Source of the DNA: Kordiimonas sp. SCSIO 12603
GTDB lineage: Bacteria; Pseudomonadota; Alphaproteobacteria; Sphingomonadales; Kordiimonadaceae
DNA: 64,000 bases
Reading direction: 5' to 3'
Assembly (NCBI RefSeq): GCF_024398035.1
Contig: NZ_CP073748.1
Location: 239,501 to 303,500, forward strand
The notes beneath the pieces were generated by a model, which saw only the letters and a list, made by a program, of their open reading frames with translations, ran no database searches and was not told where the DNA came from. The position numbers were made by a program, and so were the translations under genes. Shown piece by piece: positions 1-64,000 of the stretch. The first letter of the stretch is position 1. Each line of letters starts with the position of its first letter.

Positions 1-1695
1 CACCTCTGAATTTTTAGGGTAAAAATGCAGAGCAATCCTGTAGAAATCTTTCGCTATAGTCTGTTGATTATTCTCAGCCGCATACGCCGCTTCCTGTAAA
101 AGATTACGCACAGTTAGAAGGCTACTTTCAGGCACTTCCTGTTTCCAGGCTTTATAAGCCGCTAGAGCGACATCAAATTGCCCTTCATAAATAAGGTCAT
201 ATGGCAACTTATAACCGGGTGTTAATTTTCTGAGAGCATAGGCCTTCGAATTCATGCCTTTACGGCCCATAGTTAAGTACCATGATTGATCAGAAGGATT
301 CTTTTCGATGGTAATTTCACTTCCATTGAATTCATCCATCTTGAACCTGCCTTCTCCGATATGAATAAGCTTTCGAGGGGCTCTGCGTTTGATTGAATTA
401 TCAAGCCACAAAGCACCATCCCGCTCTTCAATTGTCACTACTTCATGAAACGGAGACCAATACCCCGTGTTCAAATTCCGGTAATGCCCAACAATACGGG
501 ACCGCACTTCTTCAGGTATATCCGTCTCACTTACCTGAATCTCTCGCTTCCACCCCAGTGTTTTAATAGTTGTTGCGATCACTTCATTAATGGCAGGCAC
601 CCGCACACGGTGAACCCCATTTCCAAAAGCAATAATAGCTTTTCCGCCTTCCATACTGCCCATTACAGCACCGCCAATACCGGTGTTATAGCCAAGGTGC
701 GAAAACCAATCGAGATTACCTTGCGCTTCATACCTCGCCCAACCCAGGCCCCAGCCCCCAGCTTTCTTAAATGTCTGAATCGATGTAACAGTCTTCGCCA
801 CCCAAGGAGAAATCACCTTTGAAGGCTTGTTGGCAAGTGCTTTCTGCATATCCAAAACCAGCTTCGCCATATCTGCAGCGCTACTCCAAACACCACCTGC
901 TGCCTGTTGTGGGTTAATAAGAACTCCACCGTCACCAAAATGGCTTCTGTCAAACGCATGAGCTTTAGCCACATTCTTCGGGAATTCCTTATGCCCGACC
1001 TGATGCATGGTCGTATTTCGCATACCAAGTGGATCAAACAACATTTCTCTTGCCAATTCTGGGAGTGTTTTTCCTGTCACATCCTCTATTGCTACCTGTG
1101 CTACAACAAACCCGCCGCCACTATATTTAAACCGCTGCCTGGGCTCCCACATAATAGTAATAGGCTCCTTGTAGCGGGCCAGCTTCTCACCATTCAGGCT
1201 TTCAATCAGAGTGGGAATATCGTCACCCGGATAATAATCAGCAAACCCGCTTTGAGATGTTCCTGCCGTGTGCGTTAGTAGGTGGCGCAGTGTAATAGGC
1301 TGGTATTTATTGAAGTCGCTTTCAGGCAAAGACCAACGCTTCAGATATTCTGAAACAGGTTTATCCAAATCCAGCACACCTTGTTCCACCAGCAACACAG
1401 CAATAAGGCCTGTAATAGCCTTGGAAACGGAAGCCGTTGAAAAAGCAGTATCAGGATCAACCAACTGGCCTGTTCCGTAGTCTTTTTCTCCAGCACCGAT
1501 GAGATGAACAAGTTCATAGTTATCAATGACAGCGACCGACAGGCCAGTAAGTTGGTGCTTTTCAAGGAGCTGGTCGTATTGGATTGTCTCCTTCAGGCGG
1601 ATATCAACCCTGTCTTCAGCGCATGTGATAGCACTCACCGCAAAAATGGTAGCCACACCGATAATGCTGTTTTTGATAATTGTTGGTATTTCCAT
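1..1695 (-). CDS. Serine hydrolase, beta-lactamase/PBP-like (family S12), 3' end outside window
   Basis: The reading frame runs open from ATG at 1695 to base 1 (565 codons, no stop seen), so the C-terminus lies beyond the left edge. A Sec-type signal peptide (about residues 1-26, ending ITCAED) points to the periplasm. The S12 motifs are in order: SVSK (SxxK, nucleophile Ser89, general base Lys92), YSGGG at 191 in place of the YxN motif, and HLG at 333. Residues after about 370 form an extra C-terminal region with no catalytic motif I recognise. The family includes class C beta-lactamases, DD-peptidases and esterases; the substrate cannot be read from the sequence. The gene is divergent from the membrane LytTR gene at 1805. 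Two LytTR-type sites at 1770-1799 are oriented toward this gene, so activation by a LytTR protein is a reasonable inference. No clear Shine-Dalgarno is visible. Confidence 0.88.
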   Translation of the reverse strand, partial: MEIPTIIKNSIIGVATIFAVSAITCAEDRVDIRLKETIQYDQLLEKHQLTGLSVAVIDNYELVHLIGAGEKDYGTGQLVDPDTAFSTASVSKAITGLIAVLLVEQGVLDLDKPVSEYLKRWSLPESDFNKYQPITLRHLLTHTAGTSQSGFADYYPGDDIPTLIESLNGEKLARYKEPITIMWEPRQRFKYSGGGFVVAQVAIEDVTGKTLPELAREMLFDPLGMRNTTMHQVGHKEFPKNVAKAHAFDRSHFGDGGVLINPQQAAGGVWSSAADMAKLVLDMQKALANKPSKVISPWVAKTVTSIQTFKKAGGWGLGWARYEAQGNLDWFSHLGYNTGIGGAVMGSMEGGKAIIAFGNGVHRVRVPAINEVIATTIKTLGWKREIQVSETDIPEEVRSRIVGHYRNLNTGYWSPFHEVVTIEERDGALWLDNSIKRRAPRKLIHIGEGRFKMDEFNGSEITIEKNPSDQSWYLTMGRKGMNSKAYALRKLTPGYKLPYDLIYEGQFDVALAAYKAWKQEVPESSLLTVRNLLQEAAYAAENNQQTIAKDFYRIALHFYPKNSEV

Positions 1696-1721
1696 AGTTA
1701 TTTACTCGCTGCATAGTCAAA

Positions 1722-1727
1722 ACTATA
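1722..1727 (-). promoter_or_regulatory. Putative -10 element of the serine hydrolase gene
   Basis: On the minus strand this reads TATAGT, close to the TATAAT consensus, about 27 bases before the ATG. The region where a -35 box should lie (about 1744-1750) has no good match and carries a small inverted repeat (GGCAG-GTTT-CTGCC, 1747-1760). A weak -35 next to the LytTR sites is what an activator-dependent promoter would look like. This is inference from sequence only. Confidence 0.35.
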
Positions 1728-1769
1728 AATAGGGTAATAACTTTTCGGCAGGTTTCTGCCTGAGTTCGG

Positions 1770-1799
1770 TAAACGGTATAGTCTTTCCCATAAACGGTA
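1770..1799 (-). promoter_or_regulatory. Tandem LytTR-type binding sites, 21-bp period
   Basis: The plus strand carries TAAACGGTA at 1770-1778 and again at 1791-1799, a spacing of exactly 21 bp. Read on the minus strand, the distal copy is ACCGTTTAT, which fits the published LytTR half-site pattern [TA][AC][CA]GTTN[AG][TA] at all nine positions. The proximal copy (ACCGTTTAC) fits at eight. Tandem half-sites about two helical turns apart are the known LytTR operator layout. The sites point toward the serine hydrolase and also lie directly before the start codon of the LytTR gene at 1805, so they could serve activation, autorepression or both. Confidence 0.6.
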
Positions 1800-1804
1800 C
1801 ATGG

Positions 1805-3319
1805 ATGTCATACACAAAAACATCTCTGATAAAACTCCTTAGCCAGGTAGTTCTTTGCTGGATTATTGCCACGCAAGCTTCACTGGCCGAAGATAAATTC
1901 ACCCATATTAAAGATGTAACCATCTGTTACAGCGATGCTGCTTCAATGCCAAATTTCGAAGATGCAGGCTGCACTAAAACCAGTTTCTACGACGTTAAAC
2001 CACATAAGAAGTCAGCTTGGGTTAAAGCAACTGTCACAATCGCTGACGAGATATTAAAGCAACCAGAACCACTGGGACTTTTCATCTCAGGCACCATTTC
2101 AAGCAGTTTGTATTGGAATGGGTCTCTACTTGGGCACAATGGGAAGCCAGCCTCTAATTCAGTGGATGAAATCCCCGGAAAAATGGATGCCGTCTTCTCC
2201 TTACCACGCCAGCAAATCAGAGCAGGGAAAAACAACCTCATTATCCAACTATCGAACCATAATAGCTATATCGCTCTGAAATCGCCGATACATTATCTTG
2301 CTATTGGTCCTTATAACCATCCGCCAAATGTTGCTTTAAAGAACTATCTACCCTCAGCAATACCCTTGGGCATTTTACTGGTAGGTGTATTTTATTTTGG
2401 TTTTCAGGGGTTCCGACAGAAGAATATATTAGAAGGGCTCGCCTTGCCGCTTGGTGCGCTTTTCACTGTGTTACAGCTTCTTGCCGAAATCACCCGCGGG
2501 CTCTTTCAGTATGAATACCCCTTTCAGGAAATAAGGCTTATTCTCGTAGCCCTTTTCTCAGGGCTAACGGGTAGTTTCCTGTTTTATTATATATTCCAAA
2601 AGTTCTGTCCCAACATCAGATCTATCTATTTTTTTGCTAGCCTTCTTATGCTGCAATTGCCGGCAGTTGTAGAACCATCCTTTAATGACAAAGCGGCCTT
2701 TGCCATGCTTGGACCAACGATAGGAGCTTTTCTGTTAACGAGCCACGGTATTTACAAACAGAAACTTCATGCAAAAATCTACACCGTGGTACTTTTCGTG
2801 TTCGCAACCATTATTGTCGCCGCACCTAATGCATTTTTAGATACCTATTATTATTATTCCGTAGCCTTGCTCTTTATCTTTTTATTCTGGGATCACGCCA
2901 CTTTACTGGAAGAAAAGCGGGCGCTCTTGCGCTCGGAACAAAAACGCGCCGACAAGCTACAACTGGTCTTGGAAAGCAAGCGGGAAAATGACAACCCAAG
3001 CATAATCCAGATTTCAGAAGCAGGGAAAATCAAACGTATCAACACGACCCAGATCATCTACTGTCAAGCAGCAGGCGATTATGTAGAAATCTATCTTACA
3101 GGCGGAGAGACCTTATTGCATACAGCAAGGCTTTCTAAATTTGAGGAAAGCTTGCCTAGCAGTTTTATGCGCGTTCACCGATCTTATCTTGTGAACACAC
3201 ATCATATTCTTGAACTTGTAAGAGAAACATCCGGCCAAGGGAGTTTAAAACTTACAGAGACGCAGACCATTCCTGTGAGCCGCAGAATCATGCCGCAGGT
3301 CAGAAAAGCTTTATCCTAA
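1805..3319 (+). CDS. Membrane-anchored LytTR-domain transcriptional regulator
   Basis: A 504-residue one-component regulator. Residues 1-29 look like a signal peptide. A periplasmic region of about 140 residues follows, resembling the beta-jelly-roll sensor found ahead of 7TM receptors (its GKNNLIIQLSNH segment parallels the GKNIISVRFSAH segment of the kinase at 40797). Next come about six or seven transmembrane segments (roughly 180-360), a charged, probably coiled-coil linker (about 365-400), and a C-terminal LytTR DNA-binding domain (about 405-500, with the conserved core IIYCQAAGDYVEIYL and FMRVHRSYLVN). There is no kinase or receiver domain, so signal and DNA binding would be joined in one membrane protein. 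The start is fixed by the signal peptide, although no clear RBS is visible. The gene converges on pyrF with a 9-base gap. Confidence 0.85.
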   Translation: MSYTKTSLIKLLSQVVLCWIIATQASLAEDKFTHIKDVTICYSDAASMPNFEDAGCTKTSFYDVKPHKKSAWVKATVTIADEILKQPEPLGLFISGTISSSLYWNGSLLGHNGKPASNSVDEIPGKMDAVFSLPRQQIRAGKNNLIIQLSNHNSYIALKSPIHYLAIGPYNHPPNVALKNYLPSAIPLGILLVGVFYFGFQGFRQKNILEGLALPLGALFTVLQLLAEITRGLFQYEYPFQEIRLILVALFSGLTGSFLFYYIFQKFCPNIRSIYFFASLLMLQLPAVVEPSFNDKAAFAMLGPTIGAFLLTSHGIYKQKLHAKIYTVVLFVFATIIVAAPNAFLDTYYYYSVALLFIFLFWDHATLLEEKRALLRSEQKRADKLQLVLESKRENDNPSIIQISEAGKIKRINTTQIIYCQAAGDYVEIYLTGGETLLHTARLSKFEESLPSSFMRVHRSYLVNTHHILELVRETSGQGSLKLTETQTIPVSRRIMPQVRKALS

Positions 3320-3328
3320 ACGCCGAAT

Positions 3329-4042
3329 TTAACCATTAATGCTCTTTGCAATGGCTTCTGCGGCAGCTCGCGGATCATCTGCCTGAGTAATTGGGCGACC
3401 AATCACCAAAACATCAGCCCCGGCTTCTACGGCATCAAAGGGGGTCATCACCCTTTTCTGATCTCCAGCTGCACTACCTGCAGGGCGAATACCTGGCACA
3501 ACAAGCTTGAAATCAGGATTTGTTGCAGCACGAGCTAATGATATTTCACGGGGGCTACATACCATCCCGTCAAGGCCATTTTCTGCACCAAGCGCTGCTA
3601 AGCGGGCAACCTGATCAGCAACCACATCCTCAACACCAATCGCCTTCATATCCGAATCGTCCAAACTGGTAAGGATAGTAACACCTGTGACCCACGGCTT
3701 CGCATGACCATGCTTTGCAGCCTCTTCCGCAGCAGTTTCCGACGCACGGCGCATCATCTCAGGTCCACCTTGAGTGTGAATGGTCAGAATTTTTGGGCCA
3801 AGTGGTGCGACCGCTCTTATAGCTCCCGCAACAGTATTTGGAATATCATGGAATTTCAGATCAAGGAAAATCGGCATGCCCGTTTCAGCAACTGCTTTAA
3901 AACCATCCGCACCGTTCGCACAGTAAAACTCAAGGCCAAGCTTAATACCGCCAACAACACCATTCAGTGTTTTGGCTAAATCCACAGCTTTTTGAGTTTC
4001 AACAGTATCAAGAGCACAGTAAATGCGGTCGCTAGGTTTCAT
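3329..4042 (-). CDS. pyrF: Orotidine-5'-phosphate decarboxylase
   Basis: Converts OMP to UMP, the last step of de novo pyrimidine synthesis, in the cytoplasm. The 237-residue length is normal for the bacterial type I enzyme. The catalytic signature DLKFHDIPNTV (about residues 60-70) contains the Asp/Lys/Asp charge network; the C-terminal VVPGIRPAG and VIGRPITQADDP segments form the phosphate-binding end of the TIM barrel. It is the last gene of the run cmk-rpsA-ihfB-lapA-pyrF, 53 bases after lapA. No terminator hairpin is visible in the 9 bases before the convergent LytTR gene. Confidence 0.97.
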   Translation of the reverse strand: MKPSDRIYCALDTVETQKAVDLAKTLNGVVGGIKLGLEFYCANGADGFKAVAETGMPIFLDLKFHDIPNTVAGAIRAVAPLGPKILTIHTQGGPEMMRRASETAAEEAAKHGHAKPWVTGVTILTSLDDSDMKAIGVEDVVADQVARLAALGAENGLDGMVCSPREISLARAATNPDFKLVVPGIRPAGSAAGDQKRVMTPFDAVEAGADVLVIGRPITQADDPRAAAEAIAKSING

Positions 4043-4095
4043 GGTTCAGTCGCCTTATAATAAGAGATACGATTGAAGCCAGCATGTAGCCTGTT

Positions 4096-4461
4096 TTACT
4101 CTGTTTTGGCAAGCACGCTGCCGCCAGTTTGGGCTGTTTCTCTCGCTCGCGCAGCCTGCGTTACGTATGCATCTTCTGCCATAGCAGACATTTGGTCTTC
4201 AAGATAACCAGCCCTACGTTCGGCTTTGCGGCGCTTTGTGAAACCTTCAAGGCGAAGCCACCCGGTTACAAAAGCGGAAACCAAAAGCCCAATAAAAATA
4301 CCAATGAACAAGAGAAGGTAAAGCGGCATAGAAAAGCCGCTCCAGAATGGTTCAAAGGAAATTTGAACCATCGTACGATTATTAACCGCAAAAAACACCA
4401 GAGCAAGCCCTATAAGCAGCCAGAAAAGGCGGCGAATCAAGAGTAGCAAGGACTTGCCCAT
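4096..4461 (-). CDS. lapA: LapA-family (DUF1049) inner-membrane protein
   Basis: 121 residues with two hydrophobic segments (about 8-28 and 45-68), followed by a basic, then coiled-coil-like cytoplasmic tail. The NNRTMVQISFEPF stretch between the helices is typical of the LapA (lipopolysaccharide assembly protein A domain) family. In enterobacteria LapA works with LapB to control LPS synthesis; whether that holds here is unknown. It sits between ihfB and pyrF, as in many alphaproteobacteria, 32 bases downstream of ihfB and probably co-transcribed with it. Confidence 0.85.
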   Translation of the reverse strand: MGKSLLLLIRRLFWLLIGLALVFFAVNNRTMVQISFEPFWSGFSMPLYLLLFIGIFIGLLVSAFVTGWLRLEGFTKRRKAERRAGYLEDQMSAMAEDAYVTQAARARETAQTGGSVLAKTE

Positions 4462-4493
4462 AATGTAGTTCCAAGTATGGTTAAAACGCGTGC

Positions 4494-4772
4494 CTATTTA
4501 TTTAGGCGTTCGCGTAGATGTTTACCAGTTTTAAAGTATGGAACTCTTTTCGCGGAAACATCCACTTGCTCACCCGTACGCGGGTTACGTCCAACACGAG
4601 CAGGACGTTCTTTTACTGAGAAAGCCCCGAAACCGCGTAGTTCAACGCGATCCCCGCGAGAAAGTGCGCCAGTAATTTCATCAAAAATCTTCGAAACAAT
4701 TCGTTCCACATCCCGATGAAAAAGATGAGGGTTCTCTTCTGCAATTTTGTTAATCAATTCGGACTTGATCAT
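4494..4772 (-). CDS. ihfB: Integration host factor subunit beta
   Basis: A DNA-bending HU/IHF-family protein that heterodimerises with IHF-alpha. It has 92 residues, the usual size, with the beta-arm segment [22 protein letters not shown] containing the intercalating proline region. I prefer the ATG at 4772 (protein beginning MIKSELI): a GGGAGG sits six bases before it, whereas the ATG at 4778 directly abuts that RBS. This start also matches the family's N-terminus. The gene lies downstream of rpsA, beyond the terminator at 5001-5034, so it probably has its own promoter in the AT-rich 4773-5000 interval. Confidence 0.95.
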
Positions 4773-5000
4773 ATGCATCCTCCCGTGGGGGCTGTCTTAC
4801 TTCACTCGGCACTATCACCCGTGGTCCGTTGGAAGTAGCGTGCCACTTGATCGCGCATCCGTCAAGATAAGTCGTTCAAAGAAAAGGCTTTTATGGGCAT
4901 ATTCTTACATTTTTTTTGAATTTATTCGTTTTTCACACAAAATCAGGCCCATTTAACCCACCAGAGTAAGAGATTTTTCTAACCACCCCTGTTCAAATAC

Positions 5001-5034
5001 AAAAAAGCCGCCACCAAAAATGGCAGCGGCTTTC
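5001..5034 (-). terminator. Rho-independent terminator of rpsA
   Basis: On the minus strand a GC-rich stem (AAAGCCGCTGCCA pairing with TGGTGGCGGCTTT, with wobble pairs) around a short T-rich loop is followed directly by a run of T residues. It lies 25-58 bases beyond the rpsA stop codon, in the right place and orientation for rpsA. Confidence 0.85.
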
Positions 5035-5058
5035 CCGTAAGAATAATAAGCGTATGGC

Positions 5059-6756
5059 TTAGTTATCTTTTGCTTTCTCAAGCGCAGCACCAAGGATATC
5101 ACCAAGGCTTGCACCAGAGTCTGATGAACCAAACTGTTCAACAGCAGCTTTTTCTTCTGAGATCTCAAGAGCTTTGATTGAAAGGTTAACTTTACGGCTG
5201 CTCTTATCAACGCCAGTTACCATTGCATCAAGCTTGTCACCTTCAGAGAAGCGCTCTGGACGCTGGTCATCACGGTCACGTGCAAGATCAGAGCGGCGGA
5301 TGAACGCAGAAACACCAGTGTCGCCAAGCTCAACTTCAAGACCGTTCTCAGTTACCTTAGTAACAACTACAGAAACCTGCTCACCGCGTTTCTTAGAAGA
5401 AACGTCTGCAAATGGGTCGCCAGAAAGCTGTTTGATACCAAGAGAGATACGCTCTTTCTTCATGTCTACGTCAAGAACAACGGCTTTAACTGTGTCGCCT
5501 TTCTTAAAGTCTTGGATAGCTTCTTCACCAGAACGATCCCAATCAAGATCAGATAGGTGAACCATGCCGTCCACATCGCCTTCAAGACCGATGAACAGAC
5601 CGAACTCTGTGATGTTCTTAACTTCGCCTTCGATTTCTGTACCTGCAGGGTACTTATCAGCGAATGCTTCCCATGGGTTGTCGCCACACTGCTTAAGACC
5701 AAGAGAAATACGGCGCTTAGAAGCATCAACTTCAAGAACCATAACTTCAACTTCTTGGCTTGTAGAAACGATCTTACCTGGGTGGATGTTCTTCTTAACC
5801 CAGCTCATTTCAGAAACGTGTACTAGACCTTCAACACCAGACTCTAGCTCAACGAATGCACCGTAGTCAGTGATGTTTGTAACAACACCGTTGAACTTAG
5901 CGCCAACAACGTATTTCGCTTCGATGCCTTCCCATGGATCTTCAGCAAGCTGCTTCATGCCAAGGCTGATGCGCTGTGTCTCAGGGTTAATGCGAACCAC
6001 TTGAACTTTGATAGTCTCACCAATTGTAAGAACTTCAGATGGGTGGTTAACACGGCGCCATGACATGTCAGTAACGTGGAGAAGACCATCGATACCGCCA
6101 AGATCAACGAACGCACCATAATCAGTGATGTTCTTAACAACACCGTCGATTGCATCACCTTCTTTAAGCTTACCAAGAAGCTCCGCACGCTGGCCTTGAC
6201 GATCTTCTTCAAGGATAGCACGGCGAGATACAACGATGTTACCACGACGACGATCCATTTTCAGGATCTGGAATGGCTGCTCAATGTTCATAAGCGGTGT
6301 TACGTCGCGGATTGGGCGAATGTCCACTTGTGAACCAGGAAGGAACGCAACAGCGCCGTTCAGGTCTACAGTGAAACCGCCTTTAACGCGGCCGAAGATA
6401 ACACCGTTAACACGAGCGTCGCCTTCAAATGCTTTTTCAAGCTCAGTCCAAGCTTCTTCACGGCGCGCTTTATCGCGAGACAGGATAGCTTCGCCAAGTG
6501 CGTTCTCAACGCGATCAACGAATACTTCAACATTGTCTCCAACAGCGATTTCAGCTTGCTGGCCTGGCATTGCGAATTCTTTAAGAGGAACGCGACCTTC
6601 GGCTTTAAGTCCGATATCAACGATCGCGAAGTCGTTTTCAACAGAAACAACTGTACCAGTTACAACCTGGCCTTCAAAGCCAGTTTCAGCTGGCATAGAT
6701 TCATTCAGTAGGGCCTCAAAATCAGAGAGGCTAGGCATTGTTGCCACGTCAGACAT
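5059..6756 (-). CDS. rpsA: 30S ribosomal protein S1
   Basis: An mRNA-binding ribosomal protein needed for initiation on structured leaders. The 565-residue length matches alphaproteobacterial S1 and accommodates six S1/OB-fold repeats. The central ones show the hallmark ITDYGAFVDLGGIDGLLHVTDMSW and ITDYGAFVELESGVEGLVHVSEMSW cores, and further repeats run to about residue 526. The ATG at 6756 has an AAGGAAG ribosome-binding site seven bases upstream. It lies between cmk and ihfB in the standard order. The leader carries a short GC-rich hairpin (6795-6810); rpsA is autoregulated in other bacteria, but that is not demonstrable here. A strong terminator follows. Confidence 0.97.
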   Translation of the reverse strand: MSDVATMPSLSDFEALLNESMPAETGFEGQVVTGTVVSVENDFAIVDIGLKAEGRVPLKEFAMPGQQAEIAVGDNVEVFVDRVENALGEAILSRDKARREEAWTELEKAFEGDARVNGVIFGRVKGGFTVDLNGAVAFLPGSQVDIRPIRDVTPLMNIEQPFQILKMDRRRGNIVVSRRAILEEDRQGQRAELLGKLKEGDAIDGVVKNITDYGAFVDLGGIDGLLHVTDMSWRRVNHPSEVLTIGETIKVQVVRINPETQRISLGMKQLAEDPWEGIEAKYVVGAKFNGVVTNITDYGAFVELESGVEGLVHVSEMSWVKKNIHPGKIVSTSQEVEVMVLEVDASKRRISLGLKQCGDNPWEAFADKYPAGTEIEGEVKNITEFGLFIGLEGDVDGMVHLSDLDWDRSGEEAIQDFKKGDTVKAVVLDVDMKKERISLGIKQLSGDPFADVSSKKRGEQVSVVVTKVTENGLEVELGDTGVSAFIRRSDLARDRDDQRPERFSEGDKLDAMVTGVDKSSRKVNLSIKALEISEEKAAVEQFGSSDSGASLGDILGAALEKAKDN

Positions 6757-6948
6757 TTAAGTCTTCCTTTCAGTATAGTTTTGTTTTCGTGCCAGCCGGT
6801 TGGTTCCGGCGGTCTTCTCCCGGGATATATAACGAAAGGACAACCCTTTCATTTTCTCCTGCCCGGAAGCCTCTAACAGCAACACAAAATATCCCTCACG
6901 CGTAAAGCATGGGGACCGCATGTAATGCGTCTTCGGTTATTGGAACTA

Positions 6949-7578
6949 TTATCGTTCGCGTACGACCGCAACAGCTCTTTGAAACACGGCGTCTATATCT
7001 AATAATGTTGTATCTAGCAAGAGGGCATCTTCAGCGGGCTTCAAAGGCGCTTCCGCACGGTTCATATCGCGCTCGTCTCTGGCTTTAACATCAGCAAGAA
7101 TAGCTTCAAAATCCGCCACCTCGCCGCGACTTTCCTGCTCTGCGGTTCTACGTCGCGCTCGTTCTTCTGCACTAGCTGTAACAAACAGTTTCAAGTCCGC
7201 ATCGGGGCACACCACAGTACCGATATCTCTGCCGTCCAGTACAGCACCTTCAACACCACCCGGAGGATTGGACGCATAATTACGCTGAAAATTCAGAAGG
7301 TTAGACCTAACCACCGGCATAGCAGCCACGTGAGACGCCGCAGTGCCCGTTGCTTCATGGCGTAGTTCTGGTGCTTCAAGGAGGGATAGATCCAGATCCG
7401 CTGATGCGGCCTCCGCGAAGGCGTTATCTTTCGGGTCCACACCCGCCTTCAAAGCCGCAAGCCCTACCGCACGGTAAAGTGCGCCAGTATCCAGATAAGC
7501 ATAACCCAGCTCTTTTGCCAGACGCTTGGCAAGCGTTCCCTTTCCAGCTGCCGCTGGGCCATCAATTGCAATAATCAA
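6949..7578 (-). CDS. cmk: Cytidylate kinase
   Basis: Phosphorylates CMP and dCMP with ATP. The 209 residues include the P-loop GPAAAGKGT (about residues 7-15), the YLDTGALYRAVGL nucleoside-binding segment, LDGRDIGTVV and the C-terminal RDERDMNR lid motif. The start codon is TTG at 7578, supported by AAGGTGA seven bases upstream; no ATG gives the expected N-terminus (MIIAIDGPAAAGKG). It is followed by rpsA after 192 bases. In many relatives aroA lies directly upstream; here an S41 peptidase gene and a divergent VOC gene stand between. Confidence 0.96.
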   Translation of the reverse strand: MIIAIDGPAAAGKGTLAKRLAKELGYAYLDTGALYRAVGLAALKAGVDPKDNAFAEAASADLDLSLLEAPELRHEATGTAASHVAAMPVVRSNLLNFQRNYASNPPGGVEGAVLDGRDIGTVVCPDADLKLFVTASAEERARRRTAEQESRGEVADFEAILADVKARDERDMNRAEAPLKPAEDALLLDTTLLDIDAVFQRAVAVVRER

Positions 7579-7746
7579 CGCGAATCACCTTTTTTAGATA
7601 TCTGCGGCGCTTATAGAAAATACAGCCTACTGGCGCCAGCGAAGAATATATTTTTACAAATAACACATCCCATGATAAGGAACAAATCAAGAACATGCTT
7701 AAAGAGGGATGTTATGTTAAAAGCACTTATTTTGGGGGCACAGATC

Positions 7747-8124
7747 ATGATCCAGCAACTCACACCTAATTTGCCTGTTGATAGCATAGAACCATCTGCA
7801 GAATTTTTTGCGAAGATTGGTTTTGAAGTAACGGTACGTGTACCAGAGGAAGGTGCGATGGGCTTTGCTATTCTTATGAACGGCAATCAGCAGGTAATGT
7901 ACCAAACCCATGACAGCCTGAAAGAGGATGATGCCTCCCTAGCCACCGCAGGCAGCCCGGTTCTTCTCTATGTAACGGTAAATGATTTAGATGCTGTTGC
8001 CGAAAAACTGAAGGGGTATGATAAAGTGATGGAAGAACGCACCACCTTTTACGGTGCCCGCGAAATTACATACCGAGAGCCAGGTGGCCATCTGGTAACT
8101 TTCGCTCAGTTCCCCGAACAATAA
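7747..8124 (+). CDS. VOC-superfamily (glyoxalase/bleomycin-resistance-like) protein
   Basis: About 125 residues with one vicinal-oxygen-chelate fold: two beta-alpha-beta-beta-beta modules running LTPNLPVDSIEPSAEFFAKIGFEV to the C-terminal GAREITYREPGGHLVTFAQ. The final Glu-Pro-Gly-Gly-His motif is typical of the family. The substrate cannot be inferred. ATG at 7747 (GGGGG eight bases upstream) begins right at the domain; in-frame ATGs at 7714 (also with a GAGGG) and 7672 would add short tails. The gene is on the strand opposite its neighbours cmk and the S41 peptidase, and a long perfect hairpin separates it from the latter. Confidence 0.8.
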   Translation: MIQQLTPNLPVDSIEPSAEFFAKIGFEVTVRVPEEGAMGFAILMNGNQQVMYQTHDSLKEDDASLATAGSPVLLYVTVNDLDAVAEKLKGYDKVMEERTTFYGAREITYREPGGHLVTFAQFPEQ

Positions 8125-8131
8125 AGAATAC

Positions 8132-8170
8132 TTAATAACAAGAGCGTACCAAATACGCTCTTGTTATTAA
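8132..8170. terminator. Bidirectional terminator-like hairpin, 17-bp perfect stem
   Basis: TTAATAACAAGAGCGTA (8132-8148) pairs without mismatch with 8154-8170 across a 5-base loop. It lies between the convergent VOC and S41 peptidase genes and includes the S41 stop codon. The flanks are AT-rich on both strands, so the element can act as a terminator in both directions. Confidence 0.7.
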
Positions 8171-9492
8171 TTCAATATCTCAAGCACCGCATCCAACTGA
8201 TTATCTTGCCCCGCTAGCAGCTTCTCAAGATTAAGGGTAACAGCGATATCAGGCTTAAGGCCTGTCATGTCAAAGCTCTTGCAGCTTCCATCAACATAGC
8301 GTTCATTTGGAAGCCCAAGCAAAAATCCGTTTGGTAAAATCCGCGGCAGGATATCTGAGAAAGCGCCGACCGTTGCTTCCCCAACCTGGGTGACTTTAGG
8401 TGTTCGCCCTTTAAGGCCCATCAGAAACGTTTCTGCGGCACTCATAGTGCCCGCATCTGTTAGCACCACAATATCACCGCCATAAGAATTCTCGCCAAAC
8501 GCTTCAACCATAATAGGTTCTGGTGCGGTCCACTCTCCAGTTGCTGCGAAATCTACCGCCGCCTGCTTCGAGTATGCGATATAATCATCTTTTGTCAGGC
8601 GAGATAACAGTTGCAGCGCCATCTGGTCACTTCCACCAATATTTGAGCGCAAATCAATAATCAATTTATCGCTTGCTTGAAGCTTCTTAAAAAGCCCATC
8701 AAGAGCCGTTTCATATCCTTCACACGATGTAAAAGAAGCTAATCGGAGATATAAAATACCGCTTTTGATATCTGCGAACTGAAACTGGTTATCACAGTAT
8801 GAGCTTACACCGCCCGTAAGATAGTGATCTTCAATAACGCTACCAACCTGCTCGAAACCATTATAGGCTGGCACGCGTTCAACATGCTCGGCCCCAAAGA
8901 AATACCGTTCTGCACTGGGAGCTACGAGTACCGTATGTGGATCTCGAAGTTTTAGAAGTTCGTTTACAAAGAGATCATGCAATTCAGCGGAAGTTTGAAC
9001 AGCAGACGCGCCCTTGAGTATGGCTTCTTCATCCCAACTGATCTTTTTCTCTTCAAAGAAAGGGTAGTTTTGTTCGAAAATACTAAGAAAGGCTATCGTT
9101 GTAGCCTCAACTGAACGATCGACGGGTTGATCACACAAGGCTGGCAACTCATTTAAGCGTTCCGCCTTCATTTTTGATCCTGTATCAGAACGGCTGAAAT
9201 AGCGAATACCATTATCTGGTGCGGTAACGCGCATATCTGCTTCAATGAAACCTGGTACAGCTACAGAGAAGCTAGCTACATATTCATCACCAGATTGGTA
9301 GGTCATAGAATCTGGAGAAAGCACACTCTGCAAACAGCTCACACCGCTTGTTTCGAAAATGGAAACTCGGTTCCCTTCAATATGAAATAGAAAGCCATAT
9401 CCTTCGGTTTTCCATACGCCATCCAGATTATCATCCGCCTTAGCCTGCACAGACACCAGCAAACCTAAAGCCAGAAAAACCAGATATTTCAT
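8167..9492 (-). CDS. Secreted S41-family (tail-specific protease-like) peptidase
   Basis: A 441-residue protein with a cleavable signal peptide (MKYLVFLALGLLVSVQAKA). The C-terminal half is a peptidase S41 domain: KLIIDLRSNIGGSD and then IVVLTDAGTMSAAETFL, where the Ser of GTMSAAE is the expected nucleophile. I see no clear PDZ domain, so it resembles the short S41 hydrolases of unknown role rather than the classic CtpA. It lies 31 bases downstream of aroA and may be co-transcribed with it. Its stop codon is inside the 17-bp hairpin at 8132-8170. Confidence 0.85.
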   Translation of the reverse strand: MKYLVFLALGLLVSVQAKADDNLDGVWKTEGYGFLFHIEGNRVSIFETSGVSCLQSVLSPDSMTYQSGDEYVASFSVAVPGFIEADMRVTAPDNGIRYFSRSDTGSKMKAERLNELPALCDQPVDRSVEATTIAFLSIFEQNYPFFEEKKISWDEEAILKGASAVQTSAELHDLFVNELLKLRDPHTVLVAPSAERYFFGAEHVERVPAYNGFEQVGSVIEDHYLTGGVSSYCDNQFQFADIKSGILYLRLASFTSCEGYETALDGLFKKLQASDKLIIDLRSNIGGSDQMALQLLSRLTKDDYIAYSKQAAVDFAATGEWTAPEPIMVEAFGENSYGGDIVVLTDAGTMSAAETFLMGLKGRTPKVTQVGEATVGAFSDILPRILPNGFLLGLPNERYVDGSCKSFDMTGLKPDIAVTLNLEKLLAGQDNQLDAVLEILN

Positions 9493-9523
9493 ACCTCAAC
9501 CTGCCCCCACCGGTGATACCAAG

Positions 9524-10843
9524 TTATACCGTCATACCCGCGCCAAGGCCCGTTAACAACTCAACAAAAGTTGGAAAACTGGTCTGGATCGGAGCAGCAT
9601 CATCAACGGTAATCGGTGCTTCTGCCATCTGCCCAAGAATGGCAAAACTCATGGCAATGCGGTGATCAAGGAAGGTTTTCACCTGCGCACCGCCCGGTAC
9701 TTTGCCTGCATTACCAATGATTTCGATACCATCATCAAACTCTTTCAGCTCAACACCATTGGCTTTAAGGCCTTCCGCCATTGCTGAGAGGCGGTCACTC
9801 TCTTTAACGCGTAGCTCTTCAAGCCCCATAAAACGACTGGTACCCTCTGCCACCGCCGCGGCACAGAAGACCACCGGGAATTCATCGATCATTGTACTTG
9901 GATCAACAGGCAATTCAGTAACCGCTTTAAGCTGAGCATAGCGCACACGCAGATCACCCACAGGCTCTCCACCAAGTTCACGCGGGTTTTCCACGGTAAT
10001 ATCTGCACCCATCGCTTTCAGCGCATCCACCACACCTGTACGGAGCGGATTAAGACCAACATTTTCGATCAGAATATCTGATCCCGGAATAATACTTGCC
10101 GCCACCAGAAGGAAAGCGCTTGAAGAAATATCGCCTGGCACCTCAAGGCTAATAGGCTTAAGTTCAGGCTGGCCTTCAAGGCGGATAACATAATAGCCAT
10201 TCTCCTCAGTCGTCGTCACCTTAGCGCCCATCGCCGTTAGCATGCGTTCAGTGTGATCTCGGGTAGAGATTTTTTCGCGAACTGTCGTAATACCTGGGGT
10301 ATTCAACCCTGCCAGCATCACTGCTGATTTCACCTGCGCGCTGGCCATTGGCGTTGTGTAATCAATGGGCATCGGCGTATCCGTGCCTTTAATAGTAATC
10401 GGCAGGTAAATTTCATCTCGTGCAGTAAATTCTGCACCAACCTCACTAAGCGGCGTGATAACGCGCTTCATCGGCCTGCCACGAAGTGAAGCATCCCCTG
10501 TAACCGTTACAGTAATATCATGGCTCGCCATCAAACCCATCAACAGGCGGCAGCTCGTACCGCTATTTCCCATGTCAATGATATCATCCGGCTGCAGAAG
10601 GCTACCAACACCAACACCGTTTACAACCCAGTCACCACATTCAAGTTTTTCAATTTTTGCACCCATGGCCCGCATAGCATCAGCGGTTGCCAACACATCT
10701 TCTCCTTCAAGAAGACCGCTGATTCGGCTTTCCCCAACGGCGAGAGCAGAAAGCATAAGTGAGCGGTGAGACACCGATTTATCACCTGGAACCTTTATTT
10801 GGCCCTTAAGTGCTGATTTAGACTGAGAAACAAGGCTTGGCAC
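9524..10843 (-). CDS. aroA: 3-phosphoshikimate 1-carboxyvinyltransferase (EPSP synthase)
   Basis: Condenses shikimate-3-phosphate with phosphoenolpyruvate in aromatic amino-acid synthesis. The 439 residues include PGDKSVSHRSL at the N-terminus, GNSGTSCRLLMG, MASAQVKSA, STRDHTERM and the C-terminal DHRIAMSFA. The GDKS, SAQVK and RDHTE forms are those described for class II EPSP synthases (the CP4-like branch). The residue after GNS is Gly where CP4 has Ala. The start codon is GTG at 10843. The gene is divergent from the TIGR02300-like gene and precedes the S41 peptidase gene. Confidence 0.96.
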   Translation of the reverse strand: MPSLVSQSKSALKGQIKVPGDKSVSHRSLMLSALAVGESRISGLLEGEDVLATADAMRAMGAKIEKLECGDWVVNGVGVGSLLQPDDIIDMGNSGTSCRLLMGLMASHDITVTVTGDASLRGRPMKRVITPLSEVGAEFTARDEIYLPITIKGTDTPMPIDYTTPMASAQVKSAVMLAGLNTPGITTVREKISTRDHTERMLTAMGAKVTTTEENGYYVIRLEGQPELKPISLEVPGDISSSAFLLVAASIIPGSDILIENVGLNPLRTGVVDALKAMGADITVENPRELGGEPVGDLRVRYAQLKAVTELPVDPSTMIDEFPVVFCAAAVAEGTSRFMGLEELRVKESDRLSAMAEGLKANGVELKEFDDGIEIIGNAGKVPGGAQVKTFLDHRIAMSFAILGQMAEAPITVDDAAPIQTSFPTFVELLTGLGAGMTV

Positions 10844-10965
10844 AGTGAAATTTCCGTATTAATAAAACAAGTGAACGACTATTGCTTTGACAGTCGCTGC
10901 CGATCATGGCAAGGGATGCGCCAAATTCATAGCTCTAAAGCGCGTCAAATTTCAAGGAGAAGCAC

Positions 10966-11286
10966 GTGGCAAAACCAGAATGGGGTACAAAACGCACATG
11001 CCCAAAGTGTGGCGAGCGCTTTTATGACCTACAAAAAGACGACCCGGTTGTATGCATTGAATGTGGTACAGATTTCAAACCTGAGCCAATTCTAAAGACT
11101 AAACAGCCGATCATTGTTGAAGAAAAAGCTGAGAAAGAAAGCTCCGAAAACGAAGATCTGGATCTAGAAGATGATGATCTAGAAGTTGGCGGTGACGACG
11201 ATATTGATGCTGTAAGCCTCGATGATGACGATGATGCTGAAGTTTCAAGCATGGTTGATACATCCCTCACTGAGGATGACCAGTAA
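10966..11286 (+). CDS. TIGR02300-family zinc-ribbon protein with acidic tail
   Basis: 106 residues. The N-terminal half matches the TIGR02300 family of alphaproteobacteria (begins MAKPEWGTKRTCPKCGERFYDLQ), with two CxxC pairs (CPKC and CIEC) forming a likely zinc ribbon. The C-terminal half is almost entirely Asp/Glu-rich. The function of the family is unknown. A good RBS (AAGGAGAAGC) precedes the ATG. The gene is divergent from aroA, as in many relatives, and is followed by a strong terminator and then tRNA-Ala. Confidence 0.9.
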   Translation: MAKPEWGTKRTCPKCGERFYDLQKDDPVVCIECGTDFKPEPILKTKQPIIVEEKAEKESSENEDLDLEDDDLEVGGDDDIDAVSLDDDDDAEVSSMVDTSLTEDDQ

Positions 11287-11318
11287 GAATTTTGCTTCTG
11301 GCAAATTCTACTAAATGA

Positions 11319-11347
11319 AAAAGCGGGCCAATTAGCCCGCTTTTTTC
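11319..11347 (+). terminator. Rho-independent terminator of the TIGR02300-like gene
   Basis: AAGCGGGC / GCCCGCTT stem with a short CAATTA-type loop, followed by a T6 run, 33 bases after the stop codon and upstream of tRNA-Ala. Confidence 0.92.
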
Positions 11348-11397
11348 TTGCCTAGCTTCAAGCAGTTACCTATATATTTCGCACCAGACGATCAGAT

Positions 11398-11473
11398 GGG
11401 GCCGTAGCTCAGCTGGGAGAGCGCTACACTGGCAGTGTAGAGGTCAGGGGTTCGAGCCCCCTCGGCTCCACCA
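11398..11473 (+). tRNA. tRNA-Ala (anticodon GGC)
   Basis: A 76-base cloverleaf with encoded CCA. The acceptor stem GGGGCCG pairs with CGGCTCC (one G-U). The anticodon arm CTACACTGGCAGTGTAG gives anticodon GGC, reading GCC/GCU alanine codons. The T arm has GGTTCGAGCC. It follows the TIGR02300 gene terminator and is not part of a visible rRNA operon. Confidence 0.97.
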
Positions 11474-11541
11474 ATATTTTAGCTTCATCCGACTTAATCT
11501 AGCCTTAGCTTAAAGCCCATTTAAATTAGCTTACATAAAGC

Positions 11542-12960
11542 TTAAGTCGCAGATGACAGATAAACATACCAAGCCATTAACATAATCAACCGACCTGTCA
11601 CAGCGCTACGGGTTAAGGCTCCAAGGGCAACTAAAACCAACGGCACAGATACCGCAATCAGCCCTGCGTCCATTAAGCTGTTTGAATTACCACTAAAAAC
11701 GGCAACAATCATTGCAGGCGTAAGCGTCACAATTGCCACAAACATTGAACTCAAAAACAAAATGACCGCTCGCTCAAAACGCCCTGGCCCAAATGTATTA
11801 AGCAAAGTGCTTACAGTGTTGTTTTGCCACCGAGCGCTTGCCTGCGAGATTGGAAATATAAGCACCAAGAAAATTGCAGGACCCGCAACCGTTCTAAAAG
11901 GTAAAAATGCTCCGGCAATTGCAACCGCCAACAAAATTAGTAGAGATAGGCGACTTCTAAACAGCAATTTAATTTCATTAATAACACCAGCGATATAATG
12001 AGACATTCGCGCAGAAACGACTTTAGGTGCCTTAAACGGCACATCTTTTATTGATGTTTTATATGTTGATAGTGGTGCGGCTGGATTACCCTTCACCTTA
12101 ATCGAACGAGCCTTCATCGGCGCCCAAATCAGCCCTGCAACAACAGCAACCAGTGCTGAAATACCAAGCCAAGACAAACGCGCCACCATATAACCTGCGT
12201 CAGTAACACCACGATAAGCATCAACCATAACTGTTTCACCGCTATTAGGTGCACCACCAATGGTTACACCATCTACGGGATAATCTACCGCACCAATAAT
12301 AGGTGAAGTAAAACCAAAGGCGTCTGTCATTGGATTATTGGCCATGTAATTGGTCTCAGGATCAACGGTTCCAATGATACTCACGATCAACAAAGCTATC
12401 CAAAGGATGAAAAAGACCACATCCCCAAACCACCGACGGGTAAGGTTGCGTGCATCTAAAAACAGTCGAATTGCAGCAATCAAGGCAAGTGCGGGCGCAG
12501 CGGGCAACCAGAGAGCAATTGTTGTTTCAACAATATTCATCTGGCCTTCTAACCTAAAGATACCAAGGATCAAGCCAGCTACAGTAAGCCCGACCAGTAA
12601 CATCCATAAAGCGCATGTATCAGCAGCCCAGCGGCCTAAAGCCCAAGCGACACGTGAATGCGCCGCTGTATCTGTTATCTGCCATGGCCGGTGCCGCGTA
12701 GGCCCAGCCCTCAAAAAGATATAAGCAAGCGGTGTCAACAAGGTTGCTGCGATTACACCAAGATCAAGCCCCAAAATTGCTGCTGTTAAAACGGGCACTT
12801 GCTGATTAATTGTTAAAACCGCGTAGGATGCCTCTTTGTCTGGCACCATATAATGCGCTGCTATGGGTGTCGCGAGTGCCGCCAACAATAAAGCGGAACT
12901 GCGTACATAGCGTTTCAGTTCCAACTGGGTGCTAGATTGAAGGACGCCAAAAGTACTCAT
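11542..12960 (-). CDS. ABC transporter membrane (permease-like) protein
   Basis: A 472-residue polytopic protein with roughly ten to twelve hydrophobic segments and a large soluble loop near the middle (about residues 205-320). I do not recognise a substrate-specific family. Its start overlaps the stop of the ATPase gene at 12957 by 4 bases, so the two are translationally coupled and most likely form one transporter, probably an exporter of the ABC-2 kind. There are no solute-binding-protein or accessory genes nearby. Confidence 0.72.
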   Translation of the reverse strand: MSTFGVLQSSTQLELKRYVRSSALLLAALATPIAAHYMVPDKEASYAVLTINQQVPVLTAAILGLDLGVIAATLLTPLAYIFLRAGPTRHRPWQITDTAAHSRVAWALGRWAADTCALWMLLVGLTVAGLILGIFRLEGQMNIVETTIALWLPAAPALALIAAIRLFLDARNLTRRWFGDVVFFILWIALLIVSIIGTVDPETNYMANNPMTDAFGFTSPIIGAVDYPVDGVTIGGAPNSGETVMVDAYRGVTDAGYMVARLSWLGISALVAVVAGLIWAPMKARSIKVKGNPAAPLSTYKTSIKDVPFKAPKVVSARMSHYIAGVINEIKLLFRSRLSLLILLAVAIAGAFLPFRTVAGPAIFLVLIFPISQASARWQNNTVSTLLNTFGPGRFERAVILFLSSMFVAIVTLTPAMIVAVFSGNSNSLMDAGLIAVSVPLVLVALGALTRSAVTGRLIMLMAWYVYLSSAT

Positions 12961-13589
12961 GTTGCATGCACCCCGCCATCTGCAACTCGTACAATATTGG
13001 CGCCTATAGAATCAAAATGATCTACTAAATGGGTAGTCAGCAATATCGTAGCTGATTGGGCTGCGTGGGCTATCAATTCCGCAACTCTTGTTGCTGTATC
13101 AGTATCCAATTCCGCAGTTGGTTCGTCCAGCGCCAATAATTTCGGCGCCCCTAAAAATGCCTGAGCCAATATTAACCGTCTGCGCATACCACCAGACCAG
13201 CCAATGATGCGCTGGTCAGCATCATGGCTCAGACCTAGCTGCTCCAAAAGTTCGGTTATTTGAACTTTTGCACCTTCACCCACGGCCTTTAATGCCGCCA
13301 TATGTTCTAAAAACTCTCGCCCAGTCACATCAAGAGGAAGGTCAACAATCTGAGGCGCATAGCCTAATTCATATCTCAGTTTTCGTTTAACTTTGGCATA
13401 AGGTTTATCATACCACCACAACTGACCCGAGGTTGGTTTTTCCACAGTCGCACACATACGAAGAAGTGTAGATTTTCCTGCGCCGCTAGGGCCAACTAAT
13501 AGGTTTAAACCAGAATTAAACTCACAACTAACATCATTGAGAATTAAGCGTTTTTTATAACGCTTTGAAACATTATCAAGTTTTAGCAT
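12957..13589 (-). CDS. ABC transporter ATP-binding protein
   Basis: A single 210-residue nucleotide-binding domain. It has Walker A GPSGAGKST (about residues 34-42), a variant signature WSGGMRRR (usually LSGGQ), Walker B LLALDEPTAELD and the H-loop TTHLVDH. The size and the GGM signature resemble the ATPases of ABC-2 type exporters. It is the first gene of a two-gene operon with the permease-like gene. Confidence 0.9.
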   Translation of the reverse strand: MLKLDNVSKRYKKRLILNDVSCEFNSGLNLLVGPSGAGKSTLLRMCATVEKPTSGQLWWYDKPYAKVKRKLRYELGYAPQIVDLPLDVTGREFLEHMAALKAVGEGAKVQITELLEQLGLSHDADQRIIGWSGGMRRRLILAQAFLGAPKLLALDEPTAELDTDTATRVAELIAHAAQSATILLTTHLVDHFDSIGANIVRVADGGVHAT

Positions 13590-13810
13590 AAGCCCCCTAA
13601 TTGAGATTTAATGATCTCATTACTTACTGCTGGCAATCTTTAGTTTGAGGCTATCGCCTTTTCTCTCGTTAAGGCAACTTTTTTCATTCTTTTCAAATTA
13701 TTAGGGACCAAGATTGCTTTACATAACCTTAGGGGGAACTATTGTTCACTTTGTTTTATGAACGATATGCTGGTGAAATTGAGACAAGGAGATACAGGCC
13801 ATTATTGCTA

Positions 13811-14530
13811 CTACACTTCAGAATATGCAGCAATAAAACCAACCGTATTCACGCCAGCATGCGCAATAATACCAGGGACAAGACTACGCCCCGCCAGATA
13901 GTAGGCAGTTCCATAAACAAGCCCACCAACGCCAGCACCGATCACCCCTCTTAGACCTTGAGGGAAATGCCCAATACCAAATATGATTGCAGAGCCAATA
14001 ATCGCATAAATCCAGCCTTTTCTGGTATCACCAAACACACGAGCAAGTGTATTCATCAGGAAACCCCGGATTAGCAGTTCTTCACTAACCACAGCTATCC
14101 ACATCACTGGTAGTATCATCAACAATAGCGGTAAGTTACCTGACAGCTGGCCTGTTTGCCCAAGCCTCGACGCCAGAATATCCATATGATTCATTAATAA
14201 AGATACGGGAATAGCGGTAACAAAACGCGCTATTAAAATTAGCAGTGCCGCCCCGATGATCAACATAACCATTTTACTTTTTGAAACATTCCAATCAGGC
14301 AGTCGCAAGCCGATATCTCGCACATGATGGCCGTTCATCTTAAAAGCAATTACCAGCAAAGAAGTTAGCGCAACATATGGAAGGGTACGCCCCATAACAG
14401 GCAGCACATCATAAATATGCGAATAACTGGTATTTTCTCGTAGCACCAACAATATGGCAAATACCCCTAACGCTATACCGTAGAGTAAAATATTTTCCTT
14501 GGGTTGAGTGTTAATACTGTGTTCGGGCAT
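13811..14530 (-). CDS. CPBP-family intramembrane metalloprotease (Rce1-like)
   Basis: 239 residues with about seven hydrophobic segments. The first conserved motif is SEELLIRGF (EExxxR type), followed by a second conserved His in GIGHFPQG and a third in IIAHAGVN. In eukaryotes the family processes CAAX proteins; in bacteria it is linked to bacteriocin immunity or membrane-protein processing, and the substrate is unknown here. It is divergent from the AraC-type regulator. A second, unrelated-in-sequence CPBP gene lies at 52818. Confidence 0.87.
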   Translation of the reverse strand: MPEHSINTQPKENILLYGIALGVFAILLVLRENTSYSHIYDVLPVMGRTLPYVALTSLLVIAFKMNGHHVRDIGLRLPDWNVSKSKMVMLIIGAALLILIARFVTAIPVSLLMNHMDILASRLGQTGQLSGNLPLLLMILPVMWIAVVSEELLIRGFLMNTLARVFGDTRKGWIYAIIGSAIIFGIGHFPQGLRGVIGAGVGGLVYGTAYYLAGRSLVPGIIAHAGVNTVGFIAAYSEV

Positions 14531-14740
14531 ACGGCTTCTCTTGTACTTGCTTTTTCAATCTAGATAAAAACTACCCAATATCCTTGAAATGATCTCAGCT
14601 TAATCGTGACAATCAGCCGAACGTTTCATCCGTAAAAGGTAGCTTTAGCATCTTATAATTTGAAAAAACGCCCCTATATCATAATCTTGCGGTTTATAAC
14701 CGAACCCTTTTCATCAGGGTGTTTCCTTGGAGATGAAGAC

Positions 14741-15574
14741 GTGGCAGACCTGCATACATTTAACGCCTCTCTATTAACTCAATCGGAGTTTCTGCCCGGA
14801 GTTGAGATCAAGCGCTGGAAAATCTCTCAGGCCCAAGTGAACTACCATAGCCCCGACAAACATACCCTAAGCATGTATATTAAAGGCGGCGAGACCAGCT
14901 ATAGGTCTGATCAGGTGGGTAGAAAAGGCGGCCCAAACTCCCTTTGTCAAATGCCGCAAGGACAAGCATCTGACTGGCATATTAATGGCCTCATTGAATT
15001 TGCCCATTTGTATTTTACTGACAAAGCACTGAAGCAGTATGCCGCCTTAAATTTTGATGATGATGTGCGCTTTATTGATTTACGCGATTTAACCTATAAG
15101 CAAGATCCAAAACTCAGCGGCTTATTTTCCAAGTATCTAAATATCTGCGAACACAAGGAGCAGGCATTCTCCCTTGCTACAGAACAGTTATTATACGCGA
15201 TCCTTCATCATATTCTGACCCACTACAACGGTTTCCACATAAAAGATCAAACGATTAACGGCGGGCTTTCTCCATTCAATATGAGACGGATAAAAACAGC
15301 TATATATGACTGCCTGCACGAAAAGCTAACCCTCGCTGATATGGCTGAGATTGTTAACCTAAGTCCTTTTCATTTTGCACGAATGTTTAAAATAAGTTTC
15401 GGCGTGTCGCCTGCTGAATTCGTGATGCTTGCTCGCCTAGAGAAAGTAAAAGAACATCTAGCCGGACCGCTATCGCTTTCTGAGATTAGCGCTGCAACTG
15501 GATTTAGCCATCAAAGCCATATGGCGTACGCCTTTAAAAAGGCCACAGGCATTACCCCAAGCCAATACCAATAA
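14741..15574 (+). CDS. AraC/XylS-family transcriptional regulator
   Basis: About 277 residues, with an N-terminal sensing region and a C-terminal double helix-turn-helix (last ~100 residues: LTLADMAEIVNLSPFHFARMFKISFGVSP, then SEISAATGFSHQSHMAYAFKKATGITPSQY). I prefer GTG at 14741, which has GGAG eight bases upstream. An in-frame TTG at 14660 would add 27 residues but has no RBS. It is convergent with the dienelactone hydrolase and divergent from the CPBP gene; either could be a target, but nothing in the sequence shows which. Confidence 0.88.
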   Translation: MADLHTFNASLLTQSEFLPGVEIKRWKISQAQVNYHSPDKHTLSMYIKGGETSYRSDQVGRKGGPNSLCQMPQGQASDWHINGLIEFAHLYFTDKALKQYAALNFDDDVRFIDLRDLTYKQDPKLSGLFSKYLNICEHKEQAFSLATEQLLYAILHHILTHYNGFHIKDQTINGGLSPFNMRRIKTAIYDCLHEKLTLADMAEIVNLSPFHFARMFKISFGVSPAEFVMLARLEKVKEHLAGPLSLSEISAATGFSHQSHMAYAFKKATGITPSQYQ

Positions 15575-15631
15575 GAATGCCAGGCTCAGTATATGAAGAA
15601 GATCAAGCTTTTGATCATGGTTGTGACTTTA

Positions 15632-15657
15632 GTCTAACCTTCTCTAGAAGGTTAGAC
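15632..15657. terminator. 12-bp perfect hairpin between convergent genes
   Basis: GTCTAACCTTCT (15632-15643) pairs perfectly with AGAAGGTTAGAC (15646-15657) across a 2-base gap. A smaller palindrome (GATCAA-GCTT-TTGATC, 15601-15616) lies just upstream. It sits between the AraC-type gene and the dienelactone hydrolase, which fits a bidirectional terminator, though no T run follows either arm. Confidence 0.5.
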
Positions 15658-15682
15658 CGTACGCTTTATAACTGTCTTGGCA

Positions 15683-16567
15683 CTATCCCAGTGCGGTTTC
15701 AAAAAGCGCCAGCAATCTGGACCATGCTTTTTCAGCTTGCTCTTTATTGTAAACAGGGCTGTCAGGCGGGCACCAGCCATGCAATGTGCCTTTGTAAACC
15801 TCTATCTCAGCCGGAATACCTGCTTTTTCATAAGCAGCCCGCAGAACATTTTTTGCATCCGGGAAGCGCTCATCATCATTCTCAGCAATAGCATGAAGAA
15901 CATGGGCTGGTGAGTTTGGAATAAGAAGATGAGGACTGTCTTCACTATCACGCACTAAGCCACCCCCATGGAAGGAAGCCGCAGCTCCTACACGTGACGG
16001 CACTGCACCAGCCGTTCGCATAATAAGCGGGCCCCCCATACAGTATCCCATCGTACCAATCTTTTTAGAGGTATCGACACTCTCTTGCGCATCAATGAAT
16101 TTAATGTAATCCCTAGCATCCGACATGCTGGCATCTTGCGTTAGCTTGCGCGCCATACCGATAAGGAATTTACGAGTATCTGGATCACGGAAACTAGCGT
16201 CCGGGCCAACAACAGGTGCTTTTGCATCCCGGTAAAACGGGTTTACAACAAGAACAGAATACCCTTGTTTTGCAAGGCGCCGTCCCATTGCCTTAAATGC
16301 CGGGCGCAGGCCTTTAATATCTGGCCACAATAGAATACCAGGATGTTTGCCCGTAGACGGGCGAACGAAATAACAATCAGATTGGCCTGAAGCCATATCT
16401 ACAGTGACATCACTTTCCAGAATAGTATCATCAGCGAACACACCTGCAGAAGGTGCCATCATAGCTGTGATTGCAGCGATACTTAGTTTGCTGAAATCAC
16501 GGCGGTTAACAGCACCACCTTTTTTTTCAAAGACAATATTGTCTTCTTCCGTTAGATCGTCACACAT
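15683..16567 (-). CDS. Dienelactone hydrolase family protein, Tat-exported
   Basis: About 294 residues. An N-terminal NRRDFSKLSIAAITAMMA stretch matches the twin-arginine export motif (after about 20 leading residues), so the enzyme is probably periplasmic. The alpha/beta-hydrolase domain has the Cys nucleophile elbow GYCMGG and a C-terminal LHGWCPPDSP segment carrying the catalytic His. True dienelactone hydrolases act in catechol degradation, but no other such gene is present, so a general esterase role is likely. ATG at 16567 is preferred, with GGAGG five bases upstream, over GTG at 16573. Confidence 0.85.
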   Translation of the reverse strand: MCDDLTEEDNIVFEKKGGAVNRRDFSKLSIAAITAMMAPSAGVFADDTILESDVTVDMASGQSDCYFVRPSTGKHPGILLWPDIKGLRPAFKAMGRRLAKQGYSVLVVNPFYRDAKAPVVGPDASFRDPDTRKFLIGMARKLTQDASMSDARDYIKFIDAQESVDTSKKIGTMGYCMGGPLIMRTAGAVPSRVGAAASFHGGGLVRDSEDSPHLLIPNSPAHVLHAIAENDDERFPDAKNVLRAAYEKAGIPAEIEVYKGTLHGWCPPDSPVYNKEQAEKAWSRLLALFETALG

Positions 16568-16697
16568 TTCCACCTCCCAAGTTTAGATTATTGACGAGAA
16601 ACCCTGCATGCTGATTAGCACAAAGCTGGTTTCAGAACTACGGCAGGGAGCCGCATTGCACGGCATCGTGATGGGAGCAGGCGAGGTAGATAGAATA

Positions 16698-16728
16698 GGA
16701 ACGGCACCTTATTTTCAGGTACCGTTCC
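16698..16728 (-). terminator. Terminator-like hairpin after the sortilin-like gene
   Basis: An 11-bp stem (GGAACGGCACC with GGTACCGTTCC, one G-U pair) with a 9-base AT-rich loop begins 14 bases beyond the stop codon of the large exoprotein gene. The downstream arm is followed by a weakly T-rich stretch on the minus strand. Confidence 0.65.
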
Positions 16729-16741
16729 ATTGTTTAAGGGT

Positions 16742-19700
16742 TTATTCTGGCTGCCATTCAGGTAGACGGCCTGGAGTGGCAGGAGCCCCTGCAGCACTCA
16801 TGTCTTTCTCGATTGCAGTCATATCAGCGGACAAAGCTTTTAGCTCAGCCAGTGCAACTTTGAATTCATCAGCCGCAATATCATACGCCTTTTGGTGCAA
16901 ACCAGTTGCTGGAGCTTGACTTCTCCAGGAACCAAAGACAATTGAGTTAACTCGTTCATTGATTGACATCGGCACCGATTCATTCCGGCTGGAAATAGTA
17001 CGATCACCCAGCAGCGCATAATTCAGCTTTGTAAGCCTATCTTTCAGTGACGCGAGACGCTGCTTATACGCATCAGGCGCATTTGGTGTTCTTAGGAAAG
17101 CGGCATCCAAAAACTTAATACGGTTAGCCATTTCGCGGCTTGTCATATTCGCGGCAATAACAGCGCTACGCAGTTTTGCTGTTTTCTGCTGGAAGGCAAG
17201 TAGCGCCGGGCGATCCGTTGTTACTTCATCGCTTAAGCCTAGCGGCTTCACGTTAAAGGAACGCGTTTCTCCAATCTTGGAGAGCTGGCCTTTAACGCGA
17301 GTATGCATTTCCACGCTATAAGTACCCGGCAACACCATCGGTCCGCTAAATTCACGAGATGAATTAAGCGCGACCGCATCTGGTGCATCGTAGCGCAAAT
17401 TCCAAGCAACCTGCTGCAGGCCTTTTCCTGTTTTACCAGCAAGTCGGCGCACAACATTACCCGCATCATCTTTAATGGTAAGAATAACCGCTGGCTTTTC
17501 TTCGTTATCTTCCGCACGAAGGGTTTCAAAATCAGGATACGGCGTATCTTTACCTTCTTTCAAAAGCTTCGCTTCTGTGGCTTTACGGCGGGCTTTATCA
17601 GTTTTAAGGCTATCCTTCAGGTGATATCTGATGACAGCACCATATGGCGGATTTTCTGCACGCCAGAACTGATCACCTAGGAAACCTGTTGCTGATGTAC
17701 CCCACTTATCCCCTTCAACATACTGCCATGCATCCTTAACAGGGAATAATGTAGCGTCTGCGCTTTCAACATCTGCGATCTTGTTGCGGAGCGGTGAATA
17801 ATCATCAAGTACGTAAATACCACGACCGAATGTGGCGATTACCAGATCATTTTCTCTGCGCTGGATTTCAAGATCTCTAACCGCGATGGTTGGGAAACCC
17901 GCTTTCACCTGATGCCAATTATCACCGCCATCCTGTGTGAAGAACAAACCATATTCGGTACCAGCGAATAGCAGATCAGGGTTTTCATGGTCTTCCGCGA
18001 TCGTATGAACAGTGCCACGTTCTGGAAGGTTTCCGCTGATCAATTTCCATTTTTTACCCTTATCCGTTGTCTTCAGGATATAAGGCTTAAAGTCACCGCG
18101 TTTATGGTTATCAATCACCGCATACGCCGTATTTTCACTATGGACAGAGGCAATGATATCTTCAACAAGCGACATATCAGGCACGCCTTTGAAGCTTTCA
18201 ACTTTGCGCCAGTTTTGGCCACCGTCTTCTGTAATCTGAATCAAGCCATCGTCAGTACCTACATAAATAAGGCCTTCCTTCAGCGAGCTTTCACTTAAGC
18301 CGATGATACTGCCGTATTTCGATGTGGAATCGTTTTTGGCAACAGAATCCACACTCCATACTCTGCCCATAACCTCAAGGCTGTTTCTGTCTAACTGCCT
18401 GGTTAAATCGGGGCTGATAACACGCCAATTGTCACCACGATCTTCAGATACAAAAACTTTTTCGGCTGCATAATAAAGCCGTGTTGATTTATGCGGGCTC
18501 AGAACAATTGGTGTATTCCAGTTCCACTTGAATTTATTCTCGCCACTTTCCGGTTGCGGCGCGATATACACACGCTCAGCTGTGCGTTTGTCATAGCGTG
18601 CGAGACCACCATACTGGTACTGGGTATAAACGATATCTGGGTTGGTTGGAACAGAGACCGCTTTATAGCCGTCCCCCCCCAGAATGATGTTCCAATCGCT
18701 ATTTACAATACCGTGCACCACATTAGTTCTGGATGGCCCACAGAGCGAATTATTATCCTGTGTGCCGCCACATACATTGTAGAAAGGCACATCATTGTCT
18801 GGCGTTATGCGATAAAACTGTACAATCGGCAGGTTTTGAATATGTCGCCACTTGTTACCGGCATCAAAGCTTTCGTAAATACCGCCATCACCACCGATAT
18901 AAACATGATCGCTATTGTTTGGATCAATCCAAACTGCGTGATCATCTACGTGGCGTGCTTTTGCACTCAGGCGTTTCCATGTACGGCCGCCATCCTTTGA
19001 CACACTTGTAAAAGTATCCACGGAATACACCGTGTCCGCATCAGACGGATCAACAAAAAGCTCATTATAATATTGAGGGCTGCTGGTTTGGCGTGATGAC
19101 CGCTTCTTCCATGTTACACCGAAATCGGTTGAAGCATAAACGCCCTTGCCCTTATCTTCTGCTTCAATGATTGCGTAAATAAGGTTTGGTTCGCTTTTGG
19201 AGCCTGCAATACCAATACGGCCCAGCTCTCCACCGGGTATACCGCTCGAAACCTTTTTCCAGGTTTTACCGCCATCTGTGGTGCGGTGGATACCACTACC
19301 CGGGCCACCATTGATAAGTGTCCACACATGCCGGCGGCGCTGATAACTGCTGGCAACAATGATATTTGGGTTGTTCGGATCGACCACAAATTCATTCACA
19401 CCGGTGTTTTCATCAATATCCAAAATTCTAGTCCACGTAGCACCGCCATCCATGGTTTGGTACAAACCACGATCACCACCAGAAGACCAAAGTGGTCCTT
19501 GCGAAGAAACAAGTACATGATCGCTATTGGCAGGATTAATCCAGATACGGCCAATGTGGCCACTATCCTTCAGGCCAACATTTTTCCAGCTTTTACCACC
19601 ATCTACTGATTTATAAACGCCATCACCGTTCGCTACAGAACGTTGAGCATTGTTTTCACCGGTGCCCAGCCACAAAACACTCGGGTTATTTGGGTCTATT

Positions 19701-19993
19701 TCAATATCGCTTGTAGCGTATGACGCATATTTATCAAAAATTGGTTTCCAGGAAATGCCATTATCTGCGGTCTCCCAAACACCGCCAGAAGATGTAGCTA
19801 CATAGAAATGGTTGCTTCTTTTTGGATCAAAAGCGAAATCAGAAATACGGCCAGACGGATAGGCAGGGCCAATCAATCGTGGTGACAAATTTTTAAACGG
19901 ATTATTTTCTGCTGCCGCTGGTGCAGATACCAATCCAGACGCCGTGAGCGACAGTGCACCCGCAACAAGCGCAGCATATGAAGTTTTAAGCAT
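16742..19993 (-). CDS. Sortilin/VPS10-like BNR-repeat beta-propeller exoprotein
   Basis: A 1083-residue protein with a signal peptide (residues 1-28, ending SAPAAAEN). About ten BNR/Asp-box-like repeats occupy residues ~40-740, for example SVDGGKSW, TMDGGATW, TTDGGKTW, SEDRGDNW and TEDGGQNW, the pattern of the VPS10/sortilin propeller and WD40/YVTN-like 'glycosyl hydrolase' annotations. The last ~300 residues form a second region without Asp-boxes. No catalytic residues are evident, so a binding or peptidase-associated role is as likely as hydrolysis. Translation starts at ATG 19993 with GGGGG upstream. A G8 tract on the coding strand (18673-18680) is a possible slippage site. The gene stands alone, with a terminator-like hairpin downstream. 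Confidence 0.8.
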   Translation of the reverse strand: MLKTSYAALVAGALSLTASGLVSAPAAAENNPFKNLSPRLIGPAYPSGRISDFAFDPKRSNHFYVATSSGGVWETADNGISWKPIFDKYASYATSDIEIDPNNPSVLWLGTGENNAQRSVANGDGVYKSVDGGKSWKNVGLKDSGHIGRIWINPANSDHVLVSSQGPLWSSGGDRGLYQTMDGGATWTRILDIDENTGVNEFVVDPNNPNIIVASSYQRRRHVWTLINGGPGSGIHRTTDGGKTWKKVSSGIPGGELGRIGIAGSKSEPNLIYAIIEAEDKGKGVYASTDFGVTWKKRSSRQTSSPQYYNELFVDPSDADTVYSVDTFTSVSKDGGRTWKRLSAKARHVDDHAVWIDPNNSDHVYIGGDGGIYESFDAGNKWRHIQNLPIVQFYRITPDNDVPFYNVCGGTQDNNSLCGPSRTNVVHGIVNSDWNIILGGDGYKAVSVPTNPDIVYTQYQYGGLARYDKRTAERVYIAPQPESGENKFKWNWNTPIVLSPHKSTRLYYAAEKVFVSEDRGDNWRVISPDLTRQLDRNSLEVMGRVWSVDSVAKNDSTSKYGSIIGLSESSLKEGLIYVGTDDGLIQITEDGGQNWRKVESFKGVPDMSLVEDIIASVHSENTAYAVIDNHKRGDFKPYILKTTDKGKKWKLISGNLPERGTVHTIAEDHENPDLLFAGTEYGLFFTQDGGDNWHQVKAGFPTIAVRDLEIQRRENDLVIATFGRGIYVLDDYSPLRNKIADVESADATLFPVKDAWQYVEGDKWGTSATGFLGDQFWRAENPPYGAVIRYHLKDSLKTDKARRKATEAKLLKEGKDTPYPDFETLRAEDNEEKPAVILTIKDDAGNVVRRLAGKTGKGLQQVAWNLRYDAPDAVALNSSREFSGPMVLPGTYSVEMHTRVKGQLSKIGETRSFNVKPLGLSDEVTTDRPALLAFQQKTAKLRSAVIAANMTSREMANRIKFLDAAFLRTPNAPDAYKQRLASLKDRLTKLNYALLGDRTISSRNESVPMSINERVNSIVFGSWRSQAPATGLHQKAYDIAADEFKVALAELKALSADMTAIEKDMSAAGAPATPGRLPEWQPE

Positions 19994-20324
19994 GTGAGCC
20001 CCCTAGTTTATCAACTATGGAGGCTACGCTATGTCAGAACCCTACGGGAGTAAAGCCAACTACGAGATTGTTACCAGCAAAAACCAAGAGATAGTAATTT
20101 ACCTTTCCTTCAACAAAAAAATCTGTCCCCTAGCCACTTAAGAAGTATCCAGAATATTTCTGTCACCTCAAAGGCAAAATGGGAAAGTTGTAAATATTTT
20201 TCCAACTGCTACTATCAACATGTTTTCAAATCCGTAAAACTGCATTCCCATTACATTCGAAAACAGAGCTTTTAAAATTGATAACAAGCTCCACTGCAGT
20301 GGGGAAAATCCAGAATATTTTGCT
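19994..20324. other. 331-base intergenic region between divergent genes
   Basis: No gene is visible. It must hold the promoters of the sortilin-like gene (minus) and of the XRE-cupin gene (plus). Two copies of ATCCAGAATATTT occur, at 20147-20159 and 20308-20320, and a perfect 12-bp palindrome CCACTGCAGTGG lies at 20291-20302, 22 bases before the regulator's ATG. Confidence 0.6.
20291..20302. promoter_or_regulatory. Perfect palindrome, possible operator of the XRE-cupin regulator
   Basis: CCACTGCAGTGG is self-complementary and lies 22 bases before the regulator's start codon, flanked by one of two ATCCAGAATATTT repeats. XRE-family repressors bind short palindromes and commonly regulate themselves; the assignment is inference. 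Confidence 0.4.
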
Positions 20325-20891
20325 ATGAACGATAAAAACACACCGCCTCAAATCGGCCCGCGCATTCAAGACATCCGCAAACAGAAGGGCTTTACACTGG
20401 AACAGCTTGCTTCCCATTCAGGTGTTTCACGTTCAATGCTTTCTCAAATCGAACGCGGTCAGGCTAATCCAACCTTTGCTACACTCTGGAGCCTTACACA
20501 AGCTCTCGGCCTTGAAATCTCAGACCTTACAGAAAGCGTGGCGGAAGTACATCATCAAACCATTGAAGTGATGATGCCAAACTTCACGCCCGAGATTAAA
20601 AGCGAAGACAGGCTATGTGATTTGAAAATTCTTAGCCCAACGGATCAGGTTGGCCGGGTAGAATGGTATGAAATTTCTATTGAAGCAGGAGGGAAACTGG
20701 AATCTGAACCACACACTAATGGTTCAATGGAACATCTCACAGCATTCAATGGCCGTTTTCAGGTCATCAGCGGCACTGCAAAAACCGATGTGCCTACAGG
20801 TGGTACCGCACGGTATGCCAGTGATGTCAGCCATACTATTTTAAACCCCGGGCAGGAAACCGCCCGAGGCATTCTTGTTGTGGTTAGCTAG
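20325..20891 (+). CDS. XRE-family regulator with C-terminal cupin domain
   Basis: 188 residues. The N-terminal Cro/CI-type helix-turn-helix spans about residues 12-65 ([34 protein letters not shown]). The C-terminal cupin_2 domain (about 105-185) probably binds a small ligand. Proteins of this architecture often control amino-acid or polyamine metabolism. The gene is convergent with kbl, and their stop codons overlap in a CTAG (20888-20891). Control of the tdh-kbl operon is plausible by neighbourhood but unproven. Confidence 0.88.
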
Positions 20892-22078
20892 TCGATCAAA
20901 AGCTTTTTAACTTGTGCAAATGCATCAATCGCGTGATCCAGTTCATCTCTGGTAATCGCCGCTGACATTTGAGTTCTAATACGGGCTTTTCCGTTTGGAA
21001 CCACCGGGTATGAAAACGCTACTACGTAAACACCGCGCTTGAGCATTTCATCAGCAAACTTAGAGGCAAGCGCTGCATCATAAAGCATCACAGGAATAAT
21101 TGGGTGCTCACCCGGCAATAGGTCAAACCCGTGGCGTGCCATACCTTCACGGAAATACTGTGCATTATCGTTCAAACGATCGCGAAGATCATTTGATGTT
21201 GTTACAAGCTCAATGGCCTTAATCGCACCCGCCACAACTGGCGGAGCAACTGTGTTTGAAAACAGGTATGGCCGTGAACGCTGTCTTAGAAGCTCTACAA
21301 TTTCTTTCTTACCGCTTGTATAGCCGCCGCTTGCACCACCAAGTGCTTTACCAAGCGTACCGGTTATAATATCAACACGGTCCATACAGCCCCGGTATTC
21401 ATGCGTCCCTTTACCGCCAGCACCAACAAAGCCCGTAGCGTGACAATCATCAAAATGCACCAGAGCATTATATTTTTCAGCCAAATCACACACTTCATCA
21501 AGGCGGGCGATATAACCGTCCATTGAGAACACGCCGTCAGTGGTGATGAGCTTAAACCGCGCACCATCTGCATCCGCAGCCTTCAACTGCTCCTCAAGCG
21601 CTGCCATATCATTATTTTTGTAACGGTAACGCTTAGCCTTCGACAGGCGCACACCATCAATGATACTCGCGTGATTAAGCTCATCAGAAATAACGGCATC
21701 TTCCGGGCCTAGAATAGTTTCAAAGAGGCCACCATTTGCATCAAAACAACTTGGATAAAGAATTGTATCTTCAGCGCCAAGGAATTCGCTTAGCTGATCT
21801 TCAAGCTGCTTATGAAGGGACTGTGTACCGCAGATAAAACGAACAGAAGCCATACCGTAGCCCCATTCTTCAAGGCCTTTCATTGCAGCCTTATTCACTT
21901 CTGCATGCTGCGCCAAACCAAGATAATTGTTTGCACACAGATTAATAACCTTGGAACCATCACTGATACCAACAGATGAACCTTGCGGTGTCGTTATTTG
22001 GCGTTCGTTTTTAAAAAGTCCTTCAGAGCGGATTGTATCAATCTGCCCTGCCAGATGCTCCTGGAATTTCCCGTACAT
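20888..22078 (-). CDS. kbl: Glycine C-acetyltransferase (2-amino-3-ketobutyrate CoA ligase)
   Basis: A PLP enzyme that cleaves 2-amino-3-oxobutyrate with CoA to glycine and acetyl-CoA. The 396-residue length is the family norm. The PLP-binding Lys lies in [14 protein letters not shown] (about residue 244), and [10 protein letters not shown] carries the cofactor-contacting Asp and His. It follows tdh with a 3-base gap, and its GGGAGG RBS lies within the end of tdh, so the two are coupled. Together they convert threonine to glycine. Confidence 0.96.
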
Positions 22079-22081
22079 TCT

Positions 22082-23110
22082 CTATGCCTCCCAATTCAAT
22101 ACAACTTTGCTGGCTTTCCCAGCATTAAGAAGATCAAAGCCTTGTTGGAATTCTGTATATGGTAACCGGTGTGTGATTACTGATGAAATATCAAGCCCAT
22201 TTTCAATCATAACTGACATTTTATACCAGGTTTCATACATTTCCCGGCCGTATATACCCTTCAAAGTGAGCATGTTGAAAATAACTTTATCCCAGTTGAT
22301 GTTCGCGCCTTCGGCAGGAATTCCTAGAATAGAAACCTTACCGCCATGGCACATGTTGTTAATGAGATCATTGAATGCGCGGTCATTACCTGACATTTCC
22401 AAGCCGATATCAAAACCTTCACTCATGCCGAGGCTTTTCTGAACCTCTTCGATTGTTTCACTGCGTACATCAACTGTTCTTGTGGCACCAAGTTTAGCTG
22501 CAAGTTCAAGGCGCTCTGGCACAACATCAGTGATCACAACATGACGTGCCCCAGCATGTCGGCAAACAGCAGCAGCCATTGCGCCAATAGGACCAGCACC
22601 TGTGATCAAAACATCTTCACCTAGCAAATCCCACTGAAGAGCAGTGTGAACGGCATTGCCCAAAGGATCAAACAGAGAAGCTACATCAAGATCAATACCC
22701 GGACGGTGTTCCCAGACATTTGACATTGGCAAAGCAACATATTCTGCAAACGCACCAGGACGGTTCACGCCAATGCCGCTTGTTTGCGCACAAAGATGAC
22801 GACGACCTGCCATACAGTTCCGGCAACGTCCACAAACCACATGGCCTTCACCAGACACAATTTGGCCGGGATGGAAATCATTTACGTTAGAACCAACTTC
22901 AATAATTTCGCCAACAAACTCATGGCCAACCACCATCGGTACAGGAATTGTTTTCTGCGCCCATTCGTCCCAATTGTAAATGTGCATATCTGTACCGCAA
23001 ATCGCTGTACGCATCACCTTTATCAACACGTCATTGATTCCAAGTTCTGGCTCAGGCACATCTTCAAGCCATAACCCTACATCTGCTTCACGTTTTACCA
23101 GCGCTTTCAT
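22082..23110 (-). CDS. tdh: L-threonine 3-dehydrogenase
   Basis: A zinc-dependent, NAD-linked medium-chain dehydrogenase that oxidises threonine to 2-amino-3-oxobutyrate for Kbl. It has 342 residues. The catalytic-zinc region [15 protein letters not shown] is diagnostic for Tdh; structural-zinc cysteines are in [15 protein letters not shown]; the Rossmann motif is [12 protein letters not shown] at 23110 is chosen because AAGGAG lies seven bases upstream and the protein then begins MKALVK like its homologues. An upstream in-frame ATG at 23140 would add ten residues. An inverted repeat at 23152-23173 lies in its promoter region. Confidence 0.96.
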
Positions 23111-23151
23111 GACACGCTCCTTTGTGTTCGTGTGATACAATATGATGGTTT

Positions 23152-23173
23152 AAATTCTCATAAATTAGAATTT
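23152..23173. promoter_or_regulatory. Inverted repeat upstream of tdh-kbl
   Basis: AAATTCT and AGAATTT are exact inverted copies separated by 8 bases, 42-63 bases before the tdh start codon. The position suits an operator overlapping the promoter. The binding protein is unknown. Confidence 0.35.
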
Positions 23174-23364
23174 CCTCTACGTATCAGGCGATTTTCCCAT
23201 ATACAAGATTTATAATTCCTAAATAATGGAAATGTGATCTTAAAAAGAAAATGGCCCAACTTCAGCGCATGAGAAACAATCACCCCCTGAACACTTTAAG
23301 ATCTAGAGATTTAATGAGTTAGACCAAGACCTAAAACCGCACCATCTGCAACAAATACCAAGTT

Positions 23365-24186
23365 TTAAACCCTGCCACCATCAACGATAATTTCCTGACC
23401 CGTCAACATAGCAGCACCACTAGAAGCCAAAAACAAGGCTGGCAAGGCAATATCCCAGCCATGCATAGGGCGCTTTATAGATTGTTGATCAAGGCATTCC
23501 TGAAGTGCTTTATCGGTTACCCACAAACGCTGCTGACGCTCCGTAAGTACCCATCCCGGCACAAGCGCATTTACTCTGATATTATGTGGCCCAAGTTCTG
23601 TTGCTAATGCCTTTGTTAAACCAACAATTCCCGCCTTTGCAGCGACATAGGCAGGGTATCCTGACAGGCCAAGGTTAGCGGAGTTTGAACCAACATTAAT
23701 AATAACCCCTACCTTCCGGGTGATCATACCTTCGGCCACCGCCTGCGCAGTAAAGAAATGCGGCTTTAAATTGGTGTCAAGAGACTCACCCCACTGGGCT
23801 GGTGTGAAATCTGTAATCTTATGTCGCAAATCTCTAGCAGCATTATTGATAAGTACATCAACTGGCCCTAGGGCCTTTTCGGCCTCAACAATCGCTTCTT
23901 TCAGCGCTTCTATATCGCGGATATCGCACTGGATAAATAAAGGCCGATAGCCGCTCTTTTCCTCAATCGCATCACAGATATGATTAGCTGGTCCTTCCGA
24001 TAAGGAAACAAAGGCAACCTTAGCGCCCTGTAAAGCAAAGGCCGCAGCAAAATACGCACCTATTCCAGAACCACCACCAGTGATGAAAACCGTTTTACCT
24101 TTCAAGTCCGGATACTCAGGCATTAGATCGTTTGAAAAGCCTTCAAAAACCTGATCACAATAATCAGCGGTTACATCCCTACCCAT
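23365..24186 (-). CDS. SDR-family sugar dehydrogenase (probable first step of the sugar-acid pathway)
   Basis: About 273 residues with the classical SDR features: cofactor motif TGGGSGIGAYF, NNAARD, catalytic Tyr/Lys in YPAYVAAKAG, and a C-terminal GQEIIVDGGRV. The segment IRVNALVPGWVLTERQQRLW resembles sugar 1-dehydrogenases such as Caulobacter xylose dehydrogenase. By context it would oxidise an aldose (D-galactose fits the dgo genes) to a lactone. ATG at 24186 (GGA seven bases upstream) is preferred over TTG at 24198. It is divergent from the dehydratase gene, and a candidate operator lies between them. Confidence 0.82.
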   Translation of the reverse strand: MGRDVTADYCDQVFEGFSNDLMPEYPDLKGKTVFITGGGSGIGAYFAAAFALQGAKVAFVSLSEGPANHICDAIEEKSGYRPLFIQCDIRDIEALKEAIVEAEKALGPVDVLINNAARDLRHKITDFTPAQWGESLDTNLKPHFFTAQAVAEGMITRKVGVIINVGSNSANLGLSGYPAYVAAKAGIVGLTKALATELGPHNIRVNALVPGWVLTERQQRLWVTDKALQECLDQQSIKRPMHGWDIALPALFLASSGAAMLTGQEIIVDGGRV

Positions 24187-24223
24187 AACGTTGTCCAACT
24201 TTCATCATTTCCAGCGATTGGTC

Positions 24224-24241
24224 CTTTGGGTTTCACCAAAG
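24224..24241. promoter_or_regulatory. Inverted repeat in the divergent promoter of the sugar-acid cluster
   Basis: CTTTGG-GTTTCA-CCAAAG is an exact 6+6 inverted repeat in the 124-base gap between the SDR gene and the dehydratase gene. It is followed by an AT-rich palindrome (ATATTAT-TT-ATAATAT, from about 24251). It is a plausible operator for the FadR-type regulator at 28534; this is inference. Confidence 0.4.
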
Positions 24242-24310
24242 CTTTACTAAATATTATTTATAATATAAATATCTTCAACAGTTATTCCTACCGGAAGAAT
24301 ACTATCAGAC

Positions 24311-25972
24311 ATGCCAAAGAAAAACAGATTCCGCAGTGCTAAGTCATACGGCAAACTTGATAAAGACGGTTTCATCCACCGCAGTTGGATGAAAAATCAG
24401 GGCTTGCCTGATGAAGCTTTTGACGGGCGTCCCATTATTGGTATCTGCAATACATGGTCAGAGATCACCCCCTGCAATGCCCATCTACGTGATATTGCCG
24501 AAGTGGTAAAACGCGGTGTGTGGGAAGCAGGCGGTGTACCACTGGAATTTCCTGCCATGTCACTCGGCGAGACCCAGATGCGCCCCACAGCTATGCTATT
24601 TCGCAATTTGCTTGCGATGGAGGTGGAAGAAAGCATCCGCGCCAATCCCATTGACGGTGTCGTTCTTCTTGGTGGCTGCGATAAAACTACGCCGGGCCAG
24701 ATTATGGGGGCCGCTAGTGTTGATTTACCAACGATTGTAGTATCAAGCGGTCCCATGCTTAACGGCAAATTTCGCGGGAAGGATATTGGTTCTGGCACCG
24801 ATGTTTGGAAGTTTTCTGAAGCGGTACGCGCTGGGGAAATGACACTGGCGGATTTCATGTCTGCGGAATCTGGCATGTCTCGCTCACCAGGTACCTGCAT
24901 GACTATGGGCAGCGCATCAACCTTCGCATGTCTTATGGAAATTATGGGCCTCAGTCTGCCCTATAACGGTACGCTTCCTGCCGTTGATGCCCGCCGTAAA
25001 GTAGTCGCCCACAACACAGGCCGCACAATCGTGGATATGGTGAAAGAAGATCGGCGAATTTCAAAAATAGCCAGCAGAAAATCGTTTGAAAATGCCATTC
25101 GGTTGCATGCAGCCATCGGCGGCTCCACCAATGCAGTTCTGCACCTCATCGCGCTCGCAGGGCGTCTTGGTATTGAACTAGACCTCAATGATTTTGATAC
25201 ACTGTCCCGGGATATTCCTCTTATTCTAAACCTGCAGCCATCTGGCGAATATCTAATGGAAGATTTCCACTATGCCGGCGGGGTGCCTGCTGTGGCAAAT
25301 CAGATTTCAGAAAAGCTGCATTTGGATGCGGCAACGGTTACAGGCACACCTCTTGAGGGCACCATTGGTGAGGCAAAAAGCTATAATGAAGATGTTATCG
25401 CCCCAGCGGAAAAACCCTTTAGTAACATATCAGGCACCTGGGTACTGAAAGGCAATCTATGCCCGAAAGGTGCTATTATAAAGCCGAGTGCTGCTTCACA
25501 AGATCTTCTTTCTCACACAGGTAAAGCTATGGTTTTTGAAGATATAGAAGACCTTAAAGTTCGTATTGATGACCCTGATCTTGATGTGGATGAAAACAGT
25601 ATTCTCGTGCTCAAGGGATGTGGCCCCAAGGGTTACCCTGGTATGCCTGAGGTTGGTAATATGCCAATACCGAAAAAGCTTCTTGAAAGGGGCGTGAAAG
25701 ATATGATCCGTATTTCTGATGCGCGGATGAGCGGTACGGCTTTTGGCACTGTTGTTCTGCATGTTTCCCCTGAATCAACGGCAGGGGGTCCACTTGCATT
25801 CGTTCAAACAGGGGACGAGATCCACTTTGACGGCCCAAACCGCAAGCTTGAATTATTAGTAGATGAGGAAACGCTTAGAGAGCGCCGATCAACTTGGGAA
25901 CAAACACAACCCCAAAGTAAATATACGCGAGGCTATTACAAACTGTATATTGATCACGTTCTTCCAGGCTGA
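24311..25972 (+). CDS. IlvD/Edd-family dehydratase, probable sugar-acid (galactonate/arabinonate type)
   Basis: A 553-residue iron-sulfur dehydratase that should convert an aldonate to a 2-keto-3-deoxy-aldonate. Family motifs are CNTWSEITPCN, GGCDKTTPG (cluster Cys), SPGTCMTMGSAST (cluster Cys and Mg site) and the C-terminal SDARMSGTAFGTVVLHVSPE. It differs from true IlvD (dihydroxy-acid dehydratase) by the N-terminal FIHRSWMKNQG and its catabolic context, and resembles the arabinonate/xylonate dehydratase branch. It is followed by dgoK after 66 bases. In E. coli galactonate is dehydrated by an enolase-superfamily DgoD, so this would be a non-homologous replacement. Confidence 0.85.
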   Translation: MPKKNRFRSAKSYGKLDKDGFIHRSWMKNQGLPDEAFDGRPIIGICNTWSEITPCNAHLRDIAEVVKRGVWEAGGVPLEFPAMSLGETQMRPTAMLFRNLLAMEVEESIRANPIDGVVLLGGCDKTTPGQIMGAASVDLPTIVVSSGPMLNGKFRGKDIGSGTDVWKFSEAVRAGEMTLADFMSAESGMSRSPGTCMTMGSASTFACLMEIMGLSLPYNGTLPAVDARRKVVAHNTGRTIVDMVKEDRRISKIASRKSFENAIRLHAAIGGSTNAVLHLIALAGRLGIELDLNDFDTLSRDIPLILNLQPSGEYLMEDFHYAGGVPAVANQISEKLHLDAATVTGTPLEGTIGEAKSYNEDVIAPAEKPFSNISGTWVLKGNLCPKGAIIKPSAASQDLLSHTGKAMVFEDIEDLKVRIDDPDLDVDENSILVLKGCGPKGYPGMPEVGNMPIPKKLLERGVKDMIRISDARMSGTAFGTVVLHVSPESTAGGPLAFVQTGDEIHFDGPNRKLELLVDEETLRERRSTWEQTQPQSKYTRGYYKLYIDHVLPG

Positions 25973-26038
25973 AGATGGCTGCGACCTTGATTTTCTTGTC
26001 GGGGCCAGTGGTTCTGTTGTGGACAGGGAATCCCACTA

Positions 26039-26968
26039 ATGACAGGCAAAGCCTACATCTTGGGAGATTGGGGTACCAGTAATCTGCGCCTTTATCTGTG
26101 TGGTGAAAATGGCACTTTGTTGGATGAAAAGAGTGGGCCCGGTATCGGCAGTATACGAGAAAAAGCCCAAGAGACATTCCTCAACCTCACCTCTGACTGG
26201 CAAGAAAAATATGGTGCAATGCGGGTTACGTTATCGGGCATGGTAGGGGCTAATATCGGTTGGCGCAAGATGCCTTACTTCAACTGCCCTCTCAACATAA
26301 ACCACCTCAAAAATCAGCTCATAAGCTTCACAGCAGAAGGGCACCAAATCACTATTGTGCCTGGCTTAAAAACTAAGAATCCCCTCGGTTCTCCTGATGT
26401 AATGCGAGGCGAGGAGACCCAGATATTTGGTGTATTGCAAATGTTACCTGAGCTTATGAGTGGTGAACACTTGCTCTGCCTTCCGGGAACGCACACAAAG
26501 TGGGTCCATCTGAAAAATGGGAATATTAAAACGTTTCTCACGACCATATCCGGGGAACTGTTCGGTCTTCTCAGAAAACACAGTGTGCTTCTTGATATGA
26601 AAGTGGGCTTACCTTCAAAAGTTTGTTCCGCCTTTGAAGCTGGTCTCGCTCGAGCATCAGAGCAAAATAAGACAACACTTCTGCATTTGATTTTTGAAGT
26701 GCGCAGCAAACAGTTAGTAGGGGAGCTCCCTAAAGAAGATGCCGCTGCTTATCTTTCAGGTCTTATCACAGGTCGAGATGTTTCTGGCGCCATCCAAATT
26801 TTTGGAAATAGTAACGCCGTAAAGTCCTGCGTTCTTATTGGTACGGATACCCTCACAAACTTCTATAAAACAGCTATGGAAAAGCATAATATTCATGTGA
26901 AAACAATTGCAGGCTCCGAAGCAGCACTTGCCGGCCTGAATGCTATCCATACATCATTTCAGGAGTAA
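26039..26968 (+). CDS. dgoK: 2-dehydro-3-deoxygalactonokinase
   Basis: Phosphorylates 2-keto-3-deoxygalactonate at C6 with ATP. The 309 residues begin with the family's nucleotide-binding YILGDWGTSNLRLYL and include VTLSGMVGANIGW and LCLPGTHTKWVHL, all typical of DgoK. It lies between the dehydratase gene and dgoA, with only 3 bases before dgoA. It is the strongest indicator that the pathway handles galactonate-type intermediates. Confidence 0.93.
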   Translation: MTGKAYILGDWGTSNLRLYLCGENGTLLDEKSGPGIGSIREKAQETFLNLTSDWQEKYGAMRVTLSGMVGANIGWRKMPYFNCPLNINHLKNQLISFTAEGHQITIVPGLKTKNPLGSPDVMRGEETQIFGVLQMLPELMSGEHLLCLPGTHTKWVHLKNGNIKTFLTTISGELFGLLRKHSVLLDMKVGLPSKVCSAFEAGLARASEQNKTTLLHLIFEVRSKQLVGELPKEDAAAYLSGLITGRDVSGAIQIFGNSNAVKSCVLIGTDTLTNFYKTAMEKHNIHVKTIAGSEAALAGLNAIHTSFQE

Positions 26969-26971
26969 ATA

Positions 26972-27598
26972 GTGAACAGCGCCGAAACATATCTGAAGGA
27001 AATGCCGCTTGTTGCTATTCTCAGAGGTATAAAACCAGATGAGGTAGTTGCCATTGGTTCAGAGCTTATAAATGCAGGCTTCAAAGCCATTGAAGTGCCT
27101 CTTAATTCACCGGACCCTCTGGAAAGTATTAAAAGACTGGTGAATGCTTTTGGCAGCAAATGCCTTATTGGTGCAGGAACCGTTCTGACACCAGATGCTG
27201 TGGAAGCAGTAGACGGCGCTGGCGGGAAACTGATCGTAACCCCCAACACAGACCCTAATGTAATTGAAAAGGCAGTTAGCCTTGGCTTGCTGCCTATGCC
27301 AGGTATGGCAACCGCTACAGAAGCACTGACAGCGGTGAAGGCAGGGGCAACACATCTGAAACTGTTTCCTGCAGGCACATACGGGAAAGGCCATATTGGC
27401 GCCTTGAAAGCAGTACTGCCAATCAATACAAAAATCTATGCCGTGGGTGGCGTATCGCCAGATAACTTAGCTGAATGGCTTTCTGCTGGCGCTGACGGTG
27501 TGGGCTTTGCTTCAAACCTCTATAAACCGGGCTTAACCGCAGCAGATGTTGCAGAAAATGCAAAACACATGATCACTGCATATAAAACTGCACAGTAA
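26972..27598 (+). CDS. dgoA: 2-dehydro-3-deoxy-6-phosphogalactonate aldolase
   Basis: A class I aldolase of the KDPG/KDPGal family that splits the kinase product to pyruvate and glyceraldehyde-3-phosphate. It has 208 residues. The Schiff-base Lys is in THLKLFPAGTYG; the N-terminal VAILRGIKPDEV and GAGTVLTPDAV segments match DgoA. The start codon is GTG at 26972, with AGGAG six bases upstream. It is followed by the lactonase gene after 11 bases, giving a tight operon. Confidence 0.94.
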   Translation: MNSAETYLKEMPLVAILRGIKPDEVVAIGSELINAGFKAIEVPLNSPDPLESIKRLVNAFGSKCLIGAGTVLTPDAVEAVDGAGGKLIVTPNTDPNVIEKAVSLGLLPMPGMATATEALTAVKAGATHLKLFPAGTYGKGHIGALKAVLPINTKIYAVGGVSPDNLAEWLSAGADGVGFASNLYKPGLTAADVAENAKHMITAYKTAQ

Positions 27599-27609
27599 AA
27601 GAGAGAAAA

Positions 27610-28497
27610 ATGACCGGCGATATTCTTCATAGTGTCCCTGTCCAAAACCAGCTGGGTGAAGGTATTATATGGGATCACCGGACAAGCACCCTTCTCTGGA
27701 CAGACATACTCGGCAAAAGACTATTTCAGATGAAATGGGAAGGCATTGAAATTATTGAGCAAGCCTTGCCTGAAAAACTATGCTCCTTTGGTTTAACACC
27801 CAATCCTGACAGGCTGATAGCAGCTTTTGAAACCGGTCTTGCTTACTTCACAATCAGCACCCAAAAGATTGAGTGGCTGCATAAAATTTACGGCACTGAA
27901 GCCAAAAATACCCGGCTTAACGATGGCCGCGTTGACCGTCATGGTAATTTCTGGGTTGGTGGTATCGTGGAAGATGATAGCGCTCCTACAGCAAAACTCT
28001 ATAAACTTAGCCCTACTGGCAAACTTAGTATTCACCGGGATACGATTGCCATCAGTAACAGCTTGAGCTTTTCTCCGTCCGGTCATGAAATATATTTTGC
28101 TGACACTCCAAATCAATTAATTGAAATCGCAGCACTTGATGGCACATCGCCCCTTATGTGGCATCCTTTCGCAAAAACCGATCCACATGCTTATCCTGAT
28201 GGTGCAACTGTCGACAAAGAAGGAAACCTATGGTCCGCCGAATGGGGTGCTGGACGAATAACAGCCTATACTCCTGAAGGTAAATTACTCACAAGGTACA
28301 ATGTACCAGCAACACAGCCCACCTGCTGCACATTTGCCGGGCCAGAACTCAACTATCTATGCGTTACATCTGCCACGACAGGATTATCCCATGAGGCATT
28401 AGGCAAGACATCTTATGAAGGCAGTATGTTTATTTTAAAGACTAGTTTTACTGGTCTTCCAGAGAGTATTTTTGCAATAAAAAATTACATTTCCTAA
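27610..28497 (+). CDS. SMP-30/gluconolactonase family lactonase
   Basis: A 295-residue six-bladed beta-propeller that hydrolyses aldonolactones to aldonates, the step between the SDR dehydrogenase and the dehydratase. Metal-ligand motifs are visible: NQLGEGIIWD (Glu), LNDGRVDRHGNFWVG (Asn/Asp), ISNSLSFSPSG (Asn) and YPDGATVDKEGNLW (Asp). It is cytoplasmic, as no signal peptide is present. It is the last gene of the dgo operon and converges on the regulator gene. Confidence 0.9.
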   Translation: MTGDILHSVPVQNQLGEGIIWDHRTSTLLWTDILGKRLFQMKWEGIEIIEQALPEKLCSFGLTPNPDRLIAAFETGLAYFTISTQKIEWLHKIYGTEAKNTRLNDGRVDRHGNFWVGGIVEDDSAPTAKLYKLSPTGKLSIHRDTIAISNSLSFSPSGHEIYFADTPNQLIEIAALDGTSPLMWHPFAKTDPHAYPDGATVDKEGNLWSAEWGAGRITAYTPEGKLLTRYNVPATQPTCCTFAGPELNYLCVTSATTGLSHEALGKTSYEGSMFILKTSFTGLPESIFAIKNYIS

Positions 28498-28533
28498 ACA
28501 CCAATACCAGCTACCTATGCTGAGAACAAACTG

Positions 28534-29232
28534 CTACGTTTTTTCAATCAACTCTAGCGCTTCATCAATCAGCTTCTGCATCGCTTCCACTGCAATTTGC
28601 GATTGGCCTGCAGCAATCGCCTCATATACAGCCCTGTGATCAACACTAGACGCACGATCCACACCTTTAAATCTATTCGTAAGCCGAATACTGTAAGTCA
28701 GTGCGCATTTCACCATTTCTTCAAGCTGCTTAAAAAATGGATTATCACTTGCGTTAAGCACAGCTACATGAAAAGCGATATCTGATGCTAGTGGATCATC
28801 CAGCCCCTTTTCTGACGCCTCCATACGCTCAAGCGCTACTGCAATTTGTGCTATCTTTTCTTCATCCATTTTCAAAGCAGCCAATCGGGCAGCTTCCGGC
28901 TCAAAAGCGCGACGGGTTTCCGTGAACTGTTTGATCAAAGTAACTGAAAACTGCCTTTCCAAAAGCCAGGTTAAAACGTCAGGATCAAGCAGGTTCCACT
29001 GCTCTTCGCCAAGTATCCAAGTGCCATGGCGTGGTCGAGCTGCCAGCAACCCCTTCGCTGTAAGCATTTTTATTGCTTCACGAACCGCAGTACGACTTGC
29101 TTCATATTTTACACATAAATCTGCTTCAGTTGGAAAAGCTTCACCACGGGAATACTCCCCAGCGACAATAGCAACGCCTAGCTCATTCACGAGCTGTCGT
29201 GTGAAACTTATACCTCCAGGTCGCAAACTCAT
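28534..29232 (-). CDS. FadR-subfamily GntR transcriptional regulator
   Basis: 232 residues with an N-terminal winged helix (FPTEADLCVKYEASRTAVREAIKMLTAKGLLAARPRHGTWI, about residues 27-68) and a C-terminal FCD ligand domain whose Asp and His metal ligands are in the DIAFHVAVLNASDN and SVDHRAVYEAI stretches. Regulators of this type (for example DgoR) respond to sugar acids and repress the adjacent catabolic genes. It lies convergent at the end of the dgo operon, which it most likely controls. Confidence 0.9.
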   Translation of the reverse strand: MSLRPGGISFTRQLVNELGVAIVAGEYSRGEAFPTEADLCVKYEASRTAVREAIKMLTAKGLLAARPRHGTWILGEEQWNLLDPDVLTWLLERQFSVTLIKQFTETRRAFEPEAARLAALKMDEEKIAQIAVALERMEASEKGLDDPLASDIAFHVAVLNASDNPFFKQLEEMVKCALTYSIRLTNRFKGVDRASSVDHRAVYEAIAAGQSQIAVEAMQKLIDEALELIEKT

Positions 29233-29378
29233 TAAAATCCTCGTTCATAACATTCGCACGACTTATTTCAGGGGAAATAACTTCAATCAAGCCTTGATTA
29301 TATTTTATCAGGCCCCACCAAATTCCTGACGGTGCATATCTTTATTTTTCCTCATCTGAATGTCCAAACCAAGCAGTT

Positions 29379-30683
29379 TTACTGCGAAACACGTTTCCGA
29401 CCGTTCTCTAAAGAAACACCAGCAATAACAAGCCCAATCGCCATAATAGCTATAAATGTGTAGGCGATAGCAGGCATCTGCAACGAGAAATCCACAAGAG
29501 AATGCAGAGCTAATTGCCCCATAATGCATAATATCGCGAGCAGCTGCGCTCTATATCTTTCTGTATACCGCATAGCTTTTTTAATACGCCAAGCGATAGC
29601 AAAGAAAGCCATTAGCAATGCGATAGTAGCTGGTATCCCCACGGTAAAAGCTAATTCAAGATAATCATTATGGGCTCGATCGAAATATATATTTAGGCTA
29701 TTTGTTCGGTATTGCTGGAATATATATTCAAATGAACCGGCACCATGCCCAACCAGTGGACTGTCTTTAATACCCTCTAAAACCATGGGAAATGCGATAG
29801 CCCGACCATCAGTCATTATACCAGAATTCAATCGATTACTTAGGCGTTCGCCGCTTAAAGTGAAAATACCGACAACACTTGCAATCACTATGGACACTAT
29901 TAACAACTTAGACTTCCAAGTATTTCTTTTTGCTTCAATTACTGTGACTAGGATAAACAATCCGGCCATTAAAAACGAAGTAACCACCCCTGCTCGAGAG
30001 CTCGTCAACATCAAAACAACGGCCAGAAAAACTATCTTAATGATAGGTTTCCAGCCACTTGTTAAAAAGAGGTTGATAGTATCTCGGGCATAATAACGAT
30101 CGATGGAATCGCCTTTATTAAACCTAGACAATACTTCCGTTAACTCCATAATAGAGAGGATTAAACCCATACCGGTATAGGCAGCAAAACTATTTTTGTT
30201 AACAAAGGTAGAAGTCAAATCTTTTGTGTAGACTACTTTCTTATACCAGAGAACATACTCATTCCCTGACACATACAAAGCAAAACCAATCGCTGCATAT
30301 ATAAAAATAATATTTAAAATTTTCCCCAGTAATTTCTTCGCATCATCACGCTGTTTCACGACATACAAGACAATCGAGAAAAACAGTAAATAGCTTACCC
30401 CCTGAACAGAGAAAAATGCGGCTTTCTTAGCAATTACGGGTTCAGTAAAGGCAAGTATCTGATAGAAACAAATAGTAAGAAATACCGCTACACCCAACCA
30501 AACAATAGTTGGTACACGCTGAAAAAACATTAAATTAGGCTGTATTTTTCCAAAAAAATTTAATCCAGAGGCTATACAAACTATTATAGCCACATAGGTG
30601 ACCCACATCCATTGCCAAACAGGCCTAGCACTTGCCAACAAAGCTGGTGCTAAAAACAACAGAGCAATAATTAACTTTTGCAC
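29379..30683 (-). CDS. O-antigen ligase/polymerase family (WaaL/Wzy-like) membrane protein
   Basis: 434 residues with about ten to twelve hydrophobic segments and the conserved periplasmic-loop signature of Wzy_C proteins (PLVGHGAGSFEYIF, then FDRAHNDYLELAFTVGI). Members either polymerise repeat units or attach the glycan to a lipid acceptor; the two cannot be separated by sequence alone. The start is GTG at 30683. It is divergent from the WcaJ-like gene and forms one edge of the AT-rich polysaccharide island. Confidence 0.85.
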   Translation of the reverse strand: MQKLIIALLFLAPALLASARPVWQWMWVTYVAIIVCIASGLNFFGKIQPNLMFFQRVPTIVWLGVAVFLTICFYQILAFTEPVIAKKAAFFSVQGVSYLLFFSIVLYVVKQRDDAKKLLGKILNIIFIYAAIGFALYVSGNEYVLWYKKVVYTKDLTSTFVNKNSFAAYTGMGLILSIMELTEVLSRFNKGDSIDRYYARDTINLFLTSGWKPIIKIVFLAVVLMLTSSRAGVVTSFLMAGLFILVTVIEAKRNTWKSKLLIVSIVIASVVGIFTLSGERLSNRLNSGIMTDGRAIAFPMVLEGIKDSPLVGHGAGSFEYIFQQYRTNSLNIYFDRAHNDYLELAFTVGIPATIALLMAFFAIAWRIKKAMRYTERYRAQLLAILCIMGQLALHSLVDFSLQMPAIAYTFIAIMAIGLVIAGVSLENGRKRVSQ

Positions 30684-30757
30684 AGACTCAATCTCATCAT
30701 TATGATATTAGTATTTCAACTTTATTTCATTAGTGTTAATTGATTTAGAGGTCAATC

Positions 30758-32224
30758 ATGAGTACTGATATTGTAGATAACTCAGCCTATACTTCGAATA
30801 CCAAGAACTCAATTAAGAATAAAACCGGCATATTCCAATTATCAGTAAAATTATTTATTATTGATATTATAGCGCTATTCATCACATTCTTTATCCCTTG
30901 GTTCTTTAGAATTGGAATTTGGGGTACATCTATTTCAAGCCTTTATTTAATAGCCTGTCTATTGAGTTTAGGCATATTTACTTTTATGGCTTTTAACGAA
31001 AAGTGCTATCAAGAAGATCGTTTAAAAAAACCTTTTGACGGCATAGTGACTACATCAAAAGCTATTATTTTAACCTTCAGCATTCTATTATTTATCACCT
31101 TCTTGTTGAAAGAAACATCCAGCTTTTCAAGGATCTGGGCTACGACATGGCTTATGCTTTTTCTAAGCTATGTAACTATATCGAGATTTTTTATTGCCAA
31201 ACACATAAAAAAACGCCTTGCATCTGGCATTGGTCTAGAAACCGCAATTATCATCGGAAAAGTTCCAATAGCAGCTGCATTTGAAGCATTCATTAAAGAA
31301 CATGAATTGAACTTTGAACTTGTTGGGTATTCGGCTCAGCGAGAGGAACAAAAACAATATCAGGGTACATTACCATGGCTTGGTCCGTGTGATGAGATTA
31401 GCCAGCACATAAAAAAATATAAAGTAGACCATGTATTTATCGCAGAAGAGCATACGAACAGCCCAAAAATTAAAACGCTCCTGAAAGAAATTAACAAACG
31501 GTCCGTTAACTGTTATCTTGTGCCAGACTTGAAAATGGAAGATGGCTTTGCTTCAAAAAGATATCGAAATTTCGGAGCGTTTTCTGCCGCAGAACTTAGC
31601 AATAAACCTATTGATCGCTGGCCTGCAATCGTAAAACGCATTGAAGATTTAACTTTATCTATTATTGCTTTACTCATTATTTGGCCAGTTCTTCTTATAA
31701 CAGCGCTAGCGATTAAGCTCGAATCTAAAGGACCTGTATTTTTTAAACAACCTAGATATGGTTTTAATAATGAACTTATAAATGTTTATAAATTCCGGTC
31801 GATGTATACTGATATGACAGACCTACACGCAACCCAACAAACTACAAAAGATGACCTACGGGTCACTAAGGTCGGAAAGTTTATCAGAAAAACTAGTATT
31901 GATGAACTTCCTCAACTTTTTAATGTACTAATCGGAAACATGTCACTAGTTGGCCCTCGACCACACGCAGCTCAAACAAAAGCTGCCGGGAAACTATTTG
32001 AAGATGTTGTAGATAACTATGCTATTCGACACCGTGTTAAGCCAGGTATTACGGGCCTTGCGCAAGTAAATGGATGGCGAGGCGAGACAGACACGGAAGA
32101 AAAAATAATTGAGCGTGTTAAACATGACTTAGAATATATGAGAAATTGGTCTTTTACTCTTGATATCTTTATTTTATTTAAAACTGTATATGCCTTAATT
32201 TTTTCTAGTTCAAAAGCTTATTAA
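30758..32224 (+). CDS. Undecaprenyl-phosphate sugar phosphotransferase (WcaJ/WbaP-like)
   Basis: A 488-residue polyprenyl glycosylphosphotransferase that starts repeat-unit synthesis by placing a sugar-1-phosphate on undecaprenyl phosphate. There are four N-terminal transmembrane segments, a central nucleotide-binding-like region (FELVGYSAQRE), a fifth hydrophobic segment (about 298-318) and the C-terminal catalytic domain (KFRSMYTDM, VGKFIRKTSIDELPQLFNVL, MSLVGPRPH, RHRVKPGITGLAQVNGWRGET). The sugar cannot be assigned from sequence. It is the first gene of the plus-strand glycan operon. Confidence 0.93.
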   Translation: MSTDIVDNSAYTSNTKNSIKNKTGIFQLSVKLFIIDIIALFITFFIPWFFRIGIWGTSISSLYLIACLLSLGIFTFMAFNEKCYQEDRLKKPFDGIVTTSKAIILTFSILLFITFLLKETSSFSRIWATTWLMLFLSYVTISRFFIAKHIKKRLASGIGLETAIIIGKVPIAAAFEAFIKEHELNFELVGYSAQREEQKQYQGTLPWLGPCDEISQHIKKYKVDHVFIAEEHTNSPKIKTLLKEINKRSVNCYLVPDLKMEDGFASKRYRNFGAFSAAELSNKPIDRWPAIVKRIEDLTLSIIALLIIWPVLLITALAIKLESKGPVFFKQPRYGFNNELINVYKFRSMYTDMTDLHATQQTTKDDLRVTKVGKFIRKTSIDELPQLFNVLIGNMSLVGPRPHAAQTKAAGKLFEDVVDNYAIRHRVKPGITGLAQVNGWRGETDTEEKIIERVKHDLEYMRNWSFTLDIFILFKTVYALIFSSSKAY

Positions 32225-32256
32225 ATACTCATCAATAGAAAAGAAAAAAACTCTAT

Positions 32257-33351
32257 ATGAAAATACTTCACATTGCTCAAAGAATTCAAGGAGGACTAGC
32301 TAGTTACCTAGAAGAGTTGCTATATTATCAAGAAAAATCTGATTTAATCGAAAATATAATAGTATCCATACCCAACACAGAAAAAGAGTATTTAACAAAA
32401 AACCAAAAAACTCAATATGAATATCATAACTTTATTTTAAGAAATATTTTTACTATGTTTTATTTTTTTGTCTTTTGTAGAAAACTGATTAAAAAATATA
32501 ATCCCGATGTAATACATTTACACTCAGCGTTTGCAGGAGCAATAGGCAGAATCGCTATCATAACTTTACCCAAGAACCAATCAGTAACAATTTATTGTGC
32601 GCATGGTTGGTCTTTTGATATGCCCGTCAGCAGGATAAAAAAATGGCTCTATATAAAAACAGAGCGAATATTGTCGATATATACCGATGTGATCATCAAT
32701 ATTTCCAAGCATGAATACAACCGGGCAGCTACAGAAGGACTACCGAAATCCAAACTCGCATTAATTATGAATGGTACTCAAGACATACAAACAGAAGTCC
32801 AACCATTAAACTTTATAAACCAAACAGAAATGAATTTTGTTTTTATTGGAAGACATGATTTGCAAAAAGGCTTAGACTTTCTATTAAACATCTTCACAAA
32901 TAATAACATTACTGCCAACCTACACATTTTAGGTGAAGCAGTTCTTAATCAAAACAATCAGAAGTCGCTAAAAAAACAAAATATTTTTTTTCACGGCTGG
33001 CAATCTAGAGATAAAGTTGATCAATTTATTACATCGTGTGACGCTGTAATAATGCCATCAAGATGGGAGGGCTTTGGCCTCGTTGCAATTGAAGCAATGA
33101 AATTATCTAAACCAGTAATTGCTAACCCGGTAGGCGCCTTATCAGAAATAATCCAGAATAAAACAAACGGGTATTTTATACCTTTCAGCGAGACCAACAA
33201 AGCCGCAAAGATGATCAACCAAATGGAAAAGTCAGATCTCGCAATATTAGGCAGGAAAGCAAGAAAGACTTACCTAAAATCATATCAAGCAGATAGAATG
33301 GCTGCTGAAATTCAAAGCTGCTACATTGAAGCAATCCGGAATACCAAATAA
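32257..33351 (+). CDS. Glycosyltransferase family 4
   Basis: 364 residues of GT-B fold. The N-terminal acceptor domain contains DVIHLHSAFAGAIGRIA. The C-terminal donor domain has FIGRHDLQKGLDFLL and the EX7E motif in EGFGLVAIEAM, as in retaining GT4 enzymes. It adds one sugar of the repeat unit; donor and acceptor are unknown. Its stop overlaps the ATG of the methyltransferase gene (TAATG), indicating coupled translation. Confidence 0.9.
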   Translation: MKILHIAQRIQGGLASYLEELLYYQEKSDLIENIIVSIPNTEKEYLTKNQKTQYEYHNFILRNIFTMFYFFVFCRKLIKKYNPDVIHLHSAFAGAIGRIAIITLPKNQSVTIYCAHGWSFDMPVSRIKKWLYIKTERILSIYTDVIINISKHEYNRAATEGLPKSKLALIMNGTQDIQTEVQPLNFINQTEMNFVFIGRHDLQKGLDFLLNIFTNNNITANLHILGEAVLNQNNQKSLKKQNIFFHGWQSRDKVDQFITSCDAVIMPSRWEGFGLVAIEAMKLSKPVIANPVGALSEIIQNKTNGYFIPFSETNKAAKMINQMEKSDLAILGRKARKTYLKSYQADRMAAEIQSCYIEAIRNTK

Positions 33352-34298
33352 TGAAAAAAATTATGTTAGAATGCATTTATTGTAGAGGTAAGGTAGAAAT
33401 GACTGATCTTACCTGTATCCAATGTGGTAAATCATATAAAAGCATGATTGATACTTCAGATACAATACCCATTATGATTGATTTTTCTGATAGCGTTTTC
33501 ACAGAAGATTTATATTCCAGCTCTAAAAAAACAGAATACAATCTCCCATCCAGATCTTTTCACTTCAAAGGTATGTTACGAGCACTATATTACAAAGTAA
33601 TTCGCCCTTTTAGCGGAAGCAAAATCAACTTTTCGTATATTAAAAATTTCATTAACCAAAATAATCAAGAAAGTATAAATGTACTAATTATAGGTGGCGG
33701 CACAAAAGGTCATGGAATAGATCAAATCCTCTCGCTAGAGAAAGCCAACATAGTGTCGGTTGATGTTTACCCCTCAAATTATGTTGACATAATTTGTGAT
33801 GGATCCAATTTACCTTTTCCCGACAAATATTTTGATGTTGTAATTACCCAGTCGGTGATCGAACACGTTCTCACCCCACATAAATTAGTAAACGAAATCC
33901 ATAGAGTATTAAATAATAACGGTATAGTTTACGCTGAGACATCCTTTGTACAACAAATACATGAAGGGGCTTATGACTTTAGCCGCTATTCCTTAAGCGG
34001 GCACAGATGGCTATTTAAACATTTCGACGAAATCAAAAGCGGCTGTATTAGCGGCCCAGGTTTTGCGCTTAATTGGGCAATAAAATATTTCATGTTGGGT
34101 GTTACGAGAAGTGAAGCTATCGCAAAACTTAGTAGTTTATTGTTTTTCTGGCTAAACTGGTTTGATTTGATAATTCCACATAAATATAAAAAATTAGGCG
34201 CTGCAGAAGTGTATTTCCTTGGGGAGAAGTCTAACACTAATATAGATCAATATGATATTATTAATTACTTCGATAAAAGCTACAATGAACAAAACTAA
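33351..34298 (+). CDS. SAM-dependent methyltransferase with N-terminal zinc ribbon
   Basis: 315 residues. The first ~40 carry CIYCRG and CIQCGKS, a zinc ribbon reminiscent of the Trm112-like leader of many class I methyltransferases. The SAM-binding region (about 110-200) has motif I VLIIGGGTKGHG, the acidic VSVDVYPS and FDVVITQSVIEHVLTP. By context it methylates a sugar or a glycan end. The class I fold does not settle the acceptor. It overlaps the GT4 gene by one base and the next gene by 14. Confidence 0.83.
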   Translation: MKKIMLECIYCRGKVEMTDLTCIQCGKSYKSMIDTSDTIPIMIDFSDSVFTEDLYSSSKKTEYNLPSRSFHFKGMLRALYYKVIRPFSGSKINFSYIKNFINQNNQESINVLIIGGGTKGHGIDQILSLEKANIVSVDVYPSNYVDIICDGSNLPFPDKYFDVVITQSVIEHVLTPHKLVNEIHRVLNNNGIVYAETSFVQQIHEGAYDFSRYSLSGHRWLFKHFDEIKSGCISGPGFALNWAIKYFMLGVTRSEAIAKLSSLLFFWLNWFDLIIPHKYKKLGAAEVYFLGEKSNTNIDQYDIINYFDKSYNEQN

Positions 34299-35316
34299 TA
34301 TTATATTCCTAGCCAGTATTCTTATTCAGGCTTTAGTAACATTTGTTGTTTTTCCATTGCTTCCAGATAGATTTTCAAGCGACACTAAAAAAGCATTTTA
34401 TTTAGCATCTGAAAATATAGACGAAATAACAGGATCATTCAAAAATATAGCATTCCTTTACTCATATCTACCTCAAGACAGTTATCAAATAATATCATTT
34501 CTTACATCAATATTATTATTGTTTTTTCTTTTTAAAAAAATTCCGGACAACAAGATAAACTGGCAGCATCTCGTTTTTATTTTCCCGAGCCAGTTCTTCG
34601 TACTATCATCTATTAATAAAGATACTTTTGTTTTTATACTCTACCTAACAACGATATACTTAATATATAGTAAGAAATCTTGGAAATATTCTATTATTTT
34701 TCTACTATATTGTTGTTATGCATATCTCTTTAGAAGTTATTTTTTCATCATAACCAGTTTGGCAATTTTATTTATATGTTGGGATAACAATAAAAAAATA
34801 GGGATAACTGTTACTATACCTCTAACTTTAATCTATTTTTTTATTCCAATTGAGTATTTACATTCCATTGCATACCATAGAGACGCGGGAAATCTATATA
34901 GAATGTACTATCTAGATGCCGGAGCTCGAACAGCTTTCCTAAACCCATACCAAACACCAAATCATTTAGAATTTCTTATTAACTATACATATGCCTTTGC
35001 AAGATTGAATTTTCCTGTGGTTTTTAACTTTGAGCTAAGAGAAACAATTATGTTTCTATATAACTCTTCCATTTTCATTTTAATATTTAAAAACTTATCC
35101 TCCATATATGAAGATCAGAACAAGAAACTTATGCTTATATTAGCCACCTCTCACATACTTACTTTAGGTTTATTTGAACCTGATTTGGGATCATATTTTC
35201 GGCATGTGTCACCGCTGGGTATATTCTATATATTCCTAATAAAACCATTGCTAATTAATACTCGACACAATCACTTCTTAAAGGAACAAAAACGAGGCTT
35301 TGATACAAATGGATAA
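34285..35316 (+). CDS. Polytopic membrane protein, possible polysaccharide polymerase (EpsG/Wzy-like)
   Basis: About 343 residues with some nine hydrophobic segments. There is no clear family signature, but the position within a glycan operon, the size and the topology are those of EpsG or Wzy polymerases. Two starts are possible: ATG 34285 (chosen, 14-base overlap with the methyltransferase gene) or ATG 34252 (47-base overlap). The base composition is extremely AT-rich. With the WaaL/Wzy-like protein at 29379, the cluster holds two candidates for polymerase and ligase. Confidence 0.65.
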   Translation: MNKTNIIFLASILIQALVTFVVFPLLPDRFSSDTKKAFYLASENIDEITGSFKNIAFLYSYLPQDSYQIISFLTSILLLFFLFKKIPDNKINWQHLVFIFPSQFFVLSSINKDTFVFILYLTTIYLIYSKKSWKYSIIFLLYCCYAYLFRSYFFIITSLAILFICWDNNKKIGITVTIPLTLIYFFIPIEYLHSIAYHRDAGNLYRMYYLDAGARTAFLNPYQTPNHLEFLINYTYAFARLNFPVVFNFELRETIMFLYNSSIFILIFKNLSSIYEDQNKKLMLILATSHILTLGLFEPDLGSYFRHVSPLGIFYIFLIKPLLINTRHNHFLKEQKRGFDTNG

Positions 35317-35556
35317 GAAGGCTAAATCTAGAGATCATTTATATACATGAAGATATAAAACCATATAATAAACATTGATATTTAGCTGCCTCTAATTGTA
35401 CATCATTTAATCAAATACTAATACTTAACAAACTGATAAAACTACCGAAACAGCTTCTATTTTAACTTAAAGGATAAATACTGATGCTTATAAAAAAGAA
35501 ATCTTCTATTATCTATATAGCGTAAATAGCGATTAAATTACCTATCGAACAGATCA

Positions 35557-36714
35557 ATGTACATGAACAAAACTATACTTAAATTATCTACCAAAAATCC
35601 TATAATAAAATTTATCCGATTTATTTTTATAATCTTTATTTGGGGATTATTCTCTCCCATAAGACTTTTCATACCCAAAAGGAAAAACCTATATCTTTTT
35701 GGAAACAATAAGGGGTCTATTGATAATAGCTATTATTTGATGGATTATCTATCTAAAAACTTTCCAGATCTAGATTGCTTTTGGGTTAATCGAAACTCCA
35801 TGGAGATATATTCTTTACGTTCCATATGGCTACATCTCAGAGCTTCCAAAGTATTCATTGTAAACGGTAAAACAGACATCCTTATATGGTTGGTAGGCCA
35901 CGCAGAAATACACAATTTATGGCATGGTATACCTATGAGGAAAATTAGACTAGACGATGATATGCAGCATGGTTTGAATAAATGGTTTATTGCATTGAGT
36001 GATTGGTTAACCCCAGCTTTTCATTACGTAAATTCTGAGTACGAACGGAATATAATAAAGTCAGCTTTCTTCAGACAAAAAGCAATCCTAGAAACAGGCT
36101 CTCCGCGTACAGATATAATTTTACATCAAAAAGCTGCGAATATAGCTGAAACATCAACTACACCTACCGACATAAAAAAGGTACTGTATGCGCCAACTTG
36201 GCGCCCTTATGATAGTCCCTCCCCCCTTATGTCTGTTGATGACTGTGAATATATCAACAAAGTTTGTCAAAAAAATAACTTAATATTGTATATCCGTGCT
36301 CACTTTTTAGAAAATATTTCAATCGAATCACAAGCTAGGTTCCCTTTGATTCAAATTTGTGACAATGATAACGATGTAAACACCGAACTAGATCAATACG
36401 ACATACTAATATCGGACTATTCTTCAATAATTTTTGATTACTCGTTACTAGATAGACCTATTTTTCTTTATACACCTGACATCGATTTGTACTCTGAAAA
36501 AGTAGGCTTTTACTTAGACTACAAAGATTTTGTGGAAGGCAACAACTATACAAATTGGAAAACCTTGATGAAAGCCTTGAGTTCTTTAACTAATAAAAAG
36601 CTCCTAGAAAACAATCTGGTTTTGAGCTCTAAGTTCAAAAAGCTAGGGCATACTTTTACGGATGCTCGGAATATGAAACGAATTGCCGACTTTGCTATAA
36701 AAGGAAAATTATAA
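35557..36714 (+). CDS. CDP-glycerol glycerophosphotransferase-like protein (TagB/TagF family)
   Basis: 385 residues. The C-terminal GT-B-like domain has the family motifs YAPTWRPY and DILISDYSSIIFDYSLLDRPIFLYTPD, where the conserved Asp/Ser/Ser residues contact CDP-glycerol. A hydrophobic N-terminal stretch (about 18-38) precedes it. In Gram-positives TagB and TagF prime and extend poly(glycerol phosphate) teichoic acid. Here, with the TagD-like gene at 38296, it suggests a glycerol-phosphate substituent or backbone in the surface glycan. The 240 bases before it hold no gene that I can see. No clear RBS; ATG 35563 is an alternative start. Confidence 0.85.
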   Translation: MYMNKTILKLSTKNPIIKFIRFIFIIFIWGLFSPIRLFIPKRKNLYLFGNNKGSIDNSYYLMDYLSKNFPDLDCFWVNRNSMEIYSLRSIWLHLRASKVFIVNGKTDILIWLVGHAEIHNLWHGIPMRKIRLDDDMQHGLNKWFIALSDWLTPAFHYVNSEYERNIIKSAFFRQKAILETGSPRTDIILHQKAANIAETSTTPTDIKKVLYAPTWRPYDSPSPLMSVDDCEYINKVCQKNNLILYIRAHFLENISIESQARFPLIQICDNDNDVNTELDQYDILISDYSSIIFDYSLLDRPIFLYTPDIDLYSEKVGFYLDYKDFVEGNNYTNWKTLMKALSSLTNKKLLENNLVLSSKFKKLGHTFTDARNMKRIADFAIKGKL

Positions 36715-36715
36715 C

Positions 36716-38299
36716 GTGTGTGGTCTATTATTTGTTCAAGCCAAAGAAAATCAAAATCTAGATAATAATCAGCTCCTTGAAACATTAAAGCTTATGAGTC
36801 ACAGAGGCCCTAATCACATGGGTAGTCTTCATGCAGACAATACTACATTTTTAGGGCATACAAGGTTAAGTATCTTAGATACAGACAAACGAAGTAATCA
36901 ACCGTTCTTTTCTAGATGTGGTAGATACTGTATAATATACAATGGCGAAATATATAATTATATGGAGTTAAAAAGGCGGTATCGTATTAAAACAAAAACA
37001 TCTTCTGACACAGAAGTTTTATTAGAATTGTATATTAAATTAGGCCCTAAAGTTCTTTACGAATTAAACGGCATGTTTGCATTTGTTATATACGACATAG
37101 AAAATAGAGAAATATTTGCAGCTCGTGATCGCCTAGGTATAAAACCATTATATTATTACCAACATGATGACACATTAATATTTTCCTCAGAAATTTCATC
37201 CGTTTGTAATTTGCTTAAAACGCAATCAATTGATCAAATCGGCTTACGACAATACCTTAAACTGAGAACCTTTTTTAATAATAGAACATTATATAATGAT
37301 ATTAAAATGTTTCCTGCCGGCTCCTTTTTCTCGAAGGGTCGGGTATATAAATATTGGGACTATTTAGATTGCGAAAGCCATACTACGGACGCTTGTGACG
37401 AAGAAGTTCAACACTTAATCGAGTCTTCTGTAAATTACCGATGTATAGCAGATGTACCACTAGGCAGCTTTTTAAGTGGTGGCGTTGACAGCTCTATTAT
37501 TGCATCTCTATCAAACAAACCAGACACTTGGACTGTGGGCTTTAAAGATAACAACGAGTTTAAATGGGCTAAAATAATAGCAGATAAACTCGAAAGCAAA
37601 CACACTGAAGTAACTTTAGCTGAAGAAGAGTTCTTAGAGTTGACATCAAAAATGATTCGACTTCGCCAAGAACCTCTTTCCGTTCCAAACGAAGTATTAT
37701 TGTATAAAATGTCAGCTATAGCCAAAGCAAAAAACACAGTGATTTTGTCTGGCGAAGGAGCAGACGAATTATTTTATGGTTATGATAGAATATTCCGTTG
37801 GGCACACGCTAATACCTGGAATATTAAAATGTTTGATGAACTATACAGCTACGGAAGCCATAGAGACGATGAAGTATTGTACGACGTGCTACAACCATAT
37901 TCATTGTTATCTAATTCCTTAGAAAAGGTATCCGCATTTTTTCAAGTAAGCCATCTCCACGGATTGCTACGCAGGTTGGACAATAGTTCAATGTTAGGCT
38001 CTATTGAAGCGCGAGTACCATTTGTTGATCATCGCCTAGTCGAGTACATGAAAGGGAGAAATTTCGAATATAGAATACAACATAACAATGTGAAGGCTCC
38101 TTTAAAAAGAATATTTTCGCACTTTTTAACACCCGAAATAATAAATAGGCCTAAAATCGGTTTTGCCGTACCTCTCCAAAAGATATTCAACTCAAATAAA
38201 AACCCTATGGATAACTGGTTGGACTTTAATATGTCGACCTTACTTGGAGATGACTGGCCAATGTTAAAACGAGAAATTTTTGCAGGGATAGAATCATGA
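36716..38299 (+). CDS. Asparagine synthase (glutamine-hydrolysing)-like amidotransferase
   Basis: 527 residues. The start codon is GTG at 36716, giving MCGLL, with Cys2 as the N-terminal nucleophile of class II glutamine amidotransferases; RLSILDT, NGEIYNY and SDTEVLLE complete that domain (about 1-190). The synthetase domain has the PP-loop LSGGVDSS (about 239-246) and SGEGADELF. Length and motifs match AsnB. In glycan clusters such enzymes commonly amidate uronic acids rather than aspartate, and that is the likelier role here. It starts 2 bases after the glycerophosphotransferase gene and overlaps the next gene by 4. Confidence 0.9.
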   Translation: MCGLLFVQAKENQNLDNNQLLETLKLMSHRGPNHMGSLHADNTTFLGHTRLSILDTDKRSNQPFFSRCGRYCIIYNGEIYNYMELKRRYRIKTKTSSDTEVLLELYIKLGPKVLYELNGMFAFVIYDIENREIFAARDRLGIKPLYYYQHDDTLIFSSEISSVCNLLKTQSIDQIGLRQYLKLRTFFNNRTLYNDIKMFPAGSFFSKGRVYKYWDYLDCESHTTDACDEEVQHLIESSVNYRCIADVPLGSFLSGGVDSSIIASLSNKPDTWTVGFKDNNEFKWAKIIADKLESKHTEVTLAEEEFLELTSKMIRLRQEPLSVPNEVLLYKMSAIAKAKNTVILSGEGADELFYGYDRIFRWAHANTWNIKMFDELYSYGSHRDDEVLYDVLQPYSLLSNSLEKVSAFFQVSHLHGLLRRLDNSSMLGSIEARVPFVDHRLVEYMKGRNFEYRIQHNNVKAPLKRIFSHFLTPEIINRPKIGFAVPLQKIFNSNKNPMDNWLDFNMSTLLGDDWPMLKREIFAGIES

Positions 38300-38715
38300 T
38301 TATAGGGTATACAACAGGTGTATTTGACTTGTTCCATGTGGGGCATGTCCGAATTTTAAAAAATGCTAGTGCACTTTGTGATAAATTAATAGTCGGCGTC
38401 ACCTCAGATGAGATGGTGTATGAGTATAAAAAGAAAAAAACTGTAATTCCGTTTAACGAACGTTTAGAGATAGTTTCTAGCTGTAAGTATGTGGATGTAG
38501 CAACAATACAAGAAAATCATGACAAACTAGAAGCATGGAACCGGTACCACTTTGATATTATGTTTGTGGGAGATGACTGGTTTAAAACATGTAAATGGCG
38601 TAAAATAGAAGAGGAGTTAAAAACTCGTAATGTTAGAACTATCTACTTCCCATATACAAAAACGACATCATCTACTCTAATAAATCAAACCTTAGAAGAT
38701 CTGAGAGACAACTAA
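38296..38715 (+). CDS. Glycerol-3-phosphate cytidylyltransferase-like protein (TagD family)
   Basis: 139 residues, near the length of TagD. It carries the nucleotidyltransferase HxGH motif in GVFDLFHVGHVRILKNA and the FVGDDWFKT segment; the usual RTxGISTT motif appears as YTKTTSSTLIN. It would make CDP-glycerol from CTP and glycerol-3-phosphate for the TagB/F-like enzyme, although ethanolamine-phosphate or other substrates are known in the family. It overlaps the asparagine-synthase gene by ATGA, and its stop overlaps the stop of the convergent flippase gene (38712-38715). Confidence 0.87.
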   Translation: MIIGYTTGVFDLFHVGHVRILKNASALCDKLIVGVTSDEMVYEYKKKKTVIPFNERLEIVSSCKYVDVATIQENHDKLEAWNRYHFDIMFVGDDWFKTCKWRKIEEELKTRNVRTIYFPYTKTTSSTLINQTLEDLRDN

Positions 38716-39959
38716 GAAAATATTCTCTTAAGTGCAAAAATCCATAAAGCAACTTTGCTAAAATACGGTATACTCAAGGTATAAATAGCAACTTCAATAG
38801 TAAATATATTTCTCGTATAATATACAGTTATCAACCATAATAGAAAAAACAGTATATTATACGAATATTCTGTTTTTTCGTAGCCCGTCATTAATGTTAT
38901 ATAGTTTATAGGGCCGCACACACAGTTTATAGAATGTATTACTGCTATCATCACCAAGAAATAGTGGCCATTATGATAGCTCTTACCAAACATAGAAAGT
39001 ACTTGTTCTCCAAATAGCGAGAATATTCCAATAAAAACTAAAGCATTTAGAAACCCATACAATGTCAATAAAATACATATTTTGAGTAGTTTTTCTTTCT
39101 CTCTAAAGAAAATTTTTGATATTTTTGTAGAAAGATATAAGTTAACAGCTATCTGTGGCAAAAGCATAATTGCCGATACTTTGTATATAATAAAGAATAA
39201 ACCAGCATCTTGGGGGGTTAACAAATATCCTACCAAAATCACGCTAATATTCTGAGACGCAACCCCTACAACAGAACTTGTCCATAGCCCTTTGGATGTA
39301 GCCCACCAATCCTCCTTATCTATTTCAGGAGTTATATAACTATCTTTCTCTAAAAGAGCGCGTTCACTAAATATATACTGTACGGCAACAATGAGTAATA
39401 AACTTCCTGCGGCATATAACAGCACAACTGGTGCAGTCAGCGCTATACCAAATCCACCACCTAATGTAGGAATGAGGACACGCCAGAGGATATCTCTTGG
39501 GACCAAAGCACCCACGACAGACCCACGTGCCCGCATTATATGGGAAACATATTCAGCCCCTGCCATCGGCAACAATAGAAGAACAGCATAGTATAAATAA
39601 TCGACCTGAGCTGAAGGTTTGAATAACGAATATAGATACACGCCAACCAAGGATAAACACAGCGTGCCAAAGCTAATTTTAACGAACAGATGTTTACTAT
39701 AGGCCACTGCACCATGCATTAAAGCCAGCTTATTCTGGCCATCATATTGCGGGATATAACGCAGTACAAAATTATGCTGACCACCCGTACCAACCATTGC
39801 CAAAAACGTGGCAAGGCTAAAGCCCATTGCAAACTTACCGTATTCAACGGGCGTCATCCAACGGGCTAGAAGTACAAACATGATGTAAGACAGCCCTGCA
39901 GTTGCTACTTTAATCATTAAAGCAACACTACCTTTTTTTAGTAATTCACTCAGAGCCAC
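38712..39959 (-). CDS. Polysaccharide flippase (Wzx/MATE-like, oligosaccharide flippase family)
   Basis: 415 residues with about twelve hydrophobic segments. The N-terminal region (AGLSYIMFVLLARWMTPVEYGKFAMGFSLATFLAMVG) is typical of Wzx and related lipid-linked oligosaccharide flippases. It would move the undecaprenyl-linked repeat unit across the inner membrane. It is transcribed against the other glycan genes, and the overlapping stop codons leave no room for a terminator between them. Its codon use is less AT-rich toward the N-terminal end. Confidence 0.87.
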   Translation of the reverse strand: MALSELLKKGSVALMIKVATAGLSYIMFVLLARWMTPVEYGKFAMGFSLATFLAMVGTGGQHNFVLRYIPQYDGQNKLALMHGAVAYSKHLFVKISFGTLCLSLVGVYLYSLFKPSAQVDYLYYAVLLLLPMAGAEYVSHIMRARGSVVGALVPRDILWRVLIPTLGGGFGIALTAPVVLLYAAGSLLLIVAVQYIFSERALLEKDSYITPEIDKEDWWATSKGLWTSSVVGVASQNISVILVGYLLTPQDAGLFFIIYKVSAIMLLPQIAVNLYLSTKISKIFFREKEKLLKICILLTLYGFLNALVFIGIFSLFGEQVLSMFGKSYHNGHYFLVMIAVIHSINCVCGPINYITLMTGYEKTEYSYNILFFLLWLITVYYTRNIFTIEVAIYTLSIPYFSKVALWIFALKRIFS

Positions 39960-40085
39960 ATCAGCTCCTCAACCATCAAAAATTGAATAAATAATCTGCA
40001 ATAGAAAACAATATTAGTATGACGGACTTATAAATTAATTTAAGTATAAACACACATCTTTTTTATGAATTGCTCTAAATATCCT

Positions 40086-40793
40086 TTAATTAAGCCTCCC
40101 CCTCAAGGCAGCTAGGTAACTACGGCCAACTGGGATGTGCACACCATCCAAACACTGTAGTTCATACTTGCTGCCAGGAAAACTCTTAAGGGCTTGTGTC
40201 TCTAGTAAATTCACACCGTGTGATTTATGAATCCGCTGGAAATTATCTGGGAGCAGCAACATCAGCTGCCCCAGGCTTTTCTCGTGGAAAAGGTTACTAC
40301 CGTTTTTCAGTATAATCTCACAGTATTTGTCATCTGCTTTAAGGCGTACAATATCTACCACCTGAATGAGCTGAGTTTTTCCGGCATGCCTTACTCCCAG
40401 GAACTGTGCTTTCCCTGCACCCGTGTGCTTACCTTGACTAGCCCCACCCAGCTTCCCAAAAGCTTGTTTCAAACGCTCTTCCGTAAAGGGTTTTGCAACA
40501 AAATCCACCACACCATACTCAAACGCTGTTAACGCCTGATCTGTATTCGCGGAAACAATAATTGTTTGAAAGTTGCGCGCCACTATACCCGCGAGCAAAT
40601 CAAACCCGCTCTCTCCACCCAAGTTTAAGTCCAACATCAAAACATCTATTTCATGGTCTGTGAGAAATTCTTCCGCATCTGAAACACATTCTACTGTCTC
40701 TAAGAGGCGAAGGTCTGGCCCAATAATTTCGCGTGTCATCCTAGACAGCGCCTTGGCCACCATATGCTCATCTTCCACAATCAATATGCGCAT
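40086..40793 (-). CDS. LytTR-family response regulator
   Basis: 235 residues. The receiver domain (about 1-118) has the acidic pair in VEDEH, phospho-acceptor Asp55 in LMLDLNLGG and Lys in VAKPF. The LytTR DNA-binding domain (about 135-232) has DIVRLKADDKYCEIILKNG, FQRIHKSHGVNL and IPVGRSYL. It is encoded 3 bases after the membrane kinase, so the two form a two-component pair. A 21-bp-period direct repeat upstream of the kinase gene (42609-42641) is the obvious candidate target. Confidence 0.93.
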   Translation of the reverse strand: MRILIVEDEHMVAKALSRMTREIIGPDLRLLETVECVSDAEEFLTDHEIDVLMLDLNLGGESGFDLLAGIVARNFQTIIVSANTDQALTAFEYGVVDFVAKPFTEERLKQAFGKLGGASQGKHTGAGKAQFLGVRHAGKTQLIQVVDIVRLKADDKYCEIILKNGSNLFHEKSLGQLMLLLPDNFQRIHKSHGVNLLETQALKSFPGSKYELQCLDGVHIPVGRSYLAALRGRLN

Positions 40794-40796
40794 CTA

Positions 40797-42566
40797 CTAT
40801 CTCTTAGTTTCCAATTTAATCTTGGTTACCCAGTTGCCTGTGTGGTTCATGCCATCTTCAAAAAGATAACCCTCACCCCAAACATCCTTCATACGTGCTC
40901 GCACATAACTAAGCCCTATCCCACCTGTCGTAACCTTCCTTTTCAACGGCTCACCAGAGGGTGCAACCAGCTCATATTGAAGCTGCCCATTCGGTAGAGT
41001 AAGCTGCTCTAGCCTGAAAGGTCCCACATCCTTCTTAAAACGCGTATGGGTCATGGCATTTTCAATAAGTGTATGAAAAATCGCAGGTGGGACTAGGGCT
41101 TCACCATCCTGCACACTGGTCTCAAGCCTGAATTTCACATCTTTTCGGTAACTCATCAGCTCAAGGTGAACATTACAAAGCTCTATCTCCCTAAACAAAG
41201 GAATAGATTGCTCTCCCGCTATTTCCCGAAGAATTCTAAATTCACTCGCAAGAGCATGGATCATTTTCACCCCAACATCGGGATTTTCACGTATCCATTC
41301 AGCAAGTGCTGATAGCGTATTCATTATAAAATGTGGCTGCAGGTGGCTCTTTAAAAGCTCAAGCTCCAATCTTTCAGACAGCAGAGAAATTTCAAAAGCT
41401 TCACGGCGTTTATGTTCAAAGGCAATGGCTTGCAAAACAAACAACACCACCGAAAGCGCAGACATATAGTAATAATAATAATTGCTCAGATAGATATCTT
41501 GCTCGAAGAAAAAGCCTGTGGAAAACAGAAGTAAAACGAGTAACACCAATTTCCCATACGGATGCTTTTTTCGCGCAGCATACAGAGCAGCTATAATAGC
41601 CAGTAAAGTATATAACCCCGTGCTTAGAAACAGCCCAAACTCTATGGAAAAACCCTTTAAAACAACGGGGGTCACTAATAACAGAACAGGAAGGATCCAT
41701 GTGTAAACCCAGGGCCTTAAAACTGTAATATCAAGGCGGTTTGCCACAAATCGAAACAGAAAAACCCCAGCATAAATACGGCAAACGTACCATAGATAGA
41801 GCCATAATATATGATAGGAATACGGGTATGAATATAGGGTAGCAAGAATACCAAGCAGCAACTCCACCCATGCCAAAGCAAACATAGGCGCAAGCCATAT
41901 TTCGGCATCAACCTTTCGCCGGATAAATGCTCCCATAAGGAAAAACACTGCCGCAGTAAAAATACTGCCTGTCATCATTAAGAACGGTAGATAATCCTCG
42001 AAGGCAACATGCCCCTTTTCTTCAAGCGGCATTATAATCGCAACGACTTCCAATTCTGGCTTCAGAAAACTCCATTTCTCACCAAAACCATGTGCAGAAA
42101 AGCGAACAGAGATTATATTTTTGCCTTCGTGAAGGGCATTAACACGAAGCGGGAAAATACGGTGCACTCTACCCGGCTGTTCACCTGCACTGGTTTGAGA
42201 TGGAACACCGTTTGAACCAACCTGCTTACCATTGATATAAATCACTGAGGTAACAGTACTATACATTGTTATCGCCAGCGGGCGCGGCTGTTCAAACATC
42301 CCTACCGGCACATCTATTTCTGCTCTCAGCCAATTAACCGGTTGATCAGTATCATAGTCAAAATCGCTAAGGGTAACCCAGTTCCCACTTTGAAAAGGAG
42401 CCGCCGAAAACACCCTTTTATCCTCTCGGGAAACCTCAAAATCTCCAAGGACAACTGAAGGGAACTCTTCCTCGCCAGGCATTGAAACACTGCCGTAAGA
42501 TATCAACATCGCACCAAAGAAAAGCGCAATGAATACAAATTGAAATATAACGTGCTTTATTTTCAT
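40797..42566 (-). CDS. Membrane sensor histidine kinase, LytS/His_kinase (PF06580) type
   Basis: About 589 residues. The order is an N-terminal signal/anchor, a periplasmic jelly-roll-like region (about 40-175), seven or so transmembrane segments (about 185-395), then a kinase core with the phospho-acceptor region LLKSHLQPHFIMNTLSALAEW, the N-box in FHTLIENAMTH and the G-box in GGIGLSYVRARM. It signals to the adjacent LytTR regulator. The sensor part has the same layout as the one-component LytTR protein at 1805. ATG 42566 is preferred over TTG 42575; no RBS is clear. Confidence 0.9.
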   Translation of the reverse strand: MKIKHVIFQFVFIALFFGAMLISYGSVSMPGEEEFPSVVLGDFEVSREDKRVFSAAPFQSGNWVTLSDFDYDTDQPVNWLRAEIDVPVGMFEQPRPLAITMYSTVTSVIYINGKQVGSNGVPSQTSAGEQPGRVHRIFPLRVNALHEGKNIISVRFSAHGFGEKWSFLKPELEVVAIIMPLEEKGHVAFEDYLPFLMMTGSIFTAAVFFLMGAFIRRKVDAEIWLAPMFALAWVELLLGILATLYSYPYSYHILWLYLWYVCRIYAGVFLFRFVANRLDITVLRPWVYTWILPVLLLVTPVVLKGFSIEFGLFLSTGLYTLLAIIAALYAARKKHPYGKLVLLVLLLFSTGFFFEQDIYLSNYYYYYMSALSVVLFVLQAIAFEHKRREAFEISLLSERLELELLKSHLQPHFIMNTLSALAEWIRENPDVGVKMIHALASEFRILREIAGEQSIPLFREIELCNVHLELMSYRKDVKFRLETSVQDGEALVPPAIFHTLIENAMTHTRFKKDVGPFRLEQLTLPNGQLQYELVAPSGEPLKRKVTTGGIGLSYVRARMKDVWGEGYLFEDGMNHTGNWVTKIKLETKR

Positions 42567-42608
42567 GAACCGCAAAATATCACGAAACCAGCCTTTGTCG
42601 TCGGCTAT

Positions 42609-42641
42609 TTTGAGCAGTTGGCCTATAGGTTTGAGCAGTTG
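42609..42641 (+). promoter_or_regulatory. Direct repeat with LytTR-type spacing in a divergent promoter
   Basis: TTTGAGCAGTTG occurs at 42609-42620 and again at 42630-42641, a 21-bp period. A partial inverted copy (CTGCTCAAAA) lies at 42650-42659. The CAGTTGG/CAGTTGA cores fit positions 2-8 of the LytTR half-site pattern. A possible -35 box TTGACG (42639-42644) overlaps the second copy. The repeat lies between the kinase gene and the outer-membrane protein gene and is oriented toward the latter. Confidence 0.55.
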
Positions 42642-42736
42642 ACGTGCTTCTGCTCAAAACAACAATACTCACGCCCTACATGCACCTCGAAACCAATAAC
42701 AGGCCATAACTTGCCGTAACTAAAGCGAGGTATATT

Positions 42737-43501
42737 ATGAAATACGCAACTTTACTAAACAGTCTATCAACTGCCACCCTGATCTTTGGAGCATTATCCT
42801 TAATGCCTACCGCACATGCCGATGATGCGCCCGAGCTTTCCTATACTTTCATCGAAGGTGGCTACCTAACCACCAGAAATGGCTTAAGCGGTTCGGTGCA
42901 AGATGGTGATACAGCAATTAATTTTATATCTGCAGACACGGATGGTTTTTTCGGTCGCCTCTCTTACCAATTTGGTGACAACATGTATGTTTGGGGTGAC
43001 TTCTCTCAAAACAAATATGAACTGGCAGCATCTACCCAGACAGGTGATGTATTTACAAATGCCTTCTACAGCTTAAAACCCCGTCGGTACATGGGTGGCT
43101 TGGGTATCTTCCATGAGCTTGATGATAACTTCCATCTGTTTGCAGAGGGTGGTATTGCCGTTACCGATTTCAGCCTCAAGCTAGCTGGGGTCAACACTGG
43201 CCCTACTGGTGATTTACTGAATGTTGTTAATTTAGCATCATCCAATACAGAAATTCATGGCACCGCCAAAGTCGGTTTGCGTTACATGACGGAATTTGGT
43301 CTGGAACTTAATCTTGCAGGTTCGTGGGCCGGGGATAGCCGTATCAAAGCCAATGATGCAGGAAATGATTTCCGTATAGCAGATGAATATGCGGGCGAAG
43401 CAGGGCTTAGATATCATTTCAATGATAAAATATCGCTTGGCGCTTCGTATCGCAGAACATCGGAAAATACATTTCTAGGTTCTGTTCGGTTCAGCTTTTA
43501 A
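42737..43501 (+). CDS. Outer-membrane beta-barrel protein
   Basis: 254 residues with a signal peptide (about 1-28, ending PTAHAD). Alternating hydrophobic/polar strands and Gly/aromatic-rich turns follow, and the C-terminus is Phe (LGSVRFSF), the classic outer-membrane insertion signature. It resembles small OmpA/OmpW-like or porin-family barrels; no specific ligand is evident. The RBS is GAGG seven bases before the ATG. It is divergent from the LytS-type kinase gene, with the direct repeat at 42609-42641 in the promoter region, so it is a likely target of that system. Confidence 0.82.
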   Translation: MKYATLLNSLSTATLIFGALSLMPTAHADDAPELSYTFIEGGYLTTRNGLSGSVQDGDTAINFISADTDGFFGRLSYQFGDNMYVWGDFSQNKYELAASTQTGDVFTNAFYSLKPRRYMGGLGIFHELDDNFHLFAEGGIAVTDFSLKLAGVNTGPTGDLLNVVNLASSNTEIHGTAKVGLRYMTEFGLELNLAGSWAGDSRIKANDAGNDFRIADEYAGEAGLRYHFNDKISLGASYRRTSENTFLGSVRFSF

Positions 43502-43523
43502 TCTCGCTTAACTGAGCCGACAT

Positions 43524-43554
43524 GGCCTCATTCTTTATTGAGTGAGGCCTTTTA
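43524..43554. terminator. Terminator hairpin between the OMP and marR genes
   Basis: GGCCTCATTC and GAGTGAGGCC form a 10-bp stem with one mismatch around TTTATT, followed on the plus strand by TTTTATT. It sits 22 bases after the OMP stop and touches the stop codon of the convergent MarR-type gene, so it probably serves both. Confidence 0.8.
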
Positions 43555-43980
43555 TTCCTGGAATTCACCAAGCAGGAACAGTTTTGATTTCAATTCTGAA
43601 AGATTGATTTCCAGTTGTGCCTCAAGCTGCTTATCAACATCACCCATCAATGCATAGGCTTCTTCTACAAGTTCAAGCCCTTCAGGTGTTGCAAAAATCC
43701 AGATCTGCTTCTTATTTAACTTATCCGGCACACGGTTCACTAGCTTGTCCCGTTCCATCCTGTTCAGCAAATTAGAAACTGAGGGGCGACTAATACCAAG
43801 AACACTGGCTATTTCACTAGGCGTGCATAATTTACGGTCTTTTAAAATACCAAGGGCATAGGCCTGCACCGGCCGCAAACCAAGTGGTTTCAAGCATTTT
43901 GTATATAGCTCGCTAACCAATCGGTGGCTTTCCGCCAAGCGAAACGCCAATTGGTTCGAAAATGTTTCAACATAATCCAC
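43552..43980 (-). CDS. MarR-family transcriptional regulator
   Basis: About 142 residues with a winged helix (LCTPSEIASVLGISRPSVSNLLNRMERDKLVNRVPDKLNKKQIWIFATPEG) flanked by dimerisation helices. I prefer GTG at 43980 (AGG nine bases upstream); TTG at 44016 is an in-frame alternative that adds 12 residues. It is divergent from the ParA gene, and the shared region carries an AT-rich inverted repeat (44030-44061) that could be its operator. The ligand is unknown. Confidence 0.87.
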   Translation of the reverse strand: MDYVETFSNQLAFRLAESHRLVSELYTKCLKPLGLRPVQAYALGILKDRKLCTPSEIASVLGISRPSVSNLLNRMERDKLVNRVPDKLNKKQIWIFATPEGLELVEEAYALMGDVDKQLEAQLEINLSELKSKLFLLGEFQE

Positions 43981-44029
43981 GGTAAAAAACCTGTCCCCAT
44001 CAGTACGCAAAAACAAGATGCATACTTTT

Positions 44030-44061
44030 GAAAATTTTACAAAATACTTTCGTAAATTTTC
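44030..44061. promoter_or_regulatory. AT-rich inverted repeat between marR-type and parA-type genes
   Basis: GAAAATTTTAC (44030-44040) and GTAAATTTTC (44052-44061) are inverted copies apart from one extra T. The left arm with its following AAAATACTT recurs almost unchanged at 50805-50825, before the unknown 575-residue gene. It is a candidate MarR operator. Confidence 0.45.
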
Positions 44062-44187
44062 CCGAAGTTTTTACTGATTTTTACATTAATTAATCACTAT
44101 TTACGAGAAATTTGCTCGCATAAATTAATCTATCTTTGAAGGTTTTCCGAGATGCTTGATTCTATATTTCAGGCACCGGAGAGCATC

Positions 44188-44904
44188 ATGAGAACGATTG
44201 CTATTACCTCCCAGAAAGGTGGATCAGGCAAAACCACCTTAACGGGACATCTGGCGGTAGCGGCTGAACAGGAAGGTTTCGGCCCTGTCGCTTTAATTGA
44301 CACTGACCCTCAAGGAAGTTTGAGCGACTGGTGGAATGCAAGAGAGGCAGAGACACCACTCTTTGCTAAAGCCAGCCTCTCTTCGCTGGCAGATGACCTT
44401 CAGGCTCTAAAGGAAGCAGGTGTTAAACTTGTTTTCATTGATACACCACCCGCTATCACTCGCGCCAATCAGACTGTGATTGCAAAATCTGATCTGGTCG
44501 TCATCCCAACGCGCCCCAGTCCCCATGATTTGCGAGCGGTTGGTGCAACGATTGACCTCGTCGAAGAAGCGCAGAAGCCCATGCTGTTTGCCATCAACGG
44601 TGCAACGATGCGCGCCAAGCTAACCGGCGAAGCGGCAATTGCACTATCACAACACGGAACAGTGGCGCCCGATATCCTTCACAATCGGCAAGAATTTGCA
44701 GCCAGCATGATTGATGGCAGAACAGTTATAGAAACCAATGCGAACGGGAAATCTGCCCAGGAAGTTTTAGGGCTTTGGCAATATATTGAAGCGCGCCTCA
44801 AAAAGCTGCCCGTAAAAGCCAGTTTTAAAACCACCAATCATCACCGCATGAATGGATTTGGTAAGAAACCCGCCAGCTTTGGCGAACAACCTGCCGCGCT
44901 CTAA
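44188..44904 (+). CDS. Orphan ParA/Soj-family ATPase
   Basis: 238 residues with the deviant Walker A KGGSGKTT (second Lys is the signature of ParA/MinD proteins), Walker A' [14 protein letters not shown] and Walker B VFIDTPPA. It would form ATP-dependent dimers that bind DNA or membrane and position cargo. ATG at 44188 has GGAG six bases upstream and starts right before the P-loop; ATG 44152 is less likely. The basic C-terminal tail (about 205-238) is unusual. No parB follows; instead a 96-residue RHH-like gene lies 12 bases downstream, so this is not the main chromosome-partitioning locus. Confidence 0.92.
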
Positions 44905-44916
44905 AGGAGAATAGTT

Positions 44917-45207
44917 ATGACAACCGCCTCCCTGAGCGCAAACCTATTAGTTCGAAAAGGAAGAGCTGTTCCATCTGGACAGAATGTCGAACCGCTTTTT
45001 CAAAATATTGACCTGAAGGTACCGCAAACCGAGCCCGTAAAAAGGCCTATCCGCAAATCACTGCGCGTAACAGAACGAGATAATAAACGCTTACGAATTT
45101 TGGCGGCGCGCCTCGGCGTTTCACAGCAAAAAATTATGGAAACAGCACTACTAAAAATGCTGAATGAAGCGTCAGATCCGAATGGATGTATCTGCGGTAC
45201 CCCTTAA
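44917..45207 (+). CDS. Small RHH-like protein, probable ParA partner
   Basis: 96 residues with a clear RBS (AAGGAG). The C-terminal half (RKSLRVTERDNKRLRILAARLGVSQQKIMETALLKML) has the beta-strand/helix/helix spacing of a ribbon-helix-helix domain. The N-terminal half is basic and probably disordered. It is encoded immediately after the ParA-type ATPase, as are small RHH centromere-binding or ATPase-stimulating partners in type Ib partition systems. Its stop overlaps that of the convergent SPOR gene in a TTAA (45204-45207). The assignment rests on pattern and context. Confidence 0.68.
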   Translation: MTTASLSANLLVRKGRAVPSGQNVEPLFQNIDLKVPQTEPVKRPIRKSLRVTERDNKRLRILAARLGVSQQKIMETALLKMLNEASDPNGCICGTP

Positions 45208-46316
45208 GGGATACCAGGCAGATCATCATCATCTTTTTGTGGGGCTTTGGCAAAACAGTCATGCCCCGCACGTTTCATAGCCACGCACTTTGTAACCGCG
45301 CTTTGAAGTGACGTTACAGGACCGAAAACCAACCTATACAGCCCAGGCCGATTTGGGGATTCAACAATATCGGAATGCAAATTGCCTACTTCCTGCTGCA
45401 AAGTGGAACTGACAATAGACCTTAAGCGTTTTACCTCAAGCTCCGACATGGCAAAACCCACTTCCAGATGCCAGACCTCATCCCAATCTTCTGGTTTGGG
45501 AGCCGCTTTACCTTCTTGATTTGCAGTAACATCTGTTTCTTTTTCCTGCACAGCTTCCTCAGCAGGTGCTGGTTCAGCCGCAACTGTTTCCTTGGCTGTC
45601 GCTTCCCGATCCAATATTTCCGCGGCCGTTAACGCGTTATCAGCGCGTTTCTTTCTCGTATCAGCGCTATCCACAACGGGTAGCAAGTGAGGTGCAAGTG
45701 CTTCTTCATCAAATCCTAATTCTTCGAGACGCTCCGCATAACGTTGCCCCACATCTTTCGCTTTACGCTCTAGAAGCACGGACATAGTGCCAAGGCTATC
45801 CCCTGCTTCTAAATAGCCATCACGGCTGGCACGCCAGACAAGGCCATATCCTCTAATGGGATCCTGCTCAAAGCCAGCCTCTCCATTCCAATATATCATC
45901 CCCATCATATAGAGAGCTTCAGGCACCCCCTTCATAGCCTCACTTTGCCATAGTGAAACAGCTTCAGCGACTTCGGAATCTGTGCCGCCACCTTCAAAAA
46001 ACAGGATATTTGCAAGCTTCAGCGCTGCCTCTTCATGGCCGAGCTGAGAAGAAAGCCGATAAAACATTGTTGCCACAGGGATGTTTTTCTCTGTTCCCAC
46101 CCCGATACGGCGTACTTCAGCCAGATGATAATAGGCAAGCGCATTACCTGTCATAGCGAGGCTTTCAAGCATGGCCACACCACCCTTGATATCGCCACTA
46201 CGCATCATCTCAAGTGCATCTTCAACACTTTGCATATCAACAGATGTTTGCGGCATATCATCTTCTGATATCGCACCGAATAATATTGCAGCAGCTAGGA
46301 GTGTGGATTTTATCAT
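45204..46316 (-). CDS. Sel1/TPR-like and SPOR-like envelope protein
   Basis: 370 residues with a signal peptide (about 1-18). Sel1-type helical repeats cover about residues 30-175 (GNALAYYHLAEVRRIGVGTEKNIPVATMFYRLSSQLGHEEAALKLA). A low-complexity Ala/Glu/Pro linker (about 225-275) leads to a SPOR-like C-terminal domain (WHLEVGFAMSELEVKRL, then GLYRLVFGPVTSLQSAVTKCVAMK). SPOR domains bind denuded peptidoglycan at division sites. It is convergent with the ParA/RHH genes and divergent from the other SPOR-like gene. Confidence 0.75.
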   Translation of the reverse strand: MIKSTLLAAAILFGAISEDDMPQTSVDMQSVEDALEMMRSGDIKGGVAMLESLAMTGNALAYYHLAEVRRIGVGTEKNIPVATMFYRLSSQLGHEEAALKLANILFFEGGGTDSEVAEAVSLWQSEAMKGVPEALYMMGMIYWNGEAGFEQDPIRGYGLVWRASRDGYLEAGDSLGTMSVLLERKAKDVGQRYAERLEELGFDEEALAPHLLPVVDSADTRKKRADNALTAAEILDREATAKETVAAEPAPAEEAVQEKETDVTANQEGKAAPKPEDWDEVWHLEVGFAMSELEVKRLRSIVSSTLQQEVGNLHSDIVESPNRPGLYRLVFGPVTSLQSAVTKCVAMKRAGHDCFAKAPQKDDDDLPGIP

Positions 46317-46454
46317 TTCAGCCTCTGTTTTTGCGCTATCTCAAATTTTAGCAAAATGCCTGTAAAAATCAAAAAACTACTTAAAGCTTCTTTCACACCC
46401 TGTGATTAGAGTGAGAAACTGACAAAACAGGCAACTACCCTTGGAAAGAGGGCA

Positions 46455-47747
46455 ATGAAAATTATCAGGCGTACATTCCCAATTATAGCTGGGCCAGCTA
46501 TTCTTTTACTCGCGGCATGCAGTACCCCGCAAGCAACGACAACGCAAGGCTCATCCCAGCCCGTTCCTACGAACACTTCACAACAACCGTTAGGGCATCT
46601 GTTTGTAATGGCCCAAAACATGGCCGCAAACGGAAATCATAGCGCTGCAATTCCATTATACAGGCAGCTTATCAACATGCCAAATGGAAGGATGGCTGAA
46701 CAAGCTCTCGCTAAAAGCTTAATAGCGACAGGCGCTTATTCTGAAGCAGAGAAAATTCTTTTAGCAAGAGAACAGCAAGGTTTAGCTGATTGGGAAACAT
46801 ATCATTTATTAGGAAAATTATATCTTTCTAACGGGCAGTTTGAAAAGGCACTTTCGGACTTTGAAACAGCTTTCAGATTAAACCCTACAAACACGCAGAT
46901 TCGCTCCGGGCAAGCTATAACATTTGCAGCTCTTGGCAATATCTCAACAGCACTTGCAACATTCGGCACAGAGGCTGACCTGCTACTTCTCTCTAACAAG
47001 GCATTGGTTCTTGCGGCCTCAGATAACCCAGATGCAGCCATTACAATCCTTGAAGCCTTGGTTCGTGCAGATCAGGCAAACCCCAGGGTGCGTCAAAACC
47101 TTGCCCTAAGTTACTTGCTTAAAGGTGAAGAAGCTAAAGCATATCAGATGGCACGTTTAGATCTTGATCCAGTTACTCTGGACGATACGTTCGCTTTCTA
47201 CCGGTCACTAAAATCTCTTACCCCCATGAGACGTATGCAGGCACTGGTAACAGGCATTGTTCATCAGGAAACCGATACCGATGAACAAGCGAATTTAATA
47301 CTAACTGATTCTGAATCACAACAAACTGCAAGCAAACGCATAGTGGAGGAACCAGAACCTGAGCCAGTTCCTGAACCAGTATCTGAACCCGCTAAAGATT
47401 ATGAGCTCACGGAGGTACCCCCACTTGTAGAACCTGAGGGCTGGGCCCTTCAAATTGGCGCTTACCGCAACATCGAACGCCTTATGCGGGGCTGGACCAT
47501 CCTTTACCGCAAAAACAGTGATATTCTCCAGGGTATTCCGCCACGTCGTTCGGAAATAGACTTCGGTGAAAATGTGAAAGACGGCACACCAAAAGGTTTT
47601 TACTTCCGCTTAAATGCAGGCCCACTGAAATCCCTCAGTCACGCGAGAGAAATCTGTAAAGAACTGATGGAACGCGGCACCGAATGCTGGATCAGGCCAC
47701 CTGAGGAAGCAGAAGGTAAGCTGCCTTCCCAGAATTCAGAAGAATAA
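46455..47747 (+). CDS. TPR lipoprotein with C-terminal SPOR-like domain
   Basis: 430 residues. The lipobox is LLAACS (Cys about residue 22), giving a membrane-anchored lipoprotein. TPR-like helical repeats span about 50-260 (LADWETYHLLGKLYLSNGQFEKALSDFETAFRLNPTN). A Glu/Pro-rich linker follows (PEPEPVPEPVSEP), then a C-terminal region EGWALQIGAYRNIERLMRGW and GFYFRLNAGPLKSLSHAREICKEL, similar in pattern to SPOR. It shares this layout with the divergent protein at 45204, so the two may act together at the cell wall. It is followed by a hairpin at 47769-47797. Confidence 0.8.
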   Translation: MKIIRRTFPIIAGPAILLLAACSTPQATTTQGSSQPVPTNTSQQPLGHLFVMAQNMAANGNHSAAIPLYRQLINMPNGRMAEQALAKSLIATGAYSEAEKILLAREQQGLADWETYHLLGKLYLSNGQFEKALSDFETAFRLNPTNTQIRSGQAITFAALGNISTALATFGTEADLLLLSNKALVLAASDNPDAAITILEALVRADQANPRVRQNLALSYLLKGEEAKAYQMARLDLDPVTLDDTFAFYRSLKSLTPMRRMQALVTGIVHQETDTDEQANLILTDSESQQTASKRIVEEPEPEPVPEPVSEPAKDYELTEVPPLVEPEGWALQIGAYRNIERLMRGWTILYRKNSDILQGIPPRRSEIDFGENVKDGTPKGFYFRLNAGPLKSLSHAREICKELMERGTECWIRPPEEAEGKLPSQNSEE

Positions 47748-47768
47748 CTCTCACCCAAAACAGCATAA

Positions 47769-47797
47769 AACAGGCAAAATTTAATGTTTTGCCTGTT
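47769..47797 (+). terminator. Terminator-like hairpin after the TPR lipoprotein gene
   Basis: AACAGGCAAAA pairs with TTTTGCCTGTT (11 bp) across a 7-base loop, 21 bases after the stop. Only a short TCT follows, so termination strength is uncertain. It isolates the heat-shock promoter just downstream. Confidence 0.6.
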
Positions 47798-47802
47798 CTC
47801 CC

Positions 47803-47834
47803 CTTGAACAGATTGATATAATTCCAACCTATGG
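47803..47834 (+). promoter_or_regulatory. Putative RpoH-type heat-shock promoter of hsp20
   Basis: CTTGAA at 47803-47808 matches the sigma-32 -35 element, and a CCTATG-like element lies at 47828-47833. The 19-base spacing is longer than usual, so the -10 assignment is tentative. Confidence 0.45.
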
Positions 47835-47921
47835 AAAGGTGCCCATAAGGGGCCTTTAAGATTGGTTTCGCGGCGCTGTCAGGTTTGAAGCACCGCACTA
47901 TTCGCTCGCAAGGGGAATGAT
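47835..47921 (+). ncRNA. ROSE-like RNA thermometer in the hsp20 leader
   Basis: The leader holds successive hairpins: AAAGG..CCTTT (47835-47857), an 8-bp stem GCGGCGCT/AGCACCGC with one mismatch (47870-47896), and a 3' hairpin in which TTCGCT (47901-47906) faces the Shine-Dalgarno AGGGGA (47911-47916). A U(U/C)GCU sequence pairing with the SD just before the AUG is the defining feature of ROSE elements, which repress small heat-shock genes in alphaproteobacteria until heat melts the SD helix. Confidence 0.7.
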
Positions 47922-48329
47922 ATGTCTCGTATGTCCGTTTTTAACAGCCCGTTTCTTGTGGGCTTTGACCAGCTTGAACAGGTATTTGATAAAGTGTCCA
48001 AAAACGCTGGCGAAGGCTATCCTCCTTATAATATTGAACAACTCAATGACTGCACTATGCGTATTTCACTGGCGGTCGCAGGCTTTTCAAGAAGTGATCT
48101 CAATATCGCGGTTGAAGGCAACCAATTGATTATCCACGGCAAACAGCAAGATGATAGCGATACCAAAACCTATCTCCACAGAGGTATTGCGGCACGCCAG
48201 TTTGTACGTAAATTTGTGCTGGCAGACGGCATGGAAGTGGAAGATGCACACATGGAAAATGGGCTTCTTCACATTGACCTGGTAAAACCAGAACCTCAGG
48301 AAATTAGCCGTGAGATTAAAATCCGCTAA
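47922..48329 (+). CDS. Small heat-shock protein, Hsp20/IbpA family
   Basis: An ATP-independent holdase chaperone. The 135 residues begin MSRMSVFNSPFLVGFDQLEQVFDKV, typical of alphaproteobacterial HspA/IbpA class A proteins. The alpha-crystallin core runs from about 30 to 120 (YNIEQLNDCTMRISLAVAGFSRSDLNIAVEGNQLIIHGK, then FVLADGMEVEDAHMENGLLHIDL). Control is likely by an RpoH promoter plus the ROSE-like leader. Its stop overlaps the start of yjbQ (TAATG), so the thermometer may influence yjbQ as well. Confidence 0.94.
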   Translation: MSRMSVFNSPFLVGFDQLEQVFDKVSKNAGEGYPPYNIEQLNDCTMRISLAVAGFSRSDLNIAVEGNQLIIHGKQQDDSDTKTYLHRGIAARQFVRKFVLADGMEVEDAHMENGLLHIDLVKPEPQEISREIKIR

Positions 48330-48751
48330 TGCTGGATCAGGCACAAACCGAACTTAGCTTCCATACGAGTGGGTGTGGACTCTATGAGATTTCCAGAAGT
48401 GTAAATGATTGGCTGAGTACCACAGGTTTAAAGAACGGCCTGCTTACAGTTTTTATCAAACACACCAGTGCATCACTTACAATTCAGGAAAATGCTGACC
48501 CTGATGTCTGCTTGGATTTAACTGACGCTTTAGAGCGCCTCGCTCCGAGCGATCCCCGTTTATACAGGCATATCGCAGAAGGGCCGGATGATATGCCAGC
48601 ACATATCAAAGCGGCACTTACTGATGTTTCACTTTCCATTCCTGTAAACAATGGCCGAATGACACTTGGTACATGGCAGGGCCTTTATATTGCTGAGCAT
48701 AGACGCGCACCTCACACACGCTACGTAACCTTGCACCTAATAGGCAGCTAA
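48329..48751 (+). CDS. yjbQ: YjbQ family (UPF0047) protein
   Basis: 140 residues of the widely conserved YjbQ/UPF0047 family. It carries the characteristic HTSASLTIQENADPDVCLDL segment, with His and Asp metal-binding candidates, and the C-terminal GTWQGLYIAEHR. Members form trimers; a weak thiamine-phosphate synthase activity has been described, but the physiological role is uncertain. It is translationally coupled to hsp20 by TAATG, an unusual pairing. Its stop overlaps that of the convergent DUF481 gene. Confidence 0.92.
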   Translation: MLDQAQTELSFHTSGCGLYEISRSVNDWLSTTGLKNGLLTVFIKHTSASLTIQENADPDVCLDLTDALERLAPSDPRLYRHIAEGPDDMPAHIKAALTDVSLSIPVNNGRMTLGTWQGLYIAEHRRAPHTRYVTLHLIGS

Positions 48752-49734
48752 AACCCGTATACTAAAGTAGCACGCGTAGCAGTATCCCATGCAGAGGTAG
48801 TATCAGGCGCATTTGAATCGTATTTCACTTCCACTGAAAGCCGCGCTGCTAAGTGGGAATTCAACTTTGCATTAAACTGCGCCAAATTTTCAAAGGTGGT
48901 AGATTCTGAGGCGAAAATGACCGAGCTTTTATCCTTTAAGGTCAGATCTCCGCTTAGCTTCACATCATAGGTGGTAGAAAGTCGACCAAGATATTCGGAT
49001 TCTGTCGCGCCAGTTTCTTTCAGTTTGCTGAAACGCACCCCCGGCCCACCTTCAAAACGCAGCTTCTGCTTGCCCGTATCAAACACATCAACACCGGCAC
49101 CGATATTCTCCACAACTCGGTAATCAAAGCCTGAAAAACGATCTAGTTCCAATTCTGTATAATTAAGAAGAAAACCCTTTTTCCATGCTCGCCACAACGT
49201 TTCATATTTGGCTACAAATCGCTGCCTAGTGGTCGTGCCTGCATTTCTGGCATAATCAAACCCTAAATCAAGAGCATGTTCCCAAGCCTCACCAAACTTG
49301 CGTTTGAACGTGAGCCCCGTGGTAACTGATTTCTCGTTGGTATCACCTGTGCTGCTGCCTGCACCCAATTGAATTTTGGCATTCCAAAGCTCCGGATCAA
49401 CATAATAGACAAAACCTCGTGCCTTTGAAGCAGCTTCAGCAGCTGCCTCTGCCTGTTCCGCTTCATCTATTTCTTCCAGAAAGTCCTCGTGAAGCCAATA
49501 AGGCTTAACTCCCTCTGCTGCTTCAAGGATATCCATGCGTTTATCTGGCCATGTTTCCAGCGCCATGCCCAAAATAGTATCAAAACTTACGCGATTATTA
49601 GTATCTGCAGCCTTCTGGAGCATTTCGGTTACACCTTTTGGTGTTTCAGCCCAAAGTGGAGTTGACAAAAATATCATAGCTGAGAAGATCACTGCATACG
49701 CACAGCTTGTATGGCCAAATAGTCTCATGGGCAT
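48748..49734 (-). CDS. DUF481-family outer-membrane protein
   Basis: 328 residues with a signal peptide (about 1-29, ending PLWAE). A helical, Ala/Glu-rich stretch (residues ~80-105) precedes a C-terminal barrel-like region (about 115-328) rich in alternating strands: WNAKIQLGAGSSTGDTNEKSVTTGLTFKRKF and WKKGFLLNYTELELDRFSGFDYR are the DUF481 (YdiY-like, salt-induced outer-membrane protein) pattern. It ends in an aromatic residue (LVYGF), as outer-membrane barrels do. The function is unknown. The start could also be ATG 49728. Confidence 0.8.
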   Translation of the reverse strand: MPMRLFGHTSCAYAVIFSAMIFLSTPLWAETPKGVTEMLQKAADTNNRVSFDTILGMALETWPDKRMDILEAAEGVKPYWLHEDFLEEIDEAEQAEAAAEAASKARGFVYYVDPELWNAKIQLGAGSSTGDTNEKSVTTGLTFKRKFGEAWEHALDLGFDYARNAGTTTRQRFVAKYETLWRAWKKGFLLNYTELELDRFSGFDYRVVENIGAGVDVFDTGKQKLRFEGGPGVRFSKLKETGATESEYLGRLSTTYDVKLSGDLTLKDKSSVIFASESTTFENLAQFNAKLNSHLAARLSVEVKYDSNAPDTTSAWDTATRATLVYGF

Positions 49735-49830
49735 CAGATCCTGCTAAACGGATTATATAGGGATTATTAATTCCTCTACCCTCAGGCAATTGGAAATACA
49801 AATTCTGAACTAGGGGAATGGGGAATTTTT

Positions 49831-50799
49831 ATGCCAACAGCATTTGTTACAGGTGCAACTGGTTTTCTGGGACGTCATCTCATCAATGTATTACGTGAGC
49901 AAGGTTGGGAAATTACCGCAATGGTAAGAAACCCGGCAACTGCTAAAGACATGATTGGCGAGGGTGTGACCTTTGTGGAGGGAGATCTGACACGTCCCGA
50001 GCAGGTGCACAAAGTCATGCCCCAACAACTGGACTGTGTGTTCCATACTGCCGCTAATACAAGTACATGGCGCGCGGAAGAAGATCTTCAGTATGAAGTG
50101 AATGTGGAGGGTACACGAACAATCCTTCAAGCGATTCTCGACCGTGAAGTAAAACGCATGGTGCATGTCTCTTCAATTTCCACGTTCGGACATCATGATG
50201 TGACTATCACAGAAGAAACTCCACGCCTTGGTGCTGAAAGCTGGATCAGCTACGTACGGACCAAATCCTATGCTGAACGAAAGGTGAAAGAAGCCTGTGA
50301 CCGTGGTTTAGATGCAGTAATCGTGAACCCCACCCACATTATTGGGGAATATGACAGCCACAACTGGGCACGGCTTATCCTTAAGATGGCAAAAGGTGAA
50401 CTACCAGGCACACCACCAGGAGCTGGTAATTTTGCAAATGGTCGCGCTGTTGCCGAAGCTACAGTAGCGGCTTTCCATAAAGGCAAAACAGCAGAGAATT
50501 ATATCCTTGGCGGCCCTCAAGCCAGCTATTATGAATTCCTGTCTATCGCGGCTGATATACTTGGCATCAAAGGCCCTAAAAAACCAATGCCAGCCTTTAT
50601 TTTAAAAACTCTGGCTTTCCTTCTAAGCTTTTCAAAAAACCGCCCCATGGTTACACTGGAGGAGGCAAGTTTCTCCTGTGAGGTCGCTAACGCTTCAAGT
50701 GCAAAAGCTATCTCAGAATTAGGGTTTCAGGAAATTGATCTAAAACAGTCTATTCAAGAATCTATAAGCTTTTTGAAAAGCCAAAAACTGTTGTCATAA
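49831..50799 (+). CDS. NAD-dependent epimerase/dehydratase family protein (dihydroflavonol reductase-like)
   Basis: 322 residues, an extended-SDR protein. The NAD(P) motif is TGATGFLGRHL (about 8-18). The active site is YVRTKSYAER (YxxxK), and LDAVIVNPTHIIGEYD follows, as in dihydroflavonol-4-reductase/hopanoid-associated epimerases. The substrate is unknown. It is monocistronic. Just downstream lies an AT-rich motif shared with the marR-parA promoter. Confidence 0.88.
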   Translation: MPTAFVTGATGFLGRHLINVLREQGWEITAMVRNPATAKDMIGEGVTFVEGDLTRPEQVHKVMPQQLDCVFHTAANTSTWRAEEDLQYEVNVEGTRTILQAILDREVKRMVHVSSISTFGHHDVTITEETPRLGAESWISYVRTKSYAERKVKEACDRGLDAVIVNPTHIIGEYDSHNWARLILKMAKGELPGTPPGAGNFANGRAVAEATVAAFHKGKTAENYILGGPQASYYEFLSIAADILGIKGPKKPMPAFILKTLAFLLSFSKNRPMVTLEEASFSCEVANASSAKAISELGFQEIDLKQSIQESISFLKSQKLLS

Positions 50800-50825
50800 T
50801 TTTCGAAAATTTTTACTAAATACTT
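50798..50825. promoter_or_regulatory. AT-rich palindrome and motif upstream of the unknown 575-residue gene
   Basis: AATTTTCGAAAATT is a perfect 14-bp palindrome at 50798-50811. The overlapping stretch 50805-50825 (GAAAATTTTTAC, then TAAATACTT) differs from 44030-44049 in the marR-parA promoter by one inserted T and one substitution. It lies about 80 bases before the GTG at 50907 and may be a shared operator. Confidence 0.4.
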
Positions 50826-50906
50826 AGATTGTGTGCTTATAGTTAGGTTTTCAGATATCACAATTTTAGCTTCTTTATTAATACTGCTTCCGCAGGAGAT
50901 TAAGCC

Positions 50907-52634
50907 GTGAGCGGAAATATGCTCGTCCATTATGAAATACAAGGCCGCCAAGGCGCCAGTTGGACAATTCTGCAAATATGCGATGACAGGGAAACCGCAA
51001 CAAAACTCGGCGAAAAACTATGGGGCGCAGGAAAACGCTTTACAGGCCTTAGGGTTCTTAAAGAAAGCTATAATAAATCCACACAGGAATTTAAATCTGT
51101 AGAAATATTTGCCCGAGGCCGGGCTGGAAAAAAATCCAAATATGACCAAACGGGGCAAATCACCCCTTGCCTATCGCCTGATGATCTCTATAGCGCAGAT
51201 GGCAGGCGCTCTATCTGGTTATTGATGAGCACAACTCTTAGCGATTGGCGCATAACACCAACTGAACTACTCCATAATCTGGAACACTATAACAAGCTTT
51301 ATAATACAGGTACTTTGCTGCAAGATGCGGTACAGCGAACCGCCGTTTCATTTGATGTGGAGAATGAAAGCATTCAGGAACGCATGCGCAAACTCTATAA
51401 GGTTATAGATGCTTGCGTAGATATTATGAAATCCACTCAGGCAAATGTTCCTACGCTAGAACTTGGAAGACTTAAACCAATTATCTCAGCCCTTGAAGGG
51501 GCTTCGAATAAAAGCTTTCTCTTAACTTGTTCTCTTGTTGAATATTTGAGGCCTGCCGTTACGCCAAGCGATAAATTTGGTCGTGTTTCGGTGTTTCTAT
51601 CCAATACGCGGCCCAAATGGGTAACTGAAATACTAGATCAATTACTTTCAGAACTGCTGCTTCATAACTCGGTTATTGATGAAATACTTGGCAGTTATGA
51701 AAACCGTGCCGATATGATGATAGATATGGCCTATCTTGCTTCGGGTAATCTAAGCATCGCGAACTCGGAAGGTAGAACTCAAAAATTTCCCAATGAAGCT
51801 AAACGTTTAAGCGGTTTTATCAAAGAAGGCATGTTGCCTCTTACTTCTCATGGGCTCATAGAACGCCTAAAAAAGGAAATTTCAGCATCACAACCACTTT
51901 CACAGCATGGTCTGGTACATCAAGTGGGCTGCCTTAGAGACTTAAAACGCACAGCCTATACTCTGCTTGATAACCCCCACACATTAGATACTTTAAGAGA
52001 AGAACTTAATTCCAGAGCTTCACGGCTCATTAACAGCCATTCAATTGCTGAATTAATCGCCAGCACAGATAACCCCATCGAACAGATTGAAGCCCTGCTT
52101 GATTTGGAAACGGCAGCCATCGGGCAATCAAACAAGCTAACGATCGCCAATTGTATCATGCCTATTCTCTCTCGCCCTGATTATGAGACTATCTTTATGG
52201 GATTAGATGGTTCTGGTATCAGCAGAATGGGAGATCTGGTTAATCTGCAAAAAAAGGTACTTGTGGCAGAGCTTACAGAAATGCACCGACGGCAGATATC
52301 CGAAAAGCTGGATGGCTTTTGTAAAGTTATTCTAGACAATACACAGCTTCTGCAAAAGCTTCATAAGTTGGATATCAGCCTGCAAGATAAATCTGTTAAA
52401 ATCCTCCAACTTATGGGAGACGGCTATTTCACTGACGGGGACTGCTTAATGCGTGCTGAACAGCAAGTACGTACCTATATGCGTCAGGCTGGCTTCACAG
52501 AAGGGTTAATAAGCGGCCTTGGTAGAGAAGAAGCGGAAAACAAACTTATAATGTTTAAAACGTTACTCGCAAAGGCAGGTATAAAACGCTTAGACCCCGA
52601 AGATCAGGTTAATCTTGATTCAGATAGTGGTTAA
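50907..52634 (+). CDS. Uncharacterised 575-residue protein
   Basis: I do not recognise this family. The start is GTG at 50907, with AGGAG eight bases upstream. Residues 1-75 look like a small alpha/beta module (HYEIQGRQGASWTILQICDDRETATKLGEKLWGAGKRFTGLRVLKES). The remainder is almost wholly alpha-helical, with amphipathic heptad-like patterns and no signal peptide or transmembrane segment, so the protein is probably cytoplasmic. No nucleotide-binding, protease or nucleic-acid motif is apparent. It is monocistronic; the next gene (SDHAF4-type) is convergent. Composition resembles the neighbours, so it does not look recently acquired. Confidence 0.85.
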   Translation: MSGNMLVHYEIQGRQGASWTILQICDDRETATKLGEKLWGAGKRFTGLRVLKESYNKSTQEFKSVEIFARGRAGKKSKYDQTGQITPCLSPDDLYSADGRRSIWLLMSTTLSDWRITPTELLHNLEHYNKLYNTGTLLQDAVQRTAVSFDVENESIQERMRKLYKVIDACVDIMKSTQANVPTLELGRLKPIISALEGASNKSFLLTCSLVEYLRPAVTPSDKFGRVSVFLSNTRPKWVTEILDQLLSELLLHNSVIDEILGSYENRADMMIDMAYLASGNLSIANSEGRTQKFPNEAKRLSGFIKEGMLPLTSHGLIERLKKEISASQPLSQHGLVHQVGCLRDLKRTAYTLLDNPHTLDTLREELNSRASRLINSHSIAELIASTDNPIEQIEALLDLETAAIGQSNKLTIANCIMPILSRPDYETIFMGLDGSGISRMGDLVNLQKKVLVAELTEMHRRQISEKLDGFCKVILDNTQLLQKLHKLDISLQDKSVKILQLMGDGYFTDGDCLMRAEQQVRTYMRQAGFTEGLISGLGREEAENKLIMFKTLLAKAGIKRLDPEDQVNLDSDSG

Positions 52635-52639
52635 ATACC

Positions 52640-52795
52640 TTAGAAATCAGAAATAATACCACCGTGTTCCCAATCACCATAACGTGTTGGTTCTAATCCT
52701 TCACGGCCACCAATTTCTTTTGGTTTTTCACCATCTTTTTGTTCAGCTTCTTTTGAAGTTTCATCTACTGGTTTTTTAATCTCTTTTTCGGTCAT
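52640..52795 (-). CDS. SDHAF4-type (DUF1674) succinate dehydrogenase assembly factor
   Basis: A 51-residue ORF. The C-terminus carries the diagnostic DUF1674 motif, GLEPTRYGDWEHGGIISDF, preceded by a Lys/Glu-rich leader (MTEKEIKKPVDETSKEAEQK). In mitochondria and alphaproteobacteria this family binds flavinylated SdhA and promotes complex II assembly. It starts at ATG 52795 and ends at TAA 52640. It lies between the unknown gene (convergent) and the CPBP gene, 22 bases after the latter, with which it may be co-transcribed. It is not near the sdh operon in this window. Confidence 0.88.
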   Translation of the reverse strand: MTEKEIKKPVDETSKEAEQKDGEKPKEIGGREGLEPTRYGDWEHGGIISDF

Positions 52796-52817
52796 GCCCT
52801 AATACTCACATAAGGGG

Positions 52818-53690
52818 TTATTGCGCTTCTTTCCGCGCACGATACCAAAAGCCAAGACCAAAGGCGAGGATCACATAAGGCAGAACAAAACCAAACTCAC
52901 CTGTAAAGCGCCAGCTCTCTTCATACTTAAGTGTCATTGGATCAAGAACCGAAAGAATAAAGGCATTGTGCGCTGCGTGTAAAAGACTTGCCGCCCAAAT
53001 ACTCCGAGACCGTAGGTAAACGTAAGTAAGAATGAAGGATACGCCAATCGTCATCACGGTATAATTAAGAACCTGCAGCTCAATATCCTGAGGGCCCGCG
53101 TTATATTTGGTGTAAAGAAGGATCGGCAAGTGCCATAACGCCCATACTACTCCGACAATCAATGACGTTACGGGAAAAGAAAACTTCTGCAGTAAGAGAG
53201 GCGTTAGAAACCCGCGCCAACCAATTTCTTCACCAATCACAGCTCCTAACCGCCATACGAGACCAACAACAGCAAACATCAAAACCGCAATGATAATCAC
53301 CGCTGTATCAGACCAACCGGATAGTCCTAAAAAAGCTCCAACTTCATTGATAAATTGCGGGTCAACAACGGTACCAAAACCGCCAACCCAAATGATACCG
53401 TAAGCAACCAGCCCATATACAATTGGAATTAAGTAAGCTGTCCATGCCCAACGTGTAGGACCAAATCCCCATCCGAGAGAACGAATGTCAATGCCGCGAA
53501 TTTTACATGTAGCAAAAGCCGCTAGCGCAGGAGACCACATAAAAGTAGCCATAAAGTGCCGTTTAATACCAAGCTCAATCAACATGTAATAACCGATTGA
53601 AGCAAACAACCCAGTTAACACCACAAACGTAAGCGCAGTTGAAATTACTTTATCATCAGATACTAATTCTTCATGCCTGATCAAAGACAT
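52818..53690 (-). CDS. CPBP-family intramembrane metalloprotease
   Basis: 290 residues with about eight hydrophobic segments. Motif 1 is GEEIGWRGFL (EExxxR), motif 2 is VVWALWHLPIL (catalytic His), and motif 3 is LLHAAHNAFI. This is the longer CPBP subtype found next to many unrelated genes. The substrate is unknown. It is divergent from htpX, so two membrane-protease genes sit head to head. Confidence 0.9.
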   Translation of the reverse strand: MSLIRHEELVSDDKVISTALTFVVLTGLFASIGYYMLIELGIKRHFMATFMWSPALAAFATCKIRGIDIRSLGWGFGPTRWAWTAYLIPIVYGLVAYGIIWVGGFGTVVDPQFINEVGAFLGLSGWSDTAVIIIAVLMFAVVGLVWRLGAVIGEEIGWRGFLTPLLLQKFSFPVTSLIVGVVWALWHLPILLYTKYNAGPQDIELQVLNYTVMTIGVSFILTYVYLRSRSIWAASLLHAAHNAFILSVLDPMTLKYEESWRFTGEFGFVLPYVILAFGLGFWYRARKEAQ

Positions 53691-53845
53691 ACCAAATCCT
53701 TATCCCCCACAAAACCCAGCCCTGATTTTGCAAACATTAAGCGGCAAATCAATACAAACTAAAGACCGCCTTGAACCTTGGGGCCAAAATGCCCAAATAT
53801 TTTATAAGACACCATAAAAATGCGACAACCCGCAGGACATTTGAG

Positions 53846-54841
53846 ATGAGTACCGCCAGAACTGGCTTATTAATGGCCGTAATGACCGGCCTGTTTGTTA
53901 CAATCGGCACTTTGCTTGGAGGCCAAACCGGGATGGTTATAGCCTTCATGATAGCAGTTGCCATGAATCTGTTCGCTTACTGGAATAGTGACAAGATGGT
54001 CCTCCGAATGCACGGCGCACAACAGGTTGACCGCAATAGTGCACCTGAACTTGTTAGCATGGTGGAAGAATTATCTATACGTGCAAACCTGCCAATGCCC
54101 GCTGTTTATATCATTGATAGCGCACAGCCGAATGCGTTTGCAACAGGACGAAATCCTGAAAATGCTGCTGTAGCCGCCACTACTGGGCTGCTTCGCATGC
54201 TTAACCGCCAGGAAATTGAAGGGGTAATGGCGCATGAACTGGCACATGTGAAAAACCGTGATACGCTTACAATGACCATTACGGCGACACTCGCTGGTGC
54301 TATTTCAATGTTAGCTCAATTCTCTATGTTCTTTGGGGACAACCGTAATAACCCACTTGGGTTCCTCGGCACCATTCTTATCATGTTTCTTGCACCACTT
54401 GCAGCCGGGATGGTCCAAATGGCAATTTCCCGAACCCGTGAATATGAAGCAGACAGAATAGGCAGCGAAATCAGTGGTAACCCTATCGCACTTGCCGACG
54501 CATTAAGGAAACTCCACCGCGGCGCACAAACAACAGCAAATCACCGAGCGGAAGAAAACCCTACAACAGCTCATATGTTCATTGTAAACCCACTGAAAGG
54601 GTCTTCAATCGATAGCCTGTTTTCCACCCACCCAAATATGGAAAACCGGATCACAAAGCTTGAAGCGCAAGCAAGGAACATGGGACACCGACCTGCCACT
54701 CAAGCTCGTTCTATGTCAAAGCCAAAACCTCAGAACACTTGGGCAGACACCATCAAAAAGAATGCCCCTCGCTCTAAAGCAAGAGGCAGTGTTCCTAATT
54801 CAGGAAACAGTTCTGGCCGCCCCAAAAACCCTTGGGGTTAA
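53846..54841 (+). CDS. htpX: HtpX-family membrane zinc metalloprotease
   Basis: An M48-family integral-membrane protease for quality control of membrane proteins. About 331 residues. N-terminal hydrophobic segments ([19 protein letters not shown]) are followed by HExxH in [13 protein letters not shown] and the third zinc-ligand region [14 protein letters not shown]. The C-terminal ~70 residues (after [16 protein letters not shown]) are a basic, Pro/Ser-rich extension. I prefer ATG 53846 (AGGA upstream, starts like homologues); ATG 53771 would add 25 residues. Its stop overlaps that of the convergent kinase gene. Confidence 0.93.
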
Positions 54842-55827
54842 AGACCCAGCTTTTCTTGTGCGAGTTCCTTAAGTTCTACTTCAGGGCGCGCTCCCAAGTG
54901 AGAAATTACTTCCGCGGCTGCCAGACCTCCAAGGCGTGCACTTTCGGTTAGCGTTTTACCGCTTGTGTAACCATGAAGGAAGCCTGAAGCATACAAATCA
55001 CCTGCACCTGTTGTATCTTCAACGGTTGTTGGCTCGGCAGGCACTTCAATAATTTCATCAGGGGTCACAACAACCGATCCCAAAGCACCGCGCGTAAGAG
55101 CAGCGACTTTCACATGAGGACGCACTTTGGCTACAGCTTCATCAAAATTGTCAACTTCATAAAGCGACATAATCTCTGCTTCATTAGCGAACAGGATATC
55201 TACTCTATTTTCTACAAGTTCAACAAATTCAGAGCGGAAACGGTCTACACAGAAGCTGTCTGAAAGAGAGAGCGAAATCTCAGTACCGTGCTTAGAGGCA
55301 TATTCATATCCCTTTAGTACAGATGCTTTCATAGAAGGTGTATCCCAAAGATACCCTTCAACATAAATAACATCAGAAGAAGCTACATCTTCTTCTACCA
55401 CATCTTCAGGGGTAAGCTGAGTACATGCCCCAAGATATGTGCTCATAGTACGCTGCGCATCTGGGGAAACAAGGATCATGCTGGTCGCGGTTGGTGCACC
55501 TTCTGTTGCAGGCTTGGTAGCGAAATCAACACCAATTGCTTTAATGTCATGAGCGAACACCTTGCCTAATTGGTCATCATGCACCTTGCCGACATAGGCC
55601 GCAGTACTGCCGAAGGACGCAATCCCCGCAGCTGTATTCCCCGCTGAACCACCAGAACGCTCCACCGCAGGCGGCATATCATCATAAATGCGTGCAGATG
55701 TTTCAGCATCAACAAGCATCATGGACCCTTTGATACGCTCATGCTTTTCCAGAAAAGTGTCTTCAACGCGCGCGATGATATCTACAATCGCATTACCCAT
55801 GCAGATAACCTGATATTTAGAAGCCAC
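54838..55827 (-). CDS. PfkB-family kinase, adenosine kinase type
   Basis: 329 residues of ribokinase fold. It begins [14 protein letters not shown], and contains [15 protein letters not shown] (substrate-binding glycines) and the catalytic anion-hole motif [20 protein letters not shown] (PfkB signature 2, catalytic Asp). The sequence follows the alphaproteobacterial adenosine-kinase-like proteins, so adenosine to AMP is the likely reaction, though other sugar or nucleoside substrates cannot be ruled out. It is divergent from the EI24 gene. Confidence 0.88.
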
Positions 55828-55964
55828 AACATTCCCTTTCGGCTTTAATCACTATTTCCTGCACCATAGAAAACACAAGCGGGATTGCAAGAACTCTCTG
55901 TTCTTCCTATGTATAGGAAAACCGCGTCATAAGCGGACAAAAACCATATGCGAGGATATCAACC

Positions 55965-56669
55965 ATGATCGGCACAGCGATAAACAGAACATGGCAACAG
56001 TTGCTGCACCCCAAATTCAGGAGTGTATTTTTAACCTCCGTAGCATCTGCCCTAATCACCCTTATTGGCCTGACCTTTGTACTTTCATACTATTGGCCTG
56101 AAACATTTGTTTTTGGCTGGGACTGGATCGATGAACTGGGCGAATCTATCGCAGCGGCAGGCTTTTGGGCTGTTGTATCAGTAGGATCATATCTCCTGTT
56201 CCCGGGGATTGTAACAATGGTGATGGGTGTATTGATTGATAAAATCGCCACTGCCGTCGAGGAAGAATACTACCCCAACAGAATAGGCACCCGAGAGGTA
56301 CCAATAACAGATGTGGTGATCAGCGCAGGCAAACTTACATTGATTATGCTTGTAGTGAATTTACTTGCTCTTGTGCCTTACATTATCCTCTTTTTCATGA
56401 CAGCTAGTGCTGGCGCATTTGCGCTTTTCATTGCCATCAACGGCTTCCTTCTGGGCAGAGAATATTATGAAATGGTTGCTATGCGTCATATGGACCGAAA
56501 AATGATGAACCGTTTCCGTATGGAATACGGCAGCAAAATCTTTATGGTTGGTGCGATGATGGCTGCTATGTTCGCGGTACCATTTTTGAATATTCTAGCA
56601 CCTATCATTGGCGCTGCGGTAATGACCCACGTTTTCCATCATCTTATTGCACAGCGTCGTGCTGCATAA
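55965..56669 (+). CDS. EI24-domain (CysZ-like) membrane protein
   Basis: 234 residues with four to six hydrophobic segments and the EI24/CysZ signature INGFLLGREYYEMVAMRHM. CysZ imports sulfate in enterobacteria; the alphaproteobacterial members are of unknown function and not linked to cysteine genes here. It is the first gene of a likely operon with the lipoprotein, the DUF6460-type protein and the DUF938 methyltransferase. Confidence 0.87.
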   Translation: MIGTAINRTWQQLLHPKFRSVFLTSVASALITLIGLTFVLSYYWPETFVFGWDWIDELGESIAAAGFWAVVSVGSYLLFPGIVTMVMGVLIDKIATAVEEEYYPNRIGTREVPITDVVISAGKLTLIMLVVNLLALVPYIILFFMTASAGAFALFIAINGFLLGREYYEMVAMRHMDRKMMNRFRMEYGSKIFMVGAMMAAMFAVPFLNILAPIIGAAVMTHVFHHLIAQRRAA

Positions 56670-56679
56670 GGAATTAAGT

Positions 56680-57093
56680 ATGCGTTCAGTTCTTTCTCTG
56701 TCTCTCCTTATACTACTGTCAGCGTGTATGGGCGGCACCGAAGAACCACCACAGGTACAAACACCTGTAGTGGCAGAACCTGAACCAACACCCGTAGAAA
56801 ACATCGAAGTTGTTCTGCCCGATGCACAGCTAATTCAAGGACACACTCCAAGAGATGTTCAAGCAGCTCTTGGAGAACCAAGCCTCGTGCGCCGCGACGG
56901 CAATGTGCAAGTTATGCTGTTTGAACAACCTTCCTGCGTTCTTGAAGTTATCTTCTTTGAAAAAAACGCTGATGATCATTTCAGGGCAACAGATATTAAT
57001 GCCCGTTCCCTACGTGGGGAAACACTGGAAGCAGACGCATGCCTTGCTAGTCTGCTCGGAGATGGTGTTTCACTTGATCTGCCAAGCCCATAA
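56680..57093 (+). CDS. Predicted lipoprotein of unknown function
   Basis: 137 residues from ATG 56680 (AAGGA eight bases upstream; an in-frame ATG at 56647 overlaps the EI24 gene and lacks the signal peptide). The lipobox is LLSACMGG (Cys about residue 15). A Pro/Glu-rich linker precedes a compact domain GHTPRDVQAALGEPSLVRRDGNVQVMLFEQPSCVLEVIFF, similar in pattern to SmpA/BamE-like lipoproteins (helix, then strands). No specific function can be assigned. Confidence 0.75.
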   Translation: MRSVLSLSLLILLSACMGGTEEPPQVQTPVVAEPEPTPVENIEVVLPDAQLIQGHTPRDVQAALGEPSLVRRDGNVQVMLFEQPSCVLEVIFFEKNADDHFRATDINARSLRGETLEADACLASLLGDGVSLDLPSP

Positions 57094-57120
57094 GGGTACA
57101 TCTTCTGAAGTAAGGAGAGC

Positions 57121-57366
57121 ATGATGGCCAATTTAAAACTGGATCTACCTACCATTATCAAACTAGCGGTATGGAGCCTTATTGTTGGTGGTATCCTCTA
57201 TTGGCTTGAATGGAGCCCTGGCCAGATTTACGGCTTTATCATTGATAAGTTTGCAGGCATCTGGGACTGGATGGTTGATTCAGGCCTTCAGTATATGCTC
57301 TTGGGTGCAACAATTGTTGTTCCTGTTTTTATCATCAGCCGACTTCGCGCAGGCCGAAAGAATTAG
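57121..57366 (+). CDS. Small two-helix membrane protein (DUF6460-like)
   Basis: 81 residues with two hydrophobic segments (about 14-33 and 52-72) and the sequence LVVGGILYWLEWSPGQIYGF-like core of a small alphaproteobacterial family of unknown function. AAGGAG precedes the ATG, and ATG 57124 is an equivalent start. It lies 27 bases after the lipoprotein and 3 bases before the DUF938 gene, so it is part of the same operon. Confidence 0.75.
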   Translation: MMANLKLDLPTIIKLAVWSLIVGGILYWLEWSPGQIYGFIIDKFAGIWDWMVDSGLQYMLLGATIVVPVFIISRLRAGRKN

Positions 57367-57369
57367 AAA

Positions 57370-57996
57370 GTGGCATCGCTTTTTAATCCTGCAGAAGAAA
57401 ACGATGTTCGGCTGCATGCGCCTGCAACTGCACGCAACCGCGATGTTATTTTAGATGTTCTTAAAGAACACCTTCCGGCAGAAGGTACCTTTTATGAAAT
57501 CGCCGCGGGTTCTGGAGAGCACGCTCTTTATTTCTCAGACGCTTTTCCTGATGTGATCTGGCATCCAACAGATATTGATGAAAGCCACCTTAACAGCATT
57601 AACGCATGGCGGGCTCATTCAGGAACCCAGAACCTTCAAGAAGCCCTATATTTTAATGTGCTGGAAAACCAATTCCCTGACAAAACAGATGCTATTTTAG
57701 CCATCAATCTAATCCACATTGCACCGTGGCGCGTGGCTGAGATACTCATTGAAAAAGCGGGCAATGCTCTAAAGACTGGCGGTACGTTATTTCTCTATGG
57801 CCCTTACCAGCAAAATGGTGCCCATACTTCCGACAGTAACGCAGATTTTGATATCTCGCTTAAAAGCCGTAACCCTGAGTGGGGTATCAGGCATATGGAA
57901 GAGGTCACATCACTTGCTATAAAGAATGGCTTTGATGCTCCAGCCGTTATTCCAATGCCTGCCAATAATTTCTCACTGGTTTTCAAGCGCAAATAA
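57370..57996 (+). CDS. DUF938-family class I methyltransferase-like protein
   Basis: 208 residues, with start codon GTG at 57370. It has the family's opening LHAPATARNRDVILDVL, the SAM-binding motif FYEIAAGSGEHALYFSDAFP and AILAINLIHIAPW. The DUF938 acceptor is unknown. The gene end overlaps the terminator of the convergent OlsB-like gene. Confidence 0.9.
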   Translation: MASLFNPAEENDVRLHAPATARNRDVILDVLKEHLPAEGTFYEIAAGSGEHALYFSDAFPDVIWHPTDIDESHLNSINAWRAHSGTQNLQEALYFNVLENQFPDKTDAILAINLIHIAPWRVAEILIEKAGNALKTGGTLFLYGPYQQNGAHTSDSNADFDISLKSRNPEWGIRHMEEVTSLAIKNGFDAPAVIPMPANNFSLVFKRK

Positions 57997-58018
57997 AAAG
58001 CGCCACCAAAGGCAGCGC
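57995..58018 (-). terminator. Rho-independent terminator of the OlsB-like gene
   Basis: On the minus strand GCGCTGCC pairs with GGTGGCGC (two G-U pairs) across TTT, followed by TTTTT. It lies 32 bases beyond the stop codon at 58050 and overlaps the last codon of the convergent DUF938 gene. Confidence 0.8.
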
Positions 58019-58049
58019 CTAAACTTAGATGAATGTATAAAGCTTACTC

Positions 58050-58943
58050 TTACTGAACGGCTGCTGTTGCTTTATCCGTATCGTTCGCTTCTTCCTTAAG
58101 GTCATAGTGCTTAGAGTAACGCTTGGCGATTTTTTCAACTGGTAACAGGATGAAAACATCTGTCGTACCAAACTGCTCGTCAACCACTGCGCCATCACCA
58201 ATAAAGCAACCAATACGCAGGTAACCCTTCACAAGCGGCGGCAATGCACGGCGCGCACGGCGAACATCAAGTTCATCAGCAGAGATGTTGTTCATTTCAA
58301 CATGCATGCTATCAAGCGCCTTCACCTTGAAATCTTCCGGCACAACATGGTTGTGGTAAAGATAAGAGAAAGCCTCTTTAAATTCAGCCGGATCAATACC
58401 TTCAAAGCTTGCACAGCCGAACATATATGCAATGTTATGGTCTTTAAGGTATTCGGCAATACCTTTCCAAAGCATGTTGATGGTGCTTGTGGCACGGTAA
58501 TCTTTGTGAACACAGCTGCGGCCAAGCTCAAGAAGTTGGCGGCCTGCACCCATCTGCTCTTTGAAACTGTCCGTCATCAGTGGTGACAGATCGAATTCAC
58601 CTGAAGAATAGAAACCACGGTGTGCTTCAGCTACTTCCTGACGTAGAAGACGGTATGTACCTACAATCTGTTTTGATTTTGGTTTGTCATGGTCAATCAC
58701 CAGAAGGTGGTCACACACAACATCATAATCATCAATATCACGCTTGGTTACCCGCATCTTCCAATCAGGCTTGGCATGCATTTCTTCATAGAAGATTTTG
58801 TAACGCAGCTTCTGTGCAGCTTTAATTTCCTTGAAAGAACGAGCAAGGCGCACTTCAAGGCTCCCCTGACGAACATAAGAGGGAGCACCTGCCATAGCCT
58901 GGGCAGCAGCAACACTTGGGCGTATACGAGCGTATTTCTTCAT
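58050..58943 (-). CDS. GNAT-family N-acyltransferase (OlsB/hemolysin-like)
   Basis: 297 residues resembling acyl-ACP-dependent N-acyltransferases such as OlsB, which makes lyso-ornithine lipid. Features are LEVRLARSFKEIKAAQKLRYKIFYEEM (N-terminal motif), CDHLLVIDH, IVGTYRLL, and ELGRSCVHKDYRATSTINMLWKGIAEYL (acyl-donor site). The C-terminal part LRIGCFIGDGAVVDEQFGTTDVFILLPVE is also typical. No olsA/plsC partner is nearby, so the product is inferred only from the family. It has its own terminator. Confidence 0.85.
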   Translation of the reverse strand: MKKYARIRPSVAAAQAMAGAPSYVRQGSLEVRLARSFKEIKAAQKLRYKIFYEEMHAKPDWKMRVTKRDIDDYDVVCDHLLVIDHDKPKSKQIVGTYRLLRQEVAEAHRGFYSSGEFDLSPLMTDSFKEQMGAGRQLLELGRSCVHKDYRATSTINMLWKGIAEYLKDHNIAYMFGCASFEGIDPAEFKEAFSYLYHNHVVPEDFKVKALDSMHVEMNNISADELDVRRARRALPPLVKGYLRIGCFIGDGAVVDEQFGTTDVFILLPVEKIAKRYSKHYDLKEEANDTDKATAAVQ

Positions 58944-59019
58944 AAGGCAATCCTATTAGCCGCGCTTCAAGTCAAACCTATTACATAGATTTGACCGGAA
59001 TATTACATCACATGTCTTA

Positions 59020-60354
59020 CTAAATGTTCACTTTTTCAAGATCATGTGTGTTTTTAATCCCCGCGATATCCTTTTTCATCAGGATATACAAGAGAATTAA
59101 TCCCGGGATAGCAAGTACCGTTGCATAAACAAAAAACTCAACCCATCCTACAGATTCAGCCACAAAACCGCTAGGAGCCCCAAGAACTGTACGAGCTTGA
59201 TTCGCAAGTGAGGACAAGAGCGCATATTGGGTTGCAGTGAAATTGGCATTACAGAGGCTCGCCATATAAGCAATGATTACAGTGGTACCGAGGCCTGTTG
59301 CAAAATTCTCCATACCAATCACCACAGCCAAGCGCCACTGCTCTGTTTCGCCAACAGAAAGCCAAGCAAAACCCAGGTTCGTAAGCATCATTAAAATACC
59401 TGATAGGAATAGCGCTTTATACATACCAATCTGTTTGTAAAGCGCAGCACCAAGGCCAACACCAACCATCAAAGTGATAAAGCCTACTGTTTTGTTGGCG
59501 TACGCAACAGCGGTAAGCGAAAACTCCATATCCCTGATCAGGGGCGCTGTCATAATACTCGCCACCGCATCACCCGCTTTAAAGAACAGAATAAACAACA
59601 GGACTAAAAGCCAGTTGTCTCGCTTTGAGAATTCCTTGAACGGAAGAATAACAGCTTCCCGGAAACGTGCGGCAAACAGAGACTTTGGAGCCCGCTGAGC
59701 TTCTTCTTCCATAAACTCATCATCTTCACGGCTATGGGTTGGCTCACCAAGCCAGAGGACTGCTAGTGTACCCGGCAGTAATAAGAGTGGCAGCAAGCTA
59801 ATCGCCAGCCCCCAACCAATTTGATCTGCAATCAGCAGCACACCAACACCAGCTATGAAATTGGCTGTGCGGTACCCAAAAACATAAGAAGCTGCGCTAT
59901 GCCCTTGGTCTTCATCACCCAAAATTTCAATCCGGTAAGCATCGATAACGATATCCTGACTGGCGGAAAGAAACGCAATTGCACAGGTAAACACCGCAAC
60001 TTCAAAAAGCTGATCAGCAGGATTTAAAACTGAAATCGCAAGCAAACAGGCCGCCATAAGCCCTTGGATAAACAGCAGCCACCCCCGGCGCTGGCCAAAT
60101 ATCTTGGTAATTGGTCCCAGAGGCAACCGGTCAATAGCCGGAGACCAAAGGAATTTCCATGTGTAAAAACTAGTCGCAAGCGCGAACAAACCCACGTCAG
60201 CTTTGCTGACATCATTATAAGAAAGCCAGAAGCCCATAAGGGAAATTACAAATGTGAGCGGGAAACCACTGGCCATACCAAGCCCGAATGTGCCAACAAC
60301 CCGTTTGTCACCGTAAGGCTTAAGGCCTCTTAATATACCGCCCACTTTTCCCAT
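59020..60354 (-). CDS. ampG: AmpG-family muropeptide/PAT transporter (MFS)
   Basis: About 444 residues with twelve transmembrane segments. The sequence follows AmpG: SFYTWKFLWSPAIDRLPLG, FLSASQDIVIDAYRIEIL and the late FTATQYALLSSLANQAR. AmpG imports anhydromuropeptides for cell-wall recycling and influences beta-lactamase induction. ATG 60354 overlaps the stop codon of the upstream thioesterase gene (TAATG), so translation is coupled; ATG 60405 would overlap that gene by 52 bases. No ampD or ampR is visible nearby. Confidence 0.9.
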   Translation of the reverse strand: MGKVGGILRGLKPYGDKRVVGTFGLGMASGFPLTFVISLMGFWLSYNDVSKADVGLFALATSFYTWKFLWSPAIDRLPLGPITKIFGQRRGWLLFIQGLMAACLLAISVLNPADQLFEVAVFTCAIAFLSASQDIVIDAYRIEILGDEDQGHSAASYVFGYRTANFIAGVGVLLIADQIGWGLAISLLPLLLLPGTLAVLWLGEPTHSREDDEFMEEEAQRAPKSLFAARFREAVILPFKEFSKRDNWLLVLLFILFFKAGDAVASIMTAPLIRDMEFSLTAVAYANKTVGFITLMVGVGLGAALYKQIGMYKALFLSGILMMLTNLGFAWLSVGETEQWRLAVVIGMENFATGLGTTVIIAYMASLCNANFTATQYALLSSLANQARTVLGAPSGFVAESVGWVEFFVYATVLAIPGLILLYILMKKDIAGIKNTHDLEKVNI

Positions 60355-61121
60355 TAAACGCTCGCTTCCACTGCCTGAATATATTCCGCTGTTACTGTAA
60401 TCCAAAGCCCTGCAGCTTTGGCAACAAGAGTTCCATCGACACTATAAACCGCAGTACCGCACATACGCTTCCTGCCTTTTGGTTTAGTTGGATCACCCAT
60501 ATCCCAACCAATGATCTTGGCCTGGCCTTCAGCTTTAAGCGGCGCAAGAATCTCAGCGTGCAAACGCCCTAAAAGCGCAGGTTCACCTGGTGCACAGCTA
60601 TAGTATCCTGGGCAATCAAGCGCTGACCAAAGGTATTCTGGCTTTATAAAACCACTTTCGTCTGCAAGTTCATCACCCAAATCCCAACAAGCCCCAACCA
60701 GACCCGGTGTTTCATTAAGACGTTTGCTGTGAATACACATACCATCACCCTTGGTACGGTCTTCACCACACACAAAACACCGTCCAAATGGTTTGAACTC
60801 GCCCGGTGCGTCAGGTGCTTCATAAGGGTTGATACCCAGTTCAAATTTAGGTGGAAGCGCAGGCACATCAAGCTCAAGTGGTTTTTCTATCGCCGTGCCC
60901 AAAAGCTTGTCACCAAGTTTAAGCTCAGCTTTGCCTTCCACAGCGATCAGCTCAAGTTCTTTATCGAGAGGCGGCGGCGCATGGAGAGATGCTTCCACAG
61001 CACCCGTAAGCGCATTTGCCAGCATGCCACTTGCGTACCCGCCATTCGCGGATGATGGAGGGCCATTGAATCGAGACTTAATATAAATTGACTGCTGCAC
61101 GTTATATTCTCCCCCGCGCAT
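60354..61121 (-). CDS. Hotdog-fold thioesterase-like protein
   Basis: 255 residues. The N-terminal part (FNGPPSSANGGYASGMLANALTGAVEASLHAPPPLDKELELIAVEGKAELKLGDKLLGTAIEK) has the hotdog helix and strands of acyl-CoA thioesterases, and a second hotdog-like half follows after a CFVCGEDRTKGDGM segment with two cysteines. The internal CxxC suggests a metal or structural site. The substrate is unknown. It is coupled to ampG by TAATG. The RBS GGGA lies seven bases before the ATG. Confidence 0.75.
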   Translation of the reverse strand: MRGGEYNVQQSIYIKSRFNGPPSSANGGYASGMLANALTGAVEASLHAPPPLDKELELIAVEGKAELKLGDKLLGTAIEKPLELDVPALPPKFELGINPYEAPDAPGEFKPFGRCFVCGEDRTKGDGMCIHSKRLNETPGLVGACWDLGDELADESGFIKPEYLWSALDCPGYYSCAPGEPALLGRLHAEILAPLKAEGQAKIIGWDMGDPTKPKGRKRMCGTAVYSVDGTLVAKAAGLWITVTAEYIQAVEASV

Positions 61122-61205
61122 AATATTTCCCTTGTTTAAAGGGGATTTAGGCTATGATGCAAGTAACTGCTTTCAATCCACATCAGTTTATGGTCAAAGA
61201 CCCGC

Positions 61206-62534
61206 ATGACAAGCTCTGAGAATAAAAAACACAATAGAACCTTAAGCGCACGGGAAACTGCTGTGCGCACCTTTATGGCGGTTACGCTGAAAAAGCGGCC
61301 ATTTGATGTTGCCCTTGATGATATGGCATCGAAGGCGAACCTTGATGCGCGTGATCGGGCTTTTGTGCTGAATCTGTTGATGTTGAGCTTAAGACGGTAC
61401 GGCAGCCTAAAAGCGCTTCTTGGTTCACTCCTTTCGAGCAGTCTTCCAAAGAACGCCACATGGACAGAAGCCGCACTTATAACCGGCCTTACACAAATCC
61501 TTCTCATGCGTACTGCAGACCATGCGGCAGTGAATGAAACAGTTACATTGATCAAAAACCTGCCTGGTAAGGAAAAAGGCTTCTCAGGCCTTGTGAACGC
61601 AATCTTGAGGCGCGCCGTACGAGAGCAGGAAAAACTTCTGACAAAGTTGAACCGCACGCCTGAAAAAGACTTGCCTAAATGGCTTTTTGATAGCTGGAGC
61701 AAAGCTTACGGTAAAAAAACTGCTGTAGGTATCGCCGAAGCATTACGGGATACACCGCCACTGGATATTTCTCTGAAACCTGAGGAAGACAAACAAGCCT
61801 GGGCTGAAACGCTTGAGGCAGAAATTCTACCAACGGGCAGCTTACGGCGTACCATCAGCGATGTAACCGCCCTAGAGGGTTACGGTGCAGGCGTTTGGTG
61901 GGTGCAGGATATGGCAGCAGCCATCCCCGCAAAACTGCTTGGTGATATCAGCGGCAAGCACGTTCTTGATCTCTGTGCTGCACCGGGCGGCAAAACCATG
62001 CAGGTAGCGGCAGCTGGCGCACGAGTAACCAGTGTGGACCGTTCAAAGAATCGCCTTAAAAGACTCGATGCTAATTTGAGTCGTACCGGCCTTAAAGCTG
62101 AAGTACATGCCGCAGATGCCTCCACTTTCACGCCGGGCACACCTGTAGATCATATCCTTCTTGATGCCCCGTGCAGCGCCACCGGTACCCTGCGCCGTAA
62201 TCCAGATGTGATCTGGACCAAAGCACCCGAAGATGTTGCCAAGCTGGCAGCACTCCAGAGCCGTATCCTTGATCATGCCTTCGAGATGCTACCTGTGGGC
62301 GGCACTATGGTTTACTGCGTATGTTCTATTGAAGACAGTGAAGGCAAAGGGCAGATTGCTCAATTCCTTGAACGAACCAAACAAGCTGAGCGTACGGCAA
62401 TTACAAAAGATGAGCTTGGCGGTTTGGACGAGTTAATTACCCCTGATGGCGACCTTTTATGCTTCCCCTCAATTATGGCAGATAAAGGCGGTATGGATGG
62501 TTTTTATGCAGCACGTATAAGAAAGCTGAAATAA
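61206..62534 (+). CDS. rsmB: 16S rRNA (cytosine-C5)-methyltransferase, RsmB/NOP family
   Basis: 442 residues. The N-terminal NusB-like RNA-binding domain (about 15-150) includes RDRAFVLNLLMLSLRRYGSL. The C-terminal methyltransferase has the SAM motif VLDLCAAPGGKTMQVAA, LDAPCSATGTLRRNPDVIW (first catalytic Cys) and MVYCVCSIEDSEG (nucleophile Cys). RsmB modifies C967 of 16S rRNA in E. coli. It is followed by rpe and the heparinase-like gene on the same strand, as in many alphaproteobacteria. Confidence 0.93.
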   Translation: MTSSENKKHNRTLSARETAVRTFMAVTLKKRPFDVALDDMASKANLDARDRAFVLNLLMLSLRRYGSLKALLGSLLSSSLPKNATWTEAALITGLTQILLMRTADHAAVNETVTLIKNLPGKEKGFSGLVNAILRRAVREQEKLLTKLNRTPEKDLPKWLFDSWSKAYGKKTAVGIAEALRDTPPLDISLKPEEDKQAWAETLEAEILPTGSLRRTISDVTALEGYGAGVWWVQDMAAAIPAKLLGDISGKHVLDLCAAPGGKTMQVAAAGARVTSVDRSKNRLKRLDANLSRTGLKAEVHAADASTFTPGTPVDHILLDAPCSATGTLRRNPDVIWTKAPEDVAKLAALQSRILDHAFEMLPVGGTMVYCVCSIEDSEGKGQIAQFLERTKQAERTAITKDELGGLDELITPDGDLLCFPSIMADKGGMDGFYAARIRKLK

Positions 62535-62604
62535 CCGCTAAAATATTGATCTCTTGGCCGCTCAGTCCCTTGCGGGATGCGGCATGAACTGATATGGAAA
62601 CCCC

Positions 62605-63267
62605 ATGCAGAAACCAATCAGAATCGCACCGTCCATCCTGTCCGCTGATTTTGCGAAACTGGGTGAAGAAGTTAGAGCAATTGACGCCGCTGGCGCCGAT
62701 TACATCCATATTGATGTTATGGATGGCCACTTTGTGCCGAACATTACTATCGGACCCGATGTTGTAAAAGCACTTCGCCCACATAGTGACAAAGTGTTTG
62801 ATGTGCATCTGATGATCGAACCTGTTGACCCATATATTGAAGCTTTTGCAAAAGCTGGTGCTGATATTATCACCGCTCATGTAGAAGCGGGTGCTCATAC
62901 CCACAGAACACTTCAGGCAATCAAAGCGCAAGGGGTGAAAGCGGGTATTTCGCTAAACCCTTCTACCCCAGAGACCACTATTGATTATCTCTATGAAGAG
63001 CTTGATCTGATCCTTGTTATGTCTGTGAACCCTGGCTTCGGCGGTCAGTCTTTCATTACAAGCCAACTACGTAAACTTGAAGCGATCCGCAAACGTATTG
63101 ATCAGCTTGGTCTGGATATTGACCTACAGGTTGATGGCGGCGTAAACCGAGAAACAGCTCGTCAGGTTATAAGCGCTGGGGCCGATGTATTAGTTGCAGG
63201 GAGCGCTACCTTTAAAGGCGGGCCTGATATGTATGCAGAAAATATCCGCACTATCCGAGGCGAATAA
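62605..63267 (+). CDS. rpe: Ribulose-phosphate 3-epimerase
   Basis: Interconverts ribulose-5-phosphate and xylulose-5-phosphate in the pentose-phosphate pathway. It is a 220-residue TIM barrel with [16 protein letters not shown] at the N-terminus, [14 protein letters not shown] and FDVHLMIEP (metal-binding Asp/His), [13 protein letters not shown] and LQVDGGVN near the end. All metal ligands appear present. It lies 70 bases after rsmB. Confidence 0.97.
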
Positions 63268-63289
63268 GATTTAGGGGGAAGAGGTACCA

Positions 63290-64000
63290 ATGAACGCGGC
63301 CGACAAAATCGCTGGTTTTGCCGCAAGCGCACCTCTTTCGCGCAGCACCTTAAGGCGTGCGCCATCCTCAGGGTTTTTATCAAAATCCTTCAAGAAAATG
63401 GGGCGCTCTATTCGTGAATGGGGTTACGGCAATAGCCTGTACGAACAGCGCCTTAAAGGTCGTCATCCCGTTCAACTCCTTGGCAGTCCTGATGATCCGG
63501 CACCGGGCAATGCTATGCTCGCATCCGCTATTTATGGTGGTGATCTTCTGCATGACGGTGAAAAGCACAAACTGCACGAAGCCTTCTGGCTACATATTGG
63601 AGACAAAGCCAGCAAAGCTTATCATAATTATGCCCACAGCTTTCACTGGCTACAGGATTTAGCGCAATCCGGCGATCAAGCCAAAGCCAGAGATGCCGCT
63701 GAAACCATTCTCGGATGGTGGATTCCGGTGGGCGAGCAGTGGCACAAAGATATCTGGGCCGCAGAAATTCTTGCACGCCGTCTTATCAACTGGCTGGCAC
63801 ACGCTCCCCTCATCATGTCATCTCTTGATCTGATTTACCGATCGAAGGTACTTCATTCCATGGCAAGGCAAACCCGCCATTTGATGCGTACATGCGGAGA
63901 CGTAGAACCGGGCCTTCCAGAAATTTATACAGCCACCGCCTTAACACTTGCAGGGCTTCTCCTTCCAGGTGGAGAGAGCTGGCGTGCAAAAGGTGTGCGT
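63290..64000 (+). CDS. Heparinase II/III-family protein, N-terminal part (truncated by window end)
   Basis: An open frame of 237 codons from ATG 63290 to the last base; the C-terminal heparinase domain lies outside the window. The visible part is an alpha-helical toroid segment (DLLHDGEKHKLHEAFWLHIGDKASKAYHNYAHSFHWLQDL, GWWIPVGEQWHKDIWAAEILARRLINWLAHAPLIMSS, RHLMRTCGDVEPGLPEIYTATALTLAGLLLPGG), the pattern of the heparinase II/III proteins found next to rpe in alphaproteobacteria, usually followed by purH. The RBS is GGGGAAGAGG. The substrate is unknown. Confidence 0.82.
   Translation, partial: MNAADKIAGFAASAPLSRSTLRRAPSSGFLSKSFKKMGRSIREWGYGNSLYEQRLKGRHPVQLLGSPDDPAPGNAMLASAIYGGDLLHDGEKHKLHEAFWLHIGDKASKAYHNYAHSFHWLQDLAQSGDQAKARDAAETILGWWIPVGEQWHKDIWAAEILARRLINWLAHAPLIMSSLDLIYRSKVLHSMARQTRHLMRTCGDVEPGLPEIYTATALTLAGLLLPGGESWRAKGVR

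Follow-up and report, generated by a model that had tools for sequence, protein, structure and literature searches.

Two exact copies of TAAACGGTA, at 1770-1778 and 1791-1799 with starts 21 bp apart, lie between a gene for an exported serine hydrolase and a divergent gene for a membrane regulator of the LytTR type in the window, that is, the whole 64-kb stretch of DNA that was analysed. A sequence-only reading had proposed tandem LytTR half-sites aimed at the hydrolase gene. Our results make it quite probable that the repeats are the operator of the adjacent regulator, and that they would serve the signal-dependent activation of the hydrolase within a tiny regulon, with a probable limitation of the regulator itself. 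The components of the locus are as follows.

1..1695, minus strand, running off the window edge (genome 239477-241195): exported serine hydrolase of 572 aa, PF00144 (beta-lactamase/S12 fold), E 6e-56
1766..1799, minus strand: predicted LytTR operator of 34 bp, with 13-bp extended half-sites TCGGTAAACGGTA and CCCATAAACGGTA (plus-strand letters) at a period of 21; top pair of the window, among the top three sites genome-wide, conserved
1769..1777, minus strand: proximal 9-bp half-site ACCGTTTAC, separated from the distal half-site by 12 bp (sequence and family matrix)
1790..1798, minus strand: distal 9-bp half-site ACCGTTTAT (sequence and family matrix)
1805..3319, plus strand: membrane LytTR regulator of 504 aa (gene call, profile search, structure model)
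1913..2311, plus strand: predicted periplasmic beta-sandwich sensor domain, residues 37-169 (AlphaFold2, pLDDT 83; Foldseek matches to beta-galactosidase-type sandwiches)
2321..2992, plus strand: seven predicted helices, the last one long and reaching into the cytoplasm, residues 173-396 (AlphaFold2 model)
3002..3313, plus strand: LytTR DNA-binding domain, residues 400-503 (PF04397, E 5e-24; Foldseek matches 3d6w, ComE and AgrA)

The PF04397 match of the regulator, 84.7 bits against a cut-off of 22.6, places it among the LytTR transcription factors. Its structure model (pLDDT 83) consists of a signal helix, the beta-sandwich, seven helices and the LytTR domain. The earlier suggestion that the membrane sensor itself carries the DNA-binding domain is therefore borne out by profile search and structure model, in which sensor and LytTR domain are fused. 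The beta-sandwich has a weak Foldseek match to the sugar-binding-type domain of beta-galactosidases; WLS-like Foldseek matches, with an rmsd of 18-24, were disregarded. The hydrolase belongs to PF00144 by its family profile, and its catalysis is predicted.

The word TAAACGGTA occurs three times in the 64-kb window, where 0.32 occurrences are expected; the third copy, at 35861, sits within a coding gene and was rejected as a coding coincidence. The coordinates and the 21-bp spacing given for the operator pair were correct, both copies being exact. Read on the minus strand, the half-sites are ACCGTTTAT (1790-1798) and ACCGTTTAC (1769-1777), and they match the LytTR consensus, which reportedly goes back to Nikolskaya and Galperin, at 9/9 (distal) and 8/9 (proximal) positions, as had been counted. 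Three 21-bp pairs in the window, the operator pair among them, score 17/18 by this loose consensus, so the evidence of the sequence-only reading was by itself weak, and the consensus was dropped as proof. When a matrix trained only on other species was used, the pair at 1770-1799 was the best 21-bp-period pair in the window (27.1 bits, next 12.2), and model R1, a sequence-only covariance model trained without the window, gave it an E of 1e-4. The half-site TCKGYRARCGGYA is the complement of the LytTR type ACCGTTTRC, and the arrangement typical of LytTR operators, direct repeats of 9 bp with a gap of about 12 bp and a -35 element downstream, is present as 9-12-9 in the window and its relatives. 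The repeats are very likely a LytTR-type operator.

Conservation was followed in relatives of the regulator. By protein search, 18 of 30 genomes of the family contain a full-length regulator with 32-92% identity, and a scan of named genomes added relatives from Marinicaulis, Parvularcula, Maricaulis, Henriciella, Asticcacaulis and Robiginitomaculum, as well as from Pseudoalteromonas, Bowmanella, Planctobacterium, Aliikangiella and Marinibactrum. Since 385 genomes sampled evenly across the class yielded one new relative only, the order was searched instead. Counted with no motif model in 39 intergenic regions, the commonest CGG-CGG spacing is 21, with 44 pairs from 32 loci, against 1-28 pairs at other spacings. 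Leave-one-out matrices gave a mean best score of 24.4 bits at an offset of 21 and of no more than 9.3 at any other offset. Repeats and period are retained in 38/38 training relatives (the site of L064 is weak, with 9.4 bits leave-one-out), and each of the 38 loci attains p 0.0033, the lowest value that the shuffles allow. These shuffles were mononucleotide and the sites had been chosen as maxima, and for this reason a held-out test was added. In 8 of 11 held-out loci, the eight closest ones, the 21-bp pair ranked first among all pairs of the locus, both strands considered, and each of the eight has a divergent alpha/beta hydrolase, identified from its sequence. The site is missing from the remaining three loci, which are more diverged; two of them (L208, L209) also lack the hydrolase, which is present in L207. 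The conservation of repeats and period together with the gene pair, proposed earlier as a check, is thus seen in essentially all relatives, the closer held-out loci included.

The site is also specific. A strict genome-wide pattern was matched equally often when reversed, and it was replaced by the covariance model. By model R1, the 3.85-Mb genome has only three strong sites (>19 bits; next 13.9 bits), namely that of the window, that of a paralogous module, which was a training site, and one at 973562-973594, all three located just upstream of exported serine hydrolase genes. Across 121 genomes of the order, there are 11 matches with E<=0.003, all of them in genomes of this one family and at exported serine hydrolase genes; nine lie between a paired regulator and hydrolase, and the other two, orthologous to each other, stand at a PF00144 gene with no regulator beside it. 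Several of the 11 are training sites; independent evidence comes from these last two sites and from the lack of matches elsewhere. A third or fourth half-site is present in several loci (L040, L060-L062).

The direction of control was approached through the promoter geometry, for which the candidate elements are listed here.

1753..1758, minus strand: candidate hydrolase -35, CAGAAA, 10 bp past the proximal half-site (family consensus xTGAAA; spacing as in PMC6193735)
1731..1736, minus strand: weak candidate hydrolase -10, TACCCT, 16 bp from the -35 candidate, suggested by the family geometry
1722..1727, minus strand: alternative hydrolase -10, TATAGT, that of the sequence-only reading
1777..1782, plus strand: putative regulator -10, TATAGT, inside the operator, conserved in a 92%-identical orthologue

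Promoters activated by LytTR proteins have 9-bp repeats separated by a 12-bp gap and usually 10 bp between the repeats and the -35 element (PMC6193735). On the minus strand, towards the hydrolase, the window reads as a 9-bp repeat, 12 bp, a 9-bp repeat, 10 bp and the -35-like CAGAAA. In the family, TGAAA keeps a fixed place, with the hexamer starting 10 bp past the 9-bp half-site, or 21 bp past the start of the proximal extended half-site, and with 0.92 bit at position 10. The distance of 75-104 bases between site and hydrolase start had been given correctly, and the operator lies 61-77 bp from the hydrolase start in about half of the loci. The activator-type geometry claimed earlier is hence upheld, in that the site ends 10 bp upstream of a -35-like element that is supported by the family. 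The TATAGT on which the claim relied (1722-1727) is present as a sequence. As a second -35 candidate with family support, CAGAAA, stands at exactly 10 bp from the proximal half-site, a different -10 may be the one that is used.

The sign of control at the hydrolase is not certain, since CoxC, another alphaproteobacterial one-component membrane protein of the LytTR type, is a repressor. The regulator could likewise repress the hydrolase until released by its signal, which we regard as unlikely although worth weighing: the CoxC operator overlaps the -35, whereas in this locus a gap of 10 bp separates the half-sites from the family -35-like element downstream, and the hydrolase -35 and -10 candidates of the window are poor, as is fitting for activator-dependent promoters. 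Activation of the hydrolase through the site is the probable outcome.

The regulator side of the intergenic region differs in kind. With the relatives aligned on the operator, information content revealed no fixed element there. When the ATG serves as anchor instead, most of them have a loose TAnnnT about 8-14 nt upstream, with no clear Shine-Dalgarno sequence; this combination was noted in L040, L051-L056, L061, L062, L072, L075, L076 and L080. A TAnnnT so near to the ATG, with no clear Shine-Dalgarno sequence, suggests near-leaderless regulator transcripts, and these are probably leaderless or nearly so. The site had been said to touch the regulator start codon; in fact the distal repeat stops 5 bp before the ATG at 1805, and an ATG at 1801 belongs to another reading frame. 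In relatives the distal half-site abuts the putative -35 of the regulator, and in the window the candidate regulator -10 lies inside the operator. Autorepression is plausible from a site that abuts or overlaps a predicted promoter.

It could even be argued that the site serves the autoregulation of the regulator alone, with the hydrolase as a passive neighbour, given that in many relatives the distal half-site is 34-38 bp from the regulator ATG, beside the -10-like TAnnnT. We hold this to be very unlikely. The orientation of the half-sites and the conserved TGAAA belong to the hydrolase side, and in two species the same operator precedes an S12 hydrolase gene that stands alone, with no regulator adjacent. 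The first of these is the third genome site, 85 bp upstream of the S12 gene (gene at genome 972200-973477; gene and site together L154:2701-4095, genome 972200-973594), with an RTX-repeat gene on the opposite strand across the site 973562-973594. In the second species (G011), the operator of the orthologous site is 70-78% kept and the adjacent flanks 43-59%. This extra site shows that the operator accompanies the hydrolase, and not the regulator alone, and the lone S12 gene is predicted to be a regulon member controlled in trans. S12 genes are numerous in the genome (28 matches); in one further instance, a LytTR response-regulator gene is followed directly by a co-oriented S12 hydrolase gene (L178:1615-4143, genome 1756114-1758642).

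Moreover, every partner of the regulator is an exported serine hydrolase, despite unrelated folds, which also speaks against a passive neighbour. The 40 loci with a visible neighbour, from Alpha- and Gammaproteobacteria, comprise 30 alpha/beta hydrolases, nine S12/PF00144 proteins and one trypsin with ankyrin repeats, L039 being classed through the neighbour of its 92%-identical orthologue and L079 by sequence rather than by Pfam. All three partner types occur in G011, each with its own regulator copy and operator. The trypsin partner (L057, G011:C23:305000-314000) carries its ankyrin repeats at the C-terminus, an unusual combination for an exported protein. The regulator tree calls for two or more partner changes when strongly supported branches alone are counted, and for five on the best tree; the S12 locus L064 and the alpha/beta locus L055 form a sister pair with 100/99 support. 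One regulator and one site combined with three unrelated hydrolase folds suggest an exchangeable sense-and-secrete module.

Nine LytTR domains are encoded in the genome, eight of them in proteins other than the regulator, and one of these might be the main binder, e.g. the response regulator of a two-component locus in the same window.

40086-42575, minus strand: LytTR-type two-component locus, with the regulator at 40086-40793 and the kinase at 40797-42575

This is a slim prospect. The operator follows the regulator, being present in 15 of the 18 family genomes that have it and in 0 of the 12 that do not (n=30), and nearly all of the regulator-less genomes carry other LytTR proteins. The two-component locus, in turn, has its own, different conserved repeat. 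Between this system and an outer-membrane beta-barrel gene (42737-43501, plus strand), TTTGAGCAGTTG forms an exact 12-bp direct repeat with a 21-bp period (42609-42641), and relatives of the locus keep TGAGCAGTT-type repeats 20-21 bp apart; this repeat probably marks a second LytTR operator whose half-site differs. The N-terminal sensor region of the histidine kinase (40797-42575) is 27% identical to that of the membrane regulator, with the motif YINGKQVGSNGVP.., so that one sensor type appears in one- and two-component versions within 40 kb. As for the operator, binding by the adjacent regulator is likely. A chance resemblance, for which one could cite the two further window pairs that equal it by the loose published consensus, is contradicted by conservation, held-out prediction and genome-wide specificity and can practically be dismissed.

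From the computed site, its conservation, geometry and specificity, and the exchange of partners, we infer binding by the regulator, activation rather than repression, autorepression and a signal. Two membrane-anchored LytTR domains would occupy both half-sites from the same face of the helix, 10 bp upstream of the divergent gene's -35, and a signal at the periplasmic beta-sandwich/seven-helix sensor would lead to transcription of the exported serine hydrolase. Occupation of the distal half-site probably also limits expression of the regulator, because this half-site abuts its promoter in relatives or covers it in the window. The regulon would be tiny, with strong sites at the linked hydrolase, the paralogous alpha/beta hydrolase module and the lone S12 hydrolase. 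Points that weigh against this reading are the poor -35 and -10 candidates of the window, the eight further LytTR proteins, the weak site of L064 and the lack of a site in L207 in spite of its hydrolase. The exchange of partners invites the speculation that the signal is tied to what exported serine hydrolases act on. More tentatively, and with the balance somewhat against it, the locus may be a sensor-operator cassette with exchangeable output, in which selection keeps an exported serine hydrolase and not its fold, and the sensor reads a substrate or product of such enzymes outside the membrane, in a feedback loop.

Few targets or operators are known for the membrane-anchored LytTR regulators of alphaproteobacteria, and for one family, operator, layout and minimal regulon are now defined, and nature has supplied a partner-exchange experiment, so that a single reporter plasmid suffices to test signal and output. 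Furthermore, the model predicts targets in other genomes, including hydrolase genes with no adjacent regulator.

Several known systems resemble the one described here. HigX of Caulobacter crescentus is a transmembrane one-component LytTR regulator, found throughout the alphaproteobacteria, with a divergent putative hydrolase of COG4188 (Brejndal et al. 2026, PMC13384398). HigX shares with our regulator the membrane LytTR architecture beside a divergent hydrolase gene, but it has four helices and no periplasmic domain where the window protein has a beta-sandwich and seven helices, and its ChIP motif is an inverted repeat rather than a 21-bp direct repeat. The partner in the window is of PF00144 and not of COG4188, which sets the locus apart from HigX, and HigX is not known to show an exchange of hydrolase folds or to have an operator assigned to its hydrolase. 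The HdrRM/BrsRM systems have membrane-controlled LytTR proteins and the same layout of 9-bp direct repeats, a 12-bp gap and usually a -35 another 10 bp on (Zou et al. 2018, PMC6193735). In those systems, however, the inhibitor is a separate membrane protein and the repeats activate the operon of the regulator itself (PMC6193735), whereas here there is one protein and the repeats face the divergent enzyme gene; downstream of the LytTR gene, no such inhibitor gene was found, the next gene being pyrF on the other strand. CoxC, from an alphaproteobacterium, is likewise a one-component membrane LytTR protein with seven helices and an operator of direct repeats (PMC11347149), but it has an MHYT sensor and three repeats overlapping the -35, and it represses CO-oxidation genes (PMC11347149). 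The MHYT domain had no match in 20/20 members of the regulator family, which places them outside the CoxC subfamily. With 7TMR-DISM receptors and LytS-type 7TM kinases, the structure model shares a periplasmic beta-sandwich followed by seven helices; the architecture agrees, while the Pfam 7TMR-DISM_7TM profile has no match in the window protein and weak ones in 3/20 relatives (best 5e-4). In the open-access literature, none of the HigX, CoxC and HdrRM-type systems has this sensor, this operator or an exchange of hydrolase folds. Taken together, a membrane LytTR regulator with a divergent hydrolase was already known from HigX, and what is new here is the sensor, the operator and the exchange of partners.
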